From positions 1 through 64,000 of the forward strand of contig JACZXH010000004.1 of NCBI GenBank assembly GCA_022571715.1: a stretch of 64,000 nt of DNA, given 5' to 3'. Both the position numbers and the translations under genes were made by a program. Shown here one piece after another: positions 1-64,000 of this stretch. The stretch's first letter is position 1. Each line of letters starts with the position of its first letter. Source of the DNA: Bacteroidota bacterium. GTDB lineage: Bacteria; Bacteroidota; Bacteroidia; Cytophagales; Cyclobacteriaceae. The notes under the pieces are model-generated. The model searched no databases and was not told where the DNA came from. It saw only the letters and a program-made list of their open reading frames with translations.

Positions 1-724
1 TGGCTGTCCCGCGGGAATAAATGTATCGTGCCACATTTGTACTTCCGACAAAACTGATTGCTTTGATGTCAGGATGATCGAGAATCGCATCAACGGATTC
101 CTTACCTCCATGCACCAGACTTACCAGCCCATCCGGAATATCAAGCTGGTCAATCAATTCGAAGATCTTCATCATGGTCAGAGGTACCTTTTCAGAGGGT
201 TTAATGATCATGCTGTTGCCGCAAGCCAGCGCATAAGGAAGAAACCAGAAGCTGATCATTGCCGGAAAGTTAAATGGCGCAATGCAAGCCGTAACACCTA
301 CCGGCTGCCTGATCATAAATTCATCCAGGCCGGAAGCTACATTTTCAGAAAACTCACTTTGAATAAGTATGGGCGCCCCACAGGCCACTTCGATATTTTC
401 AATTGCCCGCTGTATTTCACCCCTAGATTCAGCAAGAGTCTTACCACACTCCTTCGTGATAATTACAGCTAGTTCTTCCTGTATATCTTCGAGCAGTGAT
501 TTTAATTGATATAAAGGCTGCACCCGTTTCATCACGGGCACCTCCCGCCAAGCTTCATAAGCGGTTTCGGCAGCAGTTACCGCCTGTTTTATATCGTCCG
601 CTGTGTCCTCCCCGAAGGGTACAAGACATAAAACTTCCTGTGAAGCCGGATTTACAACATCAATTGTCTTTGCAGATCTGCTTTCAGTCCACTTTCCATT
701 GATATAATTCTTTAATTTTTCCAT
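1..724 (-). CDS. mmsA: CoA-acylating methylmalonate-semialdehyde dehydrogenase, 3' end cut by window edge
   Basis: This family (IolA/MmsA) oxidises malonate or methylmalonate semialdehyde to acetyl- or propionyl-CoA with NAD+ in the cytoplasm, the last step of inositol breakdown. Reading from ATG at 724, the protein begins MEKLKNYINGKW and contains the aldehyde-dehydrogenase landmarks APFNFPAM (catalytic Asn region), KPSEKVPLT and GSTNVARYI, which together fit the MmsA subgroup rather than generic ALDHs. About 241 of an expected ~490 residues are visible; the catalytic Cys lies outside the window. It starts 43 bp after the symporter gene and is the last visible gene of the iol operon, which supports the inositol role. 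The assignment to MmsA/IolA is strong; the exact substrate preference is inferred from context. Confidence 0.92.
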   Translation of the reverse strand, partial: MEKLKNYINGKWTESRSAKTIDVVNPASQEVLCLVPFGEDTADDIKQAVTAAETAYEAWREVPVMKRVQPLYQLKSLLEDIQEELAVIITKECGKTLAESRGEIQRAIENIEVACGAPILIQSEFSENVASGLDEFMIRQPVGVTACIAPFNFPAMISFWFLPYALACGNSMIIKPSEKVPLTMMKIFELIDQLDIPDGLVSLVHGGKESVDAILDHPDIKAISFVGSTNVARYIYSRGTA

Positions 725-767
725 AGCATCATTCAAATATCATTTTCGTCTGATAATTACTATCCAG

Positions 768-2339
768 TTAGCTAAGCAAAATATAGATCAGAAATGTCAC
801 AAATACAAGAACAGCCGCCACAGGTTTTGCGTACCGCCAGGGTGTGATATCCACATCGCCTGAGTACTCCGGCTGATAAAAATTGCTGTTCGGATAAAAC
901 CAGGATACAAGATACATTACCGCAAGAATCAGTAGAAACTCCATGCCCCATACATGTACAAAATGAATGTCTGTTTTGACAATATATAGCATGAAAATAT
1001 AAAAAGCCAGACCAGTAAACAATCCTGCCTTAGCCCCGGTTGCTGATATCTTTTTAAGAAAAAAACCTGCAAGCAGAATAGAAGCAATGGGAATAAAAAA
1101 TATGCCATTGAGTTGTTGGAGCAACTGATATAATCCTTCCGGCGCATTTGCCACCATCGGTGCAGCCACAATGGCGGTAACTGCCAGGATAGCAGATGTC
1201 AGTTTCCCAATCCGTACCAGTCTTTTTTCAGTTGCTTCCGGATTGATGTGTCTTTGATAAATACCAATGCTAAATAGTGTAGCGGCGCTGTTCAGCACGC
1301 TGTTAAATGTACTCAGTACGGCACCCATAACCACCGCAGCAAAAAAACCTAAGAGGCTTACAGGCAGCACTTTTTTCACTAATTCAGGATATACAGTATC
1401 CTGTGCATCATACAACGTGTCTTGAAAATAATAAAAACCTATAACTCCTGGCAAAATGATAATCAGCGGCATCAAAATCTTAAACATGCCGGTAATCAAT
1501 AGTCCTTTTTGGGCTTCTTTTAGATCTCGTGCACCCAGTACGCGCTGAATGATCGTCTGATTCATCCCCCAGAAATATAACTGGTTAATAATAAGCCCGG
1601 TAAACAACACCTCAAACGGTAATACAGAATCGCGGGCCCCTATCACATTAAATTTCTCCGGACTATGATTATATACTTTCACAAGGCCGTCCCAGATGTT
1701 ATTGTCACCAATCTGCATCAGTGCAAATACGGTAACAAGCAATCCGCCGATCAATAATCCAAAACCATTGATCGTATCGGAGTATGCCACCGCCTTGAGG
1801 CCACCGAAAATAGCATACACAGAACCTACAATGCCGATCACAACCACCGAAAGCCAAAGCCCCTCCGGCTTGGTGATTCCGAACAGATCAGATATCTCAA
1901 ATATACTTTCAATGTTAATAGCTCCGGTATAGAGTACAATCGGCAACAGTGTTACTACAAAAGAAATGATAAGAAACAACGCAACTAATGTGCGGGTAAT
2001 ACGGTCAAACCTATATTCAAGGTATTGTGGAATGGTTGTGAGTCCCATTTTCAGATAGCGTGGTATAAAATAAAGGGCAGCAACCACCAGTGCAAGGGCA
2101 GATGTGACTTCCCATGCGATTATAATAAACCCATTCTTATAGGATGATCCGTTCATACCAACCAGGTGCTCGGTTGAAATGTTGGTAAGCAGCATGGAGC
2201 CTGCAATCACAATACCCGTAAGGCTTCTGCCCCCGAGAAAATAACCAGCAGACGTATCCAGTTTTTCATGGCGCAGCTTATACCAGGAATAAAATGCTAC
2301 AAAACCCGTAAATGCAAGAAATGTAATAAGTGTAAACAT
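768..2339 (-). CDS. Sodium/solute symporter (SSS family), probable inositol uptake
   Basis: A 523-residue inner-membrane protein with roughly 13-14 hydrophobic segments. It starts at a TMH (MFTLITFLAFTGFVAFYSWY) and has the SSS landmarks GYFLGGRSLTG near residue 35, NISTEHLVGMNGSSY, and the core GSVYAIFGGLKAVAYSDTING, where Na+-dependent sugar and inositol transporters carry a closely related segment. The length is typical for the SGLT-like branch of the family (about 500-550 residues). It sits between iolD (67 bp upstream) and mmsA (43 bp downstream) on the same strand, so import of myo-inositol or a related cyclitol is the likely job. Substrate is inferred from the operon only; other SSS members move sugars or sialic acid. 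Confidence 0.85.
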   Translation of the reverse strand: MFTLITFLAFTGFVAFYSWYKLRHEKLDTSAGYFLGGRSLTGIVIAGSMLLTNISTEHLVGMNGSSYKNGFIIIAWEVTSALALVVAALYFIPRYLKMGLTTIPQYLEYRFDRITRTLVALFLIISFVVTLLPIVLYTGAINIESIFEISDLFGITKPEGLWLSVVVIGIVGSVYAIFGGLKAVAYSDTINGFGLLIGGLLVTVFALMQIGDNNIWDGLVKVYNHSPEKFNVIGARDSVLPFEVLFTGLIINQLYFWGMNQTIIQRVLGARDLKEAQKGLLITGMFKILMPLIIILPGVIGFYYFQDTLYDAQDTVYPELVKKVLPVSLLGFFAAVVMGAVLSTFNSVLNSAATLFSIGIYQRHINPEATEKRLVRIGKLTSAILAVTAIVAAPMVANAPEGLYQLLQQLNGIFFIPIASILLAGFFLKKISATGAKAGLFTGLAFYIFMLYIVKTDIHFVHVWGMEFLLILAVMYLVSWFYPNSNFYQPEYSGDVDITPWRYAKPVAAVLVFVTFLIYILLS

Positions 2340-2406
2340 AGTTCGTGATTCCTGCTGTTTTATATTTCAGTTTTTATACAGCATATTGATACCAACAATT
2401 AATAAA

Positions 2407-4266
2407 TCATAGATAAGGTTTTTGTTTCTTTTTATTTTTCTGATACGCATGGAACGCTTTTTTCACAGATTTTATTTTTGAAACTTCGGCTACTGCCACC
2501 TCCCACCAGGCATACCCATCCACCTGCTGGTTGCGGTCCACTTCAATATAAATTACGGTTGTGTGATCCACTGACTTTGCTTCTGTCAACGCCGATCTGA
2601 ATGCTTTTATATCTTCGACCCGTATAACATACGCTCCCATACTGGCTGCATTGGCAGCCAGGTCAACAGGCAGTACCGCACCATCAAGTTGCTTCGTTTT
2701 TTTATTCCGGAATTTATAATGCGTCCCGAAACCCTTGCTGCCCAGGGAAGATGATAAGCTACCAATGCTGGCAAAACCATGATTATCGAGCAAAATTATG
2801 GTAAGTTTATAACCTTCCTGTATGGAAGTTATGATTTCCTGGGCCAGCATCAGGTAACTGCCATCGCCTACCATCACATAGACTTCACTGTCTGGAGAGG
2901 CCATTTTAACACCAAGTCCTCCCGCAATTTCATATCCCATTGTTGAATAGCCGTACTCAAGATGAAAACCTTTTGTGCTTCGCGTTCGCCAGAGTTTATG
3001 CAGGTCACCGGGCATACTGCCAGCCGCAGATACCATTATGTCGTTTTCTCCCGAAAATTCATTAACCGCTCCTATAACTTCTCCCTGGCTGACAGGTACT
3101 CCGTGATCCAGGTGATATATCTTTTCCACGGTTTTATCCCAGGATTTATTGTAATCATGTGCTTTCCGTGTATGTGATGCCGGAACCTTATAGCCTTTTA
3201 ATCTCCTTTTTAAATTTTCGAGAATTACACGTGCATCACCAACTAACGGGAGGGCGGCATGTTTGAATGCGTCAAACTCCGTGATATTGATATTGATAAA
3301 ACTCACGGAAGGATGCTGAAAAGCGGATTTGGATATGGTGGTAAAATCGCTGTATCGGGTTCCGATTCCAATTACCAGATCTGCTTCCCCAGCCATCGCT
3401 ATTGCACCGGGCGTGCCGGTCACTCCCACTGCCCCAAGATTATGTGGATCGTTGTAATGCAGGGATCCTTTTCCTGCAAATGTCTCTGCTACGGGTATGC
3501 CTGTCAGGTTTACAAACTGTTTCAGAATTTTCTCTGCGCCGCTGTAAATCACACCCCCTCCTGCGATAATAATGGGCTTTTTACTTTTTCTGATCCAACC
3601 GATTGCTTTGGAAAGCAACTCCCTGTCAGCTTCCGGCCTTGCTATATGCCAGACCCTTTTTTTAAATAAATCAACAGGAAAATCGTGTGCTTCTGCCTGC
3701 ACATCCTGAGGCATGCTGACGGTAACGGCTCCGGTGTCCGCTTGCGAAGTTAAAATACGCATAGCCTCAGGAAGGCTTGTGATCAGCTGCTCAGGCCGGT
3801 TTATTCGGTCCCAGTATTTTGAAACTGGTTTAAAACAGTCGTTTACTGATATATCCTGTGAATGAGACCGCTCGAGTTGTTGTAATACCGGCGCCACATT
3901 TCTTTTAGCATAAATATCGCCGGGTAATAACAACACAGGTAGTCGGTTGATGGTGGCCGCAGCCGCTCCCGTGATCATATTGGTAGCGCCGGGACCAATG
4001 GAACTTGTACATACAAAGGCACTTAGTCTGTTCTTTATTTTGGCATAAGCGGCAGCGGCATGCACCATTGCCTGTTCGTTTCGTACCTGGAAATAACGTA
4101 AATCAGGATACTGTTGCAACGCCTGCCCGATGCCTGCTACGTTGCCATGTCCGAATATTCCAAAACATCCGGCAAAAAACCGGTTTGATATTCCGTCACG
4201 CTCAACAAACTGGTTTTGAAGAAACTCAATGGTTGCTTGCGCAACTGTTAATCTCTTGGTTTTCAT
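2407..4266 (-). CDS. iolD: 3D-(3,5/4)-trihydroxycyclohexane-1,2-dione hydrolase
   Basis: IolD is a thiamine-diphosphate enzyme that opens the ring of trihydroxycyclohexane-dione to 5-deoxy-glucuronate. The 619-residue protein has the three-domain ThDP layout: an N-terminal PYR domain with the catalytic Glu in VRNEQAMVHAA and the GATNMITG loop, a central domain, and a C-terminal domain with the ThDP/Mg2+ motif VGDGSYLM...LLDNHG. The motif GFASIGSLSSSLGSKGFGT and the ending GYAWWEVAVAEVS are characteristic of IolD rather than acetolactate synthase. It lies 17 bp after iolC and upstream of the symporter gene. Length matches the family (about 620-640). Confidence is high because both motifs and neighbours agree. 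Confidence 0.95.
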   Translation of the reverse strand: MKTKRLTVAQATIEFLQNQFVERDGISNRFFAGCFGIFGHGNVAGIGQALQQYPDLRYFQVRNEQAMVHAAAAYAKIKNRLSAFVCTSSIGPGATNMITGAAAATINRLPVLLLPGDIYAKRNVAPVLQQLERSHSQDISVNDCFKPVSKYWDRINRPEQLITSLPEAMRILTSQADTGAVTVSMPQDVQAEAHDFPVDLFKKRVWHIARPEADRELLSKAIGWIRKSKKPIIIAGGGVIYSGAEKILKQFVNLTGIPVAETFAGKGSLHYNDPHNLGAVGVTGTPGAIAMAGEADLVIGIGTRYSDFTTISKSAFQHPSVSFININITEFDAFKHAALPLVGDARVILENLKRRLKGYKVPASHTRKAHDYNKSWDKTVEKIYHLDHGVPVSQGEVIGAVNEFSGENDIMVSAAGSMPGDLHKLWRTRSTKGFHLEYGYSTMGYEIAGGLGVKMASPDSEVYVMVGDGSYLMLAQEIITSIQEGYKLTIILLDNHGFASIGSLSSSLGSKGFGTHYKFRNKKTKQLDGAVLPVDLAANAASMGAYVIRVEDIKAFRSALTEAKSVDHTTVIYIEVDRNQQVDGYAWWEVAVAEVSKIKSVKKAFHAYQKNKKKQKPYL

Positions 4267-4283
4267 TTACCTGAGTTCTGAAA

Positions 4284-5297
4284 TTAAAATCCTCCTCTTT
4301 CTTCAATAAAAGCCAAAGTAACGTCTAAAACAGGCATAAAATTGGCGCAACCCGATTGCTGCACTACCAATGCACCGCAGGCATTGCCCATTCTGCAGGA
4401 CTTATACAAATCCCATCCTTTCAGATAGCCATAAATAAAGCCGCCAGCAAATGCGTCGCCCGCACCAAGCACATTTACAACATCCACCGGAAAACCGGGA
4501 ACATCATTTATATATTCATGCTGCATATAGATACGTGCGCCTTTGGATCCTTTTTTTACAATAAGCGCTTTTATACCGGTTTTTAATATTTTATTGATTG
4601 CATCTTCCAGATTTCCCTGAATTTCAGGTCCCGATATCTGCTGATCTGTAATTGTGATCCGTGAAATATCCGTTAAAGTGGCAGCCAGCACCTCCTCTTC
4701 CGTTCCAATCGCTATCTCTACTTTAGGTAATATGGCTCTAACCATGATACCAAATGCACGTGGATCGTGCCACTGGTCCGCTCTGAAATCCAGGTCGAAC
4801 ACAACAGGGATGTCGCTGTCAACAGCGGTTTCGGCTGCAAAAAATGCTGCACTTCTACCAGGTTCAACATTCAGTGCTGTGCCGGATATTTCCAGTAACC
4901 GGAACTCCGGTATTTTTGCCTGAATTACATCGTCAATATTTACATGGCTGTCCGCAGCATTTTCGCGATAATATACCAGCGGAAATTTATCAGGTGGCTC
5001 AATTCCCAGAATCACAGCACTGCTTCTCTTACCTTTAATCTGCCTTACAGATGAGGTAATTACTTTTTCGTTTTTCAGGAAGTTAATGATAAAATCGCCT
5101 ACTTTATCATCGCCCACGCCTGAAAGCAGTGCCGCTTTCAGGCCCAACCTTCTGCAAGCGACCGCAATATTCAGTGGTGATCCACCCACAAATGCATCAA
5201 AGCCTTTAATATCAATGAAATCAGCCCCAATATTCTGTGAATAAAGGTCGATCGATGATCTTCCAAATGTTAATACATCATATTGTTTATCAGACAT
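4284..5297 (-). CDS. iolC: 5-dehydro-2-deoxygluconokinase (PfkB family)
   Basis: IolC phosphorylates 2-deoxy-5-keto-gluconate with ATP in the inositol pathway. The 337-residue protein begins MSDKQYDVLTFGRSSIDLYSQ and has the PfkB signatures GGSPLNIAVACRRLGLKAAL near residue 40 and NVLGAGDAFAGGFIYGYL near residue 280, where the Asp of GAGD is the catalytic base. The N-terminal GRSSIDLYSQNIG is typical of IolC among ribokinase-like kinases. It is 42 bp downstream of iolB and 17 bp upstream of iolD, on the same strand, so it is almost certainly cotranscribed. Nothing is unusual about it. Confidence 0.94.
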   Translation of the reverse strand: MSDKQYDVLTFGRSSIDLYSQNIGADFIDIKGFDAFVGGSPLNIAVACRRLGLKAALLSGVGDDKVGDFIINFLKNEKVITSSVRQIKGKRSSAVILGIEPPDKFPLVYYRENAADSHVNIDDVIQAKIPEFRLLEISGTALNVEPGRSAAFFAAETAVDSDIPVVFDLDFRADQWHDPRAFGIMVRAILPKVEIAIGTEEEVLAATLTDISRITITDQQISGPEIQGNLEDAINKILKTGIKALIVKKGSKGARIYMQHEYINDVPGFPVDVVNVLGAGDAFAGGFIYGYLKGWDLYKSCRMGNACGALVVQQSGCANFMPVLDVTLAFIEERGGF

Positions 5298-5339
5298 TTA
5301 TAATGATTCATTTAATGTTTAAATTCAATATTATATTTT

Positions 5340-6218
5340 TCATCCGTTCATTTCGACTGTAACTAAAGGCACTCTGTCATCAACTGATTTCCAGGAATCA
5401 TATATCCACTCATGTTCCGGATCTGTGCTGTAGGCAAGCGATTGATCGCTGCCGGTCAGAAAATTCAGATAATAACAGTTATAGCCATGTTCGGCTACCA
5501 CAGGATGATATCCGCGTGGTACCATCACAATTTCATTGTTTCTGACACGCATCATTTCATCCAGGCTTCTGTCTTTTGTATAAACCTGTTGTATGGCGTA
5601 TCCTTCAGGTTTATCAAGTTTATAAAAATATATTTCCTCCAGCCGTGCTTCCACTACCTTCCCCTGTTGATCCAGCACACGCTGATCATGCTTATGTGCC
5701 GGAAAAGAACTCCAGTTTCCTGAAGGTGTATAAACTTCAACTGACACAAGCCTGTGACAATCGAACCCGGGCTGTATCAGGCTGTTTATCTGCCGGGTGG
5801 CATTGTCTCCTCCCCTTATTTCAATTTCTACTTCTTCAGGCGTTTTAAAGCATGCCGGGTGATCTTCATCCGTTTCACACCAGCCACATGCTATATCAAG
5901 TATTTCGCTTTCAGCTGTGATCGAAAAATCCATATTTCGGGACAGGTAAACGGTATGCGCAATCCCTGAAAATACATCTCTCCTTCCATTATGGGTCTTC
6001 CAGTTGCCTTTATCCGTTCTGATGGAAAAATTGCCACCAAGCAGTATGATCGCACATTCGTTTTCTCCGGTATTCCAGTTCCAAACCTCGCCCTGTTTCA
6101 TGAGCCGTGCATTGAAATTAAGAAATTCCCATCCTGCTTCCTCTTTTGTCAATTGCTGATATTCCCCGAAACCTGATCCAGGCTTACTCACCAATGGATA
6201 TTTATCGTCGCGCTGCAT
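5340..6218 (-). CDS. iolB: 5-deoxy-glucuronate isomerase
   Basis: IolB converts 5-deoxy-glucuronate to 2-deoxy-5-keto-gluconate, the substrate of the kinase encoded next to it. The 292-residue protein is a double cupin. Metal-ligand style motifs are visible: FPAHKHDQ in the second half, followed by LEEIYFYKLDKPEGYAIQQVYT and VPRGYHPVVAEHGYNCYYLNFL. Its length is normal for the family (about 270-295). It is the first visible gene of the minus-strand iol operon, so the operon promoter should lie in the roughly 370 bp upstream. The N-terminal MQRDDKYPLVSKPGSGFGEYQQLTKEE is slightly longer than in Firmicutes homologues. Confidence 0.93.
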   Translation of the reverse strand: MQRDDKYPLVSKPGSGFGEYQQLTKEEAGWEFLNFNARLMKQGEVWNWNTGENECAIILLGGNFSIRTDKGNWKTHNGRRDVFSGIAHTVYLSRNMDFSITAESEILDIACGWCETDEDHPACFKTPEEVEIEIRGGDNATRQINSLIQPGFDCHRLVSVEVYTPSGNWSSFPAHKHDQRVLDQQGKVVEARLEEIYFYKLDKPEGYAIQQVYTKDRSLDEMMRVRNNEIVMVPRGYHPVVAEHGYNCYYLNFLTGSDQSLAYSTDPEHEWIYDSWKSVDDRVPLVTVEMNG

Positions 6219-6586
6219 GTTATATGAATTACATTCTGAATTGATTCACTTTTCTAAAATATACATATATAATCAAATGTGCAGATATTTTAATGCATAT
6301 AGCCTGATAACGGGTACTGTTGTCTTTATTAGTCAAAGGGCCGAAGAGATCGCATAGATTTATATCTAGTATTCCCGGAAAGTTTAACCGCGGAGGTCGC
6401 CGAGATTTTTCGCAAAGCACGCTGAGAAAATGATCATAAATGAAATAACAGATATTAAATTCAAAGAGTAGATTATGAGTTATAACTCTACACCCTCAGT
6501 GGTTCCTCTGCGTTCTTTGCAGTTTAAAATATATTAAAAGATTTTCGCCCCTTCAAAATTTTTTAACGGTCAGTTACAATGAGAAT
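6219..6586. other. Intergenic region upstream of iolB with a GxxExxY-type gene relic
   Basis: This stretch has no intact gene. The part next to iolB is AT-rich and should hold the iol promoter. At 6382-6430 there is a purine-rich block (pattern CGCGGAGGTCGCCGAG, then CGCAAAGCACGCTGAG) that leads directly into a tiny ORF at 6430-6471 (MIINEITDIKFKE, then stop). At 6493-6525 a second block reads CCTCTGCGTTCTTTGCAG. Blocks of this kind are familiar at the two ends of GxxExxY (PDDEXK-like) genes in Bacteroidota, whose products usually begin M(T/D)ENEI. The coding core appears to have been lost. A perfect 12-bp palindrome GAGTTATAACTC lies at 6477-6488. The family link is from memory of such flanks, not from a search. 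Confidence 0.45.
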
Positions 6587-7054
6587 TTAAAATGCACAAC
6601 CGGAAGGCAGTGGATCCTGATCTTCAAGAGTGGCAGCAAAGTCTTCCGCAATCTCAAATGCAGTGAAACCTGTTTTTACGGAGCCTTTCATTGCTATTTC
6701 GCCCGACCCATAACCAGAAGGATGCATATGTGCCCGTACCATCACAACCGAATCATCCCTGATATTAACCGGGCCACCGCTGCGCGTAAAAGGCTGTTCG
6801 TTTACATGGCTGTGCGCTAATATTCTTCGATAAATCAACAGGCCGTCCGTGGATATGACTTCCCACCAATTCGCATATTGCGTACATCCTTTGTCCGGAC
6901 TTTTCAATGTAATGGCAAACGTATAGTTGTTTTCACTACCTGATACATTTACTGAAACTACATCCGCATAGGTCGTTTCGGTGTTGTCCGATACCGTTGA
7001 TTTGCAGTTAGCTAATAACAAGAGATACAATACCGACAGATATACCATTTTCAT
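6587..7054 (-). CDS. Small hypothetical lipoprotein
   Basis: I do not recognise the family. The 155-residue product begins with a short signal sequence ending in a lipobox (LLLLANC, Cys17), so it is probably an acylated envelope lipoprotein. The mature part is a single small domain, with an immunoglobulin-like pattern of alternating hydrophobics (YTFAITLKSPDKGC), a WWEVI segment, the stretch YRRILAHSHVNEQPFTRSGGPV, and a final Cys (PSGCAF). Two Cys (in DKGCTQY and SGCAF) could form a disulfide. It stands alone: 370 bp from iolB and 100 bp from the acyl-CoA dehydrogenase gene, same strand. No function can be given. Confidence 0.75.
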   Translation of the reverse strand: MKMVYLSVLYLLLLANCKSTVSDNTETTYADVVSVNVSGSENNYTFAITLKSPDKGCTQYANWWEVISTDGLLIYRRILAHSHVNEQPFTRSGGPVNIRDDSVVMVRAHMHPSGYGSGEIAMKGSVKTGFTAFEIAEDFAATLEDQDPLPSGCAF

Positions 7055-7153
7055 AATGTTTTAAAATGTATGATTACACGTAAGGTATAATTACATCGAG
7101 GAAATTAAAACATTAAAATATTGAAAGCTATTTTGATTATCTTTTTTTGAGGT

Positions 7154-8941
7154 TTAAATCAGGTATTCTTTCTCTTCTTTAAGTGTGATATCTTCGTTAT
7201 CCAGCAACCTGGTAATAAGTCCTTGTGTTTTTGGTAATTCATACGAAAAATAATAGCGTAGCGTACGGATTTTACTTTCATAAAACAGCACATTTTCTGC
7301 ATTTTTTTCCAGTAATTTGCATGCAGATATTCCTTGTTTCAGCCATTGCCATCCGATTACCATTAGTCCGCAGAATTCCATAAACAGATTTGCGTCCGCT
7401 AAAAACGATTCGGTGCGGCCAGATACGGCTTTGGAAACAAGTTTCTTCAGCACGATTTTATATGATACCACTACTTCTTCAAGAAGCTTTGCATCCGGTT
7501 TCAGCCTTTCAAATGCAGCCGATTCCTGTATTGTTGTGCTGATTGCCTGGGCCAGTAATTTTGCTGATCTTCCATCGTTCATAATCATCTTCCTTCCAAG
7601 AAGGTCGATAGACTGAATACCGGTTGTGCCCTCATAGATGGTAGCTATACGGATATCCCTGTATAGCTGTTCCAACGGAAAGTCAACGCAATAACCATAT
7701 CCGCCGAGGCACTGTAACCCATTGCTGACCGACACTATTCCCATTTCTGTCGGGTAGGTTTTTACAATAGGCGTCAGCAGATCAAGGAGCAATTCATACT
7801 TTTCCCCCTTTCCGGCTGCAGACAAGTCCATGTACTTTGCACATTCCATAATAAGACTCAAAGAACCTTCAACCACTGCTTTTTGCAAAAACAACATTCT
7901 TCTTACATCTGCATGGTGAATAATGGTCACCTGTTTTTCATCCCGGTTTTTGGATCCGGCATGCCTGCCTTGTGGTCTTTCCTGAGCATATTCCAGCGAA
8001 GCATAATAGGCAGCAGAGGCAATGGCCGCCCCCATCAGTCCCACACCAATCCGGGCAGCATTCATCATCTGAAACATATACGCCAATCCATTATTTTCTT
8101 CACCAACCAGGTATCCCACACAATTATCCTGTTCTCCCATTACCAAATGTGTTGTTACATATCCGTGCTGTCCCATTTTTTCAAATATTCCGGCGGTTAT
8201 CACATCGTTATCAGCCAGATTACCATCCCGTTCCACCCTCATTTTAGGTACTACAAACAATGAAATCCCTTTTGTGCCTTTGGGTGAGCCATCAATACGA
8301 GCAAGTACCAGGTGTACAATATTATCAATACCTTCATAATCACCCCCTGATATAAATATCTTTTGTCCGGTAATTTTATACGTTCCGTCAGACTTGTGTT
8401 GTGCACGTGTTGTTATGTACGACAACGAGCTCCCCGCTTGTGGTTCTGTCATGGCCATGGTACCCTGCCATTTTCCGGCCAGCATATTGGTGGCATAGTT
8501 CATTTTAAGTTCATCATTTCCAAAAGAATAAATCAACTTGGAGGCACCTGCAGTAAGCATTGCATAACCTATTGCCGGATTATTGGCTGCTGTATAAATA
8601 AACTCTGTGGCATAATGCATCATTTGTGGCAACTGCATACCGCCTGATTCGAATGACCGGGTAGCATTTATCCAATCGGATTCGCCCAATTTTCGAAGCA
8701 CATTGTAAATCTGCGGGTGTACGGTAACTCTACCATCCTCAAAGGCAACCCCTCTGCGGTCCATTTCACTTAAAAATGGAAATAGTTCCCTGTTGCTAAA
8801 ATCTATTGATGCATCCAGCATCATGTCAATGGTTGCGCTGGTAAATTCTTTGAAATATTCATAATCGAAGAGCTCTTCAATATTATGAACGTCATACAAT
8901 AAGAATTTCAGGTTATCGAGACTAGCGTATTTTCGGGCCAT
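7154..8941 (-). CDS. Acyl-CoA dehydrogenase, long form with C-terminal extension
   Basis: A 595-residue flavoprotein that should introduce a 2,3-double bond into an acyl-CoA and pass electrons to ETF. The central FAD/substrate region shows MAMTEPQAGSSLSYITTRA and ITGQKIFISGGDYEG, and the family's active-site segment is ATIYEGTTGIQSIDLLGRK, where Glu is the predicted catalytic base. The C-terminal segment of about 130 residues after this motif marks the large FadE5-like branch rather than short ~380-residue enzymes. An ATG at 8941 starts MARKYASLDNLKFLLYDV, an N-terminus common to this branch. It is monocistronic as far as can be seen. The chain length of the substrate is unknown. Confidence 0.92.
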   Translation of the reverse strand: MARKYASLDNLKFLLYDVHNIEELFDYEYFKEFTSATIDMMLDASIDFSNRELFPFLSEMDRRGVAFEDGRVTVHPQIYNVLRKLGESDWINATRSFESGGMQLPQMMHYATEFIYTAANNPAIGYAMLTAGASKLIYSFGNDELKMNYATNMLAGKWQGTMAMTEPQAGSSLSYITTRAQHKSDGTYKITGQKIFISGGDYEGIDNIVHLVLARIDGSPKGTKGISLFVVPKMRVERDGNLADNDVITAGIFEKMGQHGYVTTHLVMGEQDNCVGYLVGEENNGLAYMFQMMNAARIGVGLMGAAIASAAYYASLEYAQERPQGRHAGSKNRDEKQVTIIHHADVRRMLFLQKAVVEGSLSLIMECAKYMDLSAAGKGEKYELLLDLLTPIVKTYPTEMGIVSVSNGLQCLGGYGYCVDFPLEQLYRDIRIATIYEGTTGIQSIDLLGRKMIMNDGRSAKLLAQAISTTIQESAAFERLKPDAKLLEEVVVSYKIVLKKLVSKAVSGRTESFLADANLFMEFCGLMVIGWQWLKQGISACKLLEKNAENVLFYESKIRTLRYYFSYELPKTQGLITRLLDNEDITLKEEKEYLI

Positions 8942-8990
8942 AGTACAAAAGATATATATTGCATCTTAAAGTATGAAAAAACAGCCGAAA

Positions 8991-9084
8991 CCCAGAATTG
9001 TCATTAGAAATTTACTGAAGTTCCTAAATGACAGTCATTCAGTCACTTAGACACATCTCTACAAAATCTAATGACAATTCTAGG
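8991..9084. repeat. 94-bp element bounded by inverted repeats
   Basis: The left end reads CCCAGAATTGTCATTAGA (8991-9008) and the right end, read on the other strand, is CCTAGAATTGTCATTAGA (9067-9084): an 18-nt inverted repeat with one mismatch (third base), around 58 bp of AT-rich sequence. The interior has a smaller palindrome (ATGACAGTCAT). There is no coding potential. Size and architecture fit a MITE-like element or a large hairpin at the end of the ThDP-enzyme transcript, but no flanking target duplication was recognised. Confidence 0.5.
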
Positions 9085-9204
9085 TTAAACATGAATTTTA
9101 CGGTCATCAAGGAAGGTGATAATGGGTTCACTCCATCTTCGGCATTTCATGAACAGAGTGCCAGACATTGCGGGATTTAGCCATTAATAATCATAAGCCA
9201 ACAT

Positions 9205-10938
9205 TCAACCAAATATGTGCCGTTTTGCTGCCCTTGATAAAAATCTGATCTTTTCTTTAAGCGGAAACCTTCCCAGATTGGTCTTTATCACCCCCTTTGT
9301 AAGTCTAGTCTTTTTTGAGTAATCAATATTCACATTTACCAGTACCGGGCTGTCTTCCGATTTTGTGAGGGCTTCGGATATGCCTGTTTCAATTGCTTCA
9401 TCATTTAAGATATTGACGTATTCTACACCTGTTGCCGTCGCAATTGCCTCCAGATTTATATTACCCAATACCGAACAGGTTTTGCGGTTCATAGGTATTT
9501 TCTGGAACTGAGAAATCTGCCCCAGTTCACCGTCACTAAATACGAAGACGATTATATTCGCACCATAGGATTTTGCTGTTATGAGTTCCAGGCCGGTCAT
9601 CAGAAAAGCCCCGTCTCCCACAATGGCAACCACTTTATTATCCGGATTGCCCAGTTGAACACCAATCGATGCGGGCACACAATACCCCATACAATTAAAA
9701 TCTGTAGGTGAAATAAAATACCTGGGATGAAACACGGGAAATAATTCTGAAGCAAGAAAGGTATGTTTGCCGTCATCCACGACCATCATGGTGTCTTCAG
9801 GCACTTTGGCTCTCAAAGACTTAAAAAAATGGCCCGGCGATACTTTTTCACTATTAAACTCTTTAAGCCATTCTGAAAAATAGGCTTGTTTGTTTTTTTG
9901 AATTTCAGCATGGATTAACTCCGCATTACATATTGACTTCCAACCACTAATCTTAATTTCATTAATCAATTTCTTTAATACAATATCTGCATCTCCTGTA
10001 ATGGCAATTTTTGTTGGATAATTTTTATCAAATACTTCAGGATTTATGTCAATATGAATCAAATTTTCGGGCACTACTACGCCAAAGCTACCGGTGGCGA
10101 GCTCTCCAAATCGTACACCAATGGCTAGCATACATTCACAGGCAGCGAATGCTTTTTCAGCTGCAGGCACTGCAGATGGCCCAAACCCTACACCTGTATG
10201 CAGTGGGTGATTTTCAGGAAAACTGCTTTTTCCCTGCAATGTGGTGGAAACGGGCGCATTCAGCATATCAGCCAGTTCTTTTAATGCTTCAGTGGCATGA
10301 ACAGCCCCCCAACCTGCATAAATACATGGAATCGATGATTTCATAAGCATATCCGCTGCCTCACGGATCAGATCCTCATCGGGTTCGGGAGATGTAGCGG
10401 TAAAACTGTATAAAGGCAAATCCGGGACTTCTCCCTGAAATAGTTGTAAATCAACGGGTAATTCAATAAAAACCGGACCGGGTTCTCCCGAAACAGCGAT
10501 ATCATATGCATCATATATTGCTGGGATGATATCACGATGATGTTGTATCAGTGTATATTTTTTAACAACCGCCCTGACAAGTTTTTCCTGATCCAACTGA
10601 TGTAGCTGATATTGCTTATCCGTATCCCGCCTGATACCGCCAGAGATGATCAACATGGGTATGCCGTCAAGAAAAGCCTCCCCTATCCCGCTCATTGCGT
10701 GGGTTGTGCCGGCGGCCGGTACAATGGCGAGCGTACCTATGGAACCGGAGGTCCGTGATACCGCATCGGCCATAAAAGCCGCAGGCCCTTCGTGGGTAAC
10801 CAACACCGGCTGGATCTTCTCTGATTTGTTTAATTCATCATAAATCTCGGTATTATGCACCCCCGGAATACCAAATGTAAACCGGACGCCAATCTGCTCC
10901 AGTGCGTATCTGGCCAGATATGCTCCTGATTTTTTCAT
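9205..10938 (-). CDS. ThDP-dependent enzyme, acetolactate-synthase-like
   Basis: A 577-residue thiamine-diphosphate enzyme. The start was set at ATG 10938 (MKKSGAYLARYALEQIGVRFTFG), because the reading frame further upstream overlaps the preceding gene and is not protein-like; GGGTAAG about 6 nt upstream can serve as ribosome site. Landmarks: catalytic Glu in VTHEGPAAFMADA, the ThDP/metal motif VGDGAFLM...VFVFSDGELGQISQ, and a central domain with YAGWGAVHATEALKEL. It resembles the IlvB-like branch, but the replacement of the usual N-N-x-Y/F segment by SDGELGQ, and its pairing with an FAD dehydrogenase gene only 5 bp away, argue for a catabolic or specialised role rather than valine synthesis. 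The true reaction is unknown. Confidence 0.88.
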   Translation of the reverse strand: MKKSGAYLARYALEQIGVRFTFGIPGVHNTEIYDELNKSEKIQPVLVTHEGPAAFMADAVSRTSGSIGTLAIVPAAGTTHAMSGIGEAFLDGIPMLIISGGIRRDTDKQYQLHQLDQEKLVRAVVKKYTLIQHHRDIIPAIYDAYDIAVSGEPGPVFIELPVDLQLFQGEVPDLPLYSFTATSPEPDEDLIREAADMLMKSSIPCIYAGWGAVHATEALKELADMLNAPVSTTLQGKSSFPENHPLHTGVGFGPSAVPAAEKAFAACECMLAIGVRFGELATGSFGVVVPENLIHIDINPEVFDKNYPTKIAITGDADIVLKKLINEIKISGWKSICNAELIHAEIQKNKQAYFSEWLKEFNSEKVSPGHFFKSLRAKVPEDTMMVVDDGKHTFLASELFPVFHPRYFISPTDFNCMGYCVPASIGVQLGNPDNKVVAIVGDGAFLMTGLELITAKSYGANIIVFVFSDGELGQISQFQKIPMNRKTCSVLGNINLEAIATATGVEYVNILNDEAIETGISEALTKSEDSPVLVNVNIDYSKKTRLTKGVIKTNLGRFPLKEKIRFLSRAAKRHIFG

Positions 10939-10943
10939 GATTC

Positions 10944-12551
10944 TTACCCTTTTACAACAGCCCTCGCCGCCAGCCTGCCATTTAAGACACAACCACCAAG
11001 AAATGTACCCTCCAGCGAACGTATGCCGTGCATTCCCCCACCTCCAAAACCGGCAGCTTCGCCAATGGCATATAAGCCCGGAATATACGCAGTTTTTGTC
11101 AATACCCTGCAATCAAGATCGGTCTGGATTCCTCCAAGGCTTTTACGTGACAAAATAAATTCACGGATTGCAATTAAAGGAAGAGCATCCTTATCATATA
11201 TCTTCTGAAACCTGCAAGTACGGATCCGGTCTCCACGGTTTTGCCTTACAAGATTAATCTTACGAAGTTGTTCGTCACTGTGAAAATCACCTTTTTCGAT
11301 TTCAGCGTCGTATGCCAATATTGCCCTGGTAAACTTATCGCCATCAATGTAATTGTTGCCAGTGAGGTTATTCATTTTCAAAACTAATTTTTCAATCGTA
11401 TCGGCGACTACAAAATCAGCATTTTCACTAATGAATTCATTTACAAGAGCCTTGTTGCCGAAAAGGCTGTCTTTTAAAAATCTGAATATATCCTTGTTGC
11501 GAATCGCGGTATTATATTCTGATCCGGAAACAGCTAACTCTTTTACGGCAATTTTGATATTAAGTACCTGCCACGAATATTGCTCCTGCTGATGACATAT
11601 ACGCTCTACAAGGTACCGTGTATCGAAACCTGAAACCAACGGAGGCATAAATCGTACGCCTCTTGCATTGAACCATAGCGCCGATTTTGGTGGGATCAGG
11701 CTCAACCCGTGGTTGGGTTTCTGGGGTTTGTGGTGATGTACGCCAGCAGCATACAACCACATCTTATCCAGATGTGTCACTTCTGCTCCCAAGGCATTAT
11801 GCACTATCTCGTGCAGATCACCGGTAGCATACTGATGCGATCCGTTGAGAATAATCTCCGGAGGTGTTCCCATTTTAGCATCCCAGTTTTCTTTTACTTT
11901 TTTAATACTGCCTCCGATCCCTCCTGTTGCAATTATCACGAATTCCGAATCAATCTGGAAAGCGTTTCCATTCGTTTCATTAATGCCCGAAACTCCGTTC
12001 ACAGTACCATTCGATACTTCTATATCAGTGACTTTATGTCTGAAAAGATTTGTTATACCGGCATTTTTCTCGTGGTGAGACAATCGGTTTATCAACGTTT
12101 TGATCAGACCATATCCCGTACCCCAAACCATATGAAAACGCGGCACGGAATTTCCTGGCTGTTCAAGTCCTCGTTCCACCCAGTGTACGATCGGGAAAAA
12201 CCTAATCCCGAGTTTACGAAGCCACACATACACCTCCTCCTTACATAAATTTACATATTGTTCGGCCCATAATACCGGCCATTTGTCATTTTCCATAAAT
12301 CCGGCATAAGAATGCCAGTCTTTCAATGCAAGTTCTATGCTGTCTTTAAACCCGGAAAACTTTTGTTGAGGTGTATCTACAAAAAACATACCACCAAACG
12401 ATTCTTTGGCAAGGCCGCCAAAGCGTTCGGGTACATCGCGGTCAATGAGAATGACTTTCTTGTTATTTTCAAGCAACTCATAAGCTGCTACAATTCCAGC
12501 CAGGCCACCACCAACAACGACGATGTCGGTTTTATAAATAGTTTCTTGCAT
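10944..12551 (-). CDS. FAD-binding dehydrogenase (flavocytochrome c / ketosteroid dehydrogenase-like)
   Basis: A 535-residue flavoprotein with an N-terminal dinucleotide-binding fold, DIVVVGGGLAGIVAAYELLENNKKVILIDRD (GxGxxG near residue 14, acidic end of strand 2), and the C-terminal FAD motif YAIGEAAGFGGGGMHGIRSLEGTFLGGCVLNGR. This pattern matches the putative FAD-binding dehydrogenases related to fumarate reductase flavoprotein and 3-ketosteroid delta-dehydrogenase. ATG 12551 was preferred over an in-frame TTG two codons upstream. It is the first gene of a two-gene unit with the ThDP enzyme, 5 bp apart. Substrate unknown; a hydrogen removal or addition next to a carbonyl is the usual chemistry. 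No signal peptide, so cytoplasmic. Confidence 0.9.
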   Translation of the reverse strand: MQETIYKTDIVVVGGGLAGIVAAYELLENNKKVILIDRDVPERFGGLAKESFGGMFFVDTPQQKFSGFKDSIELALKDWHSYAGFMENDKWPVLWAEQYVNLCKEEVYVWLRKLGIRFFPIVHWVERGLEQPGNSVPRFHMVWGTGYGLIKTLINRLSHHEKNAGITNLFRHKVTDIEVSNGTVNGVSGINETNGNAFQIDSEFVIIATGGIGGSIKKVKENWDAKMGTPPEIILNGSHQYATGDLHEIVHNALGAEVTHLDKMWLYAAGVHHHKPQKPNHGLSLIPPKSALWFNARGVRFMPPLVSGFDTRYLVERICHQQEQYSWQVLNIKIAVKELAVSGSEYNTAIRNKDIFRFLKDSLFGNKALVNEFISENADFVVADTIEKLVLKMNNLTGNNYIDGDKFTRAILAYDAEIEKGDFHSDEQLRKINLVRQNRGDRIRTCRFQKIYDKDALPLIAIREFILSRKSLGGIQTDLDCRVLTKTAYIPGLYAIGEAAGFGGGGMHGIRSLEGTFLGGCVLNGRLAARAVVKG

Positions 12552-13031
12552 TTGCAATATAATATCGGAATAAATATATAATGACTTTCATAACAGCATA
12601 ATTATTTTATTTTTATTAAATGGTTTTCATTTCCAGGCAGGTCTTTTCCATCTGATAACTTGAAATAAACCAGAAACAGATATAAAATATTCTAAATAAA
12701 TAAACAAATTAATTGACCGGTTTGTTTTTTGATTCATGAAGATACATCTGATATTGTAATGCACTATGAAAAGTAATGCTATTGATCTTGTAAACCGAGA
12801 CCTTTTTATATGCAGGAGCACATGGATATGGTTACCGATTCGGTTGAAGCCGTACATGTAGAACTGAGAAAAATCAATGGCTTAAAATAACTTATGAACT
12901 CCGGAATCTCTGGTTGAGTAAGCGAAGTTCGATAAATTGTAGAACAGGAAATAATGTTTTGAATTGCCCTTAAAAGACATTATTATATATACTTGCAATA
13001 GGTTAACTATTTGTCTTGTTAATTGATTCAT
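12552..13031. other. AT-rich intergenic region, divergent promoters
   Basis: No intact gene is visible in these 480 bp between two divergently transcribed genes. A short frame at 12810-12890 on the plus strand (MQEHMDMVTDSVEAVHVELR, then six residues and stop) looks protein-like but has no upstream continuation in frame, so it may be a decayed gene end. The rest is low-complexity AT-rich sequence that presumably holds the promoters. Confidence 0.4.
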
Positions 13032-13583
13032 ATGAATGCATATGAGTATATAAAAATAGGTAAAAGATATAAATGTATTTACTTTTTTTGCCTTGCAATG
13101 TTTGCTTCTGTTTCTGATGCAGTTAGCCAAAAACATAAATTAGTTGACAGCCTGGAAAGTCTGATCAATAAAATACATATTCCCATGCCATTAACTTACG
13201 GCGATTCCACCATTTTCAGTTATAGTTTTGTTCATACAGGTTGTCTTTGTGCCATGTCCAAAGTCAGTACAAGTAATTCAGATAAGATGAATCATATAAT
13301 CACCTATTCCTTTGACCTTTCAGGTTTTGAGAATGGCATGATACTGATTGATAAACCTGATGACGAATATTTTAATCCGATAAAGGAAGACATTTGGACT
13401 GTGCAGATTGGAATAGCTGATATAATGGTACAAAACACGGATTGGGGGCAACGTCAGACAAAAAGCAGTTATTTTAATTTGTTTGTAGACCTTGAAAACC
13501 GGGATAAAATAATCAACGCAATCAAAAATGCAATTGAGGGATGTGGAGGAAGCATCGATAATATTACCTACCTGGTAAAATAA
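13032..13583 (+). CDS. Hypothetical secreted protein
   Basis: I do not recognise this 183-residue product. ATG 13032 was chosen over an in-frame TTG three codons upstream. After a basic N-terminus (YIKIGKRYK) comes a hydrophobic stretch, CIYFFCLAMFASVSDAVSQ, which looks like a cleavable signal peptide. The mature part has no obvious repeats; it includes a GCLC dipeptide-pair (VHTGCLCAMS) and a predicted helix near the end (NRDKIINAIKNAIEGCGG). It is the only plus-strand gene in the first 25 kb and converges on ilvA. Composition is AT-rich and Lys/Asn/Ile-rich compared with its neighbours, so it may be a recent arrival. Confidence 0.6.
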   Translation: MNAYEYIKIGKRYKCIYFFCLAMFASVSDAVSQKHKLVDSLESLINKIHIPMPLTYGDSTIFSYSFVHTGCLCAMSKVSTSNSDKMNHIITYSFDLSGFENGMILIDKPDDEYFNPIKEDIWTVQIGIADIMVQNTDWGQRQTKSSYFNLFVDLENRDKIINAIKNAIEGCGGSIDNITYLVK

Positions 13584-13617
13584 TGGCTGAATAGATACAA
13601 GACGAGCAATTGTAGCG

Positions 13618-13634
13618 GATCGAATCATTCGATC
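13618..13634. terminator. Possible terminator hairpin between converging genes
   Basis: GATCGAA-TCA-TTCGATC is a perfect 7-bp stem with a 3-nt loop, 34 bp after the stop of the plus-strand gene and 42 bp from the ilvA stop. A T-run follows on the plus strand only after about 10 nt (TATTTTTTG), so termination strength is uncertain. Confidence 0.4.
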
Positions 13635-13675
13635 TGGCTAGCGTATTTTTTGTAGAACGAAACATTAATGGGCCG

Positions 13676-14941
13676 TTATCCTACCAGGAACTGGAACAAG
13701 TCCGATTTTTCATTGAGGTATTCCCCCATAAATCCGTTTTTCCTGATTCGGTCCATCAGCGGCGCGAAATCCTTCCTGGATTTTAATTCAATACCTACTA
13801 CAGCTGGTCCTTGCTCACGGTTATGCTTTTTAAAATATTCGAAATGCGTAATGTCGTCATCCGGTCCGAGAATGTCCACAACGAATTGTTTTAATGCCCC
13901 GGCACGTTGAGGAAACCGAATAATAAAATAATGTTTCAGCCCTTCATACAGCAAGGCTCTTTCCTTGATCTCCTCGAGGCGTGATATATCGTTGTTACTT
14001 CCACTTACAATGCAAATTACATTTTTTCCTTTTATTTCTTTTTCATACAAGGGTAATGCTGCCAGGCTTAAAGCTCCAGCCGGTTCAGCAACTATAGCGT
14101 CATTATTATAAAGTAAAAGCATATTGGAGCATACAAGTCCTTCCGGAACCGTGATCATGTCATCCAAATAATCCTTACAGATTTCAAAGGTGATTTCTCC
14201 GACACGTTTTACAGCAGCACCGTCAATAAAGGAGTCTATTTTCTTTAAAGTGGTCACACTTCCACCATGAATGGCTGTTTTCATTGAAGGTGCACCTTCG
14301 GGTTCAACGCCCACAATCTTTGTTTCAGGGCTTAACTCCCGGAATACCGTTATGATCCCTGAGGCAAGTCCTCCCCCACCCACAGGTACAAACAAATAAT
14401 CAACCGGTTGGTTGATATCTTCAAGAATTTCAAGCGCAACAGTACCCTGTCCTTCGATAATCTCAGGATCGTCAAATGGGTGAATAAAAGTACTATTATT
14501 GGTTTTACAATAGGTTATGGCATCATTACTGCAATCATCAAACAAGTCGCCTGTCAGGATAATATCCACATATTTTCTTCCGAATGTTTCTACCTGCCGG
14601 ATTTTTTGCCTGGGGGTAGTGGACGGCATAAATATACTCCCCTTAATTCGCAGTTTATGACACGAAAATGCTACGCCTTGGGCATGATTTCCTGCGCTGG
14701 CGCATACGACTCCATTTTTAAGTTCCGATCCGGATAGCATGCACATTTTGTTATAGGCTCCTCGTATTTTATAGGACCGTACTACCTGAAGATCCTCCCT
14801 TTTTAACCATATCTGGGCCTGCCAGGTTTCTGATAAGTTTTTGTTCTTTATCAGTGGTGTATGATTTACTATATCTCTGATGTTTTCACTGGCTTTTATG
14901 ACCCCCAAAAATGAAGGTAGCATTGAAACTGAAGTTGACAT
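13676..14941 (-). CDS. ilvA: Threonine ammonia-lyase, biosynthetic
   Basis: IlvA deaminates threonine to 2-oxobutanoate, the committed step of isoleucine synthesis, using PLP. In the 421-residue protein the PLP lysine is in LQVVRSYKIRGAYNKM (near residue 58), the phosphate-binding glycine loop is VPVGGGGLASG, and SGSNND follows near residue 320. A single ACT-like regulatory domain (HYFIIRFPQRAGALKQFVVDILGPDDDITHFEYF) occupies the C-terminus, as expected for the shorter ~400-residue form. The gene is preceded by what looks like an isoleucine-responsive attenuator (leader peptide plus terminator at 14981-15103), which independently supports the biosynthetic assignment. No ilvB/N/C/D genes are in the window. 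Confidence 0.95.
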   Translation of the reverse strand: MSTSVSMLPSFLGVIKASENIRDIVNHTPLIKNKNLSETWQAQIWLKREDLQVVRSYKIRGAYNKMCMLSGSELKNGVVCASAGNHAQGVAFSCHKLRIKGSIFMPSTTPRQKIRQVETFGRKYVDIILTGDLFDDCSNDAITYCKTNNSTFIHPFDDPEIIEGQGTVALEILEDINQPVDYLFVPVGGGGLASGIITVFRELSPETKIVGVEPEGAPSMKTAIHGGSVTTLKKIDSFIDGAAVKRVGEITFEICKDYLDDMITVPEGLVCSNMLLLYNNDAIVAEPAGALSLAALPLYEKEIKGKNVICIVSGSNNDISRLEEIKERALLYEGLKHYFIIRFPQRAGALKQFVVDILGPDDDITHFEYFKKHNREQGPAVVGIELKSRKDFAPLMDRIRKNGFMGEYLNEKSDLFQFLVG

Positions 14942-14980
14942 ATCCGATTTGTTGTTAAATAATTATAACTCCTAATATTA

Positions 14981-15013
14981 AAAAAGCCCTGCTCGTTATG
15001 AGAAGGGCTTTTT
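14981..15013 (-). terminator. Rho-independent terminator in the ilvA leader
   Basis: Read on the minus strand: AAAAAGCCCT, loop, AGGGCTTTTT with further Ts. The stem is 10 bp, and the loop can add CTC/GAG pairs. It ends only about 40 nt before the ilvA start codon and directly follows an Ile-rich leader ORF, so it is best read as an attenuator. It could also end transcription from the upstream acylase gene, whose stop lies 220 bp away. Confidence 0.85.
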
Positions 15014-15040
15014 GATTTATTATTACATTATCCTCCTCAT
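14998..15040 (-). promoter_or_regulatory. Predicted antiterminator pairing of the ilvA attenuator
   Basis: The minus-strand segment AUGAGGAGG (complement of 15032-15040) begins immediately after the leader stop codon. It can pair with CCUUCUCAU (complement of 14998-15006), which includes the 5' arm and loop of the terminator; eight Watson-Crick pairs and one G-U. A ribosome that finishes the leader would cover the first segment and allow termination; a ribosome stalled on the Ile codons would leave it free. Confidence 0.6.
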
Positions 15041-15103
15041 TCAGCATCTTTTATGCATAATGTAGATTAATGAATGAATAATAATGATATTATTGGCTTT
15101 CAT
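15041..15103 (-). CDS. Isoleucine-rich leader peptide of ilvA
   Basis: A 20-codon ORF that starts at ATG 15103 and reads MKANNIIIIHSLIYIMHKRC, then TGA. Six of 20 residues are Ile, four of them consecutive (ATC ATT ATT ATT). It lies 100 bp upstream of ilvA on the same strand, with the terminator starting 28 nt after its stop. Leader peptides rich in the pathway's end product are the sensor of ribosome-mediated attenuation. There is no strong Shine-Dalgarno (upstream sequence is CTTTTAAAAATT), which is usual in Bacteroidota. It is far too short to be an ordinary gene and is not expected to have its own function as a peptide. Confidence 0.8.
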   Translation of the reverse strand: MKANNIIIIHSLIYIMHKRC

Positions 15104-15233
15104 AATTTTTAAAAGAAAGCAAAGCTAACGATAGTGGTCCAACATTCAAATTTTATATTACTTTCATCAAAAGAATGGCATTCCAGGCCCTGAACTGTTT
15201 TACCAAACAAAAACAAATTATGCCCGATAAAAC

Positions 15234-17627
15234 TCAATTTGATTTATTTGAGGGTTTTAAAATCAGAACATCACCGGATGTTGTTCTGATCTCTTCTTGA
15301 TCCATCATCTGTTTCCTGAATTTTCCATCAATAAACATCTGTGCCTGATCTTTATAGTGCGGACTAAATGGATTTCCGCTTTGTCCTGTAGGCAATATAC
15401 TGAATGAATTTTCGATATCGGAAAAATCAATTACCCGACGGGTAGAGGGGCCTGCAATTACCATATATTTTCCACTCCCGGTAAAGGTGAACATCAGGTT
15501 ATTAAGCAATGATGATGAAGATCCGGTATGGTAAGGTCCTACATTAAAAAAAAATTTAAGAGCAGCGACAGTACCCAGGGCATGGTTATGTTCGAGAGTG
15601 TGCACATCTTCCCACTTCCATAGTGACGGATCTGCGCCAAGCTGCTTTTCAAGTTCATCCGCCGATCTGCTGAATGCCTTATTGAAAATAATTGTACGTG
15701 TTTCATTTTTATCCGTGTGCACATTGTTCCACCAGACCGAACTGTCATTTCTAATAAAACCGGCGACACTGCGCTTAAGCAAATGTGTACCCAGAAAATC
15801 CCTGAATGCTTCTTTCCCGAGTTCGTCTTCCATAGCCAGTTTGAGAATGGTATAAACCAATTTGTTATAGATTACAGGTGCCGTATCACTTGTGTTGTGT
15901 GAGCCCTCCCACCCTGCCAAAATCCGGTACATAATTTCTTCCGTTTCACCAACCGGATTGATCACAGAAACCATCTCCTTTGCCAGAAGCGGCGTCACAG
16001 GCGAAGTATTGTCCAGCAGCATGGCCTTAAAGTAATCTGAATCCAACTTTTCTTTGGCCTCCAGTAACTGAACGATTCGCTTTGCCCGGTCTTCCGGGAG
16101 GTAGTAACCGGGATATAACTGATTATTGATCGTATCCGGCTGGTTATTGGCGCTGTACACATAGTGCCATGGCGGGTTTTCGGCCTGGGGATTCTGCGAA
16201 AAGTCCAGGTATCCAATGGGTTCATCTGCACCCGATGATCCGTTCAAAATCAATTTGGGATTAACATGAGGAGGCCATACCGGTAATTTGGCCGACGCCC
16301 ACCAGGCTATATTTCCCTGCTTATCACCATACATTACATTCAGACCCGGTGCATGTATTTTCGAGGCTGCTAATCTTACCTCATCGATATGGCTTGCATG
16401 ATTAAATTCATAATTGATCTCGAGCAATTTGCTAGGGAACCGTGTATAGATCCACCACATCGATATAACAGATAATGAATCAGTGTTTTGCAAAACGTCA
16501 GTTACGACAGGGCCATGAACAGATGATCTCACAGTGATGCTTATATTAGTCGAATCCTTAATAAGGATATGTTCCTCCCTTTCATCAAACTGCAGCCATT
16601 CATTTTTATACAGGTATTGGTTTGGGCGATCCGGGTCAGTTTGTTCTCTGTAAAAGTTAATGTCGTCATTTTCAAACATGGTAAGCCCAATAGCAATGGT
16701 GCGACTATGGCCGATAATAGCAAAAGGCTGCAAAGCAAGATGATAGCCATAAAATTCCCATGCTGGGGTGATCAGGTGCGCCTCGTACCAGATGGTAGGT
16801 TGTGCAAACCCAATGTGAGGATCATTTGCAAAGATCACCGACCCTGATTTTGATTTTTCAGGTCCCACAATCCAACTATTGCTTCCGATCCACACCGGAA
16901 CAGGTAGTGTTTCCATCACAGAAGAAGTTAAGCCAGCAATTTGCTCTGCTTCGGAATGAAACGGATAATTTTTTATGAGTGTTGATTCCGGCGTTACACT
17001 AATGTTCAGGTCATTGAGATACGTTGTTCCATACTCGGCAGCTATCTTGCTTAGTAGCGGATCAGTGCGATGTGCCATGGCAAAACTAAACGCCAGATAA
17101 CCCATGACGTTGTGCATGTCAAGTAAGCTGAAAGGGGTTTTTTCCAGGCCGATAAGGAGATATTCTACCGGCACCGGGCCTTTGGCTATAAACTGATTGA
17201 TGCCATCCAGATACGCCTGGCTTCCACTTAATTCGGGCGAATCTCCCTTTGCAAGTAGTTCTTTTACAGTCTGTTCCGAATACCCATTGATACCCAATGT
17301 TCTGAAAAAGATATCTGTTTTGAGCAGGTCTTTCCCGAATATTTCAGCAAGCCTGCCCGGAGAAATCCGACGCATCAGTTCCATTTGCCAGAGACGATCC
17401 TGGGCATGCACATACCCCAGTGCACGATATGCATCTTCTTCATTTTGGGCATAAATGTGCGGGATGCCGTATGTATCGTAATACACATTAACTTCTTCCT
17501 GAAGACCTTTTAATGTCAATTCCCCGCTATATTGAGGTTTGAGTAACTGAATGAAAAGATAGCCGCCTGCTGAAAGAATGAGCACAATAGCAACAAGTAC
17601 AATGAGAATGATTTTAAATACCTTCAT
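15234..17627 (-). CDS. Penicillin acylase-family hydrolase (Ntn hydrolase)
   Basis: A 797-residue precursor of the N-terminal-nucleophile amidase family, which hydrolyses amides such as penicillin side chains or acyl-homoserine lactones. There is an N-terminal hydrophobic anchor (IILIVLVAIVLILSAGGYLFIQLL). The alpha chain contains YDTYGIPHIYAQNEEDAYRALGYVHAQDRLWQMELMRR, a family hallmark. The autocatalytic cleavage site is GSNSWIVGPEKSKSG near residue 250, where Ser of SNSW would become the nucleophile, followed by NDPHIGFAQPTIWYEAHL. Near the end HTLEHNHALG and HTGSSSSL are typical of the beta chain. Substrate unknown; a periplasmic location is likely. Its 3' end faces the ilvA leader. Confidence 0.92.
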   Translation of the reverse strand: MKVFKIILIVLVAIVLILSAGGYLFIQLLKPQYSGELTLKGLQEEVNVYYDTYGIPHIYAQNEEDAYRALGYVHAQDRLWQMELMRRISPGRLAEIFGKDLLKTDIFFRTLGINGYSEQTVKELLAKGDSPELSGSQAYLDGINQFIAKGPVPVEYLLIGLEKTPFSLLDMHNVMGYLAFSFAMAHRTDPLLSKIAAEYGTTYLNDLNISVTPESTLIKNYPFHSEAEQIAGLTSSVMETLPVPVWIGSNSWIVGPEKSKSGSVIFANDPHIGFAQPTIWYEAHLITPAWEFYGYHLALQPFAIIGHSRTIAIGLTMFENDDINFYREQTDPDRPNQYLYKNEWLQFDEREEHILIKDSTNISITVRSSVHGPVVTDVLQNTDSLSVISMWWIYTRFPSKLLEINYEFNHASHIDEVRLAASKIHAPGLNVMYGDKQGNIAWWASAKLPVWPPHVNPKLILNGSSGADEPIGYLDFSQNPQAENPPWHYVYSANNQPDTINNQLYPGYYLPEDRAKRIVQLLEAKEKLDSDYFKAMLLDNTSPVTPLLAKEMVSVINPVGETEEIMYRILAGWEGSHNTSDTAPVIYNKLVYTILKLAMEDELGKEAFRDFLGTHLLKRSVAGFIRNDSSVWWNNVHTDKNETRTIIFNKAFSRSADELEKQLGADPSLWKWEDVHTLEHNHALGTVAALKFFFNVGPYHTGSSSSLLNNLMFTFTGSGKYMVIAGPSTRRVIDFSDIENSFSILPTGQSGNPFSPHYKDQAQMFIDGKFRKQMMDQEEIRTTSGDVLILKPSNKSN

Positions 17628-17758
17628 GGATTATGTAAATCAAACGTGCCCAAACGATATTAATTCCGGTAAGATAAAGTAATTTACCAAATGCAACCAA
17701 CTTTTCATGTACAATAAGCCGTAATAAAATCCTTTAAAAGCATGGTATAAAACTTACC

Positions 17759-19057
17759 TCAGGAAGAGATGTTTATGATCAGATCTTTTAATTTTTGAAA
17801 GTCGTTTTCCAGCGAAATTTTTTCTGGTTTATTTCCAGATATATCTTGTGGAATTGCGATCAATGGCAATGCTTTTTTCACTGTTTCGGCAAATTTTTTC
17901 GGATGGGCCGTTTCAAGAAATATTCCACTACCTGAGCCGAATTCCTCCTTATTATTGTTAAGAAATTCACGCAATGCAAGATAACTCACAGCCCCATGTG
18001 GATCTAACAGATAGTTTGTCTTCCTGTAAACATCACGAATGGCCCGAATCGTATTTTCATCGCTGAAGCTGAAGCTTTGGATATCTGCCCTGATCGGCTC
18101 CAGATCATTTCCGTACAAATACATCAGTCTTTCATAATTACTCGGGGCGCCTACATCCATCGCATTCGAAACAGTGGTAACAGATGGTTTTGTTTCATAT
18201 ATCCCAGTTTGAATATAATCCGTTATCACCCGGTTTCGGTTGGTGGCTGCCACAAACTTCCTTACAGGAAGTCCCATTTTTTTGGCCAGTACACCGGCCG
18301 TCAGGTTGCCCAGATTTCCGGTAGGTACTGAAATTACAAGTTCTGCATCAGGATCGTATTGTTTATATGCCAGAAAATAATATACACTTTGTGCGATCCA
18401 CCTGGCAATATTTATAGAATTAGCACTTGTAAGCGTCACTTTTTTATTTAATTCTTTGTCAGCAAAAGCCGTTTTCACCAGCTGCTGGCAATCGTCAAAA
18501 GCAGCATTTACCTCAATAACAGAAATATTGTCTCCAAGCGTCGTCATCTGGCTTTCCTGAAATTTACTAACACCCCCTTCGGGAAATAAAATTATGACCC
18601 TGATACCCGGCATTTTCCATAATCCGCTTGCAACAGCACTGCCCGTATCCCCTGAAGTAGCGACCAAAACCGTAAGCAGTTCTGAAGTTTCCTTGAAACG
18701 GTAAATACAACGTGCCAGAAAACGCGCGCCCACATCTTTGAAGGATAAAGTGGGGCCATGAAATAACTCAAGGCTCCAAATTCCTTCGTCAACCATTATT
18801 AATGGGATTTCAAAATCAAATATATCAAGAATCAAACGGGATAAATCAGCTGGAGCTATATCATCACTGACAAAAGCGCTAATTATATGTTCAGCGATTT
18901 CATGGTTATCAATACTTTTCAACGACTGAATAAAATCTATGTCCAGCCGGGGTATTTCAACGGGTACATACAATCCATTATCAGGCGCCAGTCCTTTTAT
19001 AGTTGCCTCCCTGAATGAAACCATGCTCCGGTCACCCCTAGTGCTGATATATTTCAA
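17759..19057 (-). CDS. thrC: Threonine synthase
   Basis: ThrC converts O-phosphohomoserine to threonine with PLP. The start codon is TTG at 19057, chosen because the translation MKYISTRGDRS matches the conserved N-terminus of the family; the next ATG would remove it. The PLP lysine is in FHGPTLSFKDVGARFLAR near residue 105, and SGDTGSAVASG and PTGNLGNLTAGVLAKKMG are the phosphate-binding loops. Length (432) is normal for the ThrC-1 type. It is the last gene of thrA-thrB-thrC, 116 bp after thrB; the spacer holds no clear hairpin. Confidence 0.95.
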   Translation of the reverse strand: MKYISTRGDRSMVSFREATIKGLAPDNGLYVPVEIPRLDIDFIQSLKSIDNHEIAEHIISAFVSDDIAPADLSRLILDIFDFEIPLIMVDEGIWSLELFHGPTLSFKDVGARFLARCIYRFKETSELLTVLVATSGDTGSAVASGLWKMPGIRVIILFPEGGVSKFQESQMTTLGDNISVIEVNAAFDDCQQLVKTAFADKELNKKVTLTSANSINIARWIAQSVYYFLAYKQYDPDAELVISVPTGNLGNLTAGVLAKKMGLPVRKFVAATNRNRVITDYIQTGIYETKPSVTTVSNAMDVGAPSNYERLMYLYGNDLEPIRADIQSFSFSDENTIRAIRDVYRKTNYLLDPHGAVSYLALREFLNNNKEEFGSGSGIFLETAHPKKFAETVKKALPLIAIPQDISGNKPEKISLENDFQKLKDLIINISS

Positions 19058-19173
19058 TGGTCTCGTATATTAAATTTTCGTATTCTTTTATTATCAAGGT
19101 AATGATTTGTGATTTGATATTGTATTTCCTCCTCCTGTACGTTGTTAATTGCACTATTAAAACAATTATTCGG

Positions 19174-20115
19174 TCAAAAATCAAATGTCTTTACTTCATG
19201 CGCACCTGTATTATTTACCGGGCTTATAAACGCAGAATAGGCCATACCAGTACCTGTATAGGCCTCTCCCAATGCGTTTTTAACCTCCAGCGCAGTTTTT
19301 TTGCCTTTGGTCAGTGCAAACACAGCAGGCCCTGAACCTGATATGCCAAATCCAATCGCATCCATTTTTAGCGCAGCTTGTCTTAAATCGTCAAAACCAG
19401 GTATCAATCGCGAACGTACAGGTTCGGCAATCAGGTCTTCCATCGAGCGACTCATAAGCTCGTAATCACTCCGGTATATTCCTGCCACAAAAGCTGCCAG
19501 GTTTGCCCATTGCTGTTTTGCGGTTGAAAGCGCAATTTCCGGGCTTAACATTTGCCTTGCATCACGGGTGTTTATTACAAAATCCGGTGTCAACACCACG
19601 GCATACAAATCGACTGGTACCGGTAGTGAAATTACATCAAGAGTGTCATGGTTCCTCACCAGTGTAATACCCCCCAGCAGGCAAGGCGATATGTTGTCGG
19701 CATGTCGCGAACCGCTTGCAACCTGTTCTCCTTCCACAGAAAATTCAAGCAACTCCCTTGTTTTAAAGGGTTTGCCAAGGAGTATATTTACTGCACAGGC
19801 TGTTGCCACTGAACTGGCCGAACTGCTGCCCAGACCGCTCCCTGCTTTTATGCCTTTATTAATCCGTATGTCAATGCCGTTATTCCTGCCTGTTTGATTC
19901 ATCATTTTGTTTGCCACCACACCGCAAACATTCAAATTGGTATCAACCGAAAGGCTGCTGTCGCCTAAAATCTTTGTAATTTTTATATCACCATGATCTG
20001 CAAACATGACCTCTACAATGTCTCCCAAACCTTTCAGGGCGAGTCCCAACACGTCAAATCCACAGGAAATGTTGCCAATGGTAGCCGGAGCAAACGCACA
20101 TATCTTCGTGTTCAT
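19174..20115 (-). CDS. thrB: Homoserine kinase
   Basis: ThrB phosphorylates homoserine, feeding threonine synthase. The 313-residue protein is a GHMP kinase: N-terminus AFAPATIGNISCGFDVLGLAL, ATP-loop KAGSGLGSSSASSVATA near residue 92, and the C-terminal glycine-rich motif GFGISGSGPAVFALT. All three fit ThrB. Its ATG is one base past the thrA stop, which implies translational coupling. It belongs to the minus-strand thr operon. Confidence 0.95.
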   Translation of the reverse strand: MNTKICAFAPATIGNISCGFDVLGLALKGLGDIVEVMFADHGDIKITKILGDSSLSVDTNLNVCGVVANKMMNQTGRNNGIDIRINKGIKAGSGLGSSSASSVATACAVNILLGKPFKTRELLEFSVEGEQVASGSRHADNISPCLLGGITLVRNHDTLDVISLPVPVDLYAVVLTPDFVINTRDARQMLSPEIALSTAKQQWANLAAFVAGIYRSDYELMSRSMEDLIAEPVRSRLIPGFDDLRQAALKMDAIGFGISGSGPAVFALTKGKKTALEVKNALGEAYTGTGMAYSAFISPVNNTGAHEVKTFDF

Positions 20116-20116
20116 A

Positions 20117-22558
20117 TCATTTTATTCCGTTATTCACGATACGCATTACATCTGAAAAAATACCTGAAGCGGTTATTTCAGCACCGGCACCAGGGCCTTT
20201 GATAACCAAAGGCTGTCCGGAGTACCGTGAAGTATTTATCGCTACAATATTGTCTTTTCCTTCAATATTATAAAATGGATGATCCATTGAAATTTCCTGC
20301 AGGCCGATTGCTGCTTTTCCGTGATTTAAGCTGGCCACAAACCGGAGTTTTTTTCCTTTTTCTGCCGATTTAGTATATATGGATTTAAAGTGTTCCTCAT
20401 ATTTTTCCAATTCTGCCATCAGATCCATTTTCTTTTTCTCTCCGAAATTTGCAGGAAGTATAGACTCAAAAGCGACGTCTTCCAATTCTATCTTGTATCC
20501 AGCCTCCCTAGATAGAATTAGTATTTTCCGTATTACATCCACACCGTTTAAATCAATCAGCGGGTCAGGCTCTGTCAGACCTTCATCTCTTGCCGTCTGC
20601 ACAACTTCACTGAATGTATGGCTTGTATCATAATTGTTAAAAATAAAATTAAGGCTTCCGGACAGCACTGCCTCAATTTTTTCAATGCGATCACCGCTTA
20701 CTATGAGATCGTTGATGGTATTTATTACCGGAAGGGCTGCCCCAACACAGGTTTCATACCGTAGCTGCATATTACGCTTTTTCGCCAGACGTTTCAGACC
20801 AGCATACCTGGCATATGTGTCACCTGGCGCTATTTTATTACACGTAACAATAGAAACACTTGCCTCCAGCACCTGCTCATACAATCCGGCAACGTTGGGG
20901 CTGGCCGTGATATCAATGAATATACTGTTGCGGAGGTTAAACGTCTTCATTGTCCTGACAAACCGTGCTAAGTCAGTCTTGAGCCTAGCATGGCTAAGTA
21001 ATGATTCACAATTTTCAAGGGCAATACCTTCATCATCCAACAGCATTTTCCGGCTATTGGCAATACCGGCAAGCTTAAACTCAATTCTTTCATCATTTTT
21101 CATAAAGGAATATTGTCCCTGTAAAATTTGCAGAAACTCCTTCCCGACATTTCCCGTGCCGATCACAAAAAGATGAATGGTCTTTCTGGCTTCTGTAAAA
21201 AACCCTTCGTGTAATACATTTATTGCCTTTTTTTCATTGACTTCATCCACAACAATTGAGATATTCCGTTCTGACGAGCCCTGTGCAATAGCCTTTACGT
21301 TTACACCATTTTCGCCCAGGGCGCTGAAAGCCTTACCACTTATACCGGGCTGATATTTCATTTTATCTCCTACCAGCGCAACGATCGAAAGGTTATCTTC
21401 ATGTTGTACGGTATTTATTAATCCACGGCTAATTTCATATACAAATGCCTTATTGATTGCCGCTACTGCTTTTTTCCTATCGAATGACAGGATGCCTATA
21501 CATATAGTGTACTCCGAACAAGATTGCGAAATCAATACCACATTTATTTTAGCTTGCGATAGTGCACCGAAAACTTTTTCGGAATAGCCGGATATACCCA
21601 TCATCCCAACTCCGGATACGGTTAGCAAAGTAATATTACTTAATCCGGAAATGCCAACCACATAGTTTTTATTGCCATCCGCAATTTTGTCAAATATCCT
21701 GGTCCCGGTTTTATCCGGACGAAACGTGTTTTTCAGTAATAATGGTATTTTTTTATTCAAAACCGGCTGTATGGCCATCGGAAAAAGCACTTTGGCGCCG
21801 AAGTGTGATAGTTCGAGCGCTTCGTTATAGGATAGCTCCGGAATGGTTGCTGCTTCTTTGATCATATTCGGGTTTCCGGTAAGCATGCCATCTACATCAC
21901 TCCAGATTTCAAGCCGCCGGGCATCCAACGCCGAGGCAAGAATGGCTGCGGTATAATCAGAGCCTCCAAAGCCCAGTGTTGTGGTTTTACCCTCTTTCGT
22001 TGAGGCGATAAATCCGGGTAGTACGTATGTATTTCGTTTGTTAATAGACTTTTCTATGAGCTGGTTGGTTATGCCGAAATCCACTTTCCCGAACAAGTAG
22101 GACTCATCAGTAATAATGATCTTTCTTGAATCCACAAACCTGGCTTTTATAGAATGTTCCCGAAGCACCTCGGTAAGTATAAATGCCGACAACAATTCGC
22201 CGAAGCTGAGAACCTTCGCTTTGGAGCGATCCGAAAGCTCCTTTATAAGAGAAATTCCCGAACAAAAGTATTCCAGTTCATTCAGATAATCCATAGATAC
22301 TGCAAGCACTTCCTTTTGCCTTGCTCGGGGAATCAGCGCTTTTATGGCATTCAGATGCCTGTCTTTGAATTGAGTAAATATCTTTTTGTAGTCTCCATCC
22401 AGTGCATGTGCGGCAAGTTCCTGAAGCTGAGCCGTGCAGCCTCCAAAAGCTGAAACAATAACCACCAGGGGCTCATCATACCGGATGATTATGTCTTTGA
22501 CTTTTAACATATTTTTCGGTGTGGTAATACTGCTGCCACCAAACTTGATTACTATCAT
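20117..22558 (-). CDS. thrA: Bifunctional aspartate kinase / homoserine dehydrogenase
   Basis: An 813-residue fusion that carries out the first and third steps of the threonine branch. Residues 1-290 are the aspartokinase domain (MIVIKFGGSSI; FGGSDYTAAILA), followed by two ACT-like domains (TVSGVGMMGISGYSEKVFGALSQAKINVVLISQS and IVALVGDKMKYQPGISGKAFSALGENGVN) that usually mediate threonine feedback inhibition. The C-terminal part from about residue 460 is the homoserine dehydrogenase (FVIGTGNVGKEFLQIL; GSLNFIFN; EPDPLIDLNGVDVIRK). The layout equals E. coli ThrA. It is the first gene of thrABC. A six-codon ORF (22599-22619) containing Thr and Ile codons precedes it. Confidence 0.96.
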   Translation of the reverse strand: MIVIKFGGSSITTPKNMLKVKDIIIRYDEPLVVIVSAFGGCTAQLQELAAHALDGDYKKIFTQFKDRHLNAIKALIPRARQKEVLAVSMDYLNELEYFCSGISLIKELSDRSKAKVLSFGELLSAFILTEVLREHSIKARFVDSRKIIITDESYLFGKVDFGITNQLIEKSINKRNTYVLPGFIASTKEGKTTTLGFGGSDYTAAILASALDARRLEIWSDVDGMLTGNPNMIKEAATIPELSYNEALELSHFGAKVLFPMAIQPVLNKKIPLLLKNTFRPDKTGTRIFDKIADGNKNYVVGISGLSNITLLTVSGVGMMGISGYSEKVFGALSQAKINVVLISQSCSEYTICIGILSFDRKKAVAAINKAFVYEISRGLINTVQHEDNLSIVALVGDKMKYQPGISGKAFSALGENGVNVKAIAQGSSERNISIVVDEVNEKKAINVLHEGFFTEARKTIHLFVIGTGNVGKEFLQILQGQYSFMKNDERIEFKLAGIANSRKMLLDDEGIALENCESLLSHARLKTDLARFVRTMKTFNLRNSIFIDITASPNVAGLYEQVLEASVSIVTCNKIAPGDTYARYAGLKRLAKKRNMQLRYETCVGAALPVINTINDLIVSGDRIEKIEAVLSGSLNFIFNNYDTSHTFSEVVQTARDEGLTEPDPLIDLNGVDVIRKILILSREAGYKIELEDVAFESILPANFGEKKKMDLMAELEKYEEHFKSIYTKSAEKGKKLRFVASLNHGKAAIGLQEISMDHPFYNIEGKDNIVAINTSRYSGQPLVIKGPGAGAEITASGIFSDVMRIVNNGIK

Positions 22559-22667
22559 TTATAAATAATTTTTTATAACATATATTAAATTGAATGATTC
22601 AGTGGATTGCGATGGTCATTCCCACCTGGAACTTAGAAAGTTTATTTTGAATAAAATAAAAGCCTCG

Positions 22668-24431
22668 CTATGAAATCTTTCGCATACGCAGGCTTTTGGG
22701 CGTTACTTCCAGATATTCATCATCTTTGATGTATTCCATTGCCTCTTCGAGAGAGAAATCAATTTTAGGTGCGATCTTTGCGCTCTCGTCTGAGCCTGCT
22801 GCACGCATGTTCGTAAGTTTTTTTCCTTTAATAAGATTTACCTCCAGGTCATTATCCCTTGTGTACTCACCTACAACTTGCCCTTTGTATAATCGCTCAC
22901 CCGGTGCTACAAAAAAACGTCCCCTGTCCTGCAACCTGTCAAGAGCGAAAGCTGTAACCTGCCCGGCCTCCATAGATACGAGTGATCCTTTGCTACGTTT
23001 GGGCAGCTCACCCTTATGACGTTCAAAGCTGCGAAACCGGTGCGTCATCACTGCTTCTCCGGAGGTAGCGGTAAGAATATTATTGCGGAGCCCGATCAGC
23101 CCTCTTGTGGGAATATCAAATTCAAGATGCTGTAAGTCGCCTTTGGGCTCCATTACAAGGAGTTCGCCTTTTCGCTGGGCAACAAGTTCAATGGCTTTAC
23201 CAGAGAATTGTTCCGGCACATCAATAACAAGTGTTTCATGCGGTTCGAATACAACGCCTTCAATTTCTTTTTTTATTACATGAGGACACCCCACCTGCAA
23301 TTCATACCCCTCACGACGCATGGTTTCGATCAAAATGGATAGATGCAACACCCCCCTGCCATAAACAATAAATTTGTCTTCCGCATCGGTTGTTTCTACC
23401 CGCATCGCCAGGTTTTTTTCGATTTCTTTAAACAACCTATCCCTTAACTGCCTAGAGGTCACATATTTACCTTCTTTACCAAAAAACGGTGAGTTGTTGA
23501 TTGTAAAAAGCATACTCATAGTAGGCTCATCCACCTCAATTCTTGGTAAAGCTTCCGGGCTGTCAATGTCTGCAATTGTGTCACCAATTTCAAAATTATC
23601 TATTCCTGTTATTGCACAAAGATCGCCGCTTCTTACGCTTTTTTCTTTTTCTCTTCCAAGTCCTACAAATACATGCAATTCTTTTATACGTACCTTTATA
23701 TTAATCTCATCTCGCTTGCATAACATGTATTCTTTTCCTTCTACGAGGTTACCCCTGAATATGCGTCCAATGGCTATTCGGCCAGTAAAATTTGAATAAT
23801 CAAGCGAAGTGATCTGCATCTGTGGCGTTCCATCGCGGTACGGCGCTTCCGGAATCACCTGAAGGATAGTATCTAATAAAGTGGTAATATCTGTTGTGGG
23901 TTGTTTCCAGTCTTTACTCATCCATCCATACTTGGATGAACCGTAAACAGTTTCAAAATCAAGTTGTTCTTCGCTTGCGTCGAGGTTATACATCAGATCG
24001 AAGACCGCTTCGTGCACATCATCCGGACGGCAATTTTCTTTATCCACTTTGTTTACCACTACAATAGGCTTCAAACCAAGTTTAATAGCCTTTCCAAGTA
24101 CAAAACGCGTCTGAGGCATGGGACCTTCAAAGGCATCCACCAGCAATAGTACGCCATCAGCCATATTGAGAACCCGTTCCACTTCGCCACCGAAATCGGC
24201 GTGACCCGGTGTATCAATAATATTGATTTTTACATCCTTGTATTGAACAGAAACATTTTTTGAAAGAATCGTAATTCCCCGCTCCTTTTCCAGTTCATTG
24301 CTGTCGAGGATTAACTCCCCATGATCTTTGTGTTGATCTAGAGTCTTGCACTGATAAATTATTTTATCAACCAGTGTTGTCTTGCCATGATCGACGTGCG
24401 CTATAATAGCTATATTCCTGATTGACTGCAT
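22668..24431 (-). CDS. typA: Translational GTPase TypA/BipA
   Basis: A ribosome-binding GTPase of the EF-G/LepA superfamily involved in stress and cold adaptation and in 50S assembly in other bacteria. The 587-residue protein has G1 AHVDHGKTTLVD, G3 DTPGHADFGGEVER and G4 NKVDKENCR in the first 140 residues, then domain II, and the TypA-specific C-terminal region (TRGLIGLRNNILTATSGEAVMTHRF; PGERLYKGQVVGEYTRDNDLEVN). The ending EDDEYLEVTP-like segment KDDEYLEVTPKSLRMRK is typical. It is 109 bp upstream of thrA, same strand; readthrough is possible but not shown. Confidence 0.96.
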   Translation of the reverse strand: MQSIRNIAIIAHVDHGKTTLVDKIIYQCKTLDQHKDHGELILDSNELEKERGITILSKNVSVQYKDVKINIIDTPGHADFGGEVERVLNMADGVLLLVDAFEGPMPQTRFVLGKAIKLGLKPIVVVNKVDKENCRPDDVHEAVFDLMYNLDASEEQLDFETVYGSSKYGWMSKDWKQPTTDITTLLDTILQVIPEAPYRDGTPQMQITSLDYSNFTGRIAIGRIFRGNLVEGKEYMLCKRDEINIKVRIKELHVFVGLGREKEKSVRSGDLCAITGIDNFEIGDTIADIDSPEALPRIEVDEPTMSMLFTINNSPFFGKEGKYVTSRQLRDRLFKEIEKNLAMRVETTDAEDKFIVYGRGVLHLSILIETMRREGYELQVGCPHVIKKEIEGVVFEPHETLVIDVPEQFSGKAIELVAQRKGELLVMEPKGDLQHLEFDIPTRGLIGLRNNILTATSGEAVMTHRFRSFERHKGELPKRSKGSLVSMEAGQVTAFALDRLQDRGRFFVAPGERLYKGQVVGEYTRDNDLEVNLIKGKKLTNMRAAGSDESAKIAPKIDFSLEEAMEYIKDDEYLEVTPKSLRMRKIS

Positions 24432-24567
24432 GTTATGTAATTGTTGTATGCTGCTGTATTTTGAAGGTTCAAAGGTACGATTCTTTTATATAGAAGTAAA
24501 AACAAGGTTACAATCTGCTTCCCACAAAAATTTACAATAGGTTTTTCAATTATTACTGATATGCATT

Positions 24568-25305
24568 TCAGTACACCCGGTGGAATAAATATATTTGGTT
24601 GCGAAATGGTATTTTAAACTGCTGGTAACCGAGGCTGTATATTAACTGTTTCAGCGCCTGAATTTCGCCTGCTTCCCACACCAAAATTCCATCAATAAAA
24701 AACGGATTATCTTTAATTTGTCCCCCATCCTTAGAACGGCCTATCGTAGCCGTTTTGAGGCCGAAAAAATGTAGTATTTGATTATTTTCTGTTTTTAATG
24801 CACGTATTTGATCAACAACCGGTTTTCCATTCCCATTGTTTCCATTGCTGAAAATGTGTACCAGATAACAGGAAGAACCGGCATATTTCCCGGATTTTCC
24901 CACTGGATCCGGCCCGTTGTCAACCCGTCTTGTAAAGCCGAAAACGAAATCTGTTACCGCATTGATGCGAAGTAAACTTTTTAGCAGGAATATTTTACTC
25001 GATAGCATGGAGAGAAAACTCTCCGCATCGGGATACCGCACGATAAGCAGATTATCACGGTCAAGTTCAGGTAATCCTTCCCATTTTTCCTTTAAGACAC
25101 CCTTGAAATGTATCCTGCCACCCACCTTCCGTACATGCGGATAAGCGAGTATCCCGTAAAGGTTATACAACCACGACCGTTTCAGATCAAACCAGTTAAC
25201 AGCATAAATAGGTTGACCCAAATCTGACTCATGGTCAGTGGCTGATGGAGTAATATGTATTTTCGTGCCGGAACCTATCCTGACTGAGTTGGTTACACTA
25301 CTCAT
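24568..25305 (-). CDS. Hypothetical protein, possible alpha/beta-barrel fold
   Basis: A 245-residue soluble protein with no signal peptide or membrane segment. I cannot name the family with certainty. A central stretch (RDNLLIVRYPDAESFLSMLSSKIFLLKSLLRINAVTDFVFGFTRR) has the strand-helix-strand rhythm seen in DUF1330/ABM-type dimeric alpha-beta-barrel proteins, and a similar order could be present in both halves (VNWFDLKRSWLYNLYG and YLVHIFSNGN). That is only an impression. It is divergent from the molybdopterin oxidoreductase gene (191 bp between starts) and follows the same strand as typA. A role cannot be assigned. Confidence 0.65.
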   Translation of the reverse strand: MSSVTNSVRIGSGTKIHITPSATDHESDLGQPIYAVNWFDLKRSWLYNLYGILAYPHVRKVGGRIHFKGVLKEKWEGLPELDRDNLLIVRYPDAESFLSMLSSKIFLLKSLLRINAVTDFVFGFTRRVDNGPDPVGKSGKYAGSSCYLVHIFSNGNNGNGKPVVDQIRALKTENNQILHFFGLKTATIGRSKDGGQIKDNPFFIDGILVWEAGEIQALKQLIYSLGYQQFKIPFRNQIYLFHRVY

Positions 25306-25496
25306 TGTGATTGGTTTATTACCAAAACAAAAAACATCGAATTATATTAAGAAACAATTATTCAAGTTGATACATTTTACTTGAAATATCAAAATGAACG
25401 TTTGCAATGAACCAAATCCTGTTTAATTCCATTACATTAATGAGAATCATGACATTCAAAGTTTTTTTCTAACTTCCATGGTTAAATTCGCAAGAA

Positions 25497-27611
25497 ATGT
25501 CTGAAAACACCCATATCCATTACCGTACGTGCAACCTATGCGAGGCCATGTGTGGTCTCGAAATCACGTACCGTAACGGTGAAATCCTATCAATCAAAGG
25601 TGACAAGGAAGACCCGTTCAGTAAGGGATATATTTGTCCTAAAGCGGTTGCCCTGCAGGATGTGTATTGCGATCCGGACCGACTGAGAAAACCCGTTAGG
25701 AAAACAAATAACGGCTGGGAGGAAATATCCTGGAAGAATGCATTTGACCTGGTTGAATCAGGACTGAAGGACATTCAAAAGAAATACGGCAATGATGCTA
25801 TTGCTATTTACCAGGGCAATCCGTCTGTCCACAGTATTGGTATGATGCTATTTTCTTCTACTTTTTTTAAAGCATTACGCACAAAAAACCGATTTTCTGC
25901 CACCTCCGTTGACCAGCTTCCGCATCATTTTGCATCTCAATTTATGTTCGGGCATTCATTTTTACTGCCCGTACCTGACATCAACCGGACGCAATATTTT
26001 TTAGTGCTTGGAGCTAACCCGATTGCATCAAACGGCAGTATCATGTCGGCAGCAGGTATGCCTGAAAAAATCAACCTGCTACAGGCACGTGGTGGCAAAA
26101 TGATAGTGGTTGACCCTAGATATACGGAAACAGCCCTGAAAGCAGATCGCCATATTTTTATAAAACCCGGTACAGATGTGTTTTTTCTTGCCGCAATTTT
26201 ACATGTGTTTTTTAATAACGGACTGACTAAGCAGGGACATTTTCCGAAGTGGATAACAGGTGAAGAAAAGTTGAAAGGCATATTTGATCGTTTCAGCCCG
26301 GAGCGTGTGGCAAAGATTACAGGAATACCTGCACAGACAATTACAACCACCGCATTTGAATTTTCTGCAGCTTCATCGGCAGTATGTTACGGCAGGATTG
26401 GCGTATCCACGCAGCAACATGGCACATTGTGCCAATGGCTGATTAATCTGATCAACATTGTAACCGGTAATTTTGACCGTCCGGGAGGCGCCATGTTTTC
26501 CAATCCAGCTATTGACGTGATTAAATACAGTGCGCCCAAAGGCACCATGGACAAATACAACCGTTGGCAAAGCAGGGTGCGGAGATATCCGGAATTTGGC
26601 GGGCAGCTTCCGGTGGCAGCGCTTGCTGAGGAATGCCTTACACCCGGAGATGGACAAATCAAAGCACTGGTTACGTCTGCAGGCAACCCGGTTCTCTCCA
26701 CACCCAATGGGAGACAACTTGAGATGGCGCTCACTTCGCTTGACTTTATGGTATCGATTGATATTTATATAAACGAAACCACCCGGTTCGCTGATATTAT
26801 TTTACCTCCGACAACCGGTCTTGAAACGGAACATTATGACCTGGCTTTTCATGCCATCGCTGTGCATAATACGGCAAAATATTCACCTCCGTTGTTTGCA
26901 CCTTCAAATGGCGCCCGGCACGACTGGCAGATATATAAAGAACTTACCCGTAGGATGAAAAAACATCGTACGTTCGTCGAAAAAATCTCGGATCCGTTTA
27001 TTACTCCTTCACGTATGTTGAATCACGGACTTAAAAAAGGATTATACAACCTCAATCTTCGTAAACTTAAAAAATATCCACACGGTATTGACCTCGGACC
27101 CTTGAAGCCTGTTTTTCCGGAATCGCTCTATACACCGGATAAAATGCTGCACCTTGTCCCGGAAATATTTGTTAACGGATTGCGCAAAATAAGCCTGGAT
27201 CCTACTGGTAACACCAATGGTTCGCTTTCACTGATCGGAAGAAGACATCTGAGAAGCAATAATTCCTGGATGCACAACAGTTTACGACTTGTCAAAGGAC
27301 CAAACCGGTGTACACTGATGATCAACCCTCTTGACGCTGAAATACGTAATATCTGTTCAGGTGATCCCGTAACCGTTACCTCCGCTAACGGAGAGGTGGT
27401 ATTGCCTGCAGATGTTACCGAACAACTTATGCCCGGAGTTGTAAGCATACCGCATGGATGGGGACACAACCGGAGCGGAATACGTTTGAAAACAGCTAAA
27501 TTACACCCCGGTGTGTCCATCAACGACCTTACCGATCATTTGTTTGTTGATAATATTTCAGGAAATGCGGCTTTCAGTGGTGTAAAGGTACATGTGATCC
27601 TGGCAGATTAA
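25497..27611 (+). CDS. Molybdopterin oxidoreductase with 4Fe-4S cluster (DMSO reductase superfamily)
   Basis: A 704-residue cytoplasmic molybdoenzyme. The N-terminal cluster motif is Cys12-x2-Cys15-x3-Cys19-x27-Cys47 (TCNLCEAMCG...GYICPKA), and the Lys after the last Cys is the electron-relay position of formate dehydrogenase and assimilatory nitrate reductase groups. Pterin-binding segments include FLVLGANPIASNGS, VVDPRYTETA, and the C-terminal MINPLDAEIRNICSGDPVTVTSANGEV with PHGWGHNRSG. No Cys or Sec is visible where the Mo ligand is expected (around residues 130-160: SATSVDQLPHHFASQ), so the ligand may be an Asp or Ser. No twin-arginine signal. No partner subunits are adjacent. Substrate unknown. 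Confidence 0.9.
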   Translation: MSENTHIHYRTCNLCEAMCGLEITYRNGEILSIKGDKEDPFSKGYICPKAVALQDVYCDPDRLRKPVRKTNNGWEEISWKNAFDLVESGLKDIQKKYGNDAIAIYQGNPSVHSIGMMLFSSTFFKALRTKNRFSATSVDQLPHHFASQFMFGHSFLLPVPDINRTQYFLVLGANPIASNGSIMSAAGMPEKINLLQARGGKMIVVDPRYTETALKADRHIFIKPGTDVFFLAAILHVFFNNGLTKQGHFPKWITGEEKLKGIFDRFSPERVAKITGIPAQTITTTAFEFSAASSAVCYGRIGVSTQQHGTLCQWLINLINIVTGNFDRPGGAMFSNPAIDVIKYSAPKGTMDKYNRWQSRVRRYPEFGGQLPVAALAEECLTPGDGQIKALVTSAGNPVLSTPNGRQLEMALTSLDFMVSIDIYINETTRFADIILPPTTGLETEHYDLAFHAIAVHNTAKYSPPLFAPSNGARHDWQIYKELTRRMKKHRTFVEKISDPFITPSRMLNHGLKKGLYNLNLRKLKKYPHGIDLGPLKPVFPESLYTPDKMLHLVPEIFVNGLRKISLDPTGNTNGSLSLIGRRHLRSNNSWMHNSLRLVKGPNRCTLMINPLDAEIRNICSGDPVTVTSANGEVVLPADVTEQLMPGVVSIPHGWGHNRSGIRLKTAKLHPGVSINDLTDHLFVDNISGNAAFSGVKVHVILAD

Positions 27612-27612
27612 G

Positions 27613-27762
27613 TACATCGGGGAGCAAAACGATATCCGATTATCAAAAGGATCGCAACGACAGCTTGCCGACGTAATAAAAGGAAGGCGCGGAGAATTTA
27701 TTGAATATTACCATTTCAAAATGACGCAGAAAAATTGTTTAGAAGCTTATACAGATTTTTAA
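27613..27762 (+). pseudogene. Orphan coding fragment (50 codons), unknown family
   Basis: Directly after the molybdoenzyme stop, but in a different frame, an open stretch reads YIGEQNDIRLSKGSQRQLAD... and ends ...KNCLEAYTDF before TAA. The composition is protein-like (basic helix with SKGSQRQLADVIKGRRGEF) but there is no start codon that would give a complete gene, so this looks like the 3' end of a lost gene. The remaining 27763-28001 is AT-rich and shows nothing more. Confidence 0.35.
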
Positions 27763-28001
27763 ATTCAGCAGTCTGAAACTTGAATTTAAATGAATTGTAA
27801 ATGCAAATTTTGAGCATCATGCTGCATAAATAATAAACATTGGTAACTATTTGATAACCGGACGCGTCTAACTTCATTGACTAGCATAACTGCTTAGTAC
27901 ATTATGGAAGTGTTAAAAGATGTTAAGAATTGTTAATTCGGGATATTGTTCATATTTTTTTACAAATATTTACCACTTGATATCTGACATTAAACTGCGG
28001 T

Positions 28002-28912
28002 CTACTCATATCTAAGCGCGTCTACAGGATTTGCTTTTGCAGTTTTAAGGGTGTGATAGCTAATTGTTGCCAGAGCAATAATCAGAGCCAAAATTCCACC
28101 GATGACAAACAGAATGGGTGATAGCTCCATTCGATAGGCAAATTCTTCTAACCATCTGCTTAGCATTATAGCTGTAATTGGCACGAAAAGAACGAAAGAG
28201 ATCACTACAAGAAGAATAAACCCCTTTGATAACCGAAACAGTATTTGGCCTATGGTTGCACCCAGAACCTTTCTAATGCCTATCTCCTTAATTCTGCGCT
28301 CAATGGTAATAGAGGCAAGACCAAATAATCAAACTGTAAATGGGAGTTCTCGGAAAGGTTCTCTAGCACACCTTTAACTATGTACATATCCCCATCCATT
28401 GTGACGGACTCACCAACAATTCCTTCAATCGTTCCGAATAATTTTTCGGCTGATTCCTGCGTAAATATGACGGAGTAAGGTTGATGAAGAGCTGTACTTC
28501 TATCACCCCTGGCTAATTCGAAATCAAACATTTGAAAGAATGTGCTATCAACAAAAACAGATTTGTCTATAATCACCTCCATATCTTCCGTATTATACAG
28601 TTTGCGACCTCTACTATAAAAACGTGTATAGTTTTGGATCTCAGGAAATTCTTCGATCATATTGGGGGCCATTCCAGGCATGGATAATGCAACGTGCTGT
28701 GTATTTGTCCCTGGGAAAGATTGTACTTCATTAAGACGATACAAAGAATCACGTTTTGTGTTAAAAGCATCAAAACTTAATTCGTCCTGGATGAATAGAT
28801 AAATAACAATTGAAGCCGCCAACCCAAACGTTAGGCTGAAAATATTGATAAATGAATACAGTTTATGTTTCCAAATATTGCGAATGGAAATTACCAGGTA
28901 GTTTTTGAGCAT
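28002..28912 (-). pseudogene. MacB/FtsX-type ABC transporter permease, internally deleted
   Basis: The intact family members in Bacteroidota are about 790-residue permeases with an N-terminal TM helix, a periplasmic MacB core domain, and FtsX domains. Here the N-terminal 197 residues are intact (MLKNYLVISIRNIWKHKLYSFINIFSLTFGL, through ENSHLQFDYLV), then the frame changes and joins the canonical last FtsX segment (LFGLASITIERRIKEIGIRKVLGATIGQ... to the end NPVDALRYE). Roughly 490 residues are missing. At the junction, TATTTGGT (complement of 28320-28327) fits both the upstream frame (DYLV) and the downstream frame (LFGL), so the deletion probably arose between short direct repeats. The product after fusion is out of frame and ends at 28280. 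Confidence 0.88.
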
Positions 28913-28942
28913 AGGTTTAGGTTTAGGTTTAGGTTTAGGTTT
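28913..28942. repeat. (AGGTTT)5 hexanucleotide tandem repeat
   Basis: Five perfect copies of AGGTTT on the plus strand, i.e. (AAACCT)5 on the coding strand of the permease pseudogene, abut its ATG without a gap. The tract therefore replaces the normal ribosome-binding region. Hexamer tracts can change copy number by slippage, though a change would shift spacing and not the frame. Confidence 0.9.
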
Positions 28943-29196
28943 ATCTGTATTAACTCTACCGGTGGGATCCTGAAAGGTTACAAATAATTGCTTGGTGGCA
29001 ATATGCTGTTATGAAAGATTGTCTGCAGTTTTCTTTACTTCGGTCCATACACGAAGCAAATATACCGCCAGATCTTTTAAATCTCGTCTTCACTCTAACC
29101 TCTTTTTAATAATTCATAGATAAGATTTGGAAATTTGGATACTTCTTACAACCCTCCGAAACCCATAAAATGCCATCATAATCCAGCCAATACGAA

Positions 29197-30276
29197 TCAT
29201 GTAGATGTAAATGCTACTACAAAGACGGCACTCAGGTAATTGTTAAGACATGTCCAGTTTTCACCGAAGTCTTCGGACAAAAACAGATTTCCGTTATTTG
29301 TGCCAAATGCCAACGTTTCATCCCAAATGTCAAGACTATGCCGCAATACAATATCAAAACAGCCTTTTTGTGGAAGCCCGGTACGTTGTTCCTGCCAGGA
29401 TTGGCCACCATTATCAGTCCTGCATACCACCAGCGATTCATTTAACGGAATACGCATCTGATCACTCACTGCGGGTATCACCCAAGCCATATTCTCATCT
29501 TTTTGGCTTATAGCCATAACAAAACCATAGTTGGGAAAACCGTCCAGCCCTGAAATCTCTTTCCAGTTGGCACCTCCATCTTCTGACTTGTAAATGCCAC
29601 AGTGGTTTTGCTGCCACAGTAGCTCCGGCTTTTTCTGAAACATCCGTATCATATGCGGATCGTGACCGGCTATCGAACCGTGAATAGGAATGAAATCGGC
29701 CTTCAAACCCTTATTTCTTGTCTCCCATGATACGCCTCCGTTATGAGTTTCAAATACACCGCCGCAACTTACACCTACATAAATATGATCATCATTCCGA
29801 GGATCAATTACGATCGAATGAATTCCCGCCTCATCTCTTCCGCCCCCGAACCAATGATCCGGACGGGTTGGGTGTGTCCATAGTGGCTGGTTTAGGTAAA
29901 AACTCCCCCCACCATCCTCGCTCAGGAATAGTCCTCCTGGTTCCGTACCTACCCACACCCTGCTATTTTCAGCAGCAATTGACCATATGTAATTTAAGCT
30001 GGCAGGCTTGCCTTCGTGAACCTCCTCCCCTTCAGGGTATTTGGGCGTTGCGGCAGCCGACCATGTGGCCCCTCTGTCATCTGAATAATGCAGCTTTTGT
30101 CCCCAGTGCTTATGGCCTATGGCCACCCACCACCGGCCGCTACGTGTATCTGTATATACCATTGATACAGGCAACCCCTTAAAATGGATGCTTTTGAGCG
30201 TCCATCTTCTATTTCTTGTATAGAGAACCAGGCCTTTCGATGTTCCGGCAAGGAGTAATAAATTTGAATTATTCAT
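29197..30276 (-). CDS. BNR/WD40-like repeat protein (sialidase-fold)
   Basis: A 359-residue protein with several Asp-box type repeats of the kind S-x-D-x-G-x-T/S-W: SDDRGATWSAA, SEDGGGSFYL, THNGGVSWETR, SEDGGANWKEI, TDNGGQSWQEQ and SEDFGENWTCL. These build a six- to seven-bladed beta-propeller. The usual sialidase Arg triad cannot be recognised, so it is better called an exo-alpha-sialidase-like or photosystem-stability-factor-like propeller. No clear signal peptide (MNNSNLLLLAGTSKGLVLYT looks like a first strand). It is divergent from sufS with 57 bp between starts. Function unknown; a large secreted relative with similar repeats is at the right end of the window. Confidence 0.85.
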   Translation of the reverse strand: MNNSNLLLLAGTSKGLVLYTRNRRWTLKSIHFKGLPVSMVYTDTRSGRWWVAIGHKHWGQKLHYSDDRGATWSAAATPKYPEGEEVHEGKPASLNYIWSIAAENSRVWVGTEPGGLFLSEDGGGSFYLNQPLWTHPTRPDHWFGGGRDEAGIHSIVIDPRNDDHIYVGVSCGGVFETHNGGVSWETRNKGLKADFIPIHGSIAGHDPHMIRMFQKKPELLWQQNHCGIYKSEDGGANWKEISGLDGFPNYGFVMAISQKDENMAWVIPAVSDQMRIPLNESLVVCRTDNGGQSWQEQRTGLPQKGCFDIVLRHSLDIWDETLAFGTNNGNLFLSEDFGENWTCLNNYLSAVFVVAFTST

Positions 30277-30333
30277 ACATTAATTCTTTGAAAAAGCTAA
30301 ATTTAAAAATATAGTTGATTTTTGCCCTATCAA

Positions 30334-31554
30334 ATGAAAACCATTGAAGGAATCAGGAGTGAGTTTCCCTTAATAGAAGGGATGAACCGGGAGGGAAATA
30401 AACTGGTTTACCTGGACAGCGCGGCTACCACTCAAAAACCCCGGCAGGTAATAGATCAACTGGTCAGCTACTACACCAATTCAAATGCCAACATTCACCG
30501 GGGTACCTATGACCTGGCTGAAAAGGCTACTCATGAATTTGAAAATACAAGAAAGCGTATTCAGCAATTTATTCATGCTGAAAAGTCCGAAGAAATCATA
30601 TTTGTCAGCGGCGCCACTGAAGCAATAAACCTGGTGGCCGATACATTTGTGGAACCGTTATTGAATATCGGCGATGAAATTGTTGTATCCGCCATGGAAC
30701 ATCACTCTAACCTGGTGCCCTGGCAACAATTATGCCTCCGTAAAAATGCTTTATTACAGGTGCTTCCGATGAACAAACAAGGCGAAATTCGCTTAGAAAA
30801 ACTAGCTGATCTGCTTTCCGGTAAAACTAAACTGGTGGCGGTTTCCCACATTTCCAATGCCCTGGGAACGATCAATCCGGTAAAAGAAATCGTTTCTATT
30901 GCGCACGAATACGGAGTGCCTGTGCTGGTGGACGGAGCGCAGAATGCCGGTCATCATAGAACTGATGTGATTGAGCTTGATTGTGATTTTTATGCGTTTT
31001 CAGGTCATAAAATGTATGGACCCACAGGAACCGGAGTATTGTACGGCAAGGAAAAATGGCTCGAGCAAATGAGGCCATACCGGTATGGTGGCGAGATGGT
31101 GAAGACGGTGCGATTTGAAATGTCTTCATTCAAAGAGTTGCCGCACAAGTTCGAAGCAGGAACCCCTAATATAGCAGGTGTGGCAGGCCTCCAGGCGGCC
31201 GTCGAGTTCCTGGAAAACCTTGGAATGGAGTATATTTCAAAACATTCCAATGTGTTGCTACAGTACGCCACAGAAAAATTGGAGGAAATAAAAGGTATTA
31301 CGATAATCGGATGCGCAGCCAGGAAATCCGGGATCATTTCACTTACAGCAAAAGACATTCACCCGCATGATATGAGCACGTATCTGAATGAACACGGCAT
31401 TGCCGTAAGGGCCGGACATCATTGCAGCCTGCCTGTCATGAATTTTTTTGAGATTCCTGGTACTACACGTATTTCATTTGGAGTTTACAATACAACGAAA
31501 GAAATTGATTATTTAACTCAGTGTATTAAAAAAGCGATAAAATATTTTGCGTGA
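30334..31554 (+). CDS. sufS: Cysteine desulfurase, SUF type
   Basis: SufS takes sulfur from cysteine for Fe-S cluster assembly and holds it as a persulfide. ATG 30334 is preferred over an in-frame TTG four codons upstream; it gives 406 residues, the family norm. Motifs: YLDSAATTQKP, the HH pair in SAMEHHSNLVPW, VDGAQNAGH, the PLP lysine in FSGHKMYGPTGTGVLYGK, and the persulfide Cys in VRAGHHCSLPVM. All are typical for group II desulfurases. It overlaps sufU by one base (TGATG). The rest of the suf genes (B, C, D) are not in the window, so they must be elsewhere. Confidence 0.95.
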   Translation: MKTIEGIRSEFPLIEGMNREGNKLVYLDSAATTQKPRQVIDQLVSYYTNSNANIHRGTYDLAEKATHEFENTRKRIQQFIHAEKSEEIIFVSGATEAINLVADTFVEPLLNIGDEIVVSAMEHHSNLVPWQQLCLRKNALLQVLPMNKQGEIRLEKLADLLSGKTKLVAVSHISNALGTINPVKEIVSIAHEYGVPVLVDGAQNAGHHRTDVIELDCDFYAFSGHKMYGPTGTGVLYGKEKWLEQMRPYRYGGEMVKTVRFEMSSFKELPHKFEAGTPNIAGVAGLQAAVEFLENLGMEYISKHSNVLLQYATEKLEEIKGITIIGCAARKSGIISLTAKDIHPHDMSTYLNEHGIAVRAGHHCSLPVMNFFEIPGTTRISFGVYNTTKEIDYLTQCIKKAIKYFA

Positions 31555-31973
31555 TGCAGCACCTTGACGATTTATACCATGAAATTATTCGCGCGCACAA
31601 TAAAAATCCGGAGAATTATTTCAAAAATGAAGCTGCCGAATGTAAAATCGAAGCGTACAATCCATTATGCGGCGATCAATTTCATTTATATTTTGATATA
31701 CATGACAAACGGATTGCCAACCTGAGTTTTCATGGGTATGGATGCGCTGTTTCCAAAGCTTCTACGTCGATATTTACAGAAAAAATGAACGGCCTCACGC
31801 TGGAAGAAGTTCTTGCATTATACAAGAACTTTCATGCCTGCGCAGTGGAAGGAAAGAATACAGATATAAACGATTTCATTCCGTTTCAGGTAGCTTCCAG
31901 GTTTCCCGGCCGTGAAAAATGCGCCATCCTGACCTGGGAGAGTTTTAAGGAATACATTGAGCGATTGAAATAG
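31554..31973 (+). CDS. sufU: SUF system sulfur-acceptor protein SufU
   Basis: SufU is a zinc protein that accepts sulfur from SufS. The 139-residue protein has the three expected cysteines in their family motifs: NPLCGDQ, GYGCAVSKAS (usually GxGCAIS) and GREKCAILTW, plus the acidic ligand in CGD. ATG at 31554 overlaps the sufS stop, so translation is coupled. A GTG one codon upstream is an alternative start. The variable insert between the second and third Cys (YKNFHACAVEGKNTDINDF) carries an extra Cys. Confidence 0.93.
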   Translation: MQHLDDLYHEIIRAHNKNPENYFKNEAAECKIEAYNPLCGDQFHLYFDIHDKRIANLSFHGYGCAVSKASTSIFTEKMNGLTLEEVLALYKNFHACAVEGKNTDINDFIPFQVASRFPGREKCAILTWESFKEYIERLK

Positions 31974-32341
31974 ATTTTGAAAGACCTAATAATGATAAAC
32001 GGGATAAAATCTCGTCGCTTCATTACTTATAACTTATTGATTAACATCCAGTCAATTAATCCTTTAATTTTAATTATACAACCTTAGAGACTTATTTGTA
32101 AACCTCAATAATACCTCCTGTCAATCGCATCAATTCAACCCTGGAATCTGAAACCAGATCAGCGGGAAATGCTGGCTGATGAATATCTCAAGTTTTTTAA
32201 GATAAGTATGGGAAGTGAACGTCGTGTTGAAAGAACGCTTTAATGATTCGGAAGACTTTATAGATTTTACATTAAACGTAACAGGTGGCTTACAATATTC
32301 CAATATTCAATATGTTACTACCAGCGATTTATGAATAAAAT
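31974..32341. pseudogene. Intergenic region with a frameshifted coding relic
   Basis: No intact gene lies between sufU and the tolC-like gene. On the plus strand from about 32121 a protein-like frame reads IQPWNLKPDQREMLADEYLK... to ...ERRVERTL and stops at 32243; a +1 shift continues it as NDSEDFIDFTLNVTGGLQYS... to 32334. I do not recognise the family. The two halves join so naturally that a single former gene, broken by a frameshift and cut at the 5' end, is likely. Confidence 0.4.
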
Positions 32342-33730
32342 TTACAAATCATTCCCCATAGCCACATAAAGCCGGTATTGGGATTTGTTGTAATTTTTTA
32401 CAACCGTCTGATAACTGATCATGGTCTTTAAATAAATTTCCTGTGCTTGAAAAACTTCAAAGGGTTTAGCCATTCCTAACTTTTGTCTTTCTGTACTTTG
32501 CTCAAGAGCTTCTTCCGCAAACTGGGAGCTTTTTTTGGCTATTTGAAGTTGATTCTTGCTTTCCCGATAATCGCTGAGCGCTTGTGATATTTCCTTCTTA
32601 ATTAAGATTTTTTGTTGGTGCTGCCTGTTTTGGTACAACTGGATTAGCGCATCAGCCTTTTTACGCTGGCCACCGGATATCAATACATCCAATGGAATAC
32701 TCCAGCCAACAACTGCATAGAATTCAAACGTATTTTCATACCTGTTCGTAAAATCTGTCGGACTATTGTTAGGGACACCGCTAAATGGCCCAACACGCCC
32801 ATCAGCCAATGAAAGGCTTAGTTGAGGCAGGAGGAGTCCTTTTGTAAGCCGTTTCTGATCAAATTTCTGTGCTTCTATCAAGTATTGGTGATACTTCAAT
32901 TCAGGTCTGCGCGAATATGCAGTATCGAATAGTTCTGCGGTGATCATTTGTTCATCTAAAAGCTCAGCCGGCACGAGATCATTAGTAGAACTCAATAAGA
33001 GAACGTCCTCATCTTCAATAGTTAACACTTCGGTCAGTTCTGCAGAGATACGGTGTATGTTCTTAATGACCTCCTGCAAAGCAACCCATGTGTTAAAGTA
33101 ATTTGATCGCGCCAAAAGATATTCCGACCTGTAACGTTGACCTATGTCCACTTGAATTTTTAACTGTCTGGATATCCTGTCTGTATATTTTAGCAGGTTG
33201 GTCAGAGTTTCATATTCTGCCTGTTTTTCCTGGAGGTCATAAAATACTAATATAGCCTTAAGAATGGCTTCATTTTTTTTGGCTTGTAATAAATAGCTGA
33301 AGGCCTTCGTATTCTGTTTGGCAGCCAACACTTTATAAATTCCATCTCCTGGAATCCAGTTCAGGCCAATACCTGCACCTGCCCAAAGACTATTTCGGTC
33401 AACCTCCCGAAAGAACTTTCCGTCAGAGTTCATTGCTGACCCATTAAGGTTATGCAGGGAAGCTCCTATAAAAAGTTTGGGGATCAACCACTCTCTGGCA
33501 ATTTTTTCGTCCACCGTTGCCAAATGCTGTTTGGTCTTAAATTCTTTTATGGTCAGGTTATTGGCTCCTGCCAGTTTTAAAACAGTTTCGAGATCAATCC
33601 GGTAAGATTGAAATCCCGCAGTCAGATCAGGCACTGTATCGTTAACTTGCCCAATAACATTGTTTGATACGGTTATGAGCAATAAACCAAAGATTAACCT
33701 GATATTATGTTTTTTAAGATTTCTCATCAT
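32342..33730 (-). CDS. TolC-family outer-membrane efflux protein
   Basis: A 462-residue OMF protein, the outer-membrane channel of a tripartite efflux pump. A signal peptide (IRLIFGLLLITVSNNVIGQ) is followed by two OEP halves rich in coiled-coil helices (QAKKNEAILKAILVFYDLQEKQAEYETL in the first half; LIQLYQNRQHQQKILIKKEISQALSDYRESKNQL in the second), separated by a beta-barrel strand segment. It is the last gene of the RND operon; its ATG overlaps the stop codon of the adaptor gene. Family assignment is solid, substrate not. Confidence 0.92.
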   Translation of the reverse strand: MMRNLKKHNIRLIFGLLLITVSNNVIGQVNDTVPDLTAGFQSYRIDLETVLKLAGANNLTIKEFKTKQHLATVDEKIAREWLIPKLFIGASLHNLNGSAMNSDGKFFREVDRNSLWAGAGIGLNWIPGDGIYKVLAAKQNTKAFSYLLQAKKNEAILKAILVFYDLQEKQAEYETLTNLLKYTDRISRQLKIQVDIGQRYRSEYLLARSNYFNTWVALQEVIKNIHRISAELTEVLTIEDEDVLLLSSTNDLVPAELLDEQMITAELFDTAYSRRPELKYHQYLIEAQKFDQKRLTKGLLLPQLSLSLADGRVGPFSGVPNNSPTDFTNRYENTFEFYAVVGWSIPLDVLISGGQRKKADALIQLYQNRQHQQKILIKKEISQALSDYRESKNQLQIAKKSSQFAEEALEQSTERQKLGMAKPFEVFQAQEIYLKTMISYQTVVKNYNKSQYRLYVAMGNDL

Positions 33731-34845
33731 AGTTGTTTGTCTTCATTTTTTTTTATCGCCTCAACTTGCATATCCGGGCTTATCAATTGTTTTCCCATCA
33801 CAATTATCAGATCGTCCGCCTTCAACTCACCATCCAATATTTCTACAAAGTTCTTGTTCTGTACACCCAGTCTCACAGGTATCTTTTCCACTACGCTATT
33901 AACTACTTTATAAATAAAGAATTGATTCTTTTCGACAAGCAAAGCAGGGTGTGGAACAGAAAGCGAGCTTGCACCTGAACGGATGGTTAGTTCAATTTTT
34001 GCATACATTCCTGGCTTGAGCTTCAGGTCTTCATTGGCTATATCTACTTCAATCCTCATGGTCTTGGTAATAGGATCGAGGGCATTAGCGATTCTGGATA
34101 TTGTAGCTTCAAATTTTTGTCCAGCGATTTCAGGAAAAATGATGCTAAGACTATCTCCCACGATAATAGCAGTAACATCACTTTCAGGTACATGAATATT
34201 TAACCTGAGTTTGCTAATGTCCATGACATCTACCAAAGGACGAGCCGAACTCTGTGATAATCCACTTTGTACCAAGGCGCCATTATCAACATACCTTTCA
34301 GTGATCACTCCGCTGAAAGGAGCCCGGACTGTCAAAAAACCAACTCGATCTTTAATAGCATCCAACATGGCTTTTGAACTTTCAAAATTAGCTTTTGCCA
34401 CTTCAAGTTGCTCAATGGTAGTAAGATCAGGTGTCTGATCATAAATTGACTTCAACCTTTCATAGATGGATTTTTTTACCTCAAATTGAGCCTTAACTTC
34501 CTGAAGTTTTCTTTCAATTTCAGGATTTTTTAATTGAGCAATAACTTCATTAGCTCTTACAGGATCACCTATATCTTTATAAATGGACTTAACATAACCA
34601 CTTTCCATCGCGTAAAGTTTTACCTCCCGGTAAGGCAGCAGCGTGCCTACCATTGATGATGTACCCGTAAATCGTCGATACTGTGGGTTGACCACTTCTA
34701 CCGTTGGCATGTTTATATTTTCGATTATTAAATTTTCTGAAGATACCTCCTTAGGTCCTCCATTATGGTCTTGAGTACTGCATGAACTTGTCATTATAAA
34801 CAAACCCAACACATAGAGGTATAAACATTTTATTTGTTTGTTCAT
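33727..34845 (-). CDS. RND efflux periplasmic adaptor (membrane-fusion lipoprotein)
   Basis: The adaptor links the inner-membrane RND pump to the TolC-like channel. The start was set at ATG 34845 (MNKQIKCLYLYV...), 4 bp after the pump gene, giving 372 residues; an in-frame TTG six codons upstream is less likely. A lipobox follows the signal sequence (LFIMTSSC). Landmarks are a lipoyl-like half (VGTLLPYREVKLYAMESGYVKSIYKDIGDPV), a helical hairpin (RKLQEVKAQFEVKKSIYERLKSIYD), the second lipoyl half (VRAPFSGVITERYVDNGALV), and a barrel and membrane-proximal domain. Operon position confirms the role. Confidence 0.92.
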   Translation of the reverse strand: MNKQIKCLYLYVLGLFIMTSSCSTQDHNGGPKEVSSENLIIENINMPTVEVVNPQYRRFTGTSSMVGTLLPYREVKLYAMESGYVKSIYKDIGDPVRANEVIAQLKNPEIERKLQEVKAQFEVKKSIYERLKSIYDQTPDLTTIEQLEVAKANFESSKAMLDAIKDRVGFLTVRAPFSGVITERYVDNGALVQSGLSQSSARPLVDVMDISKLRLNIHVPESDVTAIIVGDSLSIIFPEIAGQKFEATISRIANALDPITKTMRIEVDIANEDLKLKPGMYAKIELTIRSGASSLSVPHPALLVEKNQFFIYKVVNSVVEKIPVRLGVQNKNFVEILDGELKADDLIIVMGKQLISPDMQVEAIKKNEDKQL

Positions 34846-34849
34846 GATC

Positions 34850-37800
34850 TTATTTTTTTGCAATGAATGAATAAAGAATTGGGATAATATATAGTGTCAC
34901 AGGTAAAGCCGCCATAAGACCACCAATAATAGCTCGCGCCAGTGGCACATTGGCTTCTCCTCCAATTTGCAAACCAAGCGCTAAAGGGGTAAGGCCAAGG
35001 GCTGCGGCAAGCATCGTCATAATCACAGGACGAAACCTGTCATGGGCTCCTGAAATAATGGCTTCATGAATATTAGAAGTTGTTTTGGATAAAACATTGA
35101 TACGATCGATCAACAGATTGCTGATAGCCACAATGATGCCGACCATCATGATAACACCCATAAGCGCCTGAATGCTCATATAGGTATCTGTTAGCAAAAG
35201 CATCCAGATCACGCCTATCAGCCCAAATGGTACGGCCAACAATATGACCAAAGGCAGGCGAAAGGACCTGAAAAGTGGTACGATGACCAGATAAATAAGA
35301 ACAACAGCCAGAATAAGGCCAAGCCCCAAACTTGCGAACGACTCCTTCATTGACTGGATCTCGCCTCTGATCTCAACTTTGTAACCTTCAGGGAATGAAC
35401 TTCTCATGGATTCAATCCTCTTTTCGATTTCCGCAGCAACTGTACCTATGTCTATATCCTCAACGTTAACATATACATTTGTAACTCGCGTAAGATTCAG
35501 ATGATTGATCTCTGTTGGAGCTGACGACCGCTTAATCTCAGCAAAATTGCGCAATGGAATGGGCTGACTATGATTGGGGCTGGTAACCGTTATATTGCCA
35601 ATCGTATGTTCATTGTCAATCTTATATTCCGGGTAAGTTACCCCCACGAAATAGTGATTTCCATTCGATTCATCAATCCAGAAAGCTTTCTCAAAAGTTG
35701 CACTTGAATTTAGACCGGAAACGAGGTTTTTGATGGCATCAACAGCGCTGAGCCCCATGACAGCTACTTTTTCTCTGTCCAGATTGATGTCAAGTTGAGG
35801 TTGGTTAAGACGTTGTAATATACGCGTGTCACGCGTGCCTTTTATGTACATGATCGTATCCCGAATTCTTGTAGCTATTTCATTCGCTACATACATGCTA
35901 TTGCCCTGAATTTGTATGTCAATGGGTGAAGGAAGACCTTCATTTAAGGCAGCAGTGACTATTCCTCCTGTATTGTAACTGAATTCGACACCAGGGAAAC
36001 TTTGTCTGAACCTTGCACGCAAACGTTTTACAAATTCGCTGGTAGAGGTGGTATGATCTTCTTTTAATTGCACATTAATAAATGCATCCTGAGTTCCGGA
36101 ATTTGGTGTATAGGCTGCTGGAAGATCATAAAACACACCAATGTTCGAGACAATCATATTTAGCTCATCACCTAATTCATCTCTTAGCATCTGTTCCATT
36201 TTTATTACTTCCTTTTCGGTTTCTTCCAGCGGAGTACCGGGTTCAAGTCGTACAGTGATGATAATCTGACCCACATCCATAGCTGGAAACAATTCATAAC
36301 CAATATTCTTAGCCATATAGAGCGAGAAGGCAAAAAAGAGTAGTGCTCCAGCAAGAACCTGCCAGCGAAAACGAAGTGTACTTTCAAGCGTTTTGATATA
36401 TCTGTTTCTTATACTTTTAATGAGCTTATCCATAAAGCCGAATAACGTAGGCTTTGGTTTCTTTCCTCCTGACTTGGGTAATTTTTCTCTCAAGAGATGG
36501 GCCGCAGCAATAGGTATGAGTGTCAAAGAAAACAGATAGGATCCGAACATGGCGATAACTACCGTAACTGCTAATGATGAAAACAGGTATTTTGAAATTC
36601 CTGTAAGGAAAGCTATAGGGAAAAATACTGCAGCAATAACCAGTGTTGTTACCAATACCGGCATGGCAATTTCCAAAGCCGCATCCATCGCTGCTTTGGT
36701 TGGTTTCTTACCCATTTCCAAATGTCGGTCAGTATTTTCAAGTACGACTATGGCATTATCTACAATGAGTCCCAGCACCAGTGCCAATCCACCCAAGGTC
36801 ATCGAATTGATACTATATCCTAAATAATATAGTCCTATGAAGGTGAATAAAACTGACAAGGGTAATATTAGTGCAGCGATAAAAGCTGATCGAAAACTTC
36901 CCAGAAAAAGAATGAGGACTATGGTAACCATCAGAAGTCCTTCAAGTCCTGCATTTCGAAGACCGTTAATTGAATTCTGTACATAGGATGACTGATCAAA
37001 CACTACATTTAGATTGACATCCTTCGGTAACCTCTCTTTTAGCACAGGAATGGCTTTACGAATAGCATTAACAGATTCAATCGTATTGGCTCCAGGGCGT
37101 TTAAAAATGGGTAGATACACTTGCCTTTTACCGTCAACCCTGGCAATATTCGTTTGAATGACTCCTGCATCCTCGGCCCACCCAATGTCTTTGACATATA
37201 CAGGAGCGCCATTTTCATACTTGATAATGATGTCATTAAAGTCTTTAACATCCTGGATCATTCCCTTGGCATTCACCCCGTATTCCAAATTTCCTATTCG
37301 TGCAATCCCTGAAGGAATTAATGTGGTATTCTTTTGAATAGCGGCCAATATGTCGGTTTGGGATAGCCCATAAGCTTCCAGTTTATCCGGTTCTACATAA
37401 ATATATATCCTTCGGGATGTTCCTCCAAAGGCAGCCGGAGCTATAATACCAGGAATACCACCCAGCATATTCCTAAGATCAAAGTAGGAAAGATCATAGA
37501 GTTCTTTTCCGGATCGGGTTTCGCTACTTACTGCCAATAGCGCCAGAGGGATGTTCGCTGTTGGGTCATAAGGCATTACCATCGGGGGCAATGTACCTGG
37601 GGGCAGATAAAACATATCTGACATGGCAAAAGATGAAGTATTGGACATAGCAGTTGCAGCATCAATATCCTCCCGGAAATGATTTTGAACTATACTGACT
37701 CCCAGCATACTTTTGGAGGTTTGTCTCTCAATACCCTCTGATTGACCGGTCCAGCGCTCCATACGACTTGTAATATCTTTTTCCACAACTTCAGCAGGCA

Positions 37801-37954
37801 TTCCAGGATAAAGTGTAAGTATTTGCATTGCGGATTTTTTGTATTCTGGTAGTATATCGACCGGCATCTTCGAAATAGATACTGCGCTGATAATCACCAC
37901 TATTATTGCCATAACAACAATGAGATACGGATTTTTAAATGAAAGTTTAATCAT
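34850..37954 (-). CDS. RND-family efflux pump, inner-membrane subunit
   Basis: A 1034-residue proton-driven exporter, full length for the AcrB/CusA superfamily. It begins with the TM1 helix (NPYLIVVMAIIVVIISAVSI), then MPVDILPEYKKSAMQILTLYPGMPAEVVEKDIT, a start shared with the HME and HAE families. In TM4 the conserved pattern is LGLIVDNAIVVLENTDRHLEMG, with one of the two Asp of AcrB replaced by Asn. Two large periplasmic loops are present. The substrate is not decided: the first residues resemble metal pumps, but no Met-ladder of CusA type was identified. It is the first gene of the pump operon and lies 252 bp downstream of a small His/Cys-containing secreted protein. Confidence 0.93.
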   Translation of the reverse strand: MIKLSFKNPYLIVVMAIIVVIISAVSISKMPVDILPEYKKSAMQILTLYPGMPAEVVEKDITSRMERWTGQSEGIERQTSKSMLGVSIVQNHFREDIDAATAMSNTSSFAMSDMFYLPPGTLPPMVMPYDPTANIPLALLAVSSETRSGKELYDLSYFDLRNMLGGIPGIIAPAAFGGTSRRIYIYVEPDKLEAYGLSQTDILAAIQKNTTLIPSGIARIGNLEYGVNAKGMIQDVKDFNDIIIKYENGAPVYVKDIGWAEDAGVIQTNIARVDGKRQVYLPIFKRPGANTIESVNAIRKAIPVLKERLPKDVNLNVVFDQSSYVQNSINGLRNAGLEGLLMVTIVLILFLGSFRSAFIAALILPLSVLFTFIGLYYLGYSINSMTLGGLALVLGLIVDNAIVVLENTDRHLEMGKKPTKAAMDAALEIAMPVLVTTLVIAAVFFPIAFLTGISKYLFSSLAVTVVIAMFGSYLFSLTLIPIAAAHLLREKLPKSGGKKPKPTLFGFMDKLIKSIRNRYIKTLESTLRFRWQVLAGALLFFAFSLYMAKNIGYELFPAMDVGQIIITVRLEPGTPLEETEKEVIKMEQMLRDELGDELNMIVSNIGVFYDLPAAYTPNSGTQDAFINVQLKEDHTTSTSEFVKRLRARFRQSFPGVEFSYNTGGIVTAALNEGLPSPIDIQIQGNSMYVANEIATRIRDTIMYIKGTRDTRILQRLNQPQLDINLDREKVAVMGLSAVDAIKNLVSGLNSSATFEKAFWIDESNGNHYFVGVTYPEYKIDNEHTIGNITVTSPNHSQPIPLRNFAEIKRSSAPTEINHLNLTRVTNVYVNVEDIDIGTVAAEIEKRIESMRSSFPEGYKVEIRGEIQSMKESFASLGLGLILAVVLIYLVIVPLFRSFRLPLVILLAVPFGLIGVIWMLLLTDTYMSIQALMGVIMMVGIIVAISNLLIDRINVLSKTTSNIHEAIISGAHDRFRPVIMTMLAAALGLTPLALGLQIGGEANVPLARAIIGGLMAALPVTLYIIPILYSFIAKK

Positions 37955-38206
37955 GGTTTCCTTTTGTTTCGTTTAATTCCTGAATTTGCAATTCAAGCCG
38001 CAGCAAAAAGCTGCACCAATAAAATAATAGTAATAAAATCAAAGAGTTTACAGGAAGATTCGGGCAATAGCATGCCTGTTTCCCGCTAGTGACGTATGAT
38101 GTGTGATGTTCCGGTTAAGCCACCTTAATTTTCGATCTTTACAAGGCAAATGGCACCAAGCTTGGACCGGATAAATCATGCCTGACACGTCACTGGCATA
38201 GATTAA
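37955..38206. promoter_or_regulatory. Leader/promoter region of the efflux operon with inverted repeat
   Basis: AGTGACGT at 38088-38095 and ACGTCACT at 38187-38194 form a perfect 8-bp inverted repeat in similar flanks (GCtAGTGACGT versus, on the other strand, GCcAGTGACGT), 91 bp apart. They could be paired operator half-sites or just a loose hairpin. No gene is visible. Confidence 0.35.
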
Positions 38207-38590
38207 TCATACAGGGGGAGCGCGAAGTAAGTGACTCGAAGGCGGAGGCCCTGAATGGCACTTCGGGTCCGGTAATGGAAAAATAATAGATTCTGGTAAA
38301 TCAATCTCAGTCAGTTCCAGCAACGTTGCATCAACCACAGGTGCTTGAACCGAACAAATCAATTTATCGTTAAGGGGTAACTGGTAATCGTCTGCATTAA
38401 CAGAAAATTTGTAGCAATCCATCGGAGGCCAAAAGCTTGTCTCTTTGCACAACCTTCTTTGTTCACACGGACTTATTTCACCCGGTGCGTGGTGGGTATG
38501 CCCCATTGGATGAGCCATACAAATTAATTGATAAGGCAAAAGCATCATCAACGTAACGCTCAAAAGGAATATGGACCTGCCTCGTTGCAT
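38207..38590 (-). CDS. Small His/Cys-containing secreted protein upstream of efflux operon
   Basis: A 127-residue product with a signal peptide (IFLLSVTLMMLLPYQLICMAHP) and a mature region that begins with a His/Met-rich patch, HPMGHTHHAPGEISPCEQRRLC, typical of metal-binding or metal-sensing periplasmic proteins. Four Cys remain in the mature part (SPCEQRRLC, DCYKF, LICSV, PKCHS). It is on the same strand and directly upstream of the RND operon. Small proteins of this kind often precede heavy-metal efflux genes in Bacteroidota, so a role in copper/silver or another soft metal is inferred. I cannot name a family. Confidence 0.7.
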   Translation of the reverse strand: MQRGRSIFLLSVTLMMLLPYQLICMAHPMGHTHHAPGEISPCEQRRLCKETSFWPPMDCYKFSVNADDYQLPLNDKLICSVQAPVVDATLLELTEIDLPESIIFPLPDPKCHSGPPPSSHLLRAPPV

Positions 38591-38817
38591 ACGGTTGCGA
38601 AGTTACTCTTTTTAGAGACTTTTAAATACAAAATCTACCCATTTTGCACAATGGCTTGCTTATCTGCCAGGGTAAGCATGTTCATCTATGCCTTAAGGAG
38701 CAAAACTCCACTGCACACATTTTGGTAGCTAACATTTTGTTATTTGATTGAAAAAAGGAATTAACGAATTGTGCCTATGTTCCATGCTTGGGATCTCCCA
38801 TCACCACTCCTACTGTC

Positions 38818-38838
38818 ATCTCGAACTCAGTTAGAGAT
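38818..38838. repeat. REP-like near-palindrome
   Basis: ATCTC-G-AACT-C-AGTT-A-GAGAT: nine pairs with one mismatch around a single central base. Short hairpins of the type TGTCATCTCGAACnnAGTnAGAGAT are frequent dispersed repeats in Bacteroidota genomes, and the context here (TACTGTC upstream) agrees. Only one copy is in this window. Confidence 0.4.
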
Positions 38839-39139
38839 ATTTATCATAAAGTAAGAATTTGGAATAGTAGCACATTTTAAAATCTGGCCATCAAAATTGG
38901 CTCTGAGAAGGATGAAGATTAAATATTAACCAATCAAGTTCATCGCTATATGCAAATTTCGTCTTTATGGCGCAATAATTTACCATTGCTAATTTCCAAC
39001 CCGCGAATAATTTCCAAAAACTGTAACATTTGTAATATATAATATAAGAGCACTGTAAGGTCATAAAATATAAATTTTTCATAATTAGAAAAACAGATTT
39101 ATATGATGTAATAAAATGAAATGAAACTGGTCAAATTTA

Positions 39140-39147
39140 TATCTTTG
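39140..39147 (+). promoter_or_regulatory. Bacteroidota-type -7 promoter element of tyrS
   Basis: TATCTTTG matches the Bacteroidota -7 consensus TAnnTTTG exactly, 24 bp before the tyrS ATG. A convincing -33 TTTG partner was not seen at the normal distance. Confidence 0.5.
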
Positions 39148-39171
39148 CACCTTTATTAAACAGGATTCTGG

Positions 39172-40458
39172 ATGACTGATTTTATCAGGGAATTGCAATG
39201 GCGGGGCATGATTCACGACATGACGCCAGGAACAGAAGAACAGCTTCGCAAAGAAATGACATCTGCCTATATTGGTTTTGACCCTACTGCCCCTTCGCTG
39301 CATATCGGTAACCTTGCCACCATCATGCTACTCATGCATTTTCAACAGGCAGGCCACAAACCCTTTGCGCTTGTTGGTGGCGCCACGGGGATGGTTGGTG
39401 ATCCGTCAGGCAAATCAGAAGAACGAAACCTGCTTGATGAAGAAACCTTACGCATAAATCAGGCTGGAGTAAGGAAGCAGCTCGAAAAATTTCTCAATTT
39501 CGACTGTGGAGCCAATTCAGCTGTAATGGTAAATAACTATGACTGGTTCAAAAATATGGGCTACCTCGAATTTCTACGTGATGCCGGCAAGTACATCACG
39601 GTTAATTATATGATGGCCAAAGACTCTGTTAAATCCCGTCTTGAAACGGGATTGTCCTACACCGAATTTTCATATCAAATGCTCCAGGGGTATGATTTTT
39701 ACTATCTTTTTGCGCAGCATGGTGTAAAATTACAGATGGGCGGTTCGGACCAGTGGGGCAATATTACCACCGGAACCGAATATATCAGGCGTAAATCCGG
39801 AGGAGAAGCATACGCACTTACTACTCCTTTAATAACCAGGGCAGATGGCGCCAAATTCGGAAAGACTGAAAGCGGAAACGTATGGTTAGATCCGAAAATA
39901 ACCTCTCCATATCATTTTTATCAGTTCTGGCTCAATATAGCCGACGAAGACGCTAAAACGCTTATCCGTGTATTTACACTGCTTGACCAGGAAAAAATAA
40001 GCAACCTGATAAGACAACATGACGAAGATCCGCAAAAGAGAATATTGCAAAAAACGCTTGCCAAAGAAATTACAGTACGGGTGCATTCCCGACAGGAATA
40101 TGATAAAGCAGTTTCTGCTTCAAACATCCTTTTCGGTAAGTCAACTACTGAAGATCTTGGTAATATAGACGAAGACACCCTATTGAGTGTTTTCGAAGGC
40201 GTACCTCAGCAGTCAATATCAAGTAATGATTTAATAAAAGCATCTGATATTGCTGATTTACTGTCTGTTACAACTAGTGGATTAATATTCCAGTCGAAGG
40301 GAGAAGCACGCCGAATGATTAAAGGCGGAGGTGTATCTATTAACAAGATCAGGATAGAATCACCTGAGCAACGACCTGATTTTACTTTACTTCAGAACAA
40401 ATACCTGCTGGTTCAGAAGGGCAAAAAGAATTATTTTTTAATTAAAGTAGTACCGTAA
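39172..40458 (+). CDS. tyrS: Tyrosine--tRNA ligase
   Basis: A 428-residue class Ic aminoacyl-tRNA synthetase. The HIGH signature is [10 protein letters not shown] near residue 45, the tyrosine-binding segments are [18 protein letters not shown] and [14 protein letters not shown], and the KMSKS loop is [11 protein letters not shown]. The C-terminus ends with an S4-like RNA-binding domain ([22 protein letters not shown]). Length is normal. It begins with ATG preceded by GGATTCTGG. A perfect terminator hairpin lies 36 bp after the stop codon. Confidence 0.97.
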
Positions 40459-40494
40459 TCAGAGCTAAAACTGTGATGCAAGGTTGGATAATAT

Positions 40495-40526
40495 TTCAAA
40501 AGCCCTCCATATGGGCGGCTTTTGAA
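40495..40526. terminator. Bidirectional Rho-independent terminator
   Basis: TTCAAAAGCC, 12-nt loop, GGCTTTTGAA: a perfect 10-bp stem between tyrS and a converging beta-barrel gene. The AAAA/TTTT flanks on the arms let it serve both strands. Confidence 0.85.
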
Positions 40527-40551
40527 TAGGTATTATAATATATTTAATTCC

Positions 40552-41181
40552 TTACTTAAACCGGAAGCCCGCAGACAGTTGAAATACCCCACTTTTAAGT
40601 TTTTCGACCGTGAGGCTTGTAGCACTCAGGTCGGATACACCCAGGTTATACCGAAAATCGAGTATCAGCTTACTGAATTCAACTCCAAGACCGAGAACCA
40701 CAGAGGTTCCCCCAGACTTAAACTCGTCTTTGATCGTTATAAGCGTACCAGTGTCAAATTCGTAATTTTCTTTGCCGTCGATCAGCGATTGGGTCAGAAT
40801 TCCATATTGAATCCCTGCCTGAAGGTTCAGTATTGGAGGCAAAATAAAGAACTTAGCTACCAGCGGTATATTAATGTAAGAGTTTTCAAGGTCCAGAAAT
40901 TGGCCCGGGTTGTTTATATCCTCAAATCGCACACCCTCAACCGAATAAACAACATCAGCCTGAACAGCTACCACGACAAACTTAACTCCTAGAAAAATTC
41001 CTGCATGCCAGCCAGTAAAACTCTTAATACTTGACACACTGGAGACATCTTCAAAACTTTTAATATTAGAAAAATTCAAACCACCCTTCACACCAAATCG
41101 AATTAACTGGGCATTCGAACCAGTCGCTAATAACAAGCATACTCCAACAATTGCTACAGCAAGAACTTTTTTCATAATCAT
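40552..41181 (-). CDS. Outer-membrane beta-barrel protein (PorT-like fold)
   Basis: A 209-residue protein with a signal peptide (KKVLAVAIVGVCLLLATGSNAQ) and a pattern of amphipathic strands: LIRFGVKGGLNFSNIKSF, GWHAGIFLGVKFVVVAVQADVVYSVEGVRF, and final strands FSKLILDFRYNLGVSD and SGVFQLSAGFRFK, ending in an aromatic/charged residue as barrels do. This is the usual layout of the PorT-type outer membrane beta-barrel domain common in Bacteroidota. ATG at 41175 is an equally good start. No function beyond outer-membrane location can be given. Confidence 0.85.
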   Translation of the reverse strand: MIMKKVLAVAIVGVCLLLATGSNAQLIRFGVKGGLNFSNIKSFEDVSSVSSIKSFTGWHAGIFLGVKFVVVAVQADVVYSVEGVRFEDINNPGQFLDLENSYINIPLVAKFFILPPILNLQAGIQYGILTQSLIDGKENYEFDTGTLITIKDEFKSGGTSVVLGLGVEFSKLILDFRYNLGVSDLSATSLTVEKLKSGVFQLSAGFRFK

Positions 41182-41241
41182 ATTATTTTGTAAGTAAAAG
41201 ATTTATTTTCTATTGAATATCCAAATTACTAAAAATGTAAC

Positions 41242-41793
41242 CTAATCGATACCAAATTCCGGATTTTTACCTTTGATTCCTCTGAAAAAGTGCAATATAA
41301 ATTCAATGTCTTTATTGAAATCACTGCTTGTATAAAACGGTTCCGAGATACTGGTTTCTTTTTTGGAATAATCAAAACCGACCATTACGATAGGCACCCG
41401 GGCTTTTTTTGCTATATAATAAAACCCTGTACGCAAAGATTTTACTTTTTTGCGCGTACCCTCCGGAGCAAGCGCCAGCACAAAATGATCGTGTTTATTA
41501 AATATTTCGACTACATTATCCACCATGTTGGTTTTTTTTGTCCGTTCAACCGGATATCCACCCAGGGCACGAAAAATCCAGCCGTAGGGAAACCTGAATA
41601 ACTCTTTTTTGCCAAGGTACCGAGCTCTGGACATCCCAGTTACACTTCTGCTGATCACGCTTAAAAAAAAATCATGATAACTGGTATGGGGTGCAATGAT
41701 AATGATGAACTTATCAATATGTGATGGAAAAGCCCCGCGTAGTTTCCACTTCATAAGTTTGTAATAAATAAATTTTAAAAGGCGACTAACCAT
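41242..41793 (-). CDS. 1-acyl-glycerol-3-phosphate acyltransferase-like protein
   Basis: A 183-residue PlsC-family protein. The catalytic HX4D motif is HTSYHD (IIIAPHTSYHDFFLSV, near residue 35), the ligand motif APEGTRKKVKSLRTGFYYIAKKARVPIVMVGF has the expected EGTR, and a helix before the domain is hydrophobic enough for membrane association. It is shorter than classical PlsC (about 240) and resembles the small Bacteroidota variants annotated as 1-acyl-sn-glycerol-3-phosphate acyltransferase. It starts 16 bp after hutU, so the two are likely cotranscribed, an odd combination of histidine breakdown and lipid acylation. The acyl acceptor is unknown. Confidence 0.85.
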   Translation of the reverse strand: MVSRLLKFIYYKLMKWKLRGAFPSHIDKFIIIIAPHTSYHDFFLSVISRSVTGMSRARYLGKKELFRFPYGWIFRALGGYPVERTKKTNMVDNVVEIFNKHDHFVLALAPEGTRKKVKSLRTGFYYIAKKARVPIVMVGFDYSKKETSISEPFYTSSDFNKDIEFILHFFRGIKGKNPEFGID

Positions 41794-41809
41794 AAACGGT
41801 TTATTCAGG

Positions 41810-43825
41810 TTAGAAAAGGCCGGAAATCAATGCATCATCGGCATTAAATGGCAGGGTGATCTCCAGACCTGGTGATCTCTCCATTTCCCGTTTAGCAGTT
41901 TCATTAGCGCCGGCATTTCTTGCCCAGCTTCTTCTTGCTATTCCATTGTTCACATCGAAGAATAACATCTGTTCCAGCCGTTTCTCTGCTTCTGCCGAGC
42001 CGTCAAGCACCAGACCGAAACCACCATTGATCACTTCTCCCCATCCTACGCCTCCACCATTATGGATCGACACCCACGTAGCTCCCCTGAAGCTATCACC
42101 AATAACATTATGAATAGCCATATCGGCCGAAAACGAAGATCCGTCGTATATATCGGATGTTTCCCTGAACGGAGAATCGGTTGCTGAAACATCGTGATGG
42201 TCCCGGCCCAGTATCACCATTCCGATTTCTCCAGCTGCCACTGCTTTATTGAAGGCTTTTGCAATCCGGATTCGCCCTTCTGCATCAGCATAAAGGATCC
42301 TGGCCTGCGAGCCCACCACCAGATTGTTTTCTTGAGCAGCTTTGATCCATCGAATATTATCATCCAATTGAAGCCGGATACTCTCAGGTGCGCTTTCAAT
42401 CATTGATTCCAATTCGATTACAGCAAGGTTATCAGTAAACTCAAGGTCTGATTCCTTGCCACTTGAACATACCCAGCGGAATGGTCCGAACCCGTAATCA
42501 AAGCACACAGGTCCCATGATATCCTGTACATAGGAAGGGTATCTGAATGTAACGCCATCCGCAGACATTATATCGGCACCTGCCCGAGAAGCTTCAAGTA
42601 AAAAAGCATTTCCGTAGTCAAAGAAATACATGCCTTTTTCCGTATGCTTATTGATAGCGTCTGTCTGGCGTATAAGCGATTCCCGCACGGCGTTTTGGAA
42701 TCCATCCGGATCATCCGTCATCATCCGGTTAGCCTCTACATATGATAAATCGACCGGATAGTATCCACCCGACCAGGGATTGTGAAGTGACGTCTGATCT
42801 GAGCCCATATCCACGTAAATTTCTTCTTCATCCAGTTTCTCCCACAGGTTCACAATATTGCCCACATACGTGATTGATACTACATCTTTATTTTCCTTTG
42901 CATTGTACACGCGGTCGATCACGCGGTCAAGTTCATCATATATCTCATCTACCCACCCCTGGCTATGTCGTTTATAGGCTGCTTTTGGGTTTATTTCGGC
43001 GATCACGGTAATAAAACCGGAAATACTACCCGCCTTTGGCTGTGCGCCGCTCATACCGCCAAGTCCCGAACTTACAAACAGTTTACCTTCCGGTTGTTCG
43101 CTAGCTTTCAATATTTTTCTTTTTGCATTCAGCAGGGTGATGGTGGTACCGTGTACAATTCCCTGCGGACCAATATACATATATGATCCGGCAGTCATCT
43201 GACCATATTGCGTAACGCCCAGTGCATTATACCGCTCCAATTCGTCCCGCGAAGAATAATTAGGGACCATCATTCCATTAGTTACAACTACTCGCGGCGC
43301 CTCCCTGTGCGATGGAAAAAGCCCCATCGGATGCCCCGAATACATGTGCAACGTCTGTTCATCCGTCATGGTAGCCAGATACTTCATTGTGAGCAGGTAT
43401 TGCGCCCAGTTTTGAAATACTGCGCCATTGCCTCCGTAGGTAATCAGTTCATGAGGATGCTGTGCTACATCAGGGTTCAGGTTATTCTGGATCATGAGCA
43501 TGATCGCAGCAGCCTGCAGGGACTGGTACGGGTATTCATCAACAGGCCTGGCGTACATCTCGTACTCAGGCCTGAACCGGTGCATGTAGATCCTCCCGAA
43601 ATCTTCAAGCTCTCTAACAAATTCCGGTGCCAGAACATGGTGATGCCGGGGATGAAAATAACGTAATGCATTCTTTATAGCTAGTTTCTTTTCATTGGTA
43701 TTAAGTATGTCTTTTCTCCTGGGAGCGTGATTTACAGAAGTATCATATGATTTTAATTCCGGAAGCTTCTCAGGAATCCCCTTTAGTATTTCTTCCTGGA
43801 ATGAAAGTTGTGTTTGTGTTTCCAT
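41810..43825 (-). CDS. hutU: Urocanate hydratase
   Basis: Urocanase adds water to urocanate, the second step of histidine degradation, with tightly bound NAD+. The 671-residue protein carries the family's landmarks: YGGNGAVFQNWAQY, the glycine-rich VSSGLGGMSGAQPKAG, GSDQTSLHNPWSGGYYPVDL, and the C-terminal GRDHHDVSATDSPFRETSDIYDGS and WVSIHNGGGVGWGEVINGGFG. It is longer than the ~555-residue proteobacterial form because of an extended N-terminus (METQTQLSFQEEILKGIPEKLPELK), as in the long form seen in Bacteroidota. hutH, hutI and hutG are not in this window. Confidence 0.96.
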   Translation of the reverse strand: METQTQLSFQEEILKGIPEKLPELKSYDTSVNHAPRRKDILNTNEKKLAIKNALRYFHPRHHHVLAPEFVRELEDFGRIYMHRFRPEYEMYARPVDEYPYQSLQAAAIMLMIQNNLNPDVAQHPHELITYGGNGAVFQNWAQYLLTMKYLATMTDEQTLHMYSGHPMGLFPSHREAPRVVVTNGMMVPNYSSRDELERYNALGVTQYGQMTAGSYMYIGPQGIVHGTTITLLNAKRKILKASEQPEGKLFVSSGLGGMSGAQPKAGSISGFITVIAEINPKAAYKRHSQGWVDEIYDELDRVIDRVYNAKENKDVVSITYVGNIVNLWEKLDEEEIYVDMGSDQTSLHNPWSGGYYPVDLSYVEANRMMTDDPDGFQNAVRESLIRQTDAINKHTEKGMYFFDYGNAFLLEASRAGADIMSADGVTFRYPSYVQDIMGPVCFDYGFGPFRWVCSSGKESDLEFTDNLAVIELESMIESAPESIRLQLDDNIRWIKAAQENNLVVGSQARILYADAEGRIRIAKAFNKAVAAGEIGMVILGRDHHDVSATDSPFRETSDIYDGSSFSADMAIHNVIGDSFRGATWVSIHNGGGVGWGEVINGGFGLVLDGSAEAEKRLEQMLFFDVNNGIARRSWARNAGANETAKREMERSPGLEITLPFNADDALISGLF

Positions 43826-44037
43826 GGTAATTACTAAATATAAAACTACCCCACAGTCAATTCAGATACTATCTGTGTAAACATTCTGAGCATCAAACTA
43901 TGCAGTCTTATTTACACGGCTAAATTAATAATTATTTCCTGTGATAACACTGAAATTTCAATGTGCATCGTTCATAATTAATATATCTTCACATTGACGT
44001 GAACAAAAATAATTATTCAGATTCATCATTCACGATG

Positions 44038-44790
44038 TTACTTTATTAAATTATTCTCAATGATTTTTTTTCCGGCTTTATACCCGATAGTGAATATTTT
44101 ATCAGCCTTGTTTAACTCAAAACCTCCAAATTTTTTTAATTCAGATGGTTCAATCAAGATATTACAAAGCGGTTTTGAGATTTTTACATTTCCATTTATA
44201 GCCATGAGCATAGTCCGTTCAATCAGTGTTTTAAATCCTCTTCTCTCGTAATTATCATCAATCGGGTTGCAGTGTGAACCTATAATAAAATCAGTGCGGG
44301 ATGTCAGTGGCTGAGCAGGAAGGTTGTTCAATATACCTCCGTCTATATAAAGGTTCCCATTGAATTGTACTGGGTTAAATACGACGGGAATGCAACTAGA
44401 GCACAAAATCGGCATTATCAATTCCCCCGAATCAAAATATTCTGTTATTCCCTTTTTTAAGTTTGTAACTGCAATAATCAATGGGATTTTAAGTGCCGAA
44501 AAGTTGTTTTCCGGAAGTAATTCGGCTAGCAGGTCTCCGATTTTATCCATATTCAGCATCCCCTGCATTGACCACGATGGCCTCAGTATTTTAAAAAAGC
44601 GCGTTGAGATGATCTTCTCTAAAATAAATTCAGGCCGATAGCCGTGACTGTATAATGCGCCGATCATGGCACCCGCGCTGGTACCTGAAATAATGCTTAT
44701 CCGTATATTATTTTCTTCGAACGCCTTTAATATACCTAGGTGTGCGATGCACCGGATTCCTCCACCCGATAACGCCAGCCCGATATTCAT
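44038..44790 (-). CDS. Patatin-like phospholipase
   Basis: A 250-residue serine hydrolase. The glycine-rich oxyanion loop LALSGGGIRCIAHLG, the nucleophile GTSAGAMIGALYSHG (Ser of GxSxG near residue 39) and the catalytic Asp in YIDGGILNNLP make the Ser-Asp dyad of patatins. No signal peptide, so it acts in the cytoplasm or on the inner membrane face. It is 18 bp beyond an MBL-fold hydrolase gene. Likely substrate: a phospholipid or lipid ester; not decided by the sequence. Confidence 0.92.
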   Translation of the reverse strand: MNIGLALSGGGIRCIAHLGILKAFEENNIRISIISGTSAGAMIGALYSHGYRPEFILEKIISTRFFKILRPSWSMQGMLNMDKIGDLLAELLPENNFSALKIPLIIAVTNLKKGITEYFDSGELIMPILCSSCIPVVFNPVQFNGNLYIDGGILNNLPAQPLTSRTDFIIGSHCNPIDDNYERRGFKTLIERTMLMAINGNVKISKPLCNILIEPSELKKFGGFELNKADKIFTIGYKAGKKIIENNLIK

Positions 44791-44808
44791 ATATACGATT
44801 GAGACATT

Positions 44809-45651
44809 TCAGATAATGTCCTGTAGCTTAAACACCTGGTCAAGTCGTACACCTTTTTCTGTATGTTTTACCGTGCAGCACTCGTTTATCGGATCGTGTT
44901 CCAGAAAAAGGATATACCCTTTATCCGCCGCTTCATCAAGAAACACTTTTTTTTCAGCCATTGTTATCAACGGGCGGGTATCGTAACCCATCACATATGA
45001 CAATTGTATATGGCCGGCTGAAGGAAGCATGTCTGCAATAAATACTATTGTCTGGTCTTTGTACCGGATCATGGGAAGCATCTGTTTGTCCGTGTGACCA
45101 TCTGCAAAGATCACTTCTATATTTTCAAACCCGGATTTTCCGCTAAGGGGTATAAATTCCAGATGACCACTTTCCTGTATAGGTATAATATTTTCCTGGA
45201 GAAAAGAGGCTTTTTCCCTTGGATTCGGATCGGTGGCCCACTTCCAGTGACTCTCATTACTCCAGTAAATTGCATTCCTGAATGTAAGCACTGAAGTTTT
45301 CTCTTCATCATATTTTATGCTACCTCCGCAATGATCGAAGTGCAAATGGGTAAGAAACATGTCGGTAACATCATCTGCCGTAAAACCTGCAGAATGAAGC
45401 GATTTTTCAAGACTGTCATCCCCATGCAGATAGTAATAGCTGAAAAACTTTTCACTTTGCTTTTTTCCAAGGCCATTATCAATCAGGATCAGGTGGTCCC
45501 CATCTTCTACAAGGAGACAACGCATCGCCCATGTACACAAATTGTTTTCATCAGCTGGATTTGTTCGCTGCCATAAGGATTTTGGAACCACCCCAAACAT
45601 AGCGCCTCCATCGAGTTTGAAAAATCCAGTATTAATTGCATGAAGATTCAT
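44809..45651 (-). CDS. MBL-fold metallo-hydrolase
   Basis: A 280-residue zinc hydrolase. ATG 45651 was preferred over an in-frame TTG 14 codons upstream because MNLHAINTGFFKLDGGAMFG is the usual family beginning. Zinc motifs: HLHFDHCGG near residue 105 (HxHxDH), a later His in FADGHTDKQM, and the last His in FLEHDP, separated by an Asp in VFIADM. The sequence resembles the family that includes quorum-quenching lactonases and methyl parathion hydrolase-like enzymes. It lies between accA and the patatin gene, in one probable operon. Substrate unknown. Confidence 0.9.
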   Translation of the reverse strand: MNLHAINTGFFKLDGGAMFGVVPKSLWQRTNPADENNLCTWAMRCLLVEDGDHLILIDNGLGKKQSEKFFSYYYLHGDDSLEKSLHSAGFTADDVTDMFLTHLHFDHCGGSIKYDEEKTSVLTFRNAIYWSNESHWKWATDPNPREKASFLQENIIPIQESGHLEFIPLSGKSGFENIEVIFADGHTDKQMLPMIRYKDQTIVFIADMLPSAGHIQLSYVMGYDTRPLITMAEKKVFLDEAADKGYILFLEHDPINECCTVKHTEKGVRLDQVFKLQDII

Positions 45652-45721
45652 TCCATTGAATTTTAAGTGTAAATCCTCAGAACGGATTCGCAAGAGGCCA
45701 TTATATTTTTAAATCAGTACG

Positions 45722-46672
45722 TTACTTTTCTTTCTCAATGCCTATTTGAAAGAACTTTTCCATTCGCATTTCAATGCGTTTGTCCGGATTCATTTTTTCC
45801 AGTTCGCTGATAGTATTCAAGATTACCTTTTTCAATTCATTTGCCATGGCAGGTACATCGGTATGTGCTCCACCCAGAGGTTCTGGAATTATCTCGTCTA
45901 TAATACCAAAAGATTTCATGTCCGTAGCAGTCAGCTTCAGTGCCTGGGCAGCCTGTTCTTTAAACTCCCAGCTACGCCATAAAATACTTGAACACGATTC
46001 CGGAGAGATCACTGAATACCACGTATTTTCGAGCATGAAGATCTTATCACCTATGGCAATACCCAACGCACCTCCCGAAGCCCCTTCTCCAATTATGATG
46101 CAGATCACGGGAACTTTCAGCATAAACATTTCCTTCAGGTTCCGTGCAATTGCTTCTCCCTGACCTCGTTCTTCAGCTTCTATTCCAGGAAATGCCCCAG
46201 GCGTATCAATCAGTGTTACTATCGGTTTTTTGAATTTTTCTGCCAACTTCATAAGTCTCAGCGCTTTTCGGTAACCTTCCGGGTTAGCCATCCCGAAATT
46301 ACGCATCTGCCGCTGTTTGGTATTTCTTCCTTTTTGCTGGCCGATCAGCATCATCGTTTTCCCATCCACTTTGCCAAACCCGCCAATCATGGCCTTATCA
46401 TCTTTAACAGACCGGTCACCGTGCAATTCAATAAAATCATGCGTGATCAGGTATATGTAATCCAGCGTATAAGGTCTGTCCGGGTGTCTTGAAACCTGTA
46501 CTCGCTGCCACCTCGTTAAGTTTTTGAACGTATCCGTTTTCAGTGAAATTATTTCATTTTCCAGTCTCTCTATGGCGCTTTTGATGTCTGTATTTGTTTC
46601 GCTGGCAATTTTCTTCATATCTGCCAGTTTTTCTTCAAGTTCCGCTATGGGTTTTTCGAAATCCAATAACAT
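45722..46672 (-). CDS. accA: Acetyl-CoA carboxylase carboxyltransferase subunit alpha
   Basis: AccA is one half of the carboxyltransferase that makes malonyl-CoA for fatty acid synthesis. The 316-residue protein has the coiled N-terminal arm ([19 protein letters not shown]), the biotin-transfer region [20 protein letters not shown], and [25 protein letters not shown] with [15 protein letters not shown] and [18 protein letters not shown], all diagnostic of AccA. It has normal length. It is followed 70 bp downstream by the MBL hydrolase and the patatin gene, so fatty-acid metabolism may be shared in this cluster. Confidence 0.97.
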
Positions 46673-46904
46673 ATAAGGCTGTTTTTGAACCGGTAAAAAT
46701 AGCAGAAATGGTTATAAAACTATTTCTTATCCCCATTTTGTTTGAGCTTCTTTATTGATGATATCTAAATTCAGTTGAGTGTTACCTGTGAACAATGTTA
46801 CCACGTAAAATCAGCTCCCGGGTCTATACCTCAAGCAAAACCGGGCGTTAGTTAAGATTGTAAGAAAAACAATTCTCTGTTTTATTCCATTAAGCCCTTT
46901 AGAA

Positions 46905-48302
46905 TCAATCAACACCCATTTTAGCGGATTTGAAATGAACAACTTTGGCTTTTGCTTTACTCGCAATGTACCATTTAATGATCCGCTGTACATCGGGGTT
47001 ATCTTTAAACGGTATTACCGTATTTCTGAACTGGTCTATACCTGTGACCTGAATGTCGTCCTGCACAAAGCCATAACCGATATATTTTCCCTTTTCAACC
47101 AGCACTACGGATGCTTCTTCTGTGTTTCTGCCCTCACCTATTACTGCAAAGCTATCTTCACTATTTTTTATTTCGTTTATGGCCTTTAACAAACGCTTGT
47201 TATACCTTTTTGGTATTTCCTGTCCGTTACAAGCTCCTTTGCAGTATCCGGATGTGTATTCATAACAGTCACCTTTTCCAATCTGAAGGCCATTAAGTCT
47301 TGCACACAGGCAGTGTTTTCTGGTCAGTGTGCGAAGAAAGGTCCAACCGTCTGTAAACGATTTGAATATAACGATGGGTGTTTCGGCCGGTTTACCTTTA
47401 CTTATCGTCAGCCGCATAAAACCATTCTGGTCTTCATATGAATGCATCGCCCAGTTCATTGCCGGTCTTTTCTGGGAAGAATTATATTTTGGCCACAAAC
47501 GTTTTATTTCATGCGACTCAAGTAGCAGGGCCACCAGTTCGTTACCGCACAATTCATACGAAATATGGTGGATTTCGGATTTAAACAGCCTGCTTTTTCC
47601 TGAAACTTCATTGTCAAGAAAATGACCTGATACCCGATCGCGAAGACTTTTTGCTTTACCCACATAGATTACTTTTCCGTTCTTGTCATGAAAATAATAG
47701 ACTCCCGGATCTTCAGGCAGGTCATCGAAATCTTCTCTTGGCAAATTGGGTGGCAATATAGCCTCTCTTGAATAGCGTTTCAGGGCAGCGTCAATGGCGT
47801 TGTTGATGTCATTTATTATCAAATGTTTCAAAAGCGCAGTGGTTGCCTTTGCATCACCAAAAGCCCTGTGCCTGTTTTCGAGTGGTATATCAAACTTCTT
47901 GCAAAGATTACCTAATGAGTATGAATGAAGTTTCGGAAAAATATTCCTTGTTAGCCGTACTGTACAAAGGCGTTTTCGTATAAACCGTCGGTCCAATTTT
48001 TTAAACTCATTGCGCAAGAAGGAATAATCAAAACCGACATTGTGTGCAACAAATACGCGCTCATGGGTTATGGAGGCCACATGATCAGCCACTTCTTCAA
48101 AAGGAGGTGCATCCTTTAGCATTTCTGTGGTGATACCCGTCAGGTGCGTGATAAATCCAGGCACTGATACGCCCGGATTGACAAGTGTGGAATATTCATC
48201 AATCACCTTGTTACCGTCAAAAACATATACGGCTACTTCAATGACTCGGCTTGTCCGGGCATCTCCTCCGGTTGTTTCCAGGTCAACGATCGCATATTCC
48301 AT
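46905..48302 (-). CDS. Exonuclease (DnaQ-like) fused to GIY-YIG endonuclease domain
   Basis: A 465-residue fusion. Residues 1-170 form a DEDDh 3'-5' exonuclease: VDLETTG (Asp7, Glu9), HNVGFDYSFLRNEF and HRAFGDAKATTALLKH. Residues from about 195 hold a GIY-YIG domain in which GVYYFHDKNGKVIYVGKAKSLRDRVSGHF is the catalytic sequence, as in UvrC and Cho. The rest, with GDCYEYTSGYCKGACNG, resembles the Cys-containing linker found in the proteins of this architecture. It probably takes part in DNA repair as a Cho-like nuclease. It stands 233 bp from accA and has no repair genes near it. Confidence 0.92.
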   Translation of the reverse strand: MEYAIVDLETTGGDARTSRVIEVAVYVFDGNKVIDEYSTLVNPGVSVPGFITHLTGITTEMLKDAPPFEEVADHVASITHERVFVAHNVGFDYSFLRNEFKKLDRRFIRKRLCTVRLTRNIFPKLHSYSLGNLCKKFDIPLENRHRAFGDAKATTALLKHLIINDINNAIDAALKRYSREAILPPNLPREDFDDLPEDPGVYYFHDKNGKVIYVGKAKSLRDRVSGHFLDNEVSGKSRLFKSEIHHISYELCGNELVALLLESHEIKRLWPKYNSSQKRPAMNWAMHSYEDQNGFMRLTISKGKPAETPIVIFKSFTDGWTFLRTLTRKHCLCARLNGLQIGKGDCYEYTSGYCKGACNGQEIPKRYNKRLLKAINEIKNSEDSFAVIGEGRNTEEASVVLVEKGKYIGYGFVQDDIQVTGIDQFRNTVIPFKDNPDVQRIIKWYIASKAKAKVVHFKSAKMGVD

Positions 48303-48457
48303 CCGTGAAAATTACATTTTTTTTATTATACCGGCAGATGTAACAGCGTAAAATTTACAAGGTGAAAAAGTCCGCGATAGTAAAGCGAAGGTAGGAAGAA
48401 TCTGTTAATATGAATCAAGTAAGAAATGCAGTCTATTCAAAGACAAGCTGAGAAAAT

Positions 48458-49288
48458 TCAAAAGTCAAAATTGTCTGGATCGGGGCCAAAACGATAATTT
48501 TTGTCTAACTTGTTGATTTGGGCCATCTCCTCCTCCGACAATGAAAAATCAAAAATGGCCGCATTTTCCTTAATCCGCAATTTGTTTACTGATTTGGGAA
48601 TAATAATAACTCCACGCTGTAAGTGCCACCTTAACAAAACCTGGGCAGCAGTTTTATTATATTTTAAAGCGATCTCATCAAATTTTCCGATTTCTGTAAA
48701 TTTGCCCTGCATAAGTGGACTCCAGGCTTCCAAACTTATATTCTTTTCAACACAAAAATCAAAAAGATGCTGCTGAATCAGGTACGGATGAAATTCAATC
48801 TGGTTTACGGCAGGGATCACTTCAGCTTCCTGCAAAAGGTCTTCCAGATGATGCGTAAAAAAATTACTAACACCTATCGCTCTTACCTTTTTTTTCCGGT
48901 ACAGTTGTTCCAGCGCTTTCCAGGTTTCATTAAATTTTCCGGCTACCGGCCAGTGAACCAGATATAAGTCCAGGTATTCCAGGCCAAGTAATTTCAAGCT
49001 TTTACCAAAGGCACCGATAGTCCTGTCAAATCCCTGGTCGCTGTTCCATACTTTGGAAGTAACAAATATTTCATCACGTGAGATACCGCTGTTACTGATT
49101 GCAGCTCCTACTCCTCGCTCATTTTCATAAATCGCAGCGGTATCAATACTCCTGTAGCCAACATCAAATGCGCAAGCTATGGCCCGTTCTACTTCACCGC
49201 CTTCTCTGCTTTGCCAGACGCCTAATCCCAGTTGTGGAACCAATATATTATTATTTAAGGTTACTTCGGGAAATCTTTGTTTTGTCAT
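48458..49288 (-). CDS. Aldo/keto reductase
   Basis: A 276-residue NADPH-dependent reductase of the AKR5-like group. The catalytic tetrad is visible: Asp in RSIDTAAIYENE with Tyr four residues later, Lys in FVTSKVWNS, and His in LYLVHWPV. The cofactor loop is IIPKSVNKLRIKEN. Family members reduce small aldehydes such as methylglyoxal or 2,5-diketo-gluconate. It is monocistronic here. The substrate cannot be given from sequence. Confidence 0.94.
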   Translation of the reverse strand: MTKQRFPEVTLNNNILVPQLGLGVWQSREGGEVERAIACAFDVGYRSIDTAAIYENERGVGAAISNSGISRDEIFVTSKVWNSDQGFDRTIGAFGKSLKLLGLEYLDLYLVHWPVAGKFNETWKALEQLYRKKKVRAIGVSNFFTHHLEDLLQEAEVIPAVNQIEFHPYLIQQHLFDFCVEKNISLEAWSPLMQGKFTEIGKFDEIALKYNKTAAQVLLRWHLQRGVIIIPKSVNKLRIKENAAIFDFSLSEEEMAQINKLDKNYRFGPDPDNFDF

Positions 49289-49513
49289 TAATGTAAATAT
49301 TTGATTTACAGCTATTTATAACATATATGGTTATAGGTATTGGCAATATAATACACATCATCTGTAATTCAACGCGTGGTTACATTATGAATCGAACGAA
49401 AGGGTCTTACTTATGGTGGACATGATTTGTCATTCGAAATTATTACTCCATCTTTTTAATATGCGATTCCAGCTTCTGTCCGACAAAATGTATATGAACG
49501 TAACCAGACCAAA

Positions 49514-51214
49514 TTAATCATCGCTTTGAAGCACTTTATTCAGGATTCGCACCGTGATCAGGTAGGCTGGCCTTACTCCTTCAACACCGAGACTACCTGA
49601 AGCAAGTGTTCCGCCAGTTTCAAGCGGATTATCAGACGCATAATACGCATACCGTACTTTTACATGTGCATCTATACTTTTGCGTATGAGTGCTGCCGAT
49701 TGAATGGCTTTCTGATAATGTGCGCCTTCCATCTCAAGCCCGACAGCATTCCATGATGATTTCTGAAAATATCGTAGTATTTGCCTGTTCTGCAACGAAG
49801 TTCCCAAAACGGTAACCATGGGTCCTTGAACCACATCGATTCCATACCCCATAAATTCACTCGCATCAAAATCATTGTTAAAAGGATAGTTATCGGCAGT
49901 GCCCTCAAAAACATGAGCAGTAGGTAACATAATATCGCCCTTTCTTCCTTCCAGAATACCCGCTTTGCCCATTACACTTACTGACTTAATATTCAGAGGT
50001 AACAGCTCACCTTTAAATTCAAAGGGTTTTAATAGTTCGTCCATTGTCTCGTATGCCTGCTCTCCAAAAGCATAGTCCATAACCACTAGTACAGGACGTA
50101 ATGATTTGATATATTTTAAATCCACCTGTATGGATTTTGAAATCGCCGAAAATGGAATTTTTTCCGTATCAATGAGCTGCACTGTTAAATTTGTACCGCT
50201 CGTATCATCCAGTTGTTTCAACCCATGCTTTTCTGCATACCGTATTACTTTAGTTTGAAGATTACCGGTTTTATCCTTACTAAGAATCAGCGCTACTTCT
50301 TCAATTTTACTTTTCTTAATAGTATTTTTCAAAGCCGGTATGGCATATATGCTGTTCATCACACTATGCGGGTTAGCAGATATGATATGTAATGGGCGAT
50401 CAATCAGTCCCTTTTCATACAAGGCCTTCTTAATTTCAGAAGCCCACAATTCTCCGTATTTATGATGTCCAACACGCTGACGAAGAATAGCTGAAAAAGT
50501 AATTTCCCTGTCGATTTTCTGAGTGTATTCTTCAATGGCCAGTTTCCCCATCCAGTAAATGATATGAAACAGGCTATGGAGTGTTTCCTTTTTCTTTGCA
50601 AATTTCTTTCCGGCTTCATGAACTTCCTTATAGGTTCTGCCCAGCAGAATGCTCAGATATGTATTGGCCTGATCAAAATTAAATTGCTTTTTGTTCTCTT
50701 CCTTTTTGACAATTTCTTCCAGTCTTTTCCAGTCTCGTTTCAGCCTACCTTCATAATCAAGGCTGTTTTTTCTGATTTTTTCGGCTTCGTTGTAAACAAA
50801 CGTCAGGTGGGTAAGAATGTCGTATATATCGCTTCTCCCGCGTGTCATTTCAATAAGCATCTGCTCCTCATCTACACGATAACAATTCCGTACTCTTTTA
50901 GGCGGGATGATTGTTTTGAAATTGGACGATTCAAGTCCTTCACGTGATATCAGGCGGATGTTTCTGCACTCTTCAATTCCTTTGGGAAGCCGTTCCATCA
51001 CATATAGCAAGCCGTCAAGCTCAACTTTTTCGCTATCTGCAATCGAGCCATATATTTCCGGACTAAGCGTAATCAGGGAACTTCTAAGCGCCTCACCTGA
51101 CATTCCCATTGGCTTATAGCTGCCCCGTATAAAAAGATGCCTCATGGCAATATATATACGTTCTATGGCAGCCCGTGATTCCTGGGCTCTTGTTCTTGAT
51201 GGTTCATCATTCAT
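49514..51214 (-). CDS. Conserved Bacteroidota protein with phosphorylase-like C-terminal domain
   Basis: A 566-residue soluble protein. I have seen related uncharacterised proteins only in Bacteroidota and do not know a function. The N-terminal half is helical (RAQESRAAIERIYIAMRHLFIRGSYKPMGMSGEALR; coil-forming SLDYEGRLKRDWKRLEEIVKKEENKKQF). The second half looks alpha/beta: RPLHIISANPHSVMNSIYAIPAL, then a stretch reminiscent of nucleoside phosphorylases: VQGPMVTVLGTSLQNRQ and WNAVGLEMEGAHYQKAIQSAAL (compare the MExA/E base in MTA/SAH nucleosidases). No signal peptide or TM. It is monocistronic and divergent from a membrane protein gene. Confidence 0.8.
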   Translation of the reverse strand: MNDEPSRTRAQESRAAIERIYIAMRHLFIRGSYKPMGMSGEALRSSLITLSPEIYGSIADSEKVELDGLLYVMERLPKGIEECRNIRLISREGLESSNFKTIIPPKRVRNCYRVDEEQMLIEMTRGRSDIYDILTHLTFVYNEAEKIRKNSLDYEGRLKRDWKRLEEIVKKEENKKQFNFDQANTYLSILLGRTYKEVHEAGKKFAKKKETLHSLFHIIYWMGKLAIEEYTQKIDREITFSAILRQRVGHHKYGELWASEIKKALYEKGLIDRPLHIISANPHSVMNSIYAIPALKNTIKKSKIEEVALILSKDKTGNLQTKVIRYAEKHGLKQLDDTSGTNLTVQLIDTEKIPFSAISKSIQVDLKYIKSLRPVLVVMDYAFGEQAYETMDELLKPFEFKGELLPLNIKSVSVMGKAGILEGRKGDIMLPTAHVFEGTADNYPFNNDFDASEFMGYGIDVVQGPMVTVLGTSLQNRQILRYFQKSSWNAVGLEMEGAHYQKAIQSAALIRKSIDAHVKVRYAYYASDNPLETGGTLASGSLGVEGVRPAYLITVRILNKVLQSDD

Positions 51215-51405
51215 TTGATATAATGAGATTGATTTATTTGGGTGTAAAAGTACAAACTAGGTACAAAAACTGTTTTTCTGAGTATGTTAGTATTACGTCA
51301 GTCTGGTATTTTATGTTATTTTAATGATATTTAAAACATAGATGCAAAAGCGATAAATCTGAATATAAATTTTTATACTGAATTTTTATTCTTACTCAAA
51401 CTGAT

Positions 51406-52257
51406 ATGCATTCAAATAATAGATTTCCTGCCCGTGGTTATGTGGGTGTTGTTCTGGTAGCCGTATTCTGGTATTTAAACTGGAATCTATCCGGTTTGCG
51501 AACCCACTGGGGGTTTTTTCCCCTGTGGCTGGGTTATTGCCTTACTATCGACGCCATAACTTACTACAAAAAAGGGAGTTCACTTATAAGCCGGAATTTG
51601 AAAGGATATATTTCTTTGTTTTTGGTAAGCGCGCCATCCTGGTGGCTTTTTGAACTGCTGAACAAACCCGGAAATTACTGGTCTTACACCGCCCGAGAAT
51701 ATTTCAGCGATCTGGAATATTTTCTATTGGCAAGTGTCAGTTTTTCTACGGTTATTCCGGCTGTTTTCGGTACTTCCGAATGGGTCGGTACATTTTCTAA
51801 AATACGAAACATGCCTGCCTGGATTAAGATCGGAAGAAAAAGGCATGAGGTTGTTCTGTTTTTTATTCTGGGTGTTATTATGTTGTTTGTTGTGTTGTTT
51901 CTACCTGATTATGGAGCGCCGTTTCTTTGGATGTCCGTGTTTTTAATCATCGATCCGCTGAATGTATGGCTGGGCAACCGGTCGATTCTTCAAGAAACAG
52001 GAAATGGAAACTGGAATCCGGTAATAACCCTTTGGGTCGGATGCCTGATTTGTGGATTTTTCTGGGAAATGTGGAACTATCACTCCAATCCCAAATGGAT
52101 CTATGATGTCCCCGGCGTTAATTTCTGGCATGTTTTTGAAATGCCTGCACCAGGCTATTTAGGCTATCTTCCTTTTTCCCTGGAATTATTTGCCATATAT
52201 CATTTCATCATAGGTATTTTTAAGCAAAACAAGCTTACAAATTACCTCCGGTTGTAA
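51406..52257 (+). CDS. Hypothetical integral membrane protein
   Basis: A 283-residue protein with about seven to eight hydrophobic segments and many tryptophans (WYLNWNLSGLRTHWGFFPLWLGY; APSWWLFELLNKPGNYW; FFWEMWNYHSNPKWIYDVPGVNFWHVFEMPAPGYLGY). The repeated motif with W(W/E)xFE(L/M)xN and N-P-x-x-W in both halves suggests an internal duplication of about 130 residues. I do not recognise a family. It is immediately upstream of mnmH (67 bp, same strand), so cotranscription is possible. Confidence 0.75.
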   Translation: MHSNNRFPARGYVGVVLVAVFWYLNWNLSGLRTHWGFFPLWLGYCLTIDAITYYKKGSSLISRNLKGYISLFLVSAPSWWLFELLNKPGNYWSYTAREYFSDLEYFLLASVSFSTVIPAVFGTSEWVGTFSKIRNMPAWIKIGRKRHEVVLFFILGVIMLFVVLFLPDYGAPFLWMSVFLIIDPLNVWLGNRSILQETGNGNWNPVITLWVGCLICGFFWEMWNYHSNPKWIYDVPGVNFWHVFEMPAPGYLGYLPFSLELFAIYHFIIGIFKQNKLTNYLRL

Positions 52258-52324
52258 ATAACGCTGTTATGTCATCATGCAGATACAAAATATGCCGGTG
52301 CTGTTTAAATTTGAACGAAATATA

Positions 52325-53392
52325 ATGAAAACAATCCCTGTACTACAATTTGTTGAGGCATATCCTGATGCGCCGGTAATAGATACAAGGTCGCCGGGAG
52401 AGTACCTGAAAGGCCACATTCCAGGTGCGGTCAATATTCCGCTTTTCGAAAATGAGGAGCGCACTGAAATCGGGATAACCTATAAATTGCAGGGAAAAGA
52501 AACAGCCGTAAAAGAAGGGTTGAAAATTGTTGGACCCAAAATGGTCACTTTAATTGAAGACCTTGAAAAAATTACGCATAGCAAAAGCACTACAGTGAAA
52601 ATATATTGCTGGCGTGGTGGCATGCGCTCTTCCAGTATGGCGTGGTTGTTCGAAACTGCCGGATATGAATGTGTGGTGTTGGAATACGGCTATAAAAGTT
52701 ATCGGAATCTAATGACCAGATTGTTTGACCGGTTTCAGATCATACTTCTCGGAGGTGAAACCGGAGCAGGGAAAACGAAAGTACTGCAGGAACTCTACAA
52801 GGCAGGTGAGCAGGTAGTAGATCTTGAGAAGCTTGCTAATCACAAAGGCTCTGCATTTGGTGCCATCGGCGAGGCTGAACAACCTACATATGAACATTTC
52901 CAGAATCTTGTAATAGAAGCCTTTCTTAAACTTAATCAGGAAAAACGGGTTTTTCTGGAAGATGAGTCATCACATATCGGGAAAGTTGGCCTCCCGGAAA
53001 ATCTGTGGAGAAAAATGAAATCCAGCCCGGTGGTCTGCATTTCTGTAAAGCTGCAGGACCGGATTGGGAACCTGGTGGCTGATTACGGTCATTACGATAA
53101 ATCAGAATTGGAATCCGGCATCCTGAAAATTGGGAAAAAGCTGGGAGGGCAACATGAAAAATCAGCCATTGCCAATCTGCAAAATGGTGACCTGGGTGCA
53201 GTGGCCGGCATTCTTCTTCACTATTACGATAAAACCTACCGTTTTTTACTTGAAAAGAAGAGAATAAATATAATTCAGACCATTGAAATCGGTGACCCGG
53301 ATCCAAAACGCATTGCGGCAGTTATACTACATAAACTAAAATCTGCTGAAAGTAATCTGGATATAACAACACCGATGATGAAAGAACAGTGA
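52325..53392 (+). CDS. mnmH: tRNA 2-selenouridine synthase
   Basis: MnmH (SelU/YbbB) replaces sulfur with selenium in 2-thiouridine at tRNA wobble position 34 and can also geranylate it. ATG 52325 was selected from three in-frame ATGs (52277, 52292, 52325) because the protein then starts MKTIPVLQFVEAYPDAPVIDTRSPGEY, directly at the rhodanese domain, 355 residues long. The rhodanese active Cys is in IYCWRGGMRSSSMAWL near residue 96, and the P-loop domain has GGETGAGKTKVL near residue 142. selD, which should supply selenophosphate, is not in the window. Confidence 0.92.
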   Translation: MKTIPVLQFVEAYPDAPVIDTRSPGEYLKGHIPGAVNIPLFENEERTEIGITYKLQGKETAVKEGLKIVGPKMVTLIEDLEKITHSKSTTVKIYCWRGGMRSSSMAWLFETAGYECVVLEYGYKSYRNLMTRLFDRFQIILLGGETGAGKTKVLQELYKAGEQVVDLEKLANHKGSAFGAIGEAEQPTYEHFQNLVIEAFLKLNQEKRVFLEDESSHIGKVGLPENLWRKMKSSPVVCISVKLQDRIGNLVADYGHYDKSELESGILKIGKKLGGQHEKSAIANLQNGDLGAVAGILLHYYDKTYRFLLEKKRINIIQTIEIGDPDPKRIAAVILHKLKSAESNLDITTPMMKEQ

Positions 53393-53645
53393 TGATTTAA
53401 TAAATCCGAAAGAACGTAGAAATGAATGGCTTGAAATGGTTATTAAATACCATGCCAGATACATCAAAAGAGTTGGTGAGAAACCATTATGGAAATATGA
53501 AAATCATGCTGTTGAGTAAAGCTTGAATATATTCATGATCATCCTGTGAGAGGAGGATGGGTTGCGAATCCTGAAGATTATATATATTCGAGTGCCAGGA
53601 ATTAACGCCGGATTGAGTACACTTATTGACGTTGATTTGATATAA
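53391..53645 (+). pseudogene. Remnant of a REP-associated tyrosine transposase (RAYT/Y1-like)
   Basis: Three pieces of the C-terminal part of a Y1-type transposase appear in order, in shifted frames: KERRNEWLEMVIKYHARY... ending ENHAVE, stop; LEYIHDHPVRGGWVANPEDYIYSSARN; and AGLSTLIDVDLI before TAA at 53643-53645. The joined order YIHxxPVRxGxV...YSSARNY is the signature end of this family. At least one stop codon and one 1-base insertion, plus loss of the catalytic N-terminal half, make it dead. It starts directly at the mnmH stop codon. Confidence 0.8.
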
Positions 53646-53866
53646 AGACGTAGCTGCAACCAACGCCTAGGTTTGCGGTCGGCCCACCTTCACAACCCAA
53701 TACGTCCACACTGACCGTGCCTGCCAGCCGCAGGCAGAAATAACCCACCACACATATTTTAGAAGTATTGGCAAATAATATCAAGTGAATTGGTTTATTC
53801 ATTTATCAATGATACTCAAATAATACTATTCATTCTCGACCTGTTTTTTATACAATACTTTAAAGA
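53646..53866. other. GC-rich segment with REP-like hairpin, no gene
   Basis: TGCCTGC-CAGCC-GCAGGCA at 53718-53736 is a perfect 7-bp stem with a 5-nt loop, much more GC-rich than its surroundings. Beside the RAYT remnant it fits the REP element that such transposases mobilise. A frame on the minus strand here (ending SNQRQ) overlaps the transposase relic and was not accepted as a gene. Confidence 0.5.
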
Positions 53867-54379
53867 TTATTGTTGGTTTTTCTTTTGTTTCAATAGCTGA
53901 ATGGCAAGTCGTATTGCATCCGGTACACTATCAGCAACCTGTAACTGTACATCTCTTTCCATATCCTGAAAAAATGCCGGCATACTTTTATCCGGGTGGA
54001 ATAAAATCACTGGTTTAGCTGCTTTTATTGCCAGTGCAATCTCTGAAATAGTGCCTGCACCTTTACCAATGGCAATAACAACGTCAGCCGTTAGTACCAA
54101 TATATTATTTCTTCCGGAACCCATTCCCGTTTTAATGGCAACATCCAGCCATTCGGATGCTTCTTCGTCTCGGTCTTCGGGTAATACACCCACCACCAGG
54201 CCTCCGGCTTTTTTAGCCCCTTTGCTGACCCCGTCCATCACACCTACATTTCTGCCTCCTGATACAAGCACGAATCCGGCAGATGCAATTTCTCCTCCGA
54301 GTTCTACTGCAAGTCTGTATTCTTCCGCTGAACAACGATCGCCCGGTCCGGATACACAAATTGTATATTTTCTATTCAC
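53867..54379 (-). CDS. LOG/MoCo-carrier-like Rossmann protein (TIGR00725-type)
   Basis: The start is GTG at 54379, giving 170 residues that begin VNRKYTICVSGPGDRCSAEEY; the longer frame upstream is not conserved in style and overlaps the opposite promoter. The core SGGRNVGVMDGVSKGAKKAGG and the later GSGRNNILVLTADVVIAIGKGAGTISEIALAIKAAKPVILF (GxGTxxE) are hallmarks of the SLOG/lysine-decarboxylase-like family. Members of this subgroup are related to molybdenum cofactor carriers or LOG hydrolases. The real ligand is not known. It is divergent from the glycogen synthase gene. Confidence 0.88.
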   Translation of the reverse strand: MNRKYTICVSGPGDRCSAEEYRLAVELGGEIASAGFVLVSGGRNVGVMDGVSKGAKKAGGLVVGVLPEDRDEEASEWLDVAIKTGMGSGRNNILVLTADVVIAIGKGAGTISEIALAIKAAKPVILFHPDKSMPAFFQDMERDVQLQVADSVPDAIRLAIQLLKQKKNQQ

Positions 54380-54440
54380 TAATATAGAAAGATAGTTAAT
54401 TATTATATTGTACGTTAAATTGGTAAAAAATAATCCGGAT

Positions 54441-56258
54441 ATGCCAAAAGCAAAGACAAAATCCGCTCCCCGGAAGAAAGAAAATCCTATTCTATTTGAA
54501 TGTGCCTGGGAAGTCTGCAACCAGGTAGGGGGCATCTATACCGTGATACGTTCCAAAACGCCCTCAATGGTGGCCAGATATGATACTAATTATATTCTTA
54601 TCGGGCCCTATCTCAATGATGACATCCAACCGGAGCTGGATTACACGGCCGTTCCGAAAGACAATATTTCCAACGTTGTTAAGAGACTAAAAAAGAAAGG
54701 CTGGAATATTCAAGAAGCCATATGGCTGATTACCGGCAGGCCCCGTGTGATCCTGTTTGACTTCAAATCCGTTGAGAATGACCTTGATAAAATCAAAAAT
54801 CAACTTAGGCTAAAACATAAACTGGAAATTCCACCGGGCAATATGCTGGTGGATCAGGCCATCTCATTTGGTTTTATGGTCAAGTCATTTCTTGCATCCC
54901 TTTCCAAAACAAAATCATGCCCGCCCCTGATCGCACATTTTCATGAATGGCAGGCCGGAGTGCCTCTTTTGTATTTAAAAAACGAAAAAATCAACGTTAA
55001 AACAGTTTTTACGACACACGCTACCATTCTTGGTAGATACCTTGCTTATAATTCACCCCATTTCTATGATCATCTTCCGTTTTTTGATGCTAAGAAAGAA
55101 GCCCGGCATTTCAATATAATGACCGAATTTGGGATAGAGTATCTATCAGCCAGATTTGCAGACAGGTTTACTACCGTAAGTAAAGTTACAGCCCGGGAAT
55201 GCAAATATTTGCTCGGAAAGAAGACTGATAAGGTTTTACCAAACGGAATAAATATTAAACGTTTTGTAGCATTTCATGAATTCCAGAATCTGCATGCACG
55301 CTTTAAAGACGATATCCATCGTTTCGTGATGGGGCATTTCTTTCAGTCATACCCGTTTGAGCTTGAAAATACGGTTTACTTTTTCACCTCCGGGCGGTTT
55401 GAGTACCGGAACAAAGGCTTTGACATGGCATTACAGGCCCTCGATATACTGAATAAAAAAATGAAAAAGGACAGATCGGATACCACGGTGGTGTTCTTTA
55501 TCATTACACGGAAAAAACATCAGGGTATAAAATCCGATGTTCTTGAATCCCGGGCTTTAATGGAAGAAATCCGGAAAAACTGTGACAATATCCTGGATCA
55601 GGTTGGTAAAAAGCTCTTTTATGCAGGTACAACCCGTGAAGACAACCGTCTGCCGAATCTGAATGAATTTGTGGATGATTACTGGAAGCTTAGATACCGG
55701 AGGACCATTCAAACCTGGAAAACACGAAGAAACCCCTCGGTTATCACTCATAACCTGGAAAACCCCCAAGATGATGAAGTACTAAATGGCCTTAAACAAA
55801 CGAGCCTCGATAACGGACCGGACCAAAAAGTAAAAATTGTTTATCATCCGGAATTTATCAGCACTACCAGCCCCTTGTTTGGAATTGAATATGGCGACTT
55901 TGTAAGAGGTTGCCATTTAGGAATATTTCCAAGCTACTACGAGCCTTGGGGTTACACCCCGCTGGAATGCATGGCACGCGGGGTACCTTCCATCACCAGT
56001 GATCTGTCAGGATTCGGCGATTTTATCAACAGTAATGTTGAAGATCCACAGGAAAAAGGAATTTTTGTAGTAGAACGCAGAAAAAAGACTCCAGAGTATT
56101 CCGTAAATCAACTGGCTGATGTGATGTATGACTTTATTCAGCAGGACCGGAGACAACGCATCATGCAACGTAATAATACGGAAAACACCTCCGTAATGTT
56201 CGACTGGAATAATCTAGTCAAATATTATGACCAGGTGTATAAAAGTTTCAGATTCTGA
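54441..56258 (+). CDS. Glycogen synthase, eukaryote-like GT3 family
   Basis: A 605-residue enzyme that elongates glycogen from a sugar nucleotide. ATG 54441 (MPKAKTKSAPRKKENPILFECAWEVCNQVGGIYTVIRSK) was chosen over an in-frame TTG 11 codons upstream. The donor-site region LFECAWEVCNQVGGI, AHFHEWQAG, TTHATILGRY, VSKVTARECKYLLGK with LPNGIN, and FPSYYEPWGYTPLECMARGVPSITSDLSGFGDF match the GYS/GT3 type, not the GlgA/GT5 type of most bacteria. This class is known in Bacteroidota. No other glycogen gene is adjacent. The ~790 bp after it is noncoding and decayed. Confidence 0.94.
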   Translation: MPKAKTKSAPRKKENPILFECAWEVCNQVGGIYTVIRSKTPSMVARYDTNYILIGPYLNDDIQPELDYTAVPKDNISNVVKRLKKKGWNIQEAIWLITGRPRVILFDFKSVENDLDKIKNQLRLKHKLEIPPGNMLVDQAISFGFMVKSFLASLSKTKSCPPLIAHFHEWQAGVPLLYLKNEKINVKTVFTTHATILGRYLAYNSPHFYDHLPFFDAKKEARHFNIMTEFGIEYLSARFADRFTTVSKVTARECKYLLGKKTDKVLPNGINIKRFVAFHEFQNLHARFKDDIHRFVMGHFFQSYPFELENTVYFFTSGRFEYRNKGFDMALQALDILNKKMKKDRSDTTVVFFIITRKKHQGIKSDVLESRALMEEIRKNCDNILDQVGKKLFYAGTTREDNRLPNLNEFVDDYWKLRYRRTIQTWKTRRNPSVITHNLENPQDDEVLNGLKQTSLDNGPDQKVKIVYHPEFISTTSPLFGIEYGDFVRGCHLGIFPSYYEPWGYTPLECMARGVPSITSDLSGFGDFINSNVEDPQEKGIFVVERRKKTPEYSVNQLADVMYDFIQQDRRQRIMQRNNTENTSVMFDWNNLVKYYDQVYKSFRF

Positions 56259-56460
56259 TAAAAAGGTTAGCTGAATGGGCAGCATTTTAGTGAAGGTTCT
56301 GAAATATCCCCTTTTGTGCTAAATATTTCTATGAAAGCTGCGCCATTCATTGATAAGATCATGTGAATTATAACTTATTTTTTTTCAGGGAAATTTCGAT
56401 TTACAATTTTGTTAAATACTTATAAAAACGATTTTCAGTAAATTTAACTTCCTTTGGTTG

Positions 56461-56536
56461 TGCATCAGACACAATGTGCATATGCGCATGTGTGAGCTAA
56501 ACGACCACGAGTCACATGCACGGAGCGTTAGATGCA
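56461..56536. repeat. attC-like imperfect palindrome
   Basis: The 76-nt segment begins TGCATC and ends GATGCA. Inside, GCATGTG(TG)A at 56486-56495 pairs with TCACATGC at 56512-56519, with an asymmetric bulge. The 3' end GCGTTAGATGCA contains GTTAGAT, a full match to the integron R' core GTTRRRY. The opposite arm (ATCAGAC) fits the complementary R'' in five of seven bases. It has the look of a single integron attC site, but no integrase or array is present. Confidence 0.45.
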
Positions 56537-56611
56537 ATTAACAAAATGAGGAAATAATAAATAAGGAAATTAAGCTAAATATATAAAATTAAATGTGTCA
56601 GAGCACAGCAA

Positions 56612-56833
56612 TTATGGAATAAACACAATTAACTCCACATGAGGGCTGAAAGTGATTAGTAGCTGTTCTAATATATTCTTTGCTCCTGTTAAACATACCA
56701 AATCTGATAATTTTAGGTTCTTAAGTCCAATTCTATTCCGGGTTTTTTCCTTTATAATTTCTATTGATGGGTTTACCAGTTGGGGCCAGGGATCCGATCT
56801 GTCAGATAGTCTACAATTATAGCGATTGAGTGT
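56612..56833 (-). pseudogene. Coding fragment without a start codon, unknown family
   Basis: A frame open for 73 codons on the minus strand, from just after a TGA (56834-56836) to a TAA at 56612-56614. It reads LNRYNCRLSDRSDPWPQLVN at its beginning and LVCLTGAKNILEQLLITFSP near its end. It has no ATG/GTG/TTG in a suitable position, so it is most likely the 3' end of a gene that lost its front. The sequence is protein-like in composition. Family not recognised. Confidence 0.45.
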
Positions 56834-57046
56834 TCATTTAAATTATATAGTTATATATATAGTAATATATATAGTTTTTGCTCTGAGGTATGATTTTGGA
56901 TTATTCTCTCTTTTTATGATATCCCCGTCCCGCATTCCCTTTAAATAAGATGTTTTGTCAGGATTTTTATTTACTTCGCATGTTTAAGCCAGGTTAGGTG
57001 AACTTCGTGACGCATATTTTCCGCGGTAGAATCGAACAGCTCTTTA

Positions 57047-58732
57047 TCATCCATGCTTTTTCGACCCGGTATCGCGCAAGGTAGCCGTACGATTGAAAAT
57101 CAGATTACCCGCGGAAGAATCAGGATCAACACAAAAATAACCCTGCCGTAAAAACTGAAAGCGTTCTCCCGGTTTTGCATCCTGAACCGATAGTTCTACC
57201 ACAGACTGAATCGTTTTTAATGAGTCAGGGTTAACGTAATTCTTAAAATCATCATCTTTCTGAAGCGCTAACGGATCCTCTTTGTGAAACAATTTGTCGT
57301 AAAGTCTTACGGTTACCGGCAACGCATGCCTTACCGACACCCAGCTCAGGGTACCTTTCACTTTCTTACCCGTTATATCAGCTCCGCTTTTCGTATCCGG
57401 ATCGTATGTACAGTAAATTTCAGTTATTTCGCCGGTAGCCGCGTCTGTATTGTAATCTTCACATGCAATAATATAGGCGTGTTTCAACCTGACTTCCCTT
57501 CCCGGCCCGAGCCTGAAGAATTTACGTGGTGGATCCACCATAAAATCGGAGCGCTCAATATATACTTCCCTGGAAAACGGCATTTTTCTACTACCTGCTG
57601 CTTCGTCTTCAGGGTTATTAATGGCATCGAGCCACTCCTCCCCTTCTTCCGGATAATTGGTGATCACCACTTTCACAGGATCAAGTATACCCATAATACG
57701 GTTCGCAGTTTTATTAAGATCTTCCCTTACACTAAATTCCAGTAAGGCTACATCAATCATCCCGTCTCTCCTGGCCACACCTATTCTGTCAGCAAAATTG
57801 CGGATAGATGCGGGCGTATATCCCCGCCGCCTTAAGCCTGAAATGGTAGGCATCCGGGGATCATCCCAACCGTTTACATATCCACCCTTGACTAACTCCA
57901 GCAAATTTCGTTTGCTTAAAACTGTATACGTAAGATTCAGCCTGGCGAATTCAATTTGCCGCGAAGGAAATATTTCCAGATATTCTATCAGCCAGTTATA
58001 TAACGGCCTGTGTGATTCAAATTCAAGTGTGCATAACGAGTGCGTTATCTGTTCAATGGCATCCGATTGGCCATGTGCGAAATCATACATGGGGTAGATA
58101 TTCCACTTGTTGCCTGTCCGATGATGAGGCACCTTTTTGATGCGATAAATTACCGGGTCACGCATATGCATGTTCGGAGAAGCCATATCTATTTTGGCCC
58201 GCAGCACTTTTTTGCCTTCTTCGAACTCACCCTCTTTCATCAGTTTGAATAGTTTTAGATTTTCCTCAATTGGCCTGCTCCGGTATGGGCTTTCTTTACC
58301 GGGTTTGGTGGGTGTACCTTTTGCAGCTGCAATTTCATCAGAAGACAGCTCCTCTACATATGCTTTGCCCTTTTGAATCAGTTTTACTGCGAATTCAAAT
58401 AGCTGGTCAAAATAGTCCGAGGCATAGAATTCGCGATTCCCCCAGTCGAATCCCAGCCAGCGAATATCTTCTTTAATGGAATCAACATACTCAACATCCT
58501 CCTTTTCCGGATTGGTATCGTCGAACCGCAGATTGCAGTTGCCTCCAAATTTTTCTGCAACACCAAAGTTGAGAAATATGGATTTAGCATGACCAATGTG
58601 CAAATAACCATTTGGTTCCGGAGGGAAACGTGTTTGCACCCTGCCCTCATTCTTATGGCTACGGATATCCTCCAAAATTATCTGCTCTATAAAATTATGT
58701 ACCTCTTTATTTTTCGCGTTTTCACTATTCAT
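57047..58732 (-). CDS. glnS: Glutamine--tRNA ligase
   Basis: A 561-residue class Ib synthetase. ATG 58732 ([19 protein letters not shown]) was preferred to an in-frame TTG three codons upstream. The HIGH motif is [16 protein letters not shown] near residue 42, [10 protein letters not shown] and the specificity region [39 protein letters not shown] follow, and the KMSKS-like loop is [11 protein letters not shown]. The C-terminal anticodon-binding beta-barrels end in [31 protein letters not shown]. Direct charging of tRNA-Gln is implied. It is the last gene of a loose minus-strand group with coaX upstream. Confidence 0.97.
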
Positions 58733-58803
58733 GGTGCACAAAATCAGGGTGCAATTTTAGTCAAATTAAGTATAAAATACGTGGCTAGGATTGGTTTAAG
58801 ATA

Positions 58804-59580
58804 TTACTTGCGACTATTCTTAGCTGAAATATATATCAATTTCATACCTTCCAGTGTCAAATGGGGCTCAATGGTGTCAAATAAGTGATGCAACGGGGTC
58901 ATTACTTGCGATAGTCCACCGGTGGAAATGATTTTACATTTGCCTATTTCATTTCTTATACGTTTCAGTACTCCTTCTACCAATCCTGCATATCCGTACA
59001 TAATACCAGCCTGCATGGCATGTACGGTATTTTTCCCGATAACCGAATCAGGCAATTCAAGTGGGATTTCCGGCAGCAATGCGGTATTACCGACCAATGA
59101 CTTCATGGCTGTGAGCACACCCGGAGCAATGGCAACACCAAGTATTTTTCCTGCCTTGTCAATAACTGTAAATGTGAGGGCAGTGCCGAAATCAACCACA
59201 ACGACATTATCCCTAAACCGGTCATGCGCTGCCACGGCATTGGCGACCAGGTCGCTGCCAATTTCGTGCGGATTATCAATCGTCATTTCGATTGCTCCGT
59301 AATTAGCAGAAGTAATCAAAAAAGGTTTTATTCCGAAAATTTTTTCAATTTCTACAGGCAGTATTTGTGTAAGTTTAGGTACAACACTGCTTATGATGAT
59401 GGCCTTCAAATCAGTACCTGAATCCGAAAAGTTGTTTTTCAATTTCCTGATCTCTGAAATAAAAAAATCAACTTTGATACATTTGTCGCTTGGTATTCTG
59501 AGCAGGATTTCCCATTTATCGTTCTTATTACCCGCTATCACAACATCCGAATTTCCGATATCAAAGACCAAGTATTCCAT
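58804..59580 (-). CDS. coaX: Type III pantothenate kinase
   Basis: CoaX phosphorylates pantothenate at the start of coenzyme A synthesis; unlike CoaA it is not feedback-inhibited by CoA and needs a monovalent cation. ATG 59580 (MEYLVFDIGNSDVVIAG) is chosen because DxGN must lie at the N-terminus; an upstream in-frame ATG at 59631 would add 17 residues. Motifs: DIGNSD, ISSVVPKLT, PHEIGSDLVANAVAAHDRF and VVDFGTALTFTVID with GVAIAPGVLTAMKSL. The length of 258 is typical. It lies 71 bp before glnS and 118 bp after a TPR-like gene. Confidence 0.94.
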   Translation of the reverse strand: MEYLVFDIGNSDVVIAGNKNDKWEILLRIPSDKCIKVDFFISEIRKLKNNFSDSGTDLKAIIISSVVPKLTQILPVEIEKIFGIKPFLITSANYGAIEMTIDNPHEIGSDLVANAVAAHDRFRDNVVVVDFGTALTFTVIDKAGKILGVAIAPGVLTAMKSLVGNTALLPEIPLELPDSVIGKNTVHAMQAGIMYGYAGLVEGVLKRIRNEIGKCKIISTGGLSQVMTPLHHLFDTIEPHLTLEGMKLIYISAKNSRK

Positions 59581-59698
59581 TTGTCCCAAATACGTTATTA
59601 TAAAAATTTTATTTTGTAGTCGAAATATCAAATATAAGGTGTAAATGATTTATATGGAAAACCGGTGAGTTAGTACCGGTAAAAATCCATTGTAATTA

Positions 59699-60820
59699 TC
59701 AGTGATTTTTCAGGTAGGCTGCAGATTCTTTGCGGACGGCCTCGATCTGGGCTAGCTTTGATGCCTTTTTATAATATTTTTTTGCCATACTTACGTCGTT
59801 CTCAAGGTCGCTGATCCGTGCAAGGCCGGCATAAGCCAGGCTTTTAGCATGCATCCCTTCATTTTTATGACTGTCTCCCAAAGCTACTGCCCGGGAATAG
59901 AATGATTTTGCGTAGGCAGGATTGTTGTTGTTTTTTTCTTCCAGTATTCCCATAAATGTAAGGCCATTCATACGGTAATACCATTTATTACTCAAGATCA
60001 GATAGTTTATGGAAACGGTTGCTTCATCAAGTTTCTGCATCATCATATATGCTTCGAGCAGTAGTGTATGAAAATACAAATTCCGGGGATAGAGGCTAAC
60101 CAATGGCGCCAGCAAATCATAGGCTTTGGCAGGTTCTGCCTCATAACGCAGATATATGTATGCAAGATACCGGGTGGACTCAACTTTTGAAATGATGGCA
60201 TTCTTAGAAGCGTAATGCAACTGATTAAGCCCCTCCTCCATGTTACCGTTTCTGAAAATCCAGACAAAGGGTTTATATATCGGATACAATATTGGATATT
60301 TTTCGCGGTAATAGTTATACAGCCCCGCCGGAAAATAAAACTCAATATTTTCTTCCTTGAGCGAAAAACCAGATATGACCCCGTTGTACGCCCTTTTTGC
60401 TTCTCTTAACGCTTTAAAGGTGCTTCCCTGCTCACTGTAATATTGTGCCAAAAGCCCGTGGGCCATTAACTGAAAGAATATCGCTTCCGGATCATCTTCA
60501 TTATTGTCAAGCATCAGTTCTGCTTTTGAAATTGTTTGCAATAAGTGTTCTTCGATTTCAGGAAAATTTTCAGGCTCAGGGTCGGGCATAGTTCCCCACA
60601 TAATATTCATCGCATAAAGCATATCAACAATCGGATGGAGAGGTATTCGCTTTGCCAATGCGTCTAATTGCCTAACAGCTTCATCATGATGGAGGTTATA
60701 AACGGGTGCGGCAATAGCCCTTACGAGGCTGTCAAGTTCCTTGCTATTTCGAATGGAACTTTGAGCAGAAACTGAAAGAGAAACTGTAATTAAGACAAAT
60801 AAATAAATAGAATCTTTCAA
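59699..60820 (-). CDS. Secreted helical-repeat (TPR-like) protein
   Basis: The protein has a signal peptide, KDSIYLFVLITVSLSVSAQ. No ATG precedes it in frame, so the start must be a TTG: 60820 places it right before this peptide, with CAGGG about 8 nt upstream; TTG at 60844 or 60877 are alternatives (the latter overlaps the gene before). The mature ~355 residues consist of helix pairs in TPR style (EAIFFQLMAHGLLAQYYSEQGSTFKALREAKRAY; YHTLLLEAYMMMQ-like FHTLLLEAYMMMQKLDEATVSINYLI; AKSLAYAGLARISDLENDVSMAKKYYKKASKLA). Probably a periplasmic scaffold. It follows the 60870 gene closely. Confidence 0.8.
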   Translation of the reverse strand: MKDSIYLFVLITVSLSVSAQSSIRNSKELDSLVRAIAAPVYNLHHDEAVRQLDALAKRIPLHPIVDMLYAMNIMWGTMPDPEPENFPEIEEHLLQTISKAELMLDNNEDDPEAIFFQLMAHGLLAQYYSEQGSTFKALREAKRAYNGVISGFSLKEENIEFYFPAGLYNYYREKYPILYPIYKPFVWIFRNGNMEEGLNQLHYASKNAIISKVESTRYLAYIYLRYEAEPAKAYDLLAPLVSLYPRNLYFHTLLLEAYMMMQKLDEATVSINYLILSNKWYYRMNGLTFMGILEEKNNNNPAYAKSFYSRAVALGDSHKNEGMHAKSLAYAGLARISDLENDVSMAKKYYKKASKLAQIEAVRKESAAYLKNH

Positions 60821-60869
60821 TTTGAATACCCTGTTTACGCCCAATGTTTGAATTCGGAAAATACCATAA

Positions 60870-61382
60870 CTAACCAAACGCTTTCCTGAATGCCGGTTCA
60901 GTGAGCAAATTAGCTACAATCCCTGGTGCCACCAGCGTATCCAGATTTTGTATCGCACGGATCAGCATGGTGCGCTTTTCCTCACGAGTTGATTTATTTT
61001 TGAGGATCTTAATCAAACTACGGTATTCTGATATTTTAAGTTCCAGCTCAACCACATTGCGCAAAGCAACATTTTCGCTTGTCTCAGCAGAGTCATTTTC
61101 TTCCAGCCCAAGTATGTCCAGTTCCGTAATACAGGCTTCAAGTATGCCTCTGCCTCTTTTTTTACATGACTGCATCTGGTCTCTCGACCCGGATGCATCT
61201 CGTAGTGACCAACTTCCAAAATCATATTTTATTTTATCGATTTCCCCAATTTTAATTGTTGTATCCCCGAAAATTCTTCCAAGCAATACATTGGTTGCAC
61301 TTTTCCATGCTTCCAGGTCAAAATCATCATCATTGAGTTTCACGATCTGCTTTTTTAGCACTTCAACATACTTGTCAATCAT
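60870..61382 (-). CDS. Hypothetical cytoplasmic protein
   Basis: A 170-residue acidic, mostly helical protein without signal peptide or TM. I do not recognise it. It opens MIDKYVEVLKKQIVKLNDDDFDLEAWKSATNVLLGRIFGD, has a Gly/Ser-rich turn (YDFGSWSLRDASGSRDQMQSCKKRGRG) and closes with two long helices (VALRNVVELELKISEYRSLIKILKNKSTREEKRTMLIRAIQNLD). The gene ends about 50 bp inside the presumed 5' region of the TPR-like gene, so both may be one transcript. Upstream lies a decayed dehydratase gene. Confidence 0.65.
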   Translation of the reverse strand: MIDKYVEVLKKQIVKLNDDDFDLEAWKSATNVLLGRIFGDTTIKIGEIDKIKYDFGSWSLRDASGSRDQMQSCKKRGRGILEACITELDILGLEENDSAETSENVALRNVVELELKISEYRSLIKILKNKSTREEKRTMLIRAIQNLDTLVAPGIVANLLTEPAFRKAFG

Positions 61383-62003
61383 ATTTCAATTCTTTTATAA
61401 CTTTTTGTAAATATGTAATTTAATATCCCAATAATTATACCAACATCAGAATTCACAAATTAATTTTTTCAACAAATCCAGTCTCAATTTGTTTCCACAT
61501 TTAATCAGCACCACATTCTTTCCTCTATTCTATAATTTGCTTTGTTTTTTAGGAGTGCCGCAAGGCCCAGGCCGGCTGCACATTCAACAATCATGATGTG
61601 GTTTTCAATAATATACCTTAATGTATTTTTTATTTCATATTCTGTCACCAACACCCATTGGTTTGATTGCCCGTCAAAGTAGTTACCATTTTATTTTTCT
61701 GATTTAGGTTGCTGTAACACGTTATTCATAGCTCCCCTGGCTTTGAACGAACCGGTAATGTGCAAATTTTCAATTTTTAAATGCAAATTGATTCCGGTGA
61801 TTTCAGATAAACCCCGGCGCATAATCCAGCGGTGTAGTTCGGATATACGGATCAATTCTTGCTTTTATTGCCGAAACCTGTGATGAAATATCCATATTCA
61901 TACCGGAAATATACGCTATTAACCACTTAAATTAAAGGTTTGGAATTTTGACTATTCTTGCGAATCTTTAACGCGCTAAAAATACATTTAACCGGATAGA
62001 GAT
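61383..62003. other. 621-bp intergenic region holding a dehydratase relic
   Basis: Most of the middle of this region is the dehydratase pseudogene at 61505-61901. The flanks are AT-rich; the right end should contain the promoter of the large secreted protein starting at 62004 (GGATAGAGAT directly before ATG is a good ribosome-binding site). No other coding sequence is visible. Confidence 0.5.
61505..61901 (-). pseudogene. Serine/threonine dehydratase pseudogene, core deleted
   Basis: Two ends of a PLP-dependent serine/threonine dehydratase remain. The N-terminal part starts at ATG 61901: MNMDISSQVSAIKARIDPYI..., RTTPLDYAPGFI, stop; after a one-base shift SEITGINLHLKIENLHITGS continues with FKARGAMNNV, where Lys is the PLP residue of the family. 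After LQQPKSEK and stop, the C-terminal end follows: EYEIKNTLRYIIENHIMIVE, CAAGLGLAALLKNKANYR, and ends at TGA 61505. About 180 of an expected ~320 residues are lost, and the frame is broken at least twice. An intact ilvA is present elsewhere in the window. Confidence 0.85.
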
Positions 62004-64000
62004 ATGAAAAAGTTTATAACGCTTCTACTTTTATTTAGTATGATTTCCGTTACTTTCATTAATGAAGTTGCTGCACAACGTAAATCGAAAAAACAAAAAT
62101 CCACCATGAGTCAGGCGCCTGTTGCTACCCTTGTTTCGGCAAGAAGTGAAGGGTATGCTACGCGCCGGAAAATGCTGGAAACATCCATTGTAAAAAATGT
62201 AGCATTCAAATCAGTTGGTCCGACCATAATGAGCGGACGCGTTACAGATATAGACGCCAATCCGGACGATCCCAGTATTTTTTACGTATCCTACGCATCC
62301 GGAGGATTATGGAAAACCACAAGCAATGGCTCCGATTTCACTCCCCTTTTTGATAGTGAAATGACTATGACAATCGGTGATATTGCTATTGACTGGAAAC
62401 ATGGCGAAACACTTTGGGTGGGCACAGGCGAAAACAACTCCAGCAGATCCTCTTACTCAGGGTCCGGCATCTATAAATCTATAGACCAGGGTGAAACATG
62501 GGAACATCTGGGGCTTGAAGAAACCCACCATATCGGCAGAATTATTGTGCATCCTGAAAATCCTGATATAGTCTGGGTAGCGGCATTGGGACATTTATAC
62601 TCCACTAATCCGGAGCGAGGAGTTTACAAATCAACCGATGGTGGCAAAACCTGGGCCAAAACATTGTTTATAAATGATGCTACGGGTATAATCGACCTGG
62701 TGATGGATCCACAAAATCCGAAGGTGTTGTACGCAGCAGCGTGGGAAAGAATCCGGCATGCCTGGACATTTATTGGATCAGGAAAAGGATCTGGTATTTA
62801 TAAAAGCACTGATGGTGGCAGCACCTGGACAATACTGACAACCGCAGAAAGTGGATTTCCTGTAACCGAAGGCGCAGGTCGTATCGGGCTTGCCGTGTCG
62901 TCTACCAACTCACAAACCGTTTATGCAATTCTTGACAACCAGGACCGGAGAGAAGAAGAAGAAAAAGAAGATGAAGAAGAACTGGTAACCAAGGACAAGT
63001 TGCGCAGCATTACCAGAGAAAACTTTTTAAAAATTACTGACGAAGACCTGCAAAAATTTCTCACTGACAACCATTTTCCAGAAAAATATATAGCTAAGGA
63101 TGTAAAAGATATGGTAATGAGCAGTAAAATACAACCAGTTGCATTGGTTGAATACCTTGAAAATGCCAACAGCCTGCTCTTCGACACACCTGTAAAGGGT
63201 GCTGAAGTATATCGCTCTGATGACGGCGGGAAGTCGTGGTATAAAACACATGAGGAGTATATTGACAACCTCTATTTTTCATATGGATATTATTTCGGAG
63301 AAATCAGGCTTGATGCACAAAATCCGGAAAAAGTATATATACTGGGAGTTCCCCTGCTCCGGTCCGATGATGGTGGCAAATCATGGAACAACATCAATGG
63401 CTCCAATCAACATGGTGATCACCAGGCGTTGTGGCTGAACCCACAGCGCAGCGGACATTTTATCAATGGCAACGACGGGGGTATCAATATATCATACGAT
63501 GACGGAAAGTCATACTACAAATGCAATTCCATTTCTGTAGGCCAGTTTTATTCGGTAAACGTGGATATGGCAAAACCCTATAATATTTATGGCGGACTTC
63601 AGGACAACGGCGTCTGGTTTGGACCTCATTCCTACCAGCATAGTAACCGTTGGCACGCTTCCGGCCAATATCCTTTTAAAATGATCTATGGTGGTGATGG
63701 CATGCAGGTAGCTATTGACACCCGTGATAACCAAACGGTCTATACCGGTTCACAGTTCGGTTCTTACGCCAGAGTAAATACTAATACCGGCGAAAGGAAA
63801 TCCATAAGACCCCAGCATGACCTGGGTGAGCGACCTTACCGGTGGAACTGGCAGTCTCCGATTGCGATTTCTAAGCACAATCAGGATATTGTGTACTTCG
63901 GATCGAATTATTTTCATCGTTCGATGGATCAGGGTAATACGTTTGAAAAATTAAGTGTAGATCTGACCAAAGGCGGGAAAAAAGGAAATGTACCGTATGG
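62004..64000 (+). CDS. Large secreted VPS10/BNR-propeller protein, 3' end cut by window edge
   Basis: 665 residues are visible from ATG 62004; the family is about 1000-1100. A signal peptide (KKFITLLLLFSMISVTFINEVAAQ) is followed by a basic linker and then propeller repeats with Asp-box motifs: SGSGIYKSIDQGETWEHLG, GVYKSTDGGKTWAKT, GIYKSTDGGSTWTIL, EVYRSDDGGKSWYKT, LLRSDDGGKSWNNI. The first blade reads FKSVGPTIMSGRVTDIDANPDDPSIFYVSYASGGLWKTTSNG, the signature of secreted glycosyl-hydrolase/sortilin-like proteins in Bacteroidota. A very acidic insert (REEEEKEDEEEL) sits near residue 316. It is probably exported to the periplasm or cell surface; no enzymatic activity is established for this family. 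Confidence 0.9.
   Translation, partial: MKKFITLLLLFSMISVTFINEVAAQRKSKKQKSTMSQAPVATLVSARSEGYATRRKMLETSIVKNVAFKSVGPTIMSGRVTDIDANPDDPSIFYVSYASGGLWKTTSNGSDFTPLFDSEMTMTIGDIAIDWKHGETLWVGTGENNSSRSSYSGSGIYKSIDQGETWEHLGLEETHHIGRIIVHPENPDIVWVAALGHLYSTNPERGVYKSTDGGKTWAKTLFINDATGIIDLVMDPQNPKVLYAAAWERIRHAWTFIGSGKGSGIYKSTDGGSTWTILTTAESGFPVTEGAGRIGLAVSSTNSQTVYAILDNQDRREEEEKEDEEELVTKDKLRSITRENFLKITDEDLQKFLTDNHFPEKYIAKDVKDMVMSSKIQPVALVEYLENANSLLFDTPVKGAEVYRSDDGGKSWYKTHEEYIDNLYFSYGYYFGEIRLDAQNPEKVYILGVPLLRSDDGGKSWNNINGSNQHGDHQALWLNPQRSGHFINGNDGGINISYDDGKSYYKCNSISVGQFYSVNVDMAKPYNIYGGLQDNGVWFGPHSYQHSNRWHASGQYPFKMIYGGDGMQVAIDTRDNQTVYTGSQFGSYARVNTNTGERKSIRPQHDLGERPYRWNWQSPIAISKHNQDIVYFGSNYFHRSMDQGNTFEKLSVDLTKGGKKGNVPY

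Follow-up and report, generated by a model that had tools for sequence, protein, structure and literature searches.

A predicted isoleucine-responsive transcription attenuator upstream of ilvA in a Bacteroidota bacterium, and related leaders in the phylum

Known leader-peptide attenuators and the ilvA locus

Leader-peptide attenuation is a textbook mechanism, best known from the trp, his, thr and ilvGMEDA operons of Escherichia coli. A comparative study by Vitreschak and colleagues in 2004 is said to have named Bacteroidetes/Chlorobi for attenuation. In 2010, the authors of a Firmicutes case wrote that they knew of no earlier demonstration beyond Proteobacteria and Actinobacteria (PMC2965389). 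Among branched-chain amino-acid genes, ilv attenuators are described for Staphylococcus aureus, with a leucine-rich peptide (PMC5794164), and for Listeria monocytogenes (PMC5864092), and a uORF / ilvB-II motif for the ilvBNC mRNA of Corynebacterium (PMC10272879), in the portions of these reports used here. Within the Bacteroidota, small ORFs resembling leader peptides are mentioned in Bacteroides thetaiotaomicron (PMC7366714), and main-text passages on Flavobacterium psychrophilum present strong clues for leader-peptide attenuation before amino-acid biosynthesis operons, with no ilvA case among these passages (PMC9723704).

The window analyzed here (the whole 64,000-nt stretch of contig JACZXH010000004.1, from a member of the Cyclobacteriaceae) holds on its minus strand, in this order, a promoter match, a leader ORF, ATGAGGAGG, an intrinsic terminator and ilvA. 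The features are as follows:

15120-15150, minus strand: promoter match TTTG-N19-TAGCTTTG, an exact match to the Bacteroidota sigma-A consensus TTTG / TAnnTTTG
15041-15103, minus strand: leader ORF MKANNIIIIHSLIYIMHKRC, 20 codons plus TGA (from translation)
15077-15088, minus strand: four consecutive Ile codons ATC ATT ATT ATT, codons 6-9 (from the sequence)
15065-15084 (approximate), minus strand: segment 1, the part of the leader overlapping the Ile codons, predicted from the window and G001 folds to pair with segment 2 in ribosome-free RNA
15032-15040, minus strand: segment 2, the putative antiterminator strand AUGAGGAGG (ATGAGGAGG), directly 3' of the leader stop codon
14998-15006, minus strand: segment 3, CCUUCUCAU (CCTTCTCAT), in the 5' arm and loop of the terminator, predicted partner of segment 2
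14981-15013, minus strand: predicted intrinsic terminator, segments 3:4, stem AAAAAGCCCT/AGGGCTTTTT, a 10-bp stem plus T run
13676-14941, minus strand: ilvA, biosynthetic threonine ammonia-lyase with a regulatory C-terminal domain, 421 aa (NCBIfam and Pfam)

Like the E. coli attenuators, this locus has a leader ORF bearing a run of codons for the end product, and its target gene belongs to the pathway of that product. It also shares with them a 1:2 hairpin, an antiterminator strand beside the leader stop codon, and an antiterminator and an intrinsic terminator that exclude each other. Unlike them, it lies in a Bacteroidota genome, precedes a single gene outside the ilv operon and uses Ile without Val; the likeness is one of anatomy, and no sequence similarity is claimed. 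With the Corynebacterium (PMC10272879), S. aureus (PMC5794164) and Listeria (PMC5864092) systems, as the sections used here describe them, it shares a short ORF or leader peptide upstream that controls branched-chain amino-acid genes, whereas those systems belong to other phyla and control whole operons. The F. psychrophilum candidates come from the same phylum with the same proposed mechanism, and judging from these parts of the report they likely belong to the same class as the ilvE, ilvD and thrA leaders described below (PMC9723704). The original prediction had set attenuation, as established for proteobacterial ilv operons, at a single ilvA gene in a Bacteroidota genome; the single gene outside the ilv operon holds, but attenuation itself is not new to this phylum, as the passages on F. 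psychrophilum attest (PMC9723704).

We posit that a ribosome-mediated transcription attenuator makes ilvA expression depend on how much charged Ile-tRNA is available, a reading of the sequence to which we assign a probability of about 0.93. The attenuator is well supported by its sequence elements, by conservation within the genus, by partner-specific complementarity in relatives and by folds consistent with each regulatory state, and from these we infer where transcription starts, that the leader is translated, that ribosomes stall on it and that expression responds to isoleucine.

Sequence elements and predicted folding

The leader, its six Ile codons, ATGAGGAGG, the 10-bp terminator and ilvA, which the original prediction had placed on the minus strand, were all confirmed. 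The identity of the target was likewise borne out, with ilvA scoring well above the NCBIfam cut-offs for threonine ammonia-lyase (NF006390, 634 bits vs 421; TIGR02079, 630 vs 440.55) and matching PF00291 (PALP) and PF00585 (Thr_dehydrat_C) in Pfam. IlvA is the first committed enzyme of isoleucine synthesis, and the target therefore lies in the pathway of the amino acid that would be sensed. Codons for that amino acid are clustered in the predicted peptide, with Ile at codons 6-9, 13 and 15. Among the 1,459 short ORFs (10-40 codons, both strands) of the whole window, a run of four Ile is found in the leader before ilvA only, and the combination of a four-Ile short ORF with a terminator occurred in none of 10 first-order Markov copies of the window.

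Between the promoter match and the leader ATG lie 16 nt. The promoter consensus has 5 matches in the window vs 2.7 expected, and is a weak indication when taken alone. The -33 TTTG is a promoter element of Bacteroidota and is kept in the only other genome of the genus with ilvA (G001), where the -7 box reads TAGCAGTG and is not conserved. We count this against the attenuator reading, as we do the finding that no clear Shine-Dalgarno sequence was seen for the leader ORF. TAnnTTTG is reported as the sigma-A -7 box of F. psychrophilum, of the same phylum, in the passages used here (PMC9723704).

The terminator stands between the leader ORF and the structural gene, 39 nt from the ilvA ATG, and its stem consists of 10 perfect pairs followed by one mismatch and 3 inner pairs. 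The RNA from leader to terminator folds with z = -4.15 (200 shuffles), the stretch with the terminator with z = -4.20, and the G001 homolog with z = -5.24. The proposed pairing of ATGAGGAGG with the terminator segment CCTTCTCAT was supported by a computed duplex energy of -13.8 kcal/mol in the window; in G001, where one G-C becomes G-U, it is -11.6 kcal/mol. Segment 2 occupies nucleotides 1-9 after the stop codon and is predicted to pair with the 5' arm of the terminator; the antiterminator so formed excludes the terminator and could be masked by a ribosome at the stop.

Folds were computed for both species with the ribosome set at successive positions, before and after the 3' arm of the terminator is made. 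In the free RNA of both, the leader pairs with segment 2, very clearly so in G001. This 1:2 hairpin was overlooked in the original prediction, and according to the folding model it completes the classical four-segment design. With segment 4 absent, the 2:3 antiterminator is the best structure in all four states with a ribosome on codon 6, 9, 13 or 15, and it does not form in the free RNA. With a ribosome at the stop codon, 2:3 is lost and the terminator is left. The folds of both species hence agree with the earlier proposal that a stalled ribosome would free the antiterminator strand and one at the stop would mask it. Once the RNA is complete, the terminator has the lower energy and is favored over the antiterminator, which we count against the attenuator reading; antitermination would thus have to come about kinetically, as it usually does in attenuators.

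In the mechanism that we propose, transcription would begin a short way upstream of the leader ORF, which a ribosome would translate. When charged Ile-tRNA is scarce, the ribosome would stall at the Ile codons and cover segment 1, leaving segment 2 (AUGAGGAGG) free. Segment 3 (CCUUCUCAU) would then be captured by segment 2 ahead of the synthesis of segment 4, preventing the terminator from forming and allowing ilvA to be transcribed. When isoleucine is plentiful, the ribosome would reach the stop codon and cover segment 2, and the 3:4 terminator would end transcription. If the leader is not translated, segment 1 would hold segment 2, and the terminator would form as well.

Conservation in the genus and related leaders in the phylum

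Of the three genomes sampled in the genus, one is 58% complete and without ilvA, and two ilvA sequences were therefore compared. The G001 leader MSAKNIIILRSIIRIMHKGC has 20 codons and six Ile, without indels and with start and stop unchanged; ATGAGGAGG is identical, and the terminator and the upstream gene are kept. Among the nine codons that differ between the two leaders, seven alter the amino acid and the Ile count is six in both, which would be expected were the sensor codons all that counts; the peptide varies freely apart from its Ile content. The expectation that relatives keep both the Ile codons and the pairing was thus borne out in G001, and the pairing scheme is conserved phylum-wide.

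In the window's genome, ilvA lies near thrABC, with its own predicted attenuator, and ilvD-ilvB-ilvN-ilvC are found on another contig without ilvA. In this genus, ilvA no longer stands in the ilvDBNC operon. Inspection revealed no evident leader at the ilvD operon of the same genome, and no Thr/Ile leader was seen upstream of thrA in the window. Upstream of ilvD, a hairpin (AGGGACC...GGTCTCT, then TTTATTAT) is conserved in all three genomes of the genus (L079, L076, L077); it lies 12 nt from the ilvD start, and no leader peptide is evident there. Downstream of ilvA, positions 9205-12557 of the minus strand encode an FAD-binding dehydrogenase and an acetolactate-synthase-like TPP enzyme, the latter scoring below the curated acetolactate synthase cut-off.

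With a covariance model built from 14 leaders rich in Ile, Val and Leu, 141 of 291 order-level genomes had matches at E <= 0.05, many of which were weak; at the phylum level and E <= 0.005, matches were seen in 59 of 395 genomes. The fetched loci precede ilvD, ilvE, ilvB, ilvN and thrA, and ilvA itself in this genus and G087 alone. Some of the matches fetched at phylum level, a minority, resemble plain terminators with no convincing leader. A search of 67 ilvA loci with the model likewise gave clear attenuators only in this genus and G087. In many order-level relatives ilvA directly follows ilvC at the end of the operon, so that the absence of a leader before ilvA is expected there, and in many the leader precedes ilvD, the first gene of the operon.

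In the relatives, the antiterminator segment lies at or overlaps the leader stop codon, and its pairing peaks around the stop and drops upstream of it. In the MAFFT alignment the antiterminator strands of some relatives were misplaced, and covariation was therefore assessed by duplex energies and permutation rather than by column counts. Across 42 non-redundant loci, antiterminator strands form duplexes with their own terminator arms at a mean of -15.9 kcal/mol, vs -10.5 kcal/mol for swapped partners. None of 100,000 permutations was as good, a figure that is not an exact probability since the loci are related by descent. The abundance of Ile, Val and Leu among the matches is partly built into the model, whereas partner-specific pairing is not.

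Judging from the predicted peptides, the sensor codons follow the target. The two ilvA leaders of this genus contain 12 Ile, no Val and 2 Leu in 38 residues, as compared to 23% Ile, 17% Val and 12% Leu in ilvD leaders (Ile vs Val, Fisher p = 0.004, the two ilvA leaders not being independent), and the thrA leaders MYNSTIIITIIITTGRNLAEE and MTINNTTIITIITTGKYFGGK (L144, L152) carry Thr and Ile, recalling the thr leader of E. coli. Ile without Val is also seen in one ilvE leader and in two leaders before an ilvN-like gene, and the ilvA leader of G087 is mixed in its sensor codons. We consider it more likely than not that these loci represent a phylum-wide Bacteroidota class of leader-peptide attenuators, absent from Rfam 15, with sensor codons retuned to the controlled gene: Ile, Val and Leu for ilvD, Thr and Ile for thrA, and, for an ilvA separated from the ilv operon as in this genus, Ile without Val.

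At L136 and L137, the leaders (MKQAIQNNIIISIIIIRIT) are rich in Ile and lack Val, and the gene that follows is about 30% identical to ilvN, with no other recognized ilv genes following within about 1.5 kb. Several genomes carry tandem leader ORFs before ilvE, each with its own terminator (L115, L122, L129, L106, L108), which are possible double attenuators. In the tandem of G304, MRANTIIITQIITVVNT is followed by MFKYTTIITVVIITTRTG, and its MRANTIII resembles MKANNIII; an ilvA leader descended from an ilvE leader might leave such a trace, a stretch too short to decide the matter.

Alternative readings and implications

The hairpin could be the ordinary terminator of the upstream penicillin-amidase gene, which has the same orientation and stops 220 nt short of it, with the leader a chance ORF in AT-rich intergenic DNA, where Ile codons are favored. 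We regard this as very unlikely, since the only ORF of the window with a four-Ile run ends at the ilvA terminator, since G001 keeps the frame, the six Ile codons and the antiterminator strand, and since the same anatomy, with partner-specific pairing, recurs before amino-acid genes throughout the phylum. A structured 5' region ending in an intrinsic terminator would also suit a T-box or metabolite riboswitch, an RNA that senses its signal with no leader peptide. However, no Rfam family, T-box and riboswitches included, reached its gathering score in the window or at 13 related loci, and what is conserved is the reading frame, the Ile codons and where the antiterminator lies with respect to the stop codon, which is what control by a ribosome would lead one to expect; the probability that remains for an RNA sensor is slighter still.

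Just as improbable is a leader that acts mainly through translation, for example by reinitiation at ATGAGGAGG, or a terminated RNA that works in trans as a small RNA. The stop and a start codon do overlap in TGAATG, AGGAGG resembles a Shine-Dalgarno sequence, and a trans-acting trp leader peptide is described in the part of the literature used here (PMC7298713). The tiny ORF at TGAATG nevertheless differs between the two species (MRRIM vs MRRIMVK), the overlap is absent from relatives outside the genus, and the terminator stands between this ORF and ilvA.

The attenuator reading therefore makes the putative ilvA switch a well-supported further case of a known mechanism, distinguished by a separated, Ile-tuned ilvA. 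In a phylum where Shine-Dalgarno sequences are little used, it would represent a clean example of ribosome-mediated attenuation in its classical form. The coupling of transcription to translation has received little attention in Bacteroidota, and the case matters there for that reason. Sensor codons and target genes can be compared naturally across the wider set of loci, which may also serve as a starting alignment for an RNA-family entry.
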